From a virus: DNA of 30,733 nt. Under the pieces are notes generated by a model. That model was not told the origin of the DNA, searched no databases, and worked only from the letters and a program-made list of their open reading frames with translations. The position numbers were made by a program, and so were the translations under genes. Every line of letters begins with the position of its first letter. Positions within the stretch are counted from its first letter, which is position 1. Positions 1 through 30,733 of this stretch are shown here, piece by piece. The DNA lies in the IMG/VR virus record IMGVR_UViG_3300046804_001770, positions 1-30,733 of that record; one strand, given 5' to 3'.

Positions 1-96
1 CTGTTCCACATCACAGACGATGAGCTGTCTGAACTAAGCGATGTAGACCTGCTTGAGATCTACGATCAGACCCTGCTGAGCCCTGTGGCAGAATAA
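1..96 (+). CDS. 3' end of an unknown early protein (partial)
   Basis: An open frame runs in from the left edge and ends at TAA (94-96), giving 31 residues that are acidic and leucine-rich and end in SPVAE. The start lies outside the window. It is followed after 14 bases by the promoter of the next gene, so it is probably the last gene of the preceding early unit. The base composition matches the next genes. No function can be assigned from this tail. Confidence 0.6.
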   Translation: MFHITDDELSELSDVDLLEIYDQTLLSPVAE

Positions 97-110
97 CAAC
101 AACCCTACGG

Positions 111-139
111 TTGACTTGGGTATTGATTGGTGCTATACT
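111..139 (+). promoter_or_regulatory. sigma-70 early promoter P1
   Basis: TTGACT (111-116) and TATACT (134-139) are separated by 17 bases, with a TG one base upstream of the -10 box (extended -10). The predicted start is near 146, which leaves a leader of about 26 nt before the ATG at 172. Confidence 0.85.
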
Positions 140-157
140 ACGTGTATTGTAAGTAAC

Positions 158-167
158 AAGGAGCGAA
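158..167 (+). promoter_or_regulatory. GGAGCGA-type ribosome-binding site, copy A
   Basis: AAGGAGCGAA lies just upstream of the ATG at 172. The same GGAGCGA core recurs before the genes at 682 (669-676), 1116 (1106-1113) and 1445 (1435-1441). The GGAG part is an ordinary Shine-Dalgarno. The conserved CGA after it is not needed for 16S rRNA pairing and is complementary to the loops of the RNA at 2358-2512. Confidence 0.8.
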
Positions 168-171
168 CGAA

Positions 172-468
172 ATGGCTAAACTGCTTATCCAAACCCAAGT
201 GTTAGAGAACTACGGCGACGCTGACAAGCCCTACTGGAAGGCCAAGGGTGGTGGTGACTACGTGGTCAAGAACTTCCGTAAGTTCAATGCCGCCACTGAG
301 GTGGTCATGGCCCTGCGTGGTCAGATCGAGCAGGACAACGAGTTTGTCCGCGAATACATCATTGGATGGGAAATCGTTGCTGACGACTACCTCACAGAGT
401 TCGAGCGTAGCCAGTTGGAGTACGAAGGCAAGATTACTTACCCTGCTAACGAATTGGAGTTTGCATAA
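172..468 (+). CDS. Unknown early protein, 98 aa
   Basis: A 98-residue protein of mixed composition starting MAKLLIQTQVLENYGD. It has no signal peptide, membrane segment or catalytic motif that I recognise. The N-terminal beta-like stretch, the glycine-rich turn and the acidic C-terminal half suggest a small soluble domain. The start is well supported: AAGGAGCGAA precedes the ATG and a clear sigma-70 promoter lies 32 bases further up. Its stop overlaps the ATG of the next small gene (TAATG), so the two are probably translationally coupled. As a promoter-proximal early gene it may act in host takeover, but that is inference from position only. Confidence 0.85.
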   Translation: MAKLLIQTQVLENYGDADKPYWKAKGGGDYVVKNFRKFNAATEVVMALRGQIEQDNEFVREYIIGWEIVADDYLTEFERSQLEYEGKITYPANELEFA

Positions 469-647
469 TGACTTATCCCGAAGACTTTACTGCTCAAGAC
501 ATCATGGAGTTTGAGTACGAGTGGGAACGCTACTGTGACTTGGCGGATCCCTACAGTTTGGCTGCTATCAACGCCGAGTGCGCGGTTGTGGCAGATCAAC
601 AACGCGAGGCAGAATTGGTTGACAGTCTAGCACTTTTGACCGTATAA
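468..647 (+). CDS. Small acidic unknown protein, 59 aa
   Basis: A short frame from ATG 468 to TAA 647 encodes 59 residues rich in Glu, Asp and Ala (starts MTYPEDFTAQDIMEFEYEW). Its ATG overlaps the stop of the 98-residue gene as TAATG, and GGAG lies in the coding end of that gene about eight bases upstream, which fits coupled translation. Codon choice and base composition match the neighbouring early genes, and the frame fills the only gap between them. The next promoter (619-648) is embedded in its last codons; the TAA stop is part of that TATAAT box. No family recognised. Confidence 0.7.
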   Translation: MTYPEDFTAQDIMEFEYEWERYCDLADPYSLAAINAECAVVADQQREAELVDSLALLTV

Positions 648-648
648 T
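619..648 (+). promoter_or_regulatory. sigma-70 early promoter P2
   Basis: Perfect hexamers TTGACA (619-624) and TATAAT (643-648) with an 18-base spacer. It lies inside the 3' end of the 59-residue gene. The predicted leader to the ATG at 682 is about 27 nt and carries GGGAGCGA at 669-676. Confidence 0.9.
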
Positions 649-681
649 ACATACATATTAACACAACAGGGAGCGACCCAA

Positions 682-1071
682 ATGACTCGAGTAAACTATG
701 ACGCATTCTCCAGCTTTGACATGAACGAGTGCTGTGACCACTTTGACAGCGAGGATCAGCGTCAGTGGAAGAAGATTGGCAAGTTCATTGTAGCAGACGG
801 TCAAGACTATCTAAACGTAATGGTAGAGGGTTTTGGCTATGACGCAGAAGATGTGGGCGATGGCGAGTATGAGGCGTTCGACGCAGGTGTTAAGTATGCG
901 CTTACTAACATCAATCGTGCCCTAGAAGCCGCGGGCATAGACATTGAGATCAAAGAAGTAGACCTTGTTGAGAGCATGGGCTTTGTCATGGTGCGTACAG
1001 ATGACGAGCCCGAGGACTTTGTCAAACGAGTGCTGAAAAAGCCTGTCATGATGGTTGACAGCTGGGTCTAA
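682..1071 (+). CDS. Unknown early protein, 129 aa
   Basis: A 129-residue acidic protein. Two Cys followed by Asp-His (NECCDHFD, near residues 15-22) could bind metal, but no known finger pattern is visible. The middle looks alpha/beta and ends in a Lys-rich C-terminus. There is no membrane segment. The start is set by GGGAGCGA six bases before the ATG, behind a perfect sigma-70 promoter. The last codons contain the TTGACA of the next promoter, so coding and control sequence are overlaid. It belongs to the same early module as its neighbours. Function unknown. Confidence 0.85.
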   Translation: MTRVNYDAFSSFDMNECCDHFDSEDQRQWKKIGKFIVADGQDYLNVMVEGFGYDAEDVGDGEYEAFDAGVKYALTNINRALEAAGIDIEIKEVDLVESMGFVMVRTDDEPEDFVKRVLKKPVMMVDSWV

Positions 1072-1083
1072 AGACAGTACAAT
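1055..1083 (+). promoter_or_regulatory. sigma-70 early promoter P3
   Basis: TTGACA (1055-1060) and TACAAT (1078-1083), 17-base spacer. The -35 lies in the last codons of the 129-residue gene. Predicted leader about 26 nt to the ATG at 1116, with GGAGCGAA at 1106-1113. Confidence 0.85.
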
Positions 1084-1115
1084 ACACAGATAGCGTAAAC
1101 AACTAGGAGCGAACT

Positions 1116-1406
1116 ATGGATATCAAACAGATCAACTCAGCCATCATGTTTGGCACTTGGACCAACACTGAACTCTCCAGCATGATTGATGCTGTGAAGT
1201 TTGCACGAGCCAACCTTACACAGCAGGCCAAACGTGCTTTGCAGATTGGCGACACGGTCAACTTTACCTCAACCCGCACGGGCCAAAACGTCACTGGCTT
1301 TGTGGTTAAGATTGCCATTAAATATGTGACAGTCAAGACGGTACAGGGCCTTTGGCGAGTGCCCGCAAACATGTTGTCCAAAGTGGATGACACTGAGTAC
1401 GCTTGA
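1116..1406 (+). CDS. Unknown early protein with SH3/KOW-like C-terminal half, 96 aa
   Basis: A 96-residue basic protein. The N-terminal half (to about residue 43) looks helical. The C-terminal half (about 44-90) reads as short beta strands around GDTVNF, TGFVVKI, YVTVKT and GLWRVP, a pattern typical of small SH3- or KOW-like barrels that bind nucleic acid or ribosomal and transcription factors. That assignment comes from strand pattern only. The start follows GGAGCGAA and promoter P3. The promoter of the downstream AAA+ gene overlaps its 3' end. A role in early regulation is possible but unproven. Confidence 0.8.
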   Translation: MDIKQINSAIMFGTWTNTELSSMIDAVKFARANLTQQAKRALQIGDTVNFTSTRTGQNVTGFVVKIAIKYVTVKTVQGLWRVPANMLSKVDDTEYA

Positions 1407-1415
1407 CAGTATACT
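1387..1415 (+). promoter_or_regulatory. sigma-70 early promoter P4
   Basis: ATGACA (1387-1392) and TATACT (1410-1415) with a 17-base spacer, five of six matches in each box. A TTGACA at 1403-1408 also exists but has no good -10 at the right distance. The predicted leader to the ATG at 1445 is about 23 nt and carries GGAGCGA at 1435-1441. Confidence 0.65.
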
Positions 1416-1444
1416 AGACACTTAACACTACACAGGAGCGATAC

Positions 1445-2344
1445 ATGAGCAAAGGATACAAAGTTTTGAGCCTCGAAACTATCAAGCCCAGCAAGGGCAC
1501 TGTCAGCAAGTTCGATTTGGACACTGCTGCCTCAGCAGTCAAAGAGCGTGAACTGAAGAATGTCACAGACGAGGAAATCATTGAGCGTCTGCGTACACGA
1601 TTTGAGATTCTAAACGACATGACCCGTGCTGTTAAGAAGGGCGATGTACGTGCTATGATTGTCACAGGCCCTCCGGGTGTGGGCAAGAGCTTTGGTGTTG
1701 AGCAGGTACTGGCTCGTCACGATGTGTTTGCAGACGTGGCACAGAACTCAAAGCTGAAGAAGTACGAAGTAGTCAAAGGTGCAATGTCAGCGATTGGTCT
1801 TTACAAAAAGCTGTATGAGTTCTCAGATAAGAAGTGTATACTGGTGTTCGATGACTGCGATTCAGTCCTGCTGGACGACCTTAGCCTTAACATTCTAAAG
1901 GCAGCACTAGACAGCTCAAAGAAGCGTACCATTCACTGGAACACTGACAGCCGACTGCTACGCTCTGAAGGTGTGCCCAACAGCTTTGAGTTTCAAGGCG
2001 GTGCTATCTTTATTACTAATATTAAGTTTGACAATGTTAAGAGCAAGAAGCTACGTGATCATTTGGAAGCACTGGAAAGCCGTTGCCACTACTTAGATCT
2101 AACCATTGACACAGAGCGTGAGAAGCTGCTGCGAATCCGACAGGTCATAACCGAGTGCGGCATGCTAGATGACTATGAGTTTAGTGATGTAGAGAAAGAA
2201 GTCCTAGTTGACTTTATTGATCTCAATAAGAAGAAGCTGCGTGAACTGTCATTGCGTACAGTACTAAAGATAGCAGACTTAAAGAAGAGCATGCCTAGCA
2301 ATTGGCGTGCTGTTGCAGAGGTTACGTGTATGCGCCGCTCCTAA
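1445..2344 (+). CDS. AAA+ family ATPase
   Basis: A 299-residue soluble P-loop ATPase. Walker A is GPPGVGKS (residues 75-82), Walker B is ILVFDDCD (about 132-139), a sensor-1-like FITN follows at about 189-192, and an Arg that could serve as a finger lies near ESR at about 211-213. After residue 220 comes a helical lid-like region ending in a basic tail. The order of motifs is that of a single AAA+ module; I see no protease, helicase or clamp-loader signature that would fix the substrate. It is the last and largest gene of the rightward early module, with GGAGCGA upstream. It may be a remodelling ATPase acting on a host or phage complex. The region after its stop forms the structured RNA described separately, so that RNA is probably its 3' untranslated region or is cut from it. 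Confidence 0.9.
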   Translation: MSKGYKVLSLETIKPSKGTVSKFDLDTAASAVKERELKNVTDEEIIERLRTRFEILNDMTRAVKKGDVRAMIVTGPPGVGKSFGVEQVLARHDVFADVAQNSKLKKYEVVKGAMSAIGLYKKLYEFSDKKCILVFDDCDSVLLDDLSLNILKAALDSSKKRTIHWNTDSRLLRSEGVPNSFEFQGGAIFITNIKFDNVKSKKLRDHLEALESRCHYLDLTIDTEREKLLRIRQVITECGMLDDYEFSDVEKEVLVDFIDLNKKKLRELSLRTVLKIADLKKSMPSNWRAVAEVTCMRRS

Positions 2345-2399
2345 CACTGCGTATGCGTAGGGCTGTAGTGTAGCCCCTAGCTAAGTGTAGTCTGGTAAG

Positions 2400-2416
2400 T
2401 CCGATTCGCTCCCGGC
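2400..2416 (+). repeat. 17-base unit TCCGATTCGCTCCCGGC, copy 1
   Basis: Identical to 2476-2492. Self-complementary CCG/CGG ends (2401-2403, 2413-2415) present the nine-base loop ATTCGCTCC (2404-2412). Confidence 0.9.
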
Positions 2417-2465
2417 ACAGTATTTAGCTAGACTCCCAAAGAACTGCCGTGAGGCAGCTCTTTAG

Positions 2466-2512
2466 CCCCTGAGGATCCGATTCGCTCCCGGCCTCAGGGG
2501 TTTTTCTTTTTT
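2466..2512 (+). terminator. Strong rho-independent terminator carrying the repeat unit in its loop
   Basis: CCCCTGAGG (2466-2474) pairs perfectly with CCTCAGGGG (2492-2500), followed by TTTTTCTTTTTT (2501-2512). The loop holds copy 2 of the 17-base unit (2476-2492). It ends the rightward early module. Confidence 0.9.
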
Positions 2513-2788
2513 GAAATCGAGATCGGTCGGTGAGAAATAATTTCTGGGGTCGGGGTTAGCTTTTTTATTAATTGTGGCGCTTTTACAACAGCTTAACACC
2601 CCACACTGGTGCAAAATCACCAGGCCACCGAAAAAATACCCTATACTTTAAATTTTCGCGCGGCAATTTTTTTTGGGCTGTAGACCCATTTCGGGCTGTA
2701 TAGCTACAATACTCTATACTATTTCTTCCCCGGCTCGTAGAGCCCTGTAGCGACGAATAACGAAGTTAGGAGTCAGCTACGGATTGAA
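2513..2788. other. Non-coding region with several short inverted repeats
   Basis: No convincing gene lies here. Perfect or near-perfect hairpins include CTGGTG/CACCAG (2606-2623), TGGG/CCCA (2674-2688), GGCTC/GAGCC (2732-2744), GTAGC-GAC with GTC-a-GCTAC (2747-2780) and GGATTG/CAATCC (2781-2795), the last covering the stop codon of the leftward gene. GGGCTGTA occurs at 2675 and 2693, and also at 2360 in the RNA element. It separates convergent rightward and leftward units. It could be the 3' part of leftward transcripts or a replication site; neither is shown. Confidence 0.5.
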
Positions 2789-3211
2789 TCAATCCCACAT
2801 GCTACGGAAACTGCCGTAGTGTCTAAATGCTGTCAATACTGTTTCAGCTAGAAATTCAAAGTTATCACGCATCTGTGTTACAGTAATACTGGGCACTGTG
2901 CGTAGCGCACGATCATAACTGCTTTGTCCCAATTTAACCCAATAGTCCTGTGTTATACCACGGTTAGTACCCAACTCAGGAAAGACTGAGCGTGTAAACC
3001 AACAGACATTGCCAAAAGCCAGTGCTGCTTCACTGTTTGTGATATTCATGTAAGTTTCTGCATAACTGGGTTCTGGACGCCAATTGGGGCAGTCTATACG
3101 TTCAGCTAGGATTCTAGCTTCGTACTCTACTATGTTGATAGGTATATTCCAACCATGTAGTTCATTAGTGTCTGTGAGTATTTTACGGATTTCTTTGACG
3201 GCCCATTCCAT
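2789..3211 (-). CDS. Unknown late protein, 140 aa
   Basis: A 140-residue soluble protein of mixed alpha/beta character, rich in aromatic residues (for example NVCWFTRSVFPELG in the middle and RHYGSFRSMWD at the C-terminus). No catalytic motif is recognised. Translation is well supported by AAAGGAG six bases before the ATG. A T4-late-like box, AATAAATA on the minus strand, lies 20 bases upstream, the same distance as at the genes starting at 4960 and 9313. This suggests late expression, so an assembly or virion role is plausible. It is the leftmost gene of the leftward block and faces the non-coding region. Confidence 0.8.
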   Translation of the reverse strand: MEWAVKEIRKILTDTNELHGWNIPINIVEYEARILAERIDCPNWRPEPSYAETYMNITNSEAALAFGNVCWFTRSVFPELGTNRGITQDYWVKLGQSSYDRALRTVPSITVTQMRDNFEFLAETVLTAFRHYGSFRSMWD

Positions 3212-3230
3212 AAATGTCTCCTTTACTCTC

Positions 3231-3238
3231 TATTTATT
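3231..3238 (-). promoter_or_regulatory. T4-type late promoter box
   Basis: AATAAATA on the minus strand, seven of eight matches to TATAAATA, 20 bases upstream of the ATG at 3211 and just ahead of its AAAGGAG site. Confidence 0.6.
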
Positions 3239-3308
3239 TTGGTACTAGACGATTCTTAATATAGGAGTATTTCTCTAGAAAAAATTGCTTTTGCTCTAGC
3301 TGCGCTTA

Positions 3309-3350
3309 CCGCTTCGCGGCTTTCTAGCGTTTGCCGCTGGCGCTTCGCGC
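3309..3350. repeat. Three tandem GC-rich mini-hairpins
   Basis: CCGC-TTC-GCGG (3309-3319), AGCG-TTTGC-CGCT (3326-3338) and GCGC-TTC-GCGC (3340-3350) stand in a row in AT-rich surroundings. The outer two read GCGAAGC on the minus strand, a sequence known for unusually stable single-stranded DNA mini-hairpins. The last one abuts the stop codon of the leftward gene ending at 3351. They may protect or end its transcript or act as single-stranded DNA structures. Confidence 0.6.
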
Positions 3351-3776
3351 TTACTGGTACAGGTAGTTGACCGTTTCGGGATTGTCTTGCAGTATGCTAG
3401 CACCGTTGTTAAGGTGGAAACGACGTGCCATTTCTGTTTTAGGGCTCAGTGTTACATACTGCTCAATCGTGGGTCTTTGCTGTCTAATCCAATCTCTAGT
3501 TGCCACTATCAACTTACGACCTGCTCTGGGCTGATAACTCCAAATGGTGTAAAAAGCAGCTACACGATCACCCCTGTGGCCCAGTTCAGTTTCCGTAGTG
3601 GGCACTGAATCTAGATAAGCTACACAGACCACTGCTTGAGGCACACGTTCTTCTAATAAGACAAATATTTCAGCATGGTCATGTACACGAGCTGCTGTGG
3701 GAATTGAAGGACGTACTGGATCGTCCTTTACTAAATGAATAAGAGGGTCGTTTAGGTCTTTGATTATGTGCAACAT
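3351..3776 (-). CDS. GNAT-like acetyltransferase fold protein, 141 aa
   Basis: A 141-residue protein whose strand order resembles the GNAT fold: an N-terminal strand and helix, a beta hairpin (VVCVAYLDSVP), a central strand with a basic glycine turn (AAFYTIWSYQPRAGRKLI, where acetyl-CoA would bind), and a C-terminal LSPKTEMARRFHLNNGA like the end of GNAT domains. The match is by pattern, and the acetyl-CoA loop is not canonical, so it could be a non-catalytic relative. No good Shine-Dalgarno precedes the ATG. The start codon lies at the edge of a perfect 10-base inverted repeat (3775-3784 and 3815-3824), which could hide it in the mRNA. Confidence 0.55.
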   Translation of the reverse strand: MLHIIKDLNDPLIHLVKDDPVRPSIPTAARVHDHAEIFVLLEERVPQAVVCVAYLDSVPTTETELGHRGDRVAAFYTIWSYQPRAGRKLIVATRDWIRQQRPTIEQYVTLSPKTEMARRFHLNNGASILQDNPETVNYLYQ

Positions 3777-3824
3777 TTTTCGCTACCGGATTGTATATAC
3801 ATACTTATCTGGTCAGCGAAAAAT
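3775..3824. repeat. 10-base inverted repeat over a start codon
   Basis: ATTTTTCGCT (3775-3784) and AGCGAAAAAT (3815-3824) are perfect reverse complements around a 30-base loop. In leftward RNA the second arm contains the first two bases of the AUG of the gene starting at 3776. A weak late-like box (GATAAGTA, minus strand, 3802-3809) lies in the loop. Confidence 0.7.
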
Positions 3825-3838
3825 TAATTAAATTGTAA

Positions 3839-4960
3839 TCAAAAATCTCTTTTAGGCTCTGCGCGGCGATCTAGTGTGCCCTGTGTACTAGTGCTTGCGG
3901 GCTGCGGTTTGGCCTGCTGTGCTTCTGGTTTAACGCTGCCTAGACCTTGATCAACGGCCAGTGCGTCCAATCCTTTGGTCACACGAGCTAGGCGTAACTG
4001 TAGATCATCGGGCAGTGTGCCCAATAGATTGGCATCCTGTTGATACTTGATAACAGTCTGTAGATTGTCTGCAATGATCTTTTGATCAGCAGGATCTAGA
4101 TCGCCCAGTTCTTTTTCTGTAAATGTATCATACAGTGCTTTGCCTATGTCGTAGGCAGTCCATAGGGCCATGCCTGTGCCTATGACCAATGCTGCTGGGC
4201 CAGTGGCTGCGGCACCAACTACACGAGCTCCCACCTTTTTGGCTAGGCCTCGAACACCGCCCAACTTGCCCATAAATTTACCCAATTTGCCTGCGCTTTT
4301 AGTGGGTACATAAGGTGGTGTAGACGCACTGGGTTTTTTATTTGGATCAATGCCAAATGGATTGTTGCTACGAGCTATGGCAGGATTGGTGTTTCTAGCC
4401 ATTTGCATACGTGCTTGAAGACCTGCATCGCGAGCTTGTCCTCCTGTATTGGGAGGTAGATAAATGTCAGCTTCTGTCAGTGTGCGCCAAATTTCCAACT
4501 GTTCTTGAGCAGTGTAAAGATTAATGTTTTCTAAAACCAATTGATCATCGGGATGTAGACTTTCGTCAGTTTTAATCTTGTACTTGCTCAGTACAGCTTC
4601 AATAGCACCCAAAGCCTGTGTCAGTGCATTGTTTTCAATTTTTTGACCTATACCGGCCAATTCTTGCGTGGTGATTTTACCAGTGGGCTTGCGGCCCATG
4701 ACCATTTCAGCAGCACGTATTGCTGCTTGTGTTTCTGGACCCATTTTACCATCTACACCAAAACGCGGCAATTCAAAGCCTGCATCTACCAATGCTTGTT
4801 GTAAACTTCGAACATCTGAAGTGTCGGTATCAGCAGGCTTGTTGCCTGCAGGTTTTGGTTCTGCTGCGTCTGTTGGTTTGTCTGCATCGGGATCTAATAA
4901 TTTTGGATCCTCATATTCTTGCAGTATGTCAATGTATTTTCTTAAACTAGGCGCGGTCAT
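3839..4960 (-). CDS. Virion-type protein with peptidoglycan-binding domain
   Basis: A 373-residue protein. Residues 1-20 form a short helix (LRKYIDILQEY); 20-48 are a Pro/Ala/Asp-rich linker; about 50-105 match a PG_binding_1 domain (repeated LQxxLxxxGF, then FGVDGKMGPETQAAI). The middle is polar. About 243-270 is a hydrophobic Ala/Gly-rich segment that could insert in a membrane, and the tail is low complexity. No lytic catalytic domain is visible, so it binds rather than cuts the wall, or works with a partner. A late box (GATAAATA, minus strand, 4979-4986) 19 bases before the ATG, with CTGGAG between, supports late expression as a virion component. Possible roles are in tail or injection, or in lysis. 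It sits directly downstream of the helicase gene. Confidence 0.75.
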   Translation of the reverse strand: MTAPSLRKYIDILQEYEDPKLLDPDADKPTDAAEPKPAGNKPADTDTSDVRSLQQALVDAGFELPRFGVDGKMGPETQAAIRAAEMVMGRKPTGKITTQELAGIGQKIENNALTQALGAIEAVLSKYKIKTDESLHPDDQLVLENINLYTAQEQLEIWRTLTEADIYLPPNTGGQARDAGLQARMQMARNTNPAIARSNNPFGIDPNKKPSASTPPYVPTKSAGKLGKFMGKLGGVRGLAKKVGARVVGAAATGPAALVIGTGMALWTAYDIGKALYDTFTEKELGDLDPADQKIIADNLQTVIKYQQDANLLGTLPDDLQLRLARVTKGLDALAVDQGLGSVKPEAQQAKPQPASTSTQGTLDRRAEPKRDF

Positions 4961-4978
4961 CGTAAACTCCAGATAAGA

Positions 4979-4986
4979 TATTTATC
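4979..4986 (-). promoter_or_regulatory. T4-type late promoter box
   Basis: GATAAATA on the minus strand, seven of eight to the consensus, 19 bases upstream of the ATG at 4960. Confidence 0.7.
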
Positions 4987-6417
4987 TTAATCTGTGGGTA
5001 GATTACTGAGCAACTGCCTAAGTTTAGTGCTTTCTAACTGTGCTGGCGTTTTCTTAATGCTGGCGCCCTGTGTAGGATCTGTAATTTCTCCTGTTACAGG
5101 GTTTATACTGCTAGTTCGCTGTAGTCCAGCTAGTATTGAAGATCCTTTGGTAACTGGAGTTGTGTCAGTTTGTCCTTCTTCACCTGGGTCTGTAATGCGT
5201 AGTGTGTCAATGTCAAAGTCTAGGTCAATTTTCTGTCCTACACCACTTGAGCTACGTGTCTTCATCAACTGTATTTGATACTTGCCACGCTCACGCATAG
5301 CACGACTGGTAAAGATACCAAACACGTTGTCAGCAGTTTGAATCTTACTAAGTCCACCTGAAATGTGGCTGTGATCAAACTCTACTTCTTCTACAGCACC
5401 ACGGTTCAACTGTGCCGCAGTGACCAGTACACAGTTCTTTTCCACTGCTAGATTACGCAATTCTTCTGATACAAATTTGTCTTTGATAAAGAGGTTTTCT
5501 GCTGAAATCTTACGGCTAATGGGCATGAGCAGATCCAAATAGTCTACCAATAAGATATCAACTTTTCGCCCTAACTTAATTTCATACTCTTTTAAGTAAC
5601 TGCGTACATCGTTGGCAGTCTTACCTGAGGGCATGTACTTGACCTGATAAGTGCCAGACTTTTTGCCTATGACCTTAACTCGCATTTCAACTTCGTCAAT
5701 CTGCTTAAAAACGTCACGTGTAGGTATTTCTGTAATCATTGAGTCTACACGCATTGACACTAGTTCTTCACTAAGTTCCAGCGTTAGATACACTACATTG
5801 TAACCTTGCAATGCCCAGTTTACGCCTAAGTTGGCTAAGAACAGACTTTTGCCCGCACCCGAGCCGCCAGCAAATATGTTGAGCTCGCCGCGATTCATAC
5901 CGCCAAACAATTTCTTGTCTACAGTATCCCAACCGGTTTTCATCTGGCCATTTTTGTCCTTGATGCGTAATAGTCTAGCACGAGGATCAGCAAAGTAGTC
6001 TGTGCCCATGTCCTTGTTAAGACCTACTTGTACTGCTTGTTTAACTAGATCTTCTACAGGACCATATTCACCTTTTTCCAGCAGATCTGCACTTTTAAGA
6101 ATAGCTCGTTCTAGACCCTTGTGACGTATAAATGTTTCAAAGTCACTGAGCAGCCAGTCAAAGTGTTCTTCTCTAAGCTCTCCAGGATTGGTCAATTCAA
6201 CACCTGTACTGGCACGTACAATTTCATATGTAGGCAGTACATTGTGCTCCACTACATAGTCATTGACAAATTTAGCTGAGTTTTGTAGTTTGCGATCAAA
6301 CAGCTCGTGATCAAATATGCTTTGGCAGCGTACAAATGTTTCTGCATCCGCCAGCATCATTTCTAGGTATAATTTTTGGATATCGTATCCATAATCTGCA
6401 TTTTGTCTTGTAGTCAT
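4987..6417 (-). CDS. 41: Replicative DNA helicase (T4 gp41 / DnaB family)
   Basis: A 476-residue hexameric helicase that unwinds DNA ahead of the replisome and works with the primase. Length matches T4 gp41 (475). The N-terminal helical domain (about 1-150) leads into a RecA-like motor: Walker A GGSGAGKS (184-191), the catalytic-Glu region LTLELS (about 211-216), Walker B DILLVDYLD (287-295), and TAAQLNRG followed by SGGLSKIQTAD, the DnaB-type motif 4 region. The C-terminal tail is Pro/Thr-rich. There is no Shine-Dalgarno. Instead TTGCAA and TATAAT, 17 bases apart, end exactly six bases before the ATG, so transcription should begin at or next to the A of the start codon (see findings). Confidence 0.95.
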   Translation of the reverse strand: MTTRQNADYGYDIQKLYLEMMLADAETFVRCQSIFDHELFDRKLQNSAKFVNDYVVEHNVLPTYEIVRASTGVELTNPGELREEHFDWLLSDFETFIRHKGLERAILKSADLLEKGEYGPVEDLVKQAVQVGLNKDMGTDYFADPRARLLRIKDKNGQMKTGWDTVDKKLFGGMNRGELNIFAGGSGAGKSLFLANLGVNWALQGYNVVYLTLELSEELVSMRVDSMITEIPTRDVFKQIDEVEMRVKVIGKKSGTYQVKYMPSGKTANDVRSYLKEYEIKLGRKVDILLVDYLDLLMPISRKISAENLFIKDKFVSEELRNLAVEKNCVLVTAAQLNRGAVEEVEFDHSHISGGLSKIQTADNVFGIFTSRAMRERGKYQIQLMKTRSSSGVGQKIDLDFDIDTLRITDPGEEGQTDTTPVTKGSSILAGLQRTSSINPVTGEITDPTQGASIKKTPAQLESTKLRQLLSNLPTD

Positions 6418-6423
6418 TGTGTT

Positions 6424-6452
6424 ATTATATACTCTTTAGGTTTTAATTGCAA
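6424..6452 (-). promoter_or_regulatory. sigma-70 promoter giving a leaderless helicase mRNA
   Basis: On the minus strand, TTGCAA (6447-6452), a 17-base spacer and TATAAT (6424-6429), then AACACA and the ATG at 6417. The usual distance from the -10 box puts the transcript start at the ATG. Confidence 0.65.
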
Positions 6453-7383
6453 TGTGTTTAACGGGATCCCAACGATAATTCCATTCTCGTTGTTTTGTAT
6501 GATACAATACTGCACCTATGGCACTGCTAGGATCCCCAGGCTGAGGCAGTGACCATATATACGGCCAATTAGGCTCTACTACTCGTTGATTGGCTAGGCT
6601 GTTCATAGCACAACCGCCCATATAGACCAAACAGTCGGCGTTGGTCAACTTTTTTGCTGTATGCATAACTAATTCAACATTACGTTCAAATACTGCTTGT
6701 ACAGCGGCAGCAATGTCACATTGGTCTTGTAAATTGTTTATTTCATAGGGCCAGTCTAGTACACCCCTGTGCAGATTTTTTTGCAAATTTACAGGAGGCA
6801 GTATATAGTCTAAAACATCTCTATAATATCTGTCTGAATCACCGTTTGTGCTCATCTGTTGAAATACATGCTCTTGTTTAATAGGTTCAAGCCCTACCAG
6901 TTTAGTAAATGCACTGTACAGTAGTCCTAGACTATGAGGATATCTTCTACCCCAAACTTTTTTCATTTCCCCGTGTTTAGCTTCCCATATACTGGCGCAG
7001 TCCCATTCTCCTATGGCATCTAACACTACAATTGCCGCATGATTAAATGGACTAGTAAAGTAACCAGCAGCGGCATGACTGCCATGGTGACTAGTATAAC
7101 GTAGTTGGGCATATCCCAAGCCGGCCGTTTTAAGGTACTGTCTCGGCAGTACAGACCAATCAAATGCTGTACGATATTGACCAGCATAGATTTGACGCGA
7201 CTTTTTAAGCCATGGATTTTCATACCAAAAAATAGTGTCAGGTCCGCCGTTAGTTATAGACTTTAATATTAGATTTCTATCTAATGCGTCGCTGAGGCGA
7301 AACTCCCAGAGTTTTAATTTTGAATTTTCAAAGACAGCAAGACTGCTGCCGTGATTCAATGCGTTAATACCCCAGATATTCAT
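6436..7383 (-). CDS. Shortened carbamoyltransferase (NodU/CmcH family)
   Basis: A 315-residue member of the carbamoyltransferase family, which transfers a carbamoyl group from carbamoyl phosphate through an adenylate to sugars or other hydroxyls. Visible are the ASKHA-type N-terminus MNIWGINALNHGSS, the metal-binding-like HHGSHAAAG (99-107), VVLDAIGEWD, and the late glycine-rich GGCAMNSLANQ (about 256-266). Full family members run to about 550-600 residues with a second YrdC-like domain that binds carbamoyl phosphate; that domain is missing here. It may need a partner, use another donor, or be a dedicated phage form. It lies between primase and helicase, coupled by an ATGA overlap to the microprotein upstream. 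The target could be a product of the sugar module. Confidence 0.8.
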   Translation of the reverse strand: MNIWGINALNHGSSLAVFENSKLKLWEFRLSDALDRNLILKSITNGGPDTIFWYENPWLKKSRQIYAGQYRTAFDWSVLPRQYLKTAGLGYAQLRYTSHHGSHAAAGYFTSPFNHAAIVVLDAIGEWDCASIWEAKHGEMKKVWGRRYPHSLGLLYSAFTKLVGLEPIKQEHVFQQMSTNGDSDRYYRDVLDYILPPVNLQKNLHRGVLDWPYEINNLQDQCDIAAAVQAVFERNVELVMHTAKKLTNADCLVYMGGCAMNSLANQRVVEPNWPYIWSLPQPGDPSSAIGAVLYHTKQREWNYRWDPVKHIAIKT

Positions 7384-7493
7384 TTGTAGATAAATGGATC
7401 TCTTTTGCGTAGTTCTTCAATACGCTGTTTAATTCTGCGTTGTTCTTGATAATATTGATAGGGAAAAGTAATCCAATACCATAATTTTTTCAT
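7380..7493 (-). CDS. 37-residue basic microprotein
   Basis: A short frame encoding 37 residues: an aromatic N-terminus (MKKLWYWITFPYQYY) and a strongly basic helix (about 17-31) ending RDPFIYK. It fits exactly between its neighbours: its ATG overlaps the primase stop as ATGA (7490-7493), and its TGA overlaps the carbamoyltransferase ATG as ATGA (7380-7383). Such double coupling is strong evidence for translation despite the size. The amphipathic basic helix could contact DNA, membrane or the primase-helicase complex. No family is named with confidence, but the layout suggests a conserved replication-linked small protein. Confidence 0.75.
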   Translation of the reverse strand: MKKLWYWITFPYQYYQEQRRIKQRIEELRKRDPFIYK

Positions 7494-8494
7494 AGTGCAT
7501 CCTTTAACCATTGACGTGCTCGCAATTGTATTTTAAGCCCGTTTGATTCTGTGTTTTTAACAATTGTGTATAGTGTATATAGCCTGCCGTAGGCACGAAC
7601 ACTGTCGTTTATATCTTTTATACCCGGAGCCCATTCAGGAAAACTAACTGACCAACCATATTCTATTGCCTGTTCAATAATTTTAGGACCATCGTGATCT
7701 CTATCAGGTACTACAATCACAGGCTTTTGCAGTTGATCAATTAAACGCCGTTGTACATCTCCAACCTCACTGCTCATCACAGCAACACCATCTATACAAA
7801 TAGCGTCCATAGGTCCTTCGCAGACTATGACAAACTTCTTAGGATCTTCTTCCCACGGTAGCCTACGTTGATTATCTAAATTAAACACATACCCAGGTTG
7901 TTGCTCTGAAATGTATTTAGGTTTACCGTCTGTAATTTTTCTAGCAGTATATCCGACTATACGGCCTTCATAATAAAAAGGTATAATTAATCTATTTTGA
8001 AATCCGTCTTCCGGAGTCCAATGAAACGGATAATCATCTAGATATAAACTTCTACTAGCTAGGTATTCAAGTACCGGTATTAATTCGTCTGGCGGATTAT
8101 CAACCAAGTGACCAATTGCTTCTGCACCTAATGGTAATGCTTTGTCAATGAACGTTGGTGCTAAATTAACTGTACTACTATAATTTTTATCTTCTTCGAT
8201 GCGTAGTGCTTCTAGGCTACATTTAGCAATTACATCATCAGGCACATTTAACCATTGTAATAATTTTTTAAATTTAGCAGTTATTTTTCTACCCGGTTGC
8301 CAACTGGCTTTATACTGGCAATTAAAACAATGATAACTAACCCCTTCATTGATCATAATGCCACCACGTTGGCGTGTATCTGCGCTGGTGCCATTGCGGT
8401 GACAGCATACCGCGTTGAAACTGATCCACCCACTAGGAGTAGTTTTTCTTTTGTAAGGTAAGTGTGTTTGTACCGTATCTATGATCAGATTCAT
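7490..8494 (-). CDS. 61: DNA primase (T4 gp61 / DnaG type)
   Basis: A 334-residue primase that makes RNA primers for lagging-strand synthesis; T4 gp61 has 342. The N-terminal zinc ribbon uses Cys30/Cys31/His32 and the CFNC pair (Cys56, Cys59). After a linker, the RNA-polymerase domain includes RLIIPFYYEGRIVGYTAR (about 168-185). The TOPRIM motifs are EGPMDA (226-231) and DRDHDG (264-269), the metal-binding catalytic residues. The start has no Shine-Dalgarno, but a perfect TTGACA/TAAAAT promoter lies so that transcription should begin at the ATG. The gene is coupled by ATGA to the 37-residue frame downstream. Confidence 0.93.
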   Translation of the reverse strand: MNLIIDTVQTHLPYKRKTTPSGWISFNAVCCHRNGTSADTRQRGGIMINEGVSYHCFNCQYKASWQPGRKITAKFKKLLQWLNVPDDVIAKCSLEALRIEEDKNYSSTVNLAPTFIDKALPLGAEAIGHLVDNPPDELIPVLEYLASRSLYLDDYPFHWTPEDGFQNRLIIPFYYEGRIVGYTARKITDGKPKYISEQQPGYVFNLDNQRRLPWEEDPKKFVIVCEGPMDAICIDGVAVMSSEVGDVQRRLIDQLQKPVIVVPDRDHDGPKIIEQAIEYGWSVSFPEWAPGIKDINDSVRAYGRLYTLYTIVKNTESNGLKIQLRARQWLKDAL

Positions 8495-8500
8495 AGATAC

Positions 8501-8529
8501 ATTTTACAGTCTTACAACAACTTTGTCAA
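8501..8529 (-). promoter_or_regulatory. sigma-70 promoter giving a leaderless primase mRNA
   Basis: On the minus strand, TTGACA (8524-8529), a 17-base spacer, TAAAAT (8501-8506), six bases (GTATCT), then the ATG at 8494. It lies mainly in the 3' end of the virion gene at 8504-9313. Confidence 0.8.
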
Positions 8530-9313
8530 TGGTTCCGTAGGTTCCTGTGGTTGGAGTGTACTTAATTCTCGCCCAAACTAAATTATTTGAATAGTTGTCG
8601 CCGGTATAACTTTTGGTTAATCCTGTAGTGCTGGCGGTGACTGCAAATGATTCAACATCCATCCAATGCGTACCTGTACTAACTACAACATCGTGTGTAA
8701 ATTGAACAACAACAGTACCATCTAAATTTTTAAAATCAAAATCAAAATAAACAGTTGGTGTTTCATTGATCCAGTTGCGTTGATAAATTTCAACTGCTTC
8801 GCTGTACCAACGACGAGTCCATGGAGCAGGGGTACTGTCATCGTCCATGTAATTAAACGTGTCAATAATCTTTGGACTAGGGGTAGATGGCATAGCACTA
8901 CCTAGAAGATCAAACGTTCCAGTAACACCAAATTGTGTATCACCATAAACCGGATTTTTAGTGCCGTCATTGTTTAATATGTAAAGTGTATAACGCAAAA
9001 ATTGTGGGGTTAATTTTTGTAATGCGTTAGCAGGAACAGTAAATGTAGCCAGTCCTGGAGTAGCACTATGTACTATACTAGCAGTGTACACTTCCTGATC
9101 GTGTTCATCCATGATAACACATTTAATCGTTTTACTGCTGACATCAATGCGCTTTTGATCTGCATTTTTGATGTCTAATTCTAGGACATTATCTAGCCCT
9201 TTATAAATTTTAAATTTTCGTTGATACACAATACGCCACTCCGTAGGTAATACTGCCAAATCGACATTACACAAAATCCTATTCGGATATAAATAACTTG
9301 AAATTTTTTGCAT
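8504..9313 (-). CDS. Virion structural protein (baseplate or fibre type)
   Basis: A 269-residue beta-rich protein. Residues about 25-110 resemble the N-terminal domain of BppU-type baseplate proteins: KIYKGLDNVLELDIKNADQK, then strands and PVYGDTQFGVTG. The C-terminal half (about 165-269) is also beta-rich with many Thr, Tyr, Val, as in tail or neck decorations. There is no membrane segment or enzyme motif. A perfect T4 late box TATAAATA (minus strand, 9333-9340) lies 20 bases before the ATG with AAGG between, which supports a late virion gene. It is placed beside replication genes rather than in a structural block, as often happens in T4-like genomes. The exact location in the particle is not known. 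Confidence 0.75.
   Translation of the reverse strand: MQKISSYLYPNRILCNVDLAVLPTEWRIVYQRKFKIYKGLDNVLELDIKNADQKRIDVSSKTIKCVIMDEHDQEVYTASIVHSATPGLATFTVPANALQKLTPQFLRYTLYILNNDGTKNPVYGDTQFGVTGTFDLLGSAMPSTPSPKIIDTFNYMDDDSTPAPWTRRWYSEAVEIYQRNWINETPTVYFDFDFKNLDGTVVVQFTHDVVVSTGTHWMDVESFAVTASTTGLTKSYTGDNYSNNLVWARIKYTPTTGTYGTIDKVVVRL
9288..9295 (+). promoter_or_regulatory. Perfect late promoter box for the rightward gene
   Basis: TATAAATA on the plus strand, inside the first codons of the leftward virion gene. Transcription from it would begin near 9301-9303 and leave a leader of about 38 nt before the ATG at 9340. Confidence 0.7.
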
Positions 9314-9332
9314 TTGGATTACGCCTTAACTG

Positions 9333-9340
9333 TATTTATA
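9333..9340 (-). promoter_or_regulatory. Perfect late promoter box for the leftward gene
   Basis: TATAAATA on the minus strand, 20 bases before the ATG at 9313. Its last base is the first base of the ATG of the rightward gene. Confidence 0.8.
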
Positions 9341-9717
9341 TGGCTAAATTAAGAGATAACATACAAGAACAACTACCATTTATATCTGTGCTACACTACG
9401 GTGAACTAGAGTATGTAGGCATAATAATTAATCAAGATCAATTTGTCACTAGCTTTTATGATCTTAGTATGATTAAGACCCCCGAACATAGATCTGAATT
9501 ATTAGGCATAGGAGAAATATGGTGGTGGGAATCAAACAGGCAAATTCCAATAAGTATTTTTTGTCGTAAAGAAATTGAGCCTTTTAGATACGCCATTAAA
9601 ACATTTAACAGTAAAGATGTTCGTATTATTTTAGGACCTGTTGTAAATCTAATGAATATGACGTTAAAACGTGTAAAACGTCGACAAGTCCAGTTAATTA
9701 AAGCACCAAAACGTTAA
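9340..9717 (+). CDS. Unknown late protein, 125 aa
   Basis: A 125-residue protein with an N-terminal alpha/beta part (LPFISVLHYGELEYVGIIINQDQ), an aromatic stretch around WWWES and a very basic C-terminus (LKRVKRRQVQLIKAPKR) that could bind nucleic acid. An in-frame TTG at 9298 would add 14 residues, but the late box at 9288-9295 would start transcription beyond it, so the ATG at 9340 is preferred. The Shine-Dalgarno is weak. It is the only rightward gene between two leftward blocks, and its stop shares TTAA (9714-9717) with that of the convergent gene. Function unknown. Confidence 0.8.
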   Translation: MAKLRDNIQEQLPFISVLHYGELEYVGIIINQDQFVTSFYDLSMIKTPEHRSELLGIGEIWWWESNRQIPISIFCRKEIEPFRYAIKTFNSKDVRIILGPVVNLMNMTLKRVKRRQVQLIKAPKR

Positions 9718-10292
9718 CTGTATCCGTAGCTTACTTTTTCACAGATTAAATTCATCTGTACAATTATAGCCATAGCATAGGCTACTGCATGAGCTTTCTT
9801 AAAGTAGTAGTCATCAGTCTCGGGAGGAATCCAAACTTCCGTCATAATCTCCGTCCATGTCTTCCCAATCAAATGTCTCTTCGCGGGCCGTATCATAGCT
9901 AGGACAGCAGCTAATTGTTCCACGGAAGTAGGGCAAGTCTTCCTCAGAATTGCACCATGGCCGTTCAAATGAAATAACAGATCCACAAACTCGTCTTGTA
10001 ATAAAAGATCCCATAGAGGTTCAGTCTCCATTAATTGGTTTAGGTGATTCTCATCTTTAATGTCTTTGTAAACACTAACATTTAAAAAATCTAATTTTTG
10101 ATATCCACGTTTTTCAGCTATTTTATAATCAATGTTAGCAAGATTATCTATAGGATTATAGGGAATGTCTGTTAAGTAAATACCGGTATTATGAGGAACT
10201 AGTTTTTCGTCTTGAGACCTACTGGCTTTAATATGTTTTATTACAGCCAATGCTTTTTCTCTGTCGGCAAAATCAATGTCAATATCTGGCAT
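9714..10292 (-). CDS. Miniature DnaE-like (C-family DNA polymerase) palm protein
   Basis: A 192-residue protein that reads like a compressed bacterial DNA polymerase III alpha palm, in the same order. MPDIDIDFADR (1-11) matches the DnaE motif holding the first two catalytic Asp (here Asp3 and Asp5). PHNTGIYLTDIP (33-44) resembles PHAAGVVIS. KRGYQKLDFLNV (61-72) matches the KFDFLGL motif with the third Asp (here Asp68). LLFHLNGHGAILRKTCPTSVEQLAAVLAMIRPA (105-137) resembles the segment ending in RPGP. KKAHAVAYA (166-174) matches the KSHAAAYA motif. PHP, fingers, beta-binding and OB domains are absent; DnaE is over 1,100 residues. It may be a vestige, a regulator or a small polymerase. It is coupled by TAATG to the gene upstream. 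Confidence 0.7.
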   Translation of the reverse strand: MPDIDIDFADREKALAVIKHIKASRSQDEKLVPHNTGIYLTDIPYNPIDNLANIDYKIAEKRGYQKLDFLNVSVYKDIKDENHLNQLMETEPLWDLLLQDEFVDLLFHLNGHGAILRKTCPTSVEQLAAVLAMIRPAKRHLIGKTWTEIMTEVWIPPETDDYYFKKAHAVAYAMAIIVQMNLICEKVSYGYS

Positions 10293-10483
10293 TAGTGTTT
10301 AACCTCTGATTCAAAAAGTAATAAAGGTAAATTTTCCTGTAGGTATACTGAATATTGCTCAGCGTCATCATTAGTTTCAAATCCACTTAATTTAACATAT
10401 ATTGTACGATCTTCCTCACTTAATATAACTTCCATATCAAGTTCAGTTTTTTGAATATCGCTTGGCGGAACAGGGTGTGTCAT
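10292..10483 (-). CDS. Small acidic unknown protein, 63 aa
   Basis: A 63-residue acidic protein with a likely beta hairpin (MEVILSEEDRTIYVKLSGFE, about 17-36) and a helix after it. Its stop overlaps the start of the DnaE-like gene (TAATG) and its start overlaps the end of the zinc-finger gene upstream by four bases, so it is translated within one operon. The pairing with the DnaE-like gene suggests, but does not prove, a functional link. No family recognised. Confidence 0.7.
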   Translation of the reverse strand: MTHPVPPSDIQKTELDMEVILSEEDRTIYVKLSGFETNDDAEQYSVYLQENLPLLLFESEVKH

Positions 10484-11175
10484 AGATTTGATTCCTTAAC
10501 AATGTTTTTCACCAGCTCAAGGTCAAATGTTTGTTTACGAAATTTTTTTGACCAAATTTGTGGATCTATAATACTACTTATTGCCGAGAGCTGATCATCT
10601 CTAAGGTTAGTCAACATGTTTTTACCGCTAGTTGAATTTAATATTAACCAAGGACTTATCTTTCCATCTTTAATATCAAATACTGCTCTATTACTGCTAA
10701 CATAAAGAAAGTAATGGTTCCATAAACTGTTATTGTCTTTGGCCCACGACTCCATGTGTTTAATAGACCTTTCTAATGCAGTTTCTACACCTTCAGTATG
10801 AATTAAATTTATAACATATTTTTCATACAGCTCATCCCTGCACCAATGATCTAGTTTGACACCGCTGGTTATAACATAGTCAATGTATTTGGTAGGATAT
10901 AAAGGATTAACATTACTAATGTAGCTACCAAACTTTACAAAGGCATTGTAGTAGGGACTACGACTAAATTCTTCGTAAGTTTTATTTTCACCGTGTTTTT
11001 GAGTTATTTGAAAAAATCTATTAAAGGCTTGATATCCTATAACAACAGCCTTATCATCTTTAGCTAGATACCTACGTTTTTGTTCACAAAGGTGTACAGC
11101 AAGAGTTTTCTCCTGCATATATCCATGACCACAGTATTGACAAACGTAAGGTTTCTCCACTTTAAATTTTAGCAT
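10480..11175 (-). CDS. Zinc-finger protein of unknown function, 231 aa
   Basis: A 231-residue protein. At the N-terminus YVCQYCGHGYMQEKTLAVHLC (residues 10-30) gives a C2H2-like finger with Cys12, Cys15, His28 and a last ligand that is probably Cys30 or a nearby residue. The rest is helical and aromatic, with a repeated SYISNVN phrase also found in the next gene upstream (RYISNVN). It could bind DNA or RNA or a replisome partner. It lies directly downstream of the gp62-like gene with a gap of two bases, in an operon of small replication-type genes. No enzyme motif is visible. Confidence 0.75.
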   Translation of the reverse strand: MLKFKVEKPYVCQYCGHGYMQEKTLAVHLCEQKRRYLAKDDKAVVIGYQAFNRFFQITQKHGENKTYEEFSRSPYYNAFVKFGSYISNVNPLYPTKYIDYVITSGVKLDHWCRDELYEKYVINLIHTEGVETALERSIKHMESWAKDNNSLWNHYFLYVSSNRAVFDIKDGKISPWLILNSTSGKNMLTNLRDDQLSAISSIIDPQIWSKKFRKQTFDLELVKNIVKESNL

Positions 11176-11177
11176 AG

Positions 11178-11651
11178 TTAGAACATTTTTGCAATAGTTT
11201 TATCATCATAACCGTAACTCTTTGCCAGTTCCTTTGCTTCCTTTACTGTCATAATTTTTGCCAGTAACTCAATTTCATCAGTTTTTCTTGTTGGATAAAT
11301 TTCCATAAGGAACTTATCAATTTTATTGTTACCTTCTTTCTTTTTAAATCCAATCCATTGATGAAAGAACACTTGCCTACTTTCATGACTACACATACAA
11401 AGCAACTGCCACATCAATTTTGGATGTTTTTGTAGTGTATTCCAATGTTTATTAAAATACTCGTTGACTGTTAATACGAAATGTTCTTGTAAATCTCTCT
11501 TACTAGAATTTACATTACTAATATATCTATTAAGAATAAAGAATTCTTGCTTTAATGCTTTTTTATTAGCATCATCTAGTTCATCCCATAGGTCTTTGCA
11601 GTTCATATCAACTGCGGCTAATTTTTCTTTTAGTTCAACTTTATCACTCAT
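11178..11651 (-). CDS. Probable sliding-clamp loader small subunit (gp62-like)
   Basis: A 157-residue helical protein that resembles the small, non-ATPase clamp-loader subunit of T4-like phages. It has the phrase FFILNRYISNVNSSKRD with a following NEYFNKHW, a central basic HQWIGFKKKEGN, and a C-terminal helix pair around KTDEIELLAKIMTVKEAKELAKSYG, the order seen in gp62 homologues (NR-LS, NE, W, Tyr-rich end). Known gp62 works with the ATPase gp44 to load the clamp gp45; neither is in this window. The identification rests on pattern and length (T4 gp62 has 187 residues) and is moderate. It overlaps the upstream gene by eight bases. Confidence 0.5.
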   Translation of the reverse strand: MSDKVELKEKLAAVDMNCKDLWDELDDANKKALKQEFFILNRYISNVNSSKRDLQEHFVLTVNEYFNKHWNTLQKHPKLMWQLLCMCSHESRQVFFHQWIGFKKKEGNNKIDKFLMEIYPTRKTDEIELLAKIMTVKEAKELAKSYGYDDKTIAKMF

Positions 11652-11943
11652 CTTTGGGTACTAATCCATTACTGTGTTTATCTCTAACATCATCTAGATC
11701 TTGAAAAAGACGTTTTTCTTGTTGCGTAAGTTTGTCTTTATGCGTCTTACGAGGGTTTCCACACAAATAGCACTCTGGATTTCCGCAATCCATTGCATGA
11801 TGCTTTACTAAACGGTGCGGCTCTTTTATGTTTTCTTCATTAAATGTATTATGTGACTTGGCAATTTTGACCTGTTTAGCAATGGCATTTTCATCTTTCT
11901 GGCGGCGTTTACTGTTTTTAAATTTATCAGTTGGTTTACTCAT
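11644..11943 (-). CDS. Small conserved phage zinc-binding protein, 99 aa
   Basis: A 99-residue basic protein. The first 40 residues are charged and probably disordered. Then HRLVKHHAMDCGNPECYLCGNPRK (43-66) provides His48, His49, Cys53, Cys58 and Cys61, a compact zinc-binding knuckle. Proteins with this HHAMDCGN-type knuckle occur widely in T4-like phages as conserved unknowns; that is from memory of the family, not from a search. Its start overlaps the stop of the next gene upstream by four bases, and its end overlaps the gp62-like gene, so it belongs to the same operon. Confidence 0.75.
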   Translation of the reverse strand: MSKPTDKFKNSKRRQKDENAIAKQVKIAKSHNTFNEENIKEPHRLVKHHAMDCGNPECYLCGNPRKTHKDKLTQQEKRLFQDLDDVRDKHSNGLVPKDE

Positions 11944-12212
11944 AATGGATTATCTTTGCTTAAACGATATATCATTATAACATTAGCTAGAGCTTTTTGT
12001 AAAGCAGGATTGGTTTCAGCCATACGATGTATTTCACCCCACATCTTACTATCTCTGAGATGTTCAATTAACGGACGCCCGTCACTAGTTCTCGGATCAT
12101 AATCAACACCTATAATTTTACGTGTAGAAGGATCAGATCCAAACTCTCTTGAGTAGATTGCATCGCCAACTCTTTCATATATGTATGTTGCGTTTTCTTT
12201 AAGCTGTCCCAT
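11940..12212 (-). CDS. Unknown conserved protein, 90 aa
   Basis: A 90-residue protein starting MGQLKENATYIYERVGDAIYSREFG, followed by DYDPRTSDGRPLIEHL and a helical tail. The frame continues upstream to a TTG at 12278, but that would overlap the cupin gene by 80 bases. The ATG at 12212 overlaps it by only 14 and follows a GGGG stretch, so it is preferred. Its sequence resembles small proteins found near replication genes in marine T4-like phages. Function unknown. Confidence 0.7.
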   Translation of the reverse strand: MGQLKENATYIYERVGDAIYSREFGSDPSTRKIIGVDYDPRTSDGRPLIEHLRDSKMWGEIHRMAETNPALQKALANVIMIYRLSKDNPL

Positions 12213-12555
12213 CTTTTGTATACCCCACTGTTTCTCTTTCAATATCTTCGTGATCAAATTCTGCCCAGTATAATTCAAAAGCTATAGTATCTTCAACAGC
12301 TTCGAACTGGTGATATTCGCCCGGTGCAACTTTAGTATATTGTCCGTCTGTTAAAACAGTTTCGTCAACTAGACTATAGTTGTTCTTCCATACTCGAATA
12401 ATTAATTTGCCTTTTTCAACAAAGAATCCATTCCATTTGTATTTGTGTTTGTGCTTTGAGCAAACGCCGCCGGCGGCAGCTTCTATACGATGAAATTCTA
12501 ATACTCCATTTGCTTCAAGTAACTCGGTCACACCCCAAACTTTTCCAGCTTTCAT
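12199..12555 (-). CDS. Single-domain cupin protein, 118 aa
   Basis: A 118-residue cupin: HKHKYKWNGFFVEKGKLII (about 36-54) gives cupin motif 1 with metal-type His, and PGEYHQFEAVEDTIAFELYW (about 78-97) gives motif 2. Cupins include sugar-phosphate isomerases and epimerases as well as binding proteins; this one is the bare barrel. Its C-terminal phrase on ELYWAEFDHEDIERE resembles the end of the cupin in the fusion protein at 27102-27860, so it might act on a sugar or nucleotide sugar. AAGGAG before the ATG supports the start. It sits among replication genes rather than in the sugar module. Confidence 0.8.
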   Translation of the reverse strand: MKAGKVWGVTELLEANGVLEFHRIEAAAGGVCSKHKHKYKWNGFFVEKGKLIIRVWKNNYSLVDETVLTDGQYTKVAPGEYHQFEAVEDTIAFELYWAEFDHEDIERETVGYTKDGTA

Positions 12556-12564
12556 AACAACTCC

Positions 12565-13071
12565 TTATAGGATTTTACTTAGGTCAATGATGTCATTTTG
12601 TCTACTTATTTCTTTTACAAAATAAACACAGTTAGGACTAGACTCAGTATTAGTAGGTATGGCCAGCAATTGACCATTACGCATTTTTGGAAAATACCAT
12701 TTAACATCATTGTAAAAATTAACAATTTCAATTTTTTTAAATTCTATTCTAAATCCATTAATTGGGTTAAAACAAAATGCTTCAAATCCTCTATCATTTA
12801 GGCTAGTTAACGGCAATATTTCAATGTCGCAGGCACTGGTACTATCACCAACTGCAATAGACCAGTCAATTGGCATAGTAACTTCATCGTTCCCTATACG
12901 TAGTACCATTGCTGGACTATTAAACGATTCTAAAAAGATTAATGGTATATAAAAGAAATCAGGATTTTGTGGATCGCTATTATCTAATACTGCGAATCTA
13001 ATGTCTTCTTCTATCTCATCAGGCAAATTGTTCAAATCAAAAGCCTTGTTATCTAACGTGAGTATTTGCAT
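12565..13071 (-). CDS. Conserved unknown protein, 168 aa
   Basis: A 168-residue, beta-rich protein with the strand-like phrases FFYIPLIFLESF, AMVLRIGNDEVTMPIDWSIAVGD, EILPLTSLNDRGFEAF and VKWYFPKMRNGQLLAIP. No catalytic motif is evident. I associate this pattern with conserved unknowns of marine T4-like phages, but cannot confirm it here. AAAAGG precedes the ATG. It follows the SGNH-like gene closely (one base between stop and start), so they are co-transcribed. Confidence 0.7.
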   Translation of the reverse strand: MQILTLDNKAFDLNNLPDEIEEDIRFAVLDNSDPQNPDFFYIPLIFLESFNSPAMVLRIGNDEVTMPIDWSIAVGDSTSACDIEILPLTSLNDRGFEAFCFNPINGFRIEFKKIEIVNFYNDVKWYFPKMRNGQLLAIPTNTESSPNCVYFVKEISRQNDIIDLSKIL

Positions 13072-13072
13072 A

Positions 13073-13960
13073 TTAACCTTTTATTTTTTTAAAATATGTA
13101 GAAACAACATCAATATAGTTTGTATGTTTCTTTGACAAAAATTCTTTTTTAGATTCTAAGAATTTTGTATACATAATCGAACTAAATTCTTTCCTTGCAA
13201 AGTTACTATCATTCACAGTTTCTTCACTTAGAAAGTCAGATAAAAAATCTAAATTTAAATTTATTTTTTCATTGTTTGTTATAAGATTTACAATTTTATT
13301 TTTTAATATTTTATGGTTAGAAAAACACAAATGGCATCCTCGAGCATCCATTCCAAAAAATATAGTATTTGTGTCTAAAGTTTCAAAGTCATCATTTATT
13401 TTAATAAGACTTTTTTCTATTGTACTATCAGTAAATTCTGCGTGACTTACATTTAGAAGATTGCCTTCGACAATATCTAAAAAATCAAATTGTTTCATAT
13501 CATATTCTAAATTACGAAAACATGAAATAATTATTGGCTTGCGCCACTGCTGTATCCTAGATAAATTATTCAACCATGCTAGTCTATTTTCTTCCCACAT
13601 ATCACCTAATTGAGGTCTATATAGGTAACTAAAGTAATTTATTGCAGCAGTACCAAATCCTGGAGGTAATTGTTGATCTATATTAATGACATTAACATTA
13701 GATATTTCAGGTATTGGTTCATAAAACCAAAATCTACTAGGTTCAGTTAATAATACAATAATTTGATCATCTTGTGTAATAAAATCTCGATTGTCTGCAA
13801 TCTTACTAAAACAGTAATCTTGCGAGGAGCCAATGCCTCCACCAATGTATAGCTGACATTTAAAATGTTTAGCTAATAAGGTCATCCAATAATTATCAAT
13901 TGAATCGCCGGGAGGATATGCACCAAAACTATCAGAAAAAATAAAAAGTTTGTTTATCAT
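13073..13960 (-). CDS. SGNH/GDSL hydrolase-like protein
   Basis: A 295-residue protein with the marks of an SGNH hydrolase: the N-terminal block FIFSDSFG (Asp10-Ser11, the nucleophile), a Gly block near GGGIGSSQD (40-48) and a C-terminal DARGCHLCFSNHKIL with Asp205, His210 and His216, one of which would complete the triad. The family removes acyl groups from sugars, lipids or peptidoglycan. It is separated from the UvsW stop by one base. Base composition is clearly more AT-rich than uvsW and its small neighbours, and it interrupts what looks like a conserved replication block, so it may be a later insertion. A link with the sugar module is possible. Confidence 0.65.
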   Translation of the reverse strand: MINKLFIFSDSFGAYPPGDSIDNYWMTLLAKHFKCQLYIGGGIGSSQDYCFSKIADNRDFITQDDQIIVLLTEPSRFWFYEPIPEISNVNVINIDQQLPPGFGTAAINYFSYLYRPQLGDMWEENRLAWLNNLSRIQQWRKPIIISCFRNLEYDMKQFDFLDIVEGNLLNVSHAEFTDSTIEKSLIKINDDFETLDTNTIFFGMDARGCHLCFSNHKILKNKIVNLITNNEKINLNLDFLSDFLSEETVNDSNFARKEFSSIMYTKFLESKKEFLSKKHTNYIDVVSTYFKKIKG

Positions 13961-13961
13961 T

Positions 13962-15422
13962 TTAACGCCAGTCTATCTTCTCAATCGTGAACGGATAGCG
14001 AGCTTCCTTGTAAAACTTTTTGCGCTGAGTAAGGTGCCTTTTGGCATACTTGCAGGTACTTGTGATGTCCCAGATCTGTACGAAGTCTTTGTCTTCAGCT
14101 CGCCTAATACCTCGCCCAATACTTTGTATAACCCTTGTAAAGCTCTTTCCGGGTTCCAAAAGAACCAGATTAAAAATCCTAGGGATATTAATACCCACAG
14201 CGGCCACACCATAAGTCGCCACAATAATCTTGTTATTAGCAATCGCAATTTCATCGTATTCTTCTTTTCTATCTTTAGTTTTAACTTCACCCGATATAAA
14301 CACGCTATCAGGAATTTCATTTACTAGAAATTTACCAGTATCTATTCTATTGACTAGAACTAGTGTGTTACCACTGTCTGCAATTTTACTAATTAATTTA
14401 GATAGATAGATCATACGATCTTCGTCTGTTACAAGATACTTATATTCTTCAGCATAACTCTTAAATTCAGGCAAGTCAATCATTTGCATAATAGCAACAT
14501 GACATTGACTAAGCACACCTTTTTCTTGTAAGTCGTGTGCAGCCACCTGATGCACTACCGGACCTATGCTGACAAATATCTGTTCATACTCAAACGGTTC
14601 TTTAGGCACTGTGCCTGTTAAACCCCATCGTATTGGTGCATTGCATAGATTCTGTGTTAATAAATTTTTAAGCACATTGGCTTTGGCCATATGTACTTCG
14701 TCAACAATAACAGTTTGAACACCGTCTAAAAATTCTGCCAGTGTTAATAACTCTGCTTCGTGATTCTTTGATTTTTTATCTAAAATGTTAAGACTTTGCC
14801 ATGTACAAATAGTGTGCGTACGACCTAATTCTTTACGGTCTCCGTAATACACACCTACATCTAAACCACAGTTGATAAAGTCTTCTTCCGTTTGTTCTAC
14901 CAGACTTTTATTAGGTACAATAGTGATTGTGCGACCATGAGGTTCGCATAATTTAGATAGTGTAGCAGTTGTAATTGTCTTACCAAATCCTGTAGCAATT
15001 TCCTGCAAACACTGAGGATTTTGCAAAAATTTATTAATAACTTCTACTTGGTCATCGCGTAGTCTAATAGGTTGTCCTTCATACCTGTGACCTTTAGGCC
15101 AACAACGATCTCCCCAAAAGTCTTCTTTTATTTCAGGAAATGTTAACTGTATAGGATGTCGATTGTCTTCAACATCAGTAACCTCAACTCCATTATTTTC
15201 CAGGATTTCAAGTATCTTAGGTAACTGCGTCAAGTAGCCGTTACCTCCTAAACCAAACAGACTCACTGATCCGTCCCAACGACCTAGTTTGTAAGCAGGG
15301 CGATATCTAGCAGTGGGATCTTCGTACTTAAATGTGTTAGCTAGCTTACGCCTAATTTCAACAGGCAAACCTTCTAACTTAAGATTTACTTCGTCTCTAA
15401 TGGTAATTTTACACGATGGCAT
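13962..15422 (-). CDS. uvsW: UvsW-type recombination DNA/RNA helicase
   Basis: A 486-residue superfamily 2 helicase. In T4, UvsW (503 residues) unwinds R-loops and branched recombination intermediates and helps shift from origin- to recombination-dependent replication. Visible are the N-terminal domain (1-120), the Q-region LRDDQVEVI, Walker A ATGFGKT (143-149), DEVH (241-244), GLTGT (motif III), a C-terminal RecA-like domain and motif VI SIGRGIRRAED. The ATG is internal to the end of the upstream gene, which overlaps by 14 bases. It is followed immediately by the SGNH-like gene. Confidence 0.94.
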   Translation of the reverse strand: MPSCKITIRDEVNLKLEGLPVEIRRKLANTFKYEDPTARYRPAYKLGRWDGSVSLFGLGGNGYLTQLPKILEILENNGVEVTDVEDNRHPIQLTFPEIKEDFWGDRCWPKGHRYEGQPIRLRDDQVEVINKFLQNPQCLQEIATGFGKTITTATLSKLCEPHGRTITIVPNKSLVEQTEEDFINCGLDVGVYYGDRKELGRTHTICTWQSLNILDKKSKNHEAELLTLAEFLDGVQTVIVDEVHMAKANVLKNLLTQNLCNAPIRWGLTGTVPKEPFEYEQIFVSIGPVVHQVAAHDLQEKGVLSQCHVAIMQMIDLPEFKSYAEEYKYLVTDEDRMIYLSKLISKIADSGNTLVLVNRIDTGKFLVNEIPDSVFISGEVKTKDRKEEYDEIAIANNKIIVATYGVAAVGINIPRIFNLVLLEPGKSFTRVIQSIGRGIRRAEDKDFVQIWDITSTCKYAKRHLTQRKKFYKEARYPFTIEKIDWR

Positions 15423-16590
15423 TAATTGTTCCTTCTAACGGCGGCCTATCGTTATAGTATACAATCAAATCAACAGCATCGCAATAGACACTGGTTTTAT
15501 TGTTCTTAAAATGATTTGAAAAGCTAATCACTGTCTTTGGATACCATTGTGATTTTATCAAAAATTTAGGCAATTTGTTATTAGCTATACCAGCAATTTT
15601 TGTTTGGTTGTTAAGTAGCGAATTATATTTGAGGGTTCCTACCTCACTGTTAAAAACTTTATTTGATTCGGCGGTATTATCAAATCTAAAATAAATTCCC
15701 ACGTTATCATTGATATTATTATTCTCTAATGCAGAGGCTAATTTTTTCAAATTTTGATGGCATTCTTTACTGTCATGGCCATTAAAAATAATCAATGCAG
15801 GTAGTCTAGACAACTCAAATAAACTGGCAATCAAATCTGTTAAACTGGTCTGAGTAGCGTTGACATAAACTTTTGTACTGGTACGATTGGCAATTTTTTC
15901 TGCCAGTGAATTTTCTGAAATTTTGTCAAAAATTTGGTATTGATATCGAAATTTTCGATCATGCAATTTCAATGAATTACTTTGATCTATTGAGGTAACT
16001 TCCTCTGACAACAAATCAATTTGACGTTGATTGCTGAGATTGTAAACATTGAAATAATTTTTATTCGACTTTAGTATGTCTTTAATTTCTCGGTAAAAAT
16101 TGGTGATTTTTTCGTCGATTTCAAACTGGTGTCTAGCAAATGCATCCAGTACCAGTGCAACATTTTTTTCTGTTAAAGGTATACTGTAAGATTTTGTTGT
16201 ACTTGAAAGCACCTGACCTTGAATATTCTTTGTAAGGTCACTGACTATTTGTTTTAATCGCTTGTTATAGGTAAATTCTATGACAATTTGTGGATCTACA
16301 CCTTTTGACAATGAAATTTTTCGTGTTTGTTCTATAACGCGAAAAGGTTTACTCCATGTTTCTAATTGCACGATTTCTGCAAATGCAGGATAAGAATTTT
16401 TTAAGTGATCCAGATTTTCTTTGAATATTTTTACTAGCAATTTTCCCTGATTTTCGGTCAAAAAATTGCCAAACTGAATTTGCCTCGAAAGGCTATTCAA
16501 AATTTTTCTGTCTCTTCCCGGTACGTCTTTGCTTAGAGGTTGAGCGCCGAGTTTGTTTAACTCTATGAGTAATTGGTCTACAGTGATCAT
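15409..16590 (-). CDS. Unknown 393-aa protein coupled to UvsW
   Basis: A 393-residue soluble protein. The N-terminal third is helical and charged (RDRKILNSLSRQIQFGNFLT, about 27-46), the middle is Lys/Asn/Ser-rich, and the C-terminal part (about 250-393) has alternating strands (PALIIFNGHD, VISFSN, DAVDLIVYYNDRPP) that could form a Rossmann- or RecA-like fold. There is no Walker A. Its 3' end overlaps uvsW by 14 bases, so it is probably made with UvsW and may act with it in recombination. A strong sigma-70 promoter lies directly before the ATG with no Shine-Dalgarno, so the mRNA is predicted to be leaderless. Confidence 0.8.
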   Translation of the reverse strand: MITVDQLLIELNKLGAQPLSKDVPGRDRKILNSLSRQIQFGNFLTENQGKLLVKIFKENLDHLKNSYPAFAEIVQLETWSKPFRVIEQTRKISLSKGVDPQIVIEFTYNKRLKQIVSDLTKNIQGQVLSSTTKSYSIPLTEKNVALVLDAFARHQFEIDEKITNFYREIKDILKSNKNYFNVYNLSNQRQIDLLSEEVTSIDQSNSLKLHDRKFRYQYQIFDKISENSLAEKIANRTSTKVYVNATQTSLTDLIASLFELSRLPALIIFNGHDSKECHQNLKKLASALENNNINDNVGIYFRFDNTAESNKVFNSEVGTLKYNSLLNNQTKIAGIANNKLPKFLIKSQWYPKTVISFSNHFKNNKTSVYCDAVDLIVYYNDRPPLEGTINAIV

Positions 16591-16596
16591 TTAACT

Positions 16597-16625
16597 ATTT
16601 TACTAAAATTTTCAAAAAAAGTCAA
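16597..16625 (-). promoter_or_regulatory. sigma-70 promoter giving a leaderless mRNA for the 393-aa gene
   Basis: On the minus strand, TTGACT (16620-16625), a 17-base spacer and TAAAAT (16597-16602), then AGTTAA and the ATG at 16590. The predicted transcript start is the A of the start codon. Confidence 0.8.
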
Positions 16626-16632
16626 GTTTTTC

Positions 16633-17478
16633 TTAAAAAATTCTTGACAGTGGTATACCTTGTTCTAGCTCTTCAATGGTCCACTCAGTATGACAAATTT
16701 TTTCTAACCATTGAGATCTGTCAGGTCTTTCAGGGTCTTCAATTTTTTCAAAATTTTTGGTAGAAATGGGGTATGCTAGGCTGTCAGGTGATGAAAAAAC
16801 TGGTATACCACTAATGGCTGCTAAAATTCCAGTGTTGCCTGACAAATTTACAACACAGTGGGCAGAAGAAAAATCTGCATGGTGGTCAAAGTCGTCATAC
16901 GTCCCGGCAATTTTTTGAGGTATGTGAATTTCTGCGGCAATTTTTCCAATTTTTTGACACCAATCAAAATCTCTAGGGTGAGGACGAAAAATAATTTTTC
17001 GATCAGTAAAATTTTTAATATTTTCTACCAGTGCGTGTAACCATTTTTCTGGAGCAGGCTGAGCTAGCCATTGTTCACTTTTAGTATGCTGACCACAAAT
17101 GACAATATTTTTACCAGTGGTGCGCCATTCTTTCAAAAAAATACCTAATTTTTTAGAACGACCATTTTCTAAGTTTTTATCATTGCCAAAATAGCCGTTT
17201 GCATTGATATGATTAAGTCCTATACGCCAAGTTGTGCCGCGTATTAGTCCGCCTACTTCCAAAACAATGACGGGTTTGCCTAGTCTTTTTGCAGTTTGCC
17301 AAATTTCTTGATTAGGCTGCATACGTCCGTTCCATAATACGGACCAAATGACATAGGCATCGGCATTTAGGTCATGTTCTACTAGTTCGTGTCCTAATCG
17401 AACCGCGCCTCTACTGAATGCGGTAAACACCGGCACTGAATTTAATGCACCGAATTTAGGAAAAATTGCCAGTCTCAT
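16633..17478 (-). CDS. Capsule-type glycosyltransferase (KpsC/KpsS-like), paralogue 1
   Basis: A 281-residue GT-B-like protein. The N-terminal half has a Rossmann-like start (MRLAIFPKFGALNSVP) and the strand AYVIWSVLW. The C-terminal half has IIFRPHPRD (about 173-181) and VNLSGNTGILAAISGIPVFS (about 219-238), the signature of capsule polysaccharide transferases that use nucleotide sugars. The end, PDRSQWLEKICHTEWTIEELEQG, matches the ends of the proteins at 24588 and 25480. It is the left flank of the carbohydrate module and diverges from the gene at 17517. It has no clear promoter or Shine-Dalgarno. Confidence 0.7.
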   Translation of the reverse strand: MRLAIFPKFGALNSVPVFTAFSRGAVRLGHELVEHDLNADAYVIWSVLWNGRMQPNQEIWQTAKRLGKPVIVLEVGGLIRGTTWRIGLNHINANGYFGNDKNLENGRSKKLGIFLKEWRTTGKNIVICGQHTKSEQWLAQPAPEKWLHALVENIKNFTDRKIIFRPHPRDFDWCQKIGKIAAEIHIPQKIAGTYDDFDHHADFSSAHCVVNLSGNTGILAAISGIPVFSSPDSLAYPISTKNFEKIEDPERPDRSQWLEKICHTEWTIEELEQGIPLSRIF

Positions 17479-17516
17479 AAGGCAGATAAGTAATATATGT
17501 ATTTAATAGGAATCTC

Positions 17517-18335
17517 ATGAGAAAATTTGCCGTAGTGACTACTTTTCATGAAAAAGGTCTGCACCAATATGCTCAAAAAATGATTGATACATTTTGTGTC
17601 ATGTGGCCGGAGGAAGTAACTCTCCACATATATCCAGAATTATGCAATCCTGCAATTAGAAACCATAATCATGTTACACTAAAACGTCTTGAAGAACTAG
17701 ACGACTTAATGAAGTTTAAAGAACGCTGGCGAAACGTGCCTAAAGCTAACGGAGATGTCAGCGGCGACCCCGTGCGTAGTCTACGCAAAGATGCTGGTAA
17801 GGGTTTTAAATGGGATGCGGTACGCTTTGCACATAAAGTCTATGCTATTTTTCATTGTGCTAAAGAAACCGACGCTGATGTGCTGTTTTGGATGGACGCA
17901 GATATGATTTGCCATAGTCCTATTACAATGGATGAGATAAATCAACTAGTACCTGAAGACCGAGACCTTTGTTTTTTAGGTAGAGAAGGAAAATTTAGTG
18001 AGTGTGGTCTCTATGCTATGAATTTACACAGTCCACACCTTAGACAATTCTTAGAAAACTTCCAACGCTTCTACGATGATGCAGAAAATGGAATTTTTAC
18101 GCTTGAAGAATGGCATGACAGTTTTGTTTTTGACGCAGTTAGACAAACTGTACCTTTACTTGAATTAGATTGGAGCAAAGGTCTAATAAAAGGTGAAGGA
18201 CATCCTCTAATTAACAGTCGTTGGGGTGCGTATCTTGATCACCTCAAAGGCGCACGTAAAAAAACAGGTCGTAGTTTGCAAACAGACCTCCGAGTCAATC
18301 GCACAGAACAATATTGGATGGAAAATCAACAATGA
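17517..18335 (+). CDS. GT-A-fold glycosyltransferase
   Basis: A 272-residue glycosyltransferase-like protein. It starts with a GT-A strand (KFAVVTTFHEKGL) and has the metal- and nucleotide-binding DxD motif as DAD in FWMDADMI (127-129), followed by CGLYAMNLHSP and a basic C-terminal segment. It would transfer a sugar from a nucleotide donor; donor and acceptor are unknown. AGGA seven bases before the ATG supports the start. It is the first of nine rightward genes with short overlaps, apparently one operon. Its stop overlaps the next start as ATGA. No clear promoter lies in the 38-base divergent gap. Confidence 0.75.
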   Translation: MRKFAVVTTFHEKGLHQYAQKMIDTFCVMWPEEVTLHIYPELCNPAIRNHNHVTLKRLEELDDLMKFKERWRNVPKANGDVSGDPVRSLRKDAGKGFKWDAVRFAHKVYAIFHCAKETDADVLFWMDADMICHSPITMDEINQLVPEDRDLCFLGREGKFSECGLYAMNLHSPHLRQFLENFQRFYDDAENGIFTLEEWHDSFVFDAVRQTVPLLELDWSKGLIKGEGHPLINSRWGAYLDHLKGARKKTGRSLQTDLRVNRTEQYWMENQQ

Positions 18336-18979
18336 AAGAAAGTTACGGATTTTGGTTTCCAGACTATGACAATCATTTCCCACGATTATTGGCAAAAAGT
18401 CTGCAAAAAGAAGGTATATTACGTTATCAATGGCGTGCTAGAGATGCTGCTATTGAAAACTGTATCAACAAACGAGTTTGCATTGACATAGGAGCCAATG
18501 TTGGTTTATGGAGTTGTGATCTAGTCAAGTCTTTTCGCAATGTTGTTGCCTTTGAGCCAGTAGAAGAATTTAGAGAATGCTTTAAGATGAACGTTATTGA
18601 AGGAAACTACAGTTTATATCCTATGGCATTGGGAAATACTGAAAGTTTTATTAATATGAACATAGTAGAAGGCAATACTGGTCATAGTCATGTTGATCCT
18701 ACCAGTGTGGGACAAGGCCGGATACCACTTAAGACGCTAGATAGTTTTAATTTTACTGAAGTTGACATGATTAAAATAGATGTTGAAGGCTATGAGCGTG
18801 ATATATTGTTAGGAGCCGAAAAAACTATCAAAACAAATAGACCAGTAATGGCTATAGAACAGCAAACACACGAATACCAAGACGATCAACAAGATTTTCC
18901 CTGTGTACGCCTATTAGAGTCGTGGGGTTATACTGTAGTTGGACAATTTAATAAGGATTGGATACTTAAATGGCTTTAA
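18332..18979 (+). CDS. FkbM-family methyltransferase
   Basis: A 215-residue SAM-dependent methyltransferase of the FkbM type, which methylates hydroxyls on sugars or natural products. Visible are the SAM site VCIDIGANVGLWS, the acidic AFEPVEEF, and the FkbM phrase MIKIDVEGYERDILLGAE. The in-frame TTG at 18314 would add six residues; the ATG at 18332 overlaps the previous stop as ATGA and is preferred. The end overlaps the next gene by ten bases. It probably methylates a glycan made by its neighbours. Confidence 0.85.
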   Translation: MKESYGFWFPDYDNHFPRLLAKSLQKEGILRYQWRARDAAIENCINKRVCIDIGANVGLWSCDLVKSFRNVVAFEPVEEFRECFKMNVIEGNYSLYPMALGNTESFINMNIVEGNTGHSHVDPTSVGQGRIPLKTLDSFNFTEVDMIKIDVEGYERDILLGAEKTIKTNRPVMAIEQQTHEYQDDQQDFPCVRLLESWGYTVVGQFNKDWILKWL

Positions 18980-19947
18980 AAATTAGATTTTACAGTGATG
19001 CTTACAAACCTAAACGTGCTAGTCATAGACTTCGTGGAGAATTAACAGCCTATTCACTAGCAGACCAAGGATACGATAGTAAAATCCTTACAGACTGGTC
19101 TGAAGTTGATCGAGACACTATTGTTATCTTTTTAAAACGTAGTATGCCGGCTAGTATACAACGTGCTAAAGACTTAGGTGCCAAAACTGTTTATGACTTG
19201 TGTGATAATAAATTTGATGAAAAGGAAGAATACGGTCCTAACTGTCAATTAGTAGATGTTGTCAGCGTTAACAGTGTTAACATGGGTATTAGTACATTAG
19301 AAAACACAGGTAGACGTAGTGTTGTCATGCCTGATCCGTTTGAACGTCGTATACTAGAACCTAAGTTTAATCCAGGACACGAAATGCAGTTGCTATGGTT
19401 TGGTAGCCAAAGCAGTTTAGGATTTTTACCTATTGTCGAAATGTGGAAACGTCTAGAAGCTGAAGTTGGTAATTATAGATTTCATATGATTATGAGCAAA
19501 CCTGATCGCGTATGGAGCAAAATGCGTAAACGTGCAGACAAAGGCGAAATTACAGGTGTAAATTTCAATCGATTGACATTATACGAATGGACTTGGGATT
19601 TACAAGGAGAATTATTAGATAAGTGCGACATGGTTGTTATGCCAGTTGTGGTAGATAATTATAGAACAGAAACAAAAAGTGCCAATCGTGTTATCGATAG
19701 TCTAGCATCTGGCAGATATGTAATTACAAGCCCTCTAGCCAGTTATTTAGAATTTAGTCCCTATACTTGGCAGGACCCAGATTATATTGCGGGTATTAAA
19801 GATGCATTTTTTAATCCAGAAAAGACATTAGAAAAAATACGTGCAGGACAAAAATATACAATAGAAAATTTTTCTGCAGAAAAGTTAAGTAAAAATTGGA
19901 TTGAAGAAATACTAAAGGAACTAGGATGGGAAGCCCGAATGATTTAA
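18970..19947 (+). CDS. GT-B-fold glycosyltransferase
   Basis: A 325-residue protein with a two-domain GT-B pattern. The N-terminal half holds a donor-independent Rossmann domain (KIRFYSDAY, VYDLCDNKFD). The C-terminal half starts at LLWFGSQSSLGFLPI (about 140), continues with DMVVMPVV and ends with the conserved GT4-like region SANRVIDSLASGRYVITS (about 238-255), where the Ser-Ala-Asn-Arg segment would hold the nucleotide phosphate. It probably adds a sugar in the module. It overlaps both neighbours, consistent with one operon. Confidence 0.75.
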   Translation: MALKIRFYSDAYKPKRASHRLRGELTAYSLADQGYDSKILTDWSEVDRDTIVIFLKRSMPASIQRAKDLGAKTVYDLCDNKFDEKEEYGPNCQLVDVVSVNSVNMGISTLENTGRRSVVMPDPFERRILEPKFNPGHEMQLLWFGSQSSLGFLPIVEMWKRLEAEVGNYRFHMIMSKPDRVWSKMRKRADKGEITGVNFNRLTLYEWTWDLQGELLDKCDMVVMPVVVDNYRTETKSANRVIDSLASGRYVITSPLASYLEFSPYTWQDPDYIAGIKDAFFNPEKTLEKIRAGQKYTIENFSAEKLSKNWIEEILKELGWEARMI

Positions 19948-20513
19948 TTTATATCAAAGAAGTTTGTCCTAATGTAACTGGACATGTGTTAGAAATTGGT
20001 GCAAGAGAAAACACCACAGGTTTTAGGGTACACTTTCAAGACAAGGTAGCATCATATACCGGCACAGATATTGAAGCAGGTCAAGATGTTGATGTCCAGT
20101 GTGATTTGTTAGACGCCAACAATCCATTGCCTAAAAATTATTACGATTTAGTAATCTGTTGTAGTGTTATGGAGCATGTTCCTAATCCGTGGGACCTAGC
20201 TAAGAATATTGCAGACTTGGTCAAACCAGGAGGACAATTGTATATTTGTGTCCCATGGTCATGGCGCTATCATCCGTATCCAGATGACTACTATAGATTT
20301 AGTTTTAGAGCTATAGAATATCTCTATCCGAATTTTAATTGGGACCGTTATGCTTATACTACAGAAAATACAGGCGACTTTAAATGGGTAGCTAAGGATG
20401 CTATCAGTGATAGAAAAATGGTCTATGCATTACATGATGATAATGGACGTAAGATTAAAAAGTATCTGTCATACTTACTGATCAACATGATAGGAACTAA
20501 AAATGTTGCGTGA
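19926..20513 (+). CDS. Class I SAM-dependent methyltransferase
   Basis: A 195-residue methyltransferase. SAM motif I is VLEIGARENTTG (about 20-31), the acidic loop is TGTDIEAGQDVD, and motif IV/post-IV is YDLVICCSVMEHVPNP; VKPGGQLYICVPW gives the usual post-II strand. A conserved YRFSF follows, as in methyltransferases of surface sugars. AAGGAACTAGG before the ATG supports the start. It overlaps its neighbours by about 20 and 11 bases. Confidence 0.85.
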   Translation: MGSPNDLIYIKEVCPNVTGHVLEIGARENTTGFRVHFQDKVASYTGTDIEAGQDVDVQCDLLDANNPLPKNYYDLVICCSVMEHVPNPWDLAKNIADLVKPGGQLYICVPWSWRYHPYPDDYYRFSFRAIEYLYPNFNWDRYAYTTENTGDFKWVAKDAISDRKMVYALHDDNGRKIKKYLSYLLINMIGTKNVA

Positions 20514-21054
20514 GGCAGTAGAAAAGATTGCAGGCCAACTTGTTAGATTACATTTAGGTTGCGGTCATCAAAAATTTACAGGCTATATTAATGTCGACGG
20601 TGAGTATATGAGCTACGATAGTGATATTGTCATACATGACATTAGCAAACCGTTTCCATTAGATGACAATACAGTAGATGAAATACTAACTGTACATGTC
20701 ATAGAACATTTTAGCAGGGAAATTCCTCCTGCTATGTTTAAAGAGTTTTATCGTATTTGCAAACCTGGCGGATTTGTAGCAATGGAATGGCCTGATTTGC
20801 TTAAAATGTGCCAGGAAGTAGTTAACAATCCTGATTGTTTTTGGACTCATGATAAACGCCTAGTTAAACGTACAGTGTCAGGGATCTACGGTGATTTTGC
20901 CAGATATCCAGATCCAGTGATGTTGCACAAGTGGGGTTATAGTGCAGAAAGCATGATGAGATTATTACGTGATGCAGGGTTTACCAATGTCTACAGCGAA
21001 GCTAATCATCATCCTAAATCTAGTATAGATAGCAGAGTAGTTGCATACAAATAA
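20503..21054 (+). CDS. Class I SAM-dependent methyltransferase
   Basis: A 183-residue methyltransferase with motif I RLHLGCGHQKFTGYINVD (about 14-31), the loop FPLDDNTVDEI and VHVIEHFSRE, then ICKPGGFVAMEWPDL. It resembles methyltransferases that sit in polysaccharide clusters. It is shorter than the preceding enzyme and different in sequence, so the two are not recent duplicates. Its stop overlaps the next start (TAATG). Confidence 0.83.
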   Translation: MLREAVEKIAGQLVRLHLGCGHQKFTGYINVDGEYMSYDSDIVIHDISKPFPLDDNTVDEILTVHVIEHFSREIPPAMFKEFYRICKPGGFVAMEWPDLLKMCQEVVNNPDCFWTHDKRLVKRTVSGIYGDFARYPDPVMLHKWGYSAESMMRLLRDAGFTNVYSEANHHPKSSIDSRVVAYK

Positions 21055-21797
21055 TGGCTGCTAAGGTGATAAAAGAATTTATAGGATTCTCCGGCAATCA
21101 AATCTATCTAATGAAAAAAGATAGATTGTTTGTTAGAAAGTCTGGTAATGTTCTTAGAAATGTCGAGCGTATGTATGCCTTGGAACATCTCTTACCTATG
21201 CCTAAAATTTATCAGTATAGTAAAAATAAATTTGATATGGAATACATACACGGTTTAGATATGAAGTCATATCTAAAATCTTACAGTTATGATCACTTAT
21301 TAAATTTTATTTTGGCAACCTTAGATAAGTTATCACAAAATAAAACATTAAAAGATTACACAGAAATTTATCAAACTAAATTAGACGAAATAGATTTTAG
21401 CAATGCAGAATTTACTAAAGATGATCTATTAGAATCACTACCTAAACAACTACCGCAAACAAATTATTTTGGAGATTTCACACTAGAAAATATTTTATTT
21501 CATGAACAGCGTGGGTTTATGATGATAGACGGACAAACCAGTGATTATGACAGTTACATTTTTGACATAGCCAAACTTCGTCAAGATTTAGAATGCCACT
21601 GGTTTATGCGCCATTCTCCTATACGTATTGATGTAAAATTACAGCATATACAGCAAGGTATATTTGAACAATATCCAGAAGCAGACAATGTATATTTGTT
21701 AATTCTAATGTTAATGCGTGTTAGTAGATATGCTAAACACGGATCTTTTGAATACAATTACTTAATTGACAGAGCAAACACACTATGGAAATTATAA
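21054..21797 (+). CDS. Kinase-fold phosphotransferase (choline-kinase/LicA-like)
   Basis: A 247-residue protein of the aminoglycoside/choline kinase fold. The N-lobe has VRKSGN with a Lys (about 28) and the hinge MEYIHGLDM (62-70). The catalytic loop is YFGDFTLENILF (138-149), where Asp141 and Asn146 fit the usual HGDxxxxN pattern with Phe for His. The metal Asp lies in MMIDGQTSDYDS (156-167), followed by FDIAKLRQDLE. It would phosphorylate a small alcohol or sugar. The next gene is a nucleotidyltransferase, a pairing like LicA-LicC, which activates phosphocholine. The actual substrate is unknown. Confidence 0.7.
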   Translation: MAAKVIKEFIGFSGNQIYLMKKDRLFVRKSGNVLRNVERMYALEHLLPMPKIYQYSKNKFDMEYIHGLDMKSYLKSYSYDHLLNFILATLDKLSQNKTLKDYTEIYQTKLDEIDFSNAEFTKDDLLESLPKQLPQTNYFGDFTLENILFHEQRGFMMIDGQTSDYDSYIFDIAKLRQDLECHWFMRHSPIRIDVKLQHIQQGIFEQYPEADNVYLLILMLMRVSRYAKHGSFEYNYLIDRANTLWKL

Positions 21798-22477
21798 TGC
21801 CAGCTGCGGGGTTATCTCGCAGATTCCCTAATATGAAACCAAAATACTTACTAGAAAGTGGCTCTGGTAAGTTAATGTACGAACGTGCAGTAGAACCTTT
21901 TATTGATACAAATAGTATTACAATAGGTATATTAAAGGCGCACAACGATCTTTATCAAGTTGAAAACACAATTAAAAAAACTTACGGTAATAAGATCGCA
22001 GTTGTTGTTTTAGACAAAGAAACTACAGGACCAGCTGACACAGTTTATCAAATTGTTAGTAAAATAGGTTTAACAGAAGAAGAAATACTAATCAAAGACT
22101 GCGACAGTTTCTTCAATCACGACTATCAAGAAGGTAATTATATTTGTGTTACCAGCATCATGCAACACGAAATATTGCGTAATTTGGCAGCTAAAAGTTA
22201 TATTGTCAGCAATGATCAAGGCATTATTACCAGCATTATTGAAAAACAAGTAGTATCAGATAAATTTTGTGTGGGCGGATATAAATTTGAATCGGCTATA
22301 TTATTTTGTGATGCATTTGAAAAATTAAAAGACAATCACATAGAAGAAATATTTGTCAGCCATTGTATTGAAGAATGTCTTAACAATGAACATATCTTTA
22401 AAGAAAGCCTAGTGCGTGACTATGTTGATGTTGGTACTGCCGAAGCATGGTTAGAATATATAGAGAATAAGAAATGA
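21785..22477 (+). CDS. Nucleotidyltransferase (sugar-phosphate or LicC-like)
   Basis: A 230-residue NTP transferase. MPAAGLSRRFPNMKPKYL (5-22) is the nucleotide-binding loop with the Arg and Lys expected, and ILIKDCDSFF (about 101-110) carries the metal-binding Asp. The C-terminal part has FCVGGYKFE and ends VDVGTAEAWLEYI, as in small sugar-phosphate and phosphocholine nucleotidyltransferases. It would link NMP to a phosphorylated substrate, probably that of the kinase-like gene directly upstream, with which it overlaps by 13 bases. The stop overlaps the next start as ATGA. Confidence 0.8.
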   Translation: MEIIMPAAGLSRRFPNMKPKYLLESGSGKLMYERAVEPFIDTNSITIGILKAHNDLYQVENTIKKTYGNKIAVVVLDKETTGPADTVYQIVSKIGLTEEEILIKDCDSFFNHDYQEGNYICVTSIMQHEILRNLAAKSYIVSNDQGIITSIIEKQVVSDKFCVGGYKFESAILFCDAFEKLKDNHIEEIFVSHCIEECLNNEHIFKESLVRDYVDVGTAEAWLEYIENKK

Positions 22478-23352
22478 ATTTAGCAATTTTTTATACAGGC
22501 GATATAAGACACAATCAACATATTGCAAAGACTAATCATAACTTTTTAATTACGGCACTAAAAGAAGTATGTGAAGTAAAAATATATAATTTTACTAAAG
22601 GTGATCCAGAAAGAGGCCTTTGTCCTTATGACGATGGCGAACCAGACAATACATATCGTAGAGGACAAGGCGGAGCAATACAGGTTTGGGATTTTTGTCG
22701 AGGTGTTGATCGAACAACAGAAGACATAGTATTAAGGTTAAGAACAGATGTTTGGTTTACCAAATCTAGTATAAAAGCCGTTGTAGAAGAATTAAAATTA
22801 ATGATAGCAGGCGAATCTGGTATTGCATATTTTGGCAGTGACTGGGTTAATCAAAGTGCCGGCATTGAATACAAAAGATTACCTGTACACATTGATCACG
22901 ACGGTGTTGTTCAAGACTTTATTATAATGGCTAAAAGAGAAAGTGTTGAAAAAACTGCTACGGTTATAGAACGGTTAAATGAAGTAATACCAAATAAACG
23001 ACGTAGTGGCAATAAGGCCTTTAGGTATATTATACCAGTAGAACTAGAACCTTGGCATGCTAATAGTGAAATCTTATCTGCAAAAGGACTTAGAAAACAG
23101 TTAACGCCAGTACATAGAATATTATGCCATATGTGGTTAATTAGAAAAGATTATGATAATTATCCATCTGACAGCGAAGTATGTAAAGACTATATACAAA
23201 GCTATATTGTAGATGGTAAAAATCGTTTAAGTAAAAAGAATTTAGTTGATCCTCATCCTATGCAAGAGGGTATAGATTGGTGGCGTAGTACACACGGGTG
23301 GGCTCCTAAAAAATTAGAAATTGGAGAATGGTGGGCATGGCAATCGGAGTAG
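22474..23352 (+). CDS. WavE-like glycosyltransferase, tandem copy 1
   Basis: A 292-residue protein. The centre reads VWDFCRGVDRTTEDIVLRLRTDVWFTKSSI (about 70-99); a basic RLRTDVWF phrase is typical of WavE-like LPS transferases, where the Asp is thought to be part of the active site. MNLAIFYTGDIRH at the start gives a first strand. The protein shares this centre and its general order with the following gene, so the two are paralogues. Donor and acceptor are unknown. The extra C-terminal Trp-rich segment (WWRSTHGWAP) is unique to this copy. Confidence 0.65.
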   Translation: MNLAIFYTGDIRHNQHIAKTNHNFLITALKEVCEVKIYNFTKGDPERGLCPYDDGEPDNTYRRGQGGAIQVWDFCRGVDRTTEDIVLRLRTDVWFTKSSIKAVVEELKLMIAGESGIAYFGSDWVNQSAGIEYKRLPVHIDHDGVVQDFIIMAKRESVEKTATVIERLNEVIPNKRRSGNKAFRYIIPVELEPWHANSEILSAKGLRKQLTPVHRILCHMWLIRKDYDNYPSDSEVCKDYIQSYIVDGKNRLSKKNLVDPHPMQEGIDWWRSTHGWAPKKLEIGEWWAWQSE

Positions 23353-24011
23353 TTCAAATTGGCCTTAAAAGATTTTATGATTCAGCCAAATCTAATCATC
23401 AAAAGTTATTGAATACTTTAAACAGTCGTTATGCGATAAATGTCTATGATTATTATAGAGATGCAGATAGTCCTAATTGTCCTTTTGATCTTAGCGGCAA
23501 AGTACAAGTTTGGGACTTCTTAACTGCTAGAGATAAAATTAACGAAGATATTATTATTAAATTAAGATCCGATGTATATTTTACTCAAAGTAGTATTGAA
23601 GTTATTTGTAACGAAATAGATAACGTACAACGTAACGAATGTGATGTAGTATATCTAGGTATTGATTTTATGAATGACTACAATAAAGTTCATAAAAGAG
23701 AAGATGCAAGATCTGTAGCAAAGACTACTGATTTTGTTGTTATAGCTAGACGTTCTTGTTTATTAGATACGGATACAGTAACTGAAAGTCTTAAAGCTGT
23801 AAAAGATAAAAGTGGTAATAAAACATTCTATGCAATACTAACACCAGAGGCTAGGGCAGTTAAAGTTAGCTGCCAAATGTATTTGTTTAGAAAAGAGTAT
23901 GAGCAATTAGAAAGCTGGCAAATATATTGGGATTGGTGCAGCGAATATAAAAAATCTCAAGAAGCACAAACTTGGGTTTACAATAATAGGGATACAATAA
24001 ATGCCTTCTGA
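23337..24011 (+). CDS. WavE-like glycosyltransferase, tandem copy 2
   Basis: A protein of about 224 residues sharing VWDFLTARDKINEDIIIKLRSDVYFTQSSI with the preceding gene. It is shorter because it lacks the C-terminal Trp-rich part. Two ATGs are possible, 23328 and 23337. The second gives a start MAIGVVQIG like the paralogue's N-terminal strand, while the first follows GGAG more closely; I chose 23337 with low certainty. It overlaps its neighbours at both ends. The role is probably a second sugar transfer of similar type. Confidence 0.65.
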   Translation: MAIGVVQIGLKRFYDSAKSNHQKLLNTLNSRYAINVYDYYRDADSPNCPFDLSGKVQVWDFLTARDKINEDIIIKLRSDVYFTQSSIEVICNEIDNVQRNECDVVYLGIDFMNDYNKVHKREDARSVAKTTDFVVIARRSCLLDTDTVTESLKAVKDKSGNKTFYAILTPEARAVKVSCQMYLFRKEYEQLESWQIYWDWCSEYKKSQEAQTWVYNNRDTINAF

Positions 24012-24600
24012 ATATTATTTAAAAAGTGTAGAAATAGGTCGACAGTTTCAGGCAAACAACACATCGTGGGGCGGCGATGACTGTAAAAATTATCACTTAC
24101 AGATTAGATTTCTTATGGACAAATACAATGCCAAAACTGTTTTAGATTACGGTTGTGGTAAAGGGCGTCAATATCAAAACTTAGTTCCGTATGGATTACC
24201 AAACGATCAAATTACTGAGCCTATGACTTTTACAACTAGAATTAATGCAGAGTCTGTACATTGCTACGATCCGTGTGTGCCAGAATTTGATAAAGAGCCT
24301 ATAGGACAAAAGTTTGATGCTGTAATTTGTACACAGGTATTAGGCAGTATACCAGATGTTGATATTGCATGGATTAAAGATAAGTTTATGAACTATGCTA
24401 CTAAGTTTGTGTTTATAGGGTTGCATAGTCCAACAGCACCAGTTAAACGTAAAAAGTTAATGTATGATCCGCAATACCTAACACATCCTAGAAGTATCGA
24501 ATGGTATCAAGAAAAATTTAACAACTGGACAGGACCTAACTTATATTGGTGGTTTAGAGACACAGAGCATCATATTAACAATTGGTATCAGGTCAAGTAA
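24001..24600 (+). CDS. Class I SAM-dependent methyltransferase
   Basis: A 199-residue methyltransferase with motif I TVLDYGCGKGRQYQNL (about 46-61), then HCYDPCVPEFD and the motif KFDAVICTQVLGSIPD. The N-terminus SYYL-like helix with WGGDDC and a Trp/Tyr-rich end (YWWFRDTEHH) are distinctive. Methyltransferases of this pattern occur in phage sugar clusters. It ends the rightward operon, and its 3' end overlaps the convergent gene by 13 bases with no clear terminator. Confidence 0.82.
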   Translation: MPSEYYLKSVEIGRQFQANNTSWGGDDCKNYHLQIRFLMDKYNAKTVLDYGCGKGRQYQNLVPYGLPNDQITEPMTFTTRINAESVHCYDPCVPEFDKEPIGQKFDAVICTQVLGSIPDVDIAWIKDKFMNYATKFVFIGLHSPTAPVKRKKLMYDPQYLTHPRSIEWYQEKFNNWTGPNLYWWFRDTEHHINNWYQVK

Positions 24601-25487
24601 GGTAAAAACTTTTTATAAATTAGACCTTGTCTGCTTTCTTCATCAGTCCAGTGACAAGCAGCTAGGTCATAAAGCCACTGATTTCGATCTGGAAACAACG
24701 GATTGTTTAATTGATTAACATGTTTGTTTGCAACATCCCAGCAGACGCTACTAGTATCGTCAACGTACAACGGCACCCCAGATACTACACTAGCAACTCC
24801 GCTAGAACTGTTAAAAACAAATGCAGCTTTTGCTCTTTGTAGATCTGTTAATAAAGGAATAACTGTGCTGTCACTGATTGTAACTCCAGGTTGTAACAAC
24901 GGAGTTAAATCAGCAACCTTTCCAGGGTGTGGTCTTAACACAATAGGCAAATTGCTGTATTGTCGAACTTCGATAATTTTACGTCTAGCCCACTCGACAG
25001 GATCTAATCCTTTCATTCCCCATCCACCATCACGTTGTATTAGAAATAAAAGATAATCTCCCTGGTCCCTCCAAGATTGTATAGTTAAACCTAAATCCTG
25101 ACTAAGTTGGTTCCATTTACTAGCATCACTATTTTTGTTAGCATACTGACTGGTATCATAGTAAACTCCGTTAATACTATAACGCAAATACTTACTGTCT
25201 GTATCGGAAAACTTAAAACAATTGGCATCTATAGCCATAATATGATTGCCGGCTTGTTTTTGTAACTCAACTAATTCTGCACGAAACTTAATATTTTGTG
25301 TTGACAGTATAGGACTAGGCCAGCCTAATATAACTGCTAGTTTAGCAGGTCGGTAGATATAATCTCTTTCTAATAGAGCCCATGCGCCAACATGTGCAGC
25401 ACCTTGATAAAAAGCTGTTAGTGTATCAACTTTTCTACCAGGGTTTTGTTTTTGTAAGCTGCTAAGGTAAACAACAACATCATACAT
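24588..25487 (-). CDS. Capsule-type glycosyltransferase (KpsC/KpsS-like), paralogue 2
   Basis: A 299-residue protein with the same C-terminal core as the genes at 16633 and 25480: PIVLRPHPGKVADL (about 197-210), a strand with AAFVFNSSSGVASVVSGVPLYV (about 235-256), and FPDRNQWLYDLAACHWTDEESRQG at the end. The N-terminal half is a Rossmann-like domain (AKLAVILGWPSP). It is expected to transfer a sugar to a capsule-like glycan. It overlaps the fusion gene upstream by eight bases and is co-transcribed with it. Confidence 0.7.
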   Translation of the reverse strand: MYDVVVYLSSLQKQNPGRKVDTLTAFYQGAAHVGAWALLERDYIYRPAKLAVILGWPSPILSTQNIKFRAELVELQKQAGNHIMAIDANCFKFSDTDSKYLRYSINGVYYDTSQYANKNSDASKWNQLSQDLGLTIQSWRDQGDYLLFLIQRDGGWGMKGLDPVEWARRKIIEVRQYSNLPIVLRPHPGKVADLTPLLQPGVTISDSTVIPLLTDLQRAKAAFVFNSSSGVASVVSGVPLYVDDTSSVCWDVANKHVNQLNNPLFPDRNQWLYDLAACHWTDEESRQGLIYKKFLPYLT

Positions 25488-27105
25488 CTTCGTTTAATAT
25501 TTTCCAAGCTGTGCCGTCGCGCATTTCTGCTTCAGTGAATTGACAATAGGCTAAATGTGCCGCCCATGCTTCTACTTCATCTAAGCTAGGATATTTAGGT
25601 TGTTCAATAAGCGATAAATCACTGTGACACATACTTTGTGCTGCATTAGGTCCAAGTGTAAATGCTGGTTTACCGTGTAATATAGCCTCTGTAGCTGCAA
25701 TACTGTTATAAGTTACTAAGCAGTGTACATCTTTATCTAACGCCATTTCAATAGAATCTACTGTAACTCGATCTCTACGACTAGGTTTTGTTCTAATAAT
25801 AATTTCTCTGTCTGTGTATTTTTTAATTGTTTCAACAGTAGTTTTTAACCACTCGTCAAGATTTTGTCCAAAGCACTCCATAGCTTTTGCACTAGGAGGA
25901 CACAATAGTATTGTTGATCCTGTTTTAAATTTTTTCTTTTGATAACCAGTAGCAGCTAGTCTATCTAACGGACGCTCAATAATAGGACCGCAGGCCTGCA
26001 TAGCATTTTTAGTAATTCTATGATAAAGTTTTTTACGACCATTACCAAAATATCCTGTATCTATGTAATAGTAATTACGACCAATTTCTTCACACTTTCT
26101 CATGTGTTTACTTTTGGTAATGCCTCTAAAAACAACAGGAGTCATAGATTGCTCTACTTTGTCGTAATTAGTAATTTGGCCGCCGCTGCCTGTTATAAAC
26201 GATACCATAAATGGATCATAAGGATGTCCTTTATTATCCTCAGGATCACGACCTCCATCTACTGCATACACAGCATTGTTGTTCAACATTTTTAATTCCT
26301 TAACTACGTCATCTTCTTTAACATTAAACCATTCGCCTGCAGGGTCAACTCGATACTTTAATACGTTATTAAATAAATTTTTTATTTCTTGTGGTATATT
26401 TACAAATGGATCTGTAGGAGCTTCTGGTAACTTAGAATCTTCATAATTTAATTTTTCTAAAATCCAGTTGGCACCGTACTCACATTTAACATAGTTAGGG
26501 AACCATGGGCCGCCTTCCGTGTAGTGTATTGCCTTAGGCTTACCATCTTCGGGTTCTTTATGCCACCCTACTAACCAGTTCCATTCACACTTTAATTCAC
26601 CAATTTGATTATCTTTAAGCCATTCAAAACGATGTAAATATTGTCCAGATTTTTCATTAACTAGTTTCGGTGTAAGTTCTTTATTTTGAGGGTGGGCACA
26701 ATTCCATAGTATTACACTACTCCAATTTTTTCTAGGATATTGAAACTGTTCTTTACCATCCATCTTAACAGTGCTTTTAGGTTTATAATCATGTTTAACA
26801 ACCATAACAGCATATTGGTCATCTGCCTGATCAAATAATTCTTTAATGTCTTCTACAAATATAATATCGCAGTCACAGAATACTGCCCAACCTTTATAAT
26901 TCATCAAGTGAGGTACTAAAAAACGAGTAAAGGTAAACTCTGTTGATGCTAACGGATCAATTGGGCGCCAATAGATTTCTTTACTTCTAAGGTCTTTTTG
27001 TTTTAAAGGCACTACATCAGCACTAGATTGTCTTGATACAATACTATGTCTACAAACTTGATAAGCAATGTCCTCTCTAGAATCCCATCCTACAAATACT
27101 TTCAT
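25480..27105 (-). CDS. Two-domain glycosyltransferase: GT-A domain fused to a KpsC/KpsS-like domain
   Basis: A 541-residue fusion. Residues 1 to about 230 form a GT-A domain: MKVFVGWDSREDIAY, then AVFCDCDIIFVED with DCD as the DxD (78-80), and a later EWNWLVGWHKE with HYTEGGPWF. Residues from about 270 to 541 form a capsule-transferase domain: IIIRTKPSRRDR, CLVTYNSIAATEAILHGKPAFTLG, and the shared end AHLAYCQFTEAEMRDG. Two donor-using domains in one chain suggest sequential addition of two sugars, but this is inference. Its start overlaps the stop of the nucleotidyltransferase-cupin gene as ATGA. Confidence 0.75.
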   Translation of the reverse strand: MKVFVGWDSREDIAYQVCRHSIVSRQSSADVVPLKQKDLRSKEIYWRPIDPLASTEFTFTRFLVPHLMNYKGWAVFCDCDIIFVEDIKELFDQADDQYAVMVVKHDYKPKSTVKMDGKEQFQYPRKNWSSVILWNCAHPQNKELTPKLVNEKSGQYLHRFEWLKDNQIGELKCEWNWLVGWHKEPEDGKPKAIHYTEGGPWFPNYVKCEYGANWILEKLNYEDSKLPEAPTDPFVNIPQEIKNLFNNVLKYRVDPAGEWFNVKEDDVVKELKMLNNNAVYAVDGGRDPEDNKGHPYDPFMVSFITGSGGQITNYDKVEQSMTPVVFRGITKSKHMRKCEEIGRNYYYIDTGYFGNGRKKLYHRITKNAMQACGPIIERPLDRLAATGYQKKKFKTGSTILLCPPSAKAMECFGQNLDEWLKTTVETIKKYTDREIIIRTKPSRRDRVTVDSIEMALDKDVHCLVTYNSIAATEAILHGKPAFTLGPNAAQSMCHSDLSLIEQPKYPSLDEVEAWAAHLAYCQFTEAEMRDGTAWKILNEDV

Positions 27106-27860
27106 TTTCGTTCTATATCCTCTTCAATACACAACTGACCAAATTGTACTTCTAAAATATGACATGGTTCAGCGGTATTGTTATACCCTCTATGCCATAC
27201 AAGTGCTCCTATATCATAATCAGTATTTTCAAAAATTTGAATATCACCAGTAACACCGTTATATTCTGTCTCAACCCTGCACGAGCCTTTTAATACGTAC
27301 CAATGTTCTGCTCGTAAGCGATGTCGTTGCATACTTAGGCTTTTTCCTGGTTCTATCACTAGCTCTTTAACTTTGTAAGTAATTTTATCGTCTAATACTC
27401 TGTACCAGCCCCAGGGTCTAATAGTTTTAGGATTTTTCCATTCTTCTAGGATCCAACTGCTAGAATTTTTCTTATCTATGCCACCTACTCCAAAAACAAA
27501 TTCTAAGTGTAACATTTCCTTAAGAACATCCATTTCTGGAATGTTTTCTTTTGTACGATCACCGCCATTTGCAAAAATAATATGAGCATTTGGGTATATA
27601 GCTCTTACTTTTCTGATAGCATCTTTAGCAGAATTATCGCTGTCGTTAAAGTTAATTACTCGATCAACAACGTGCAGTGCCGCAACAATGTTGGCACGTT
27701 CTTCCCAATGCAAGAAAGGCCTACCCTTTTTACGGGTAAGCCATTCATCTGAGTTAATGCCAACGATTAATTTATCACCTAACTCTCGAGCAGAGTTAAA
27801 ATATGCAATGTGTCCAGAATGGATAGGATCGAAACCGCCTGTAACCAAAACTATTTTCAT
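27102..27860 (-). CDS. Cytidylyltransferase-type nucleotidyltransferase fused to a ManC-like cupin
   Basis: A 252-residue two-domain protein. Residues 1-140 are a nucleotidyltransferase of the HxGH class: VTGGFDPIHSGH (6-17), then DEWLTRKKGRPFLHWEER and KKNSSSWILEEW, as in RfaE2-type and glycerol-phosphate enzymes that join a nucleotide to a sugar phosphate. Residues from about 148 resemble the C-terminal cupin of type II mannose-6-phosphate isomerases (ManC): RPWGWYRVLD, VIEPGKSLSMQRHRLRAEHW and EVQFGQLCIEED. The enzyme may interconvert and activate a sugar phosphate. It lies eight bases after uvsY and starts the leftward sugar operon. The usual ManC GDP-mannose domain is replaced by this different nucleotidyltransferase. 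Confidence 0.85.
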   Translation of the reverse strand: MKIVLVTGGFDPIHSGHIAYFNSARELGDKLIVGINSDEWLTRKKGRPFLHWEERANIVAALHVVDRVINFNDSDNSAKDAIRKVRAIYPNAHIIFANGGDRTKENIPEMDVLKEMLHLEFVFGVGGIDKKNSSSWILEEWKNPKTIRPWGWYRVLDDKITYKVKELVIEPGKSLSMQRHRLRAEHWYVLKGSCRVETEYNGVTGDIQIFENTDYDIGALVWHRGYNNTAEPCHILEVQFGQLCIEEDIERK

Positions 27861-27868
27861 AGCTTTAT

Positions 27869-28324
27869 TTACAACGTAGCATCTTCCATTCCTGCAACTC
27901 TGAGCTTGACAATGTTAGTTAATTGCCATTGCTTCTGGTCAAGGGCTTTAGTAATACCTAACCATTTGTTTCTAAGTAGAGCAAATTCGTTGATAATTTT
28001 TTCAAAATCAACAACATCTGATTCACCTTCTACAAATTTTTCACAGTCTCTGCTACTAAGTGCTCGTTGATAATTTTCAAGATATTTTCGAAAATGTTGA
28101 CTTTTGAGTCTACGAAGTTCTATGTTTAGATATTCTAATATTGCTTCAATTTCTTGCAGTTGACTGAATCTCACTTCCACAATGCCAGGCATACTGGCTG
28201 CTGCCTTTTCAATATTTCCCGCTATGCGAGCATCATTACGTGCAGCCTGCAATTCGGCTTCGTAGTATAACACAGCATCGGGAATATGAGATATGTCTTT
28301 AGAAACTTTTGCGTACCAGCTCAT
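27869..28324 (-). CDS. uvsY: UvsY-like recombination mediator
   Basis: A 151-residue helical protein. In T4, UvsY (137 residues) loads UvsX onto gp32-covered single-stranded DNA. The sequence has the long helical stretch VEVRFSQLQEIEAILEYLNIELRRLKSQHFRKYLENYQRAL and the C-terminal LLRNKWLGITKALDQKQWQLTNIVKLRVAGMEDA, the pattern of UvsY homologues of T4-like marine phages. It lies three genes downstream of gp32 and two downstream of uvsX, as would fit. Identification is by pattern plus context. Confidence 0.7.
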   Translation of the reverse strand: MSWYAKVSKDISHIPDAVLYYEAELQAARNDARIAGNIEKAAASMPGIVEVRFSQLQEIEAILEYLNIELRRLKSQHFRKYLENYQRALSSRDCEKFVEGESDVVDFEKIINEFALLRNKWLGITKALDQKQWQLTNIVKLRVAGMEDATL

Positions 28325-28327
28325 AGA

Positions 28328-28579
28328 TTAATCTTCGTCGTCGCCATAATCCCAATTATCTTCTTCAAAATCTTCTTCCTCTTCTGCGCCTTCGTCAAGG
28401 TAATACTCAATGGCTGCATCAAGGTCTTCATCTACTCCGGTAGCAGATTCAAGTGTTCTATCACTAACACCATGATCTGCAAGCAAATCGATATATCTTT
28501 CTGCTACTACATCAAGTAATTTTTTATCAACATACTCTTTAAATAGCATCCAAATATCAGCAACTTGATTTTCATTCAT
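28328..28579 (-). CDS. Small acidic protein next to UvsX, 83 aa
   Basis: An 83-residue protein with a helical N-terminal part (MNENQVADIWMLFKEYVDKK) and an Asp/Glu-run C-terminus (from about 60 on, EEEEDFEEDNWDYGDDED). Such a tail could mimic DNA or contact basic surfaces of UvsX, UvsY or gp32. Its start overlaps the uvsX stop by eight bases and its stop lies just before uvsY. Similar acidic small proteins are found between these genes in related phages, as far as I recall. Function unknown. Confidence 0.75.
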   Translation of the reverse strand: MNENQVADIWMLFKEYVDKKLLDVVAERYIDLLADHGVSDRTLESATGVDEDLDAAIEYYLDEGAEEEEDFEEDNWDYGDDED

Positions 28580-29642
28580 GTTCTAAAATTTCCCCAGTTT
28601 CAAGGTCGATGTTAGATTTTACACTAGGATTCTTTGCAAAGTCAACCATGACTTTGTCAAGGCATCCATCTTCGTTACGTTCCCACTCTTTACGATAGAG
28701 TTTGATCTCTTCCGACCCAGCGTATTTAAGTCGATTGCCATCTTTTTGCAAGAATCCCTTGCCTTCGAACAGGTCAACTAATCCACTATATGGATTCATA
28801 CCTGTTTCATAAGGAATCTTTACCTGTACACTTTCAAAAGGTTTTGCATAACGAGTTTTCATAACCTTACAGGCTGCACGGATGCCTCGAACTTCTGAGA
28901 TCTTATTACCGTCATCATCTTCTTTGAGCTTGAGCTTTTTCATTGCCACTACAATTGAACTTGCATAGATAAAGCCTTGACCACCTGAAATTTTATCGTC
29001 TGGATCGAACATATCCTGGCTAGCGTATGTGTGATTAGTAGCCACTAGGCCGACATTCGCACTACCAAACATATTGACACAATTGCGAACTAACGCTGTA
29101 AGTGCTTTTGGCTTACGGCCCATATCACCTTTTAAATCTCCTGCTTCAAATTGATTAACATCAGTCGGAGTTAACAGCATACCTAATGAGTCAATGACAA
29201 ATAAAACTTTTGGTCTAGTTTCTTCTGGCATTGCCTTGTACTCTTTCATAAACTCATTAATAGTTTTAGCAACGTCATCAATCATTGCCATATTAAGTTT
29301 AAGCAGTTTGTCTTCGCTAGTGTCAACGCCTAATGCTTCTAGCCATGATTGATCAAGTGCGTTTTCACTGTCAACTAGAACAACATAGATACCTTGTTCT
29401 TGTGCATGACGAATTAAGTTACCTGAGCAAATATATGATTTGCCTGCGCCGGATTCTCCGGCAAATACAGTAACCTTACCTAACGGAACACCTTTGTGGA
29501 AATCTCCGCTAATCAAATAATTTAAGGCATAGTTGCCTGTTGAAACCCAGTCTGTAGGGTCGTTAAAGCCAACGCCTAGACCGTCAATACTTTTTGTTAA
29601 TGTTTTTCTAAATTTACTTAAATCAAATGCCTTTGTAGCCAT
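28572..29642 (-). CDS. uvsX: UvsX RecA-like recombinase
   Basis: A 356-residue strand-exchange ATPase. It has the phage RecA pattern: Walker A GESGAGKS (62-69), VVLVDSENALD (88-98) with the catalytic Glu, Walker B PKVLFVIDSLGML, NHTYASQDMFDPDDKISGGQG (L2-like DNA-binding region) and the C-terminal GMNPYSGLVDLFEGKGFL. T4 UvsX has about 391 residues; this form is shorter at the ends. It assembles on single-stranded DNA with gp32 and UvsY for recombination-dependent replication and repair. AAGG precedes the ATG. A stable hairpin lies between it and gp32. Confidence 0.96.
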   Translation of the reverse strand: MATKAFDLSKFRKTLTKSIDGLGVGFNDPTDWVSTGNYALNYLISGDFHKGVPLGKVTVFAGESGAGKSYICSGNLIRHAQEQGIYVVLVDSENALDQSWLEALGVDTSEDKLLKLNMAMIDDVAKTINEFMKEYKAMPEETRPKVLFVIDSLGMLLTPTDVNQFEAGDLKGDMGRKPKALTALVRNCVNMFGSANVGLVATNHTYASQDMFDPDDKISGGQGFIYASSIVVAMKKLKLKEDDDGNKISEVRGIRAACKVMKTRYAKPFESVQVKIPYETGMNPYSGLVDLFEGKGFLQKDGNRLKYAGSEEIKLYRKEWERNEDGCLDKVMVDFAKNPSVKSNIDLETGEILEHE

Positions 29643-29663
29643 ATTAAATCCTTAAGAGAAGAA

Positions 29664-29686
29664 GGCTCGGGCATATTACCCGAGCC
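29664..29686 (-). terminator. Intergenic hairpin between gp32 and uvsX
   Basis: GGCTCGGG and CCCGAGCC form an 8-base-pair perfect stem with a seven-base loop, immediately after the gp32 stop. The RNA continues TTCTTCTCTT, only moderately T-rich, so it may be a partial terminator or an RNA-processing/stability element giving more gp32 than uvsX mRNA. Confidence 0.7.
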
Positions 29687-29696
29687 ATATTACCTA

Positions 29697-30680
29697 TTAC
29701 TTGTTACGATTACGAATCATAGCAAGGATGTCTTCTGCCTTGCTACCGCCTGTGCTTGCAGGCTTTGATTCTTCTGCTTTAGGAGCAGGTGTTGCTTTAG
29801 GAGCAGGTTCTTCCCAAGGAGCATCGTCGTCATTAGCTACTGGTGCAGCCTTTGTAGGAGCCTTAGCGACAGGATCTCCTGTAGCAGAACTCATACCTGC
29901 TGGCTTAAAGTACTGACCCCAACGATCCATATCAAACGGCTCACCGTCTACTGATGCCTCAAACATTTCTTTGATAACCTTCAGCTCAACATCGGTTGGC
30001 TTCTTTGGCAAGTAGTCTTTGAGACTAAACAAGCCGTGGGCTTCTAAAGCGGCAGTTTCCTTATCGTCGAGCGGACGAGTACGACGGCTCCACTTGCTAG
30101 TAGAATAGTCAGCATAACCACCTTTGCTAGTTTTAATCAGTTTAAAGTCAACACCATTAACTGCATCAGTAGGCAGATCATCCATTTCTGGATCAAGCAA
30201 TGCACTACGGATAAGTTGGAAAATTTGAGGACCAATAATAAATCTACGAATAGGGTTTTCTGGAGTTTGTTCTTCTTTCAAACCATCTTCAACAACAAAG
30301 CCTTGGAAGATGTAACTACGCTTCTTCCAATACTTACGACCCATGTCTTCTAGGCTAGGATCTTTGAACCAACCACGTACTTCACTAAGTATTGGGCAAG
30401 TTTCGCCATACATTTCCATACAAGGAACGTTGACAGTAACCTGCTTGTTGTCTGTAGAACCCTTCACACCGGCGAAAGGCAATTTGATCATTGCACGTTC
30501 TACCCAGAAAAATGTATTGTCGGAATTTCCGTCAGGAAGAAAACGGACTGTTGATTCGGAACCTTCCTTTAAGTTCCAGAACGGATAAATGGAATTGTCT
30601 CCACCTGTTCTGTTACCATCGCCACTTGTGCGGCCTTCTTGTTCCTTTAATTTTGCGCGAATTTCAGCTAATGATGCCAT
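29697..30680 (-). CDS. 32: gp32-type single-stranded DNA-binding protein
   Basis: A 327-residue protein with the pattern of T4 gp32 (301 residues) that covers single-stranded DNA and organises replication and recombination. Visible are the N-terminal basic cooperativity region (SLAEIRAKLKEQ), FWNLKEGSESTVRFLPDG (35-51) of the core fold, FFWVERAMIKLPF, and VPCMEMYGETCPIL with Cys87 and Cys95. The T4 zinc site uses His-Cys-Cys-Cys; only two Cys are seen here, so zinc binding is doubtful. A Pro/Ala/Asp-rich linker (about 262-308) leads to a short C-terminal helix (KAEDILAMIRNRNK). GGAGG before the ATG is strong. The leader is AT-rich and unstructured, as for the self-regulated T4 gene. Confidence 0.92.
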   Translation of the reverse strand: MASLAEIRAKLKEQEGRTSGDGNRTGGDNSIYPFWNLKEGSESTVRFLPDGNSDNTFFWVERAMIKLPFAGVKGSTDNKQVTVNVPCMEMYGETCPILSEVRGWFKDPSLEDMGRKYWKKRSYIFQGFVVEDGLKEEQTPENPIRRFIIGPQIFQLIRSALLDPEMDDLPTDAVNGVDFKLIKTSKGGYADYSTSKWSRRTRPLDDKETAALEAHGLFSLKDYLPKKPTDVELKVIKEMFEASVDGEPFDMDRWGQYFKPAGMSSATGDPVAKAPTKAAPVANDDDAPWEEPAPKATPAPKAEESKPASTGGSKAEDILAMIRNRNK

Positions 30681-30733
30681 AATGAGCCTCCTAATAAATT
30701 TTAATAGCCTTTTGTTTTGCCTTTAATTTGTTT
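30681..30733 (-). promoter_or_regulatory. gp32 leader with strong Shine-Dalgarno
   Basis: On the minus strand the leader is AT-rich with TTAGGAGGCTC shortly before the ATG at 30680. In T4, gp32 represses its own mRNA by binding an unstructured AU-rich leader; this sequence would suit that. No certain promoter is visible before the window ends. Confidence 0.5.

Follow-up and report, generated by a model that had tools for sequence, protein, structure and literature searches.

The C4 antisense RNA of phages P1 and P7 pairs with phage mRNA, blocking the start of translation. The sar RNA of P22 is also a phage RNA whose pairing blocks the translation start of a phage mRNA (PMC12197685). In Listeria, LhrC carries redundant CU-rich (CUCCC) motifs, including one in the loop of the terminator, and each can contact the Shine-Dalgarno (SD) region of a target (PMC4132741). 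OppZ and CarZ of Vibrio cholerae are small RNAs derived from mRNA 3' ends, and they act back on their own transcripts (PMC7398697). General shut-off of early mRNAs at translation start has been described in T4 for RegB, which recognises GGAG, and for RegA (PMC3014915).

The window, meaning the whole stretch of DNA analysed here, is a 30.7 kb fragment. Its genes include those for a DnaB-like helicase, a primase, UvsX and a gp32-like single-stranded DNA-binding protein, a set that points to a T4-like phage as the source. A carbamoyltransferase-like gene (6436-7383, minus strand; phrog_1601, of the host-takeover/auxiliary category) lies between the helicase and the primase. An AAA-ATPase gene (phrog_1250; 1445-2344, plus strand), homologs of which are labelled nrdC.10 in some T4-like phages, is followed directly by a multi-hairpin RNA element formed by the AAA 3' untranslated region (UTR) as far as an intrinsic terminator (2345-2512, plus strand), as judged from folding and from relatives. 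The region folds with a z-score of -3.45 against shuffles. The sequence-only reading of this DNA had claimed two identical 17-base units, and TCCGATTCGCTCCCGGC is indeed present at 2400-2416 and 2476-2492 on the plus strand; the 15-base core of the unit occurs at only those two sites in the window with 3 mismatches allowed (expected 0.08). The loop of unit 1, ATTCGCTCC, is at 2404-2412 and is the complement of GGAGCGAAT. Unit 2 has the same loop, ATTCGCTCC, at 2480-2488, antisense to the leaders and with its bases 0.97-1.00 unpaired. The terminator hairpin that contains unit 2 (2464-2502, with a T-rich tail to 2512) and a spacer hairpin with a GNRA (GUGA) loop (2438-2463) were found as described, both on the plus strand. 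The claim that each unit folds as CCG-loop-CGG held for unit 2 in the minimum free energy (MFE) structure of the whole RNA; it failed there for unit 1, although unit 1 takes this fold when folded alone. In the whole-RNA structure, CUGG of unit 1 is paired with CCGG and the last loop bases are mostly paired. Compensatory changes in the closing pairs across relatives back the CCG-loop-CGG hairpin of unit 1.

No dedicated promoter was found upstream of the RNA, nor any promoter enrichment, and a terminator is present; the RNA is therefore most likely the 3' UTR of the AAA mRNA. As in 3'-UTR-derived small RNAs, it stands directly after a coding gene, ends in that gene's intrinsic terminator and shows no promoter of its own. 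Against Rfam 15 the window gave no family match, 16 related loci gave tRNAs only, and the covariance model of the C4 antisense RNA had no match in the window or in these 16 loci. Isolated phages, searched at the nucleotide level with this RNA stretch, likewise gave no match.

Four early genes were said to carry GGAGCGA(A) just before the start codon, and all four do, except that the second motif begins at 670 rather than 669. The leader is GGAGCGAA for the gene at 172-468 (160-167) and for the gene at 1116-1406 (1106-1113), and GGAGCGA for the gene at 682-1071 (670-676) and for the AAA gene (1435-1441), the last being a candidate autoregulatory site. In gene order, the matches to GGAGCGAAT are 8, 7, 8 and 7 nt, which agrees with the 7-8 base pairs with the loop that had been proposed. 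A promoter scan placed a sigma70-like promoter at 111-139 ahead of the first gene; others lie at 619-648 (12/12), 1055-1083 and 1387-1415, the last serving the AAA gene and presumably the RNA too. All of these leaders and promoters are on the plus strand. The predicted duplex with the loop is -12.1 to -13.1 kcal/mol for the four early leaders, the best among 38 candidate starts in the window, compared to -9.6 or weaker for the other 34 (next best -9.6, then -6.5); pairing of the same four leaders with the 16S tail, at -6.5 to -7.7, is clearly weaker. A fifth candidate target, CCGGTAGCGAA at 3776 on the minus strand before a 141-aa gene, has one mismatch to the hairpin complement, but its orthologs lack the match, which is probably due to chance.

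Relatives were gathered through the AAA-ATPase (phrog_1250), giving 160 loci, 132 of them non-identical with the window counted in. The related records are IMG/VR contigs of uncultured phages rather than closed genomes, and gene starts were set by simple rules. The hairpin RNA is a feature of a large group of uncultured aquatic bacterial viruses, far beyond the window. Within 230 nt past the AAA gene, 49 of the 132 loci have TTCGCTCC (clade A), 67 have GCCCTC (clade B) and 16 have neither. Clade A RNAs have 1-3 hairpins directly after the AAA gene, with the 9-nt loop ATTCGCTCC nearly invariant (49/132 loci); loops usually number two per RNA in clade A and one to five in clade B. A T-run is present in 49/49 clade A loci versus only 37/67 clade B loci. 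Of 60 distinct hairpins from clade A, 58 have the loop ATTCGCTCC and two have GTTCGCTCC; the closing pairs include CCG/CGG, GTG/CAC, TTG/CAA, CTG/CAG and others. The three stem offsets are paired in 60/60, 60/60 and 52/60 of these hairpins, against shuffled maxima of 59, 55 and 51. The clade B loop GTGCCCTC is set in stems of many pair types, and four offsets are paired in 47, 44, 42 and 39 of 48 hairpins against shuffled maxima of 42, 33, 33 and 29. Inner stem pairs in both clades were above all 2000 shuffles. A loop that stays constant while its stem varies bears the mark of a loop obliged to contact another partner. By MFE, motif copies were mostly in hairpin loops in only 60/91 cases in clade A and 137/182 in clade B, with a background of 17%. 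In four loci (L128, L105, L143 and L145), the first hairpin overlaps the AAA coding end (GTG ATT CGC TCC CAC TAG), and AAA translation might therefore influence the loop of that hairpin.

Clade B forms a single branch of the tree (support 100/99). L178, one of the 16 loci with neither loop in the interval, has A-type hairpins about 430 nt past the AAA gene and elsewhere, together with A-type leaders; its position on the clade B side suggests that the clade A type is ancestral. Paride, the nearest relative among isolates (48% identity), has none of the hairpins after its AAA gene, and no relative of the AAA gene was found in GTDB genomes, hence no host clue. When viral contigs were scanned for the exact 15-mer, most hits were solitary and about as numerous as expected by chance, and contigs with two spaced copies were at first the only informative ones. 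A third loop/leader class was considered for the L275-L279 relatives (leaders GGAGCA) and set aside, with no convincing antisense hairpin found; L275, L277 and L279 are without hairpins and have a fairly uniform leader, GGAGCA(C/G).

The sequence-only reading had named, as grounds for its refutation, a leader motif that changes without the loop in related phages; the comparison came out in its favour, as GCCCTC occurs with GAGGGC and ATTCGCTCC with GGAGCGA, almost unmixed. Of the 275 distinct promoter-proximal leaders in clade A, 146 carry GGAGCGA and 1 carries GGGC. Those of clade B take the form GAGGGC(A), the complement of GCCCTC: GAGGGC is present in 273/454 and GGAGCGA in 1. Because the tree shows a single, deep loop switch, the switched leaders, numerous as they are, do not count as independent in the phylogenetic sense. 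The full GGAGCGA is missing from 129 of the 275 clade A leaders, and GGAGC is kept in 223. Complementary runs of at least 8 nt were found in 127/296 clade A leaders with their own RNA versus 12/296 with the clade B RNA, and in 138/488 clade B leaders with their own RNA versus 16/488 with the clade A RNA. Compared ortholog by ortholog, zero clade A leaders had AGGGC and zero clade B leaders had GGAGCG. AAA leaders had GGAGCG in 32/39 of clade A (0 AGGGC) and AGGGC in 42/57 of clade B (0 GGAGCG); the corresponding fractions were 14/16 and 7/10 for orthologs of the gene at 172-468, 4/6 and 20/23 for the MATRS gene, and 14/16 and 13/17 for the QYMENYG gene. As had been claimed for the CGA after GGAG, neither it nor the GC of clade B falls within 16S complementarity. 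GAGGGC, judged from its sequence, is also no better an SD than GGAG, so 16S pairing appears not to explain the leader change. Taken together, these comparisons strongly support pairing between loop and leader. Stems that would present the leaders as kissing-loop hairpins were not enriched over shuffled flanks; in clade B there may be a few long leader stems in excess (8 versus 2.8 expected). In L176, TAGGGCAAA lies just past the -10 box and ahead of the SD site in many leaders (e.g., that of the gene at 3134), and the RNA also holds GCCCTA stretches; two-site pairing is possible.

The best explanation, to which we give a probability of about 0.8, is that the AAA 3' UTR is a multi-loop antisense RNA that masks the SDs of the phage's own regulon and thereby holds early genes in check by feedback and controls curli translation. 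Control of both gene sets through base pairing with the RNA is very probable. The 3' UTR of the early AAA mRNA would be, or would yield, a multi-hairpin RNA with an intrinsic terminator, and its loops would serve as an antisense address for the SD region of promoter-proximal early genes, of AAA itself and of unlinked curli genes. With 7-13 bp of pairing the SD would be covered, and 30S subunits should then be kept from binding. With transcription of the early operon, the RNA would accumulate and turn off early translation, that of its own mRNA included (negative feedback), and it would also restrain curli translation. We infer that the RNA is made, stable and separate, that the effect of pairing is repression and not activation, and that the timing is as given here; the self-limiting switch of the sequence-only reading would depend on the same repression and timing. 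An unlikely alternative is that loop-leader pairing serves to activate or protect the leaders, for instance by keeping a nuclease away from GGAG. The co-change speaks for pairing and is silent on its sign, and RegB of T4 cleaves GGAG in early leaders and is blocked by RNA structure (PMC3014915). However, the SD itself is covered in all targets, which would normally block 30S. Moreover, neither RegB nor RegA was found in 18 records (0/18, twelve of them longer than 150 kb), which is no more than suggestive, since the records may be incomplete; the same search detected RegA and RegB in T4 and RegA also in HTVC008M.

The regulon of the antisense RNA would include genes far from it. Scanning whole records placed the motif ahead of genes for CsgF (Pfam PF10614) and for curlin-repeat proteins (PF07012) as well, at distances ranging from tens to hundreds of kb. 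CsgF leaders are A-type in 4/4 clade A records (CGGGAGCGAA(T/C)) and B-type in 2/2 clade B records (GGAGGGCA), and curlin gene leaders are of their own clade's type in 2/2 records of A and 2/2 of B. The clade A CsgF leaders are complementary to the hairpin, its 3' stem included, over up to 13 nt. The curli genes have TAAATA boxes like T4 late promoters and no sigma70 promoters, which indicates that their leaders are not copies of an early cassette. A cis-only role, in which the 3' UTR would pair solely with the 5' leader of the AAA mRNA that carries it and one ancestral early cassette would account for the matches in the other leaders, is thus quite improbable: the AAA leader does bear the motif and the early leaders resemble one another, but the flanks of the motif vary between genes, and the curli genes are unlinked, differ in upstream sequence and promoter, and match the loop clade by clade. 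The force of the argument for an antisense regulon lies in these unlinked genes with different promoters, each complementary to the loop of its own genome. Given the late-like promoters, a purely early-shutoff role would leave some targets uncovered. The curli cluster (L350-L355; G005 at about 68-73 kb, G004 at about 31-35 kb) encodes a large protein with a signal peptide alongside CsgF and a CsgA/B-like curlin-repeat protein. Phage curli genes of unknown function are described in pelagimyophages (PMC7029224) and in methylophage Melnitz (PMC9004378); the portions of these two papers drawn on here report CsgF/CsgG and not curlin subunits, and say nothing of a comparable regulatory RNA.

The motif is concentrated near the RNA (8/53 near versus 0/134 far in G007; 13/60 versus 5/292 in G004), and far genes in the same genomes mostly have SD cores without the extension. 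That the hairpins are ordinary terminators or protein sites, with GGAGCGA and GAGGGC being no more than the SD that each phage-host pair prefers, is highly improbable: one hairpin is a terminator and GGAG and GAGG are SD cores, but the CGA and GC additions lie outside 16S complementarity and are lacking in most far genes, an RNA-binding protein would be decoyed by a copy of the leader sequence rather than by its complement, and the co-switch would be left unexplained.

Compared to C4, the phage RNA has a different layout, being downstream of the early module with many matches, some of them unlinked; C4 and sar have one antirepressor target each and act in lysogeny control. The phage RNA would differ from OppZ and CarZ in having a multi-gene regulon. 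RegB and RegA of T4 are proteins, whereas the present candidate regulator is an RNA; T4-like early shut-off is known through proteins, and an antisense RNA seems to fill that place here. Literature searches restricted to an open-access library turned up no phage RNA with such a regulon. The two natural, unmixed loop/leader pairs are a ready-made swap experiment, the RNA is a rare instance of a small RNA that has evolved in step with dozens of targets, and its tie to the unexplained phage curli genes offers a handle on their function. Like LhrC, the RNA has several C-rich loop motifs complementary to multiple SDs. The LhrC family, with RNAIII, RsaE and FsrA as other UCCC-motif RNAs, is bacterial and uses a short generic CUCCC motif; in contrast, the present RNA is encoded by a virus, its loop is longer and specific, its cognate leaders belong to genes of the same virus, and the sister clade has a second, orthogonal loop/leader pair. 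On balance, we favor an orthogonal ribosome-binding-site code, in which the private loop word of one RNA addresses an early and curli regulon, replaces T4 RegA/RegB and has been rewritten as a set in the sister clade. The kind of mechanism is known from LhrC-like anti-SD RNAs, and what appears unusual here is a virus-encoded, co-evolving regulon code.
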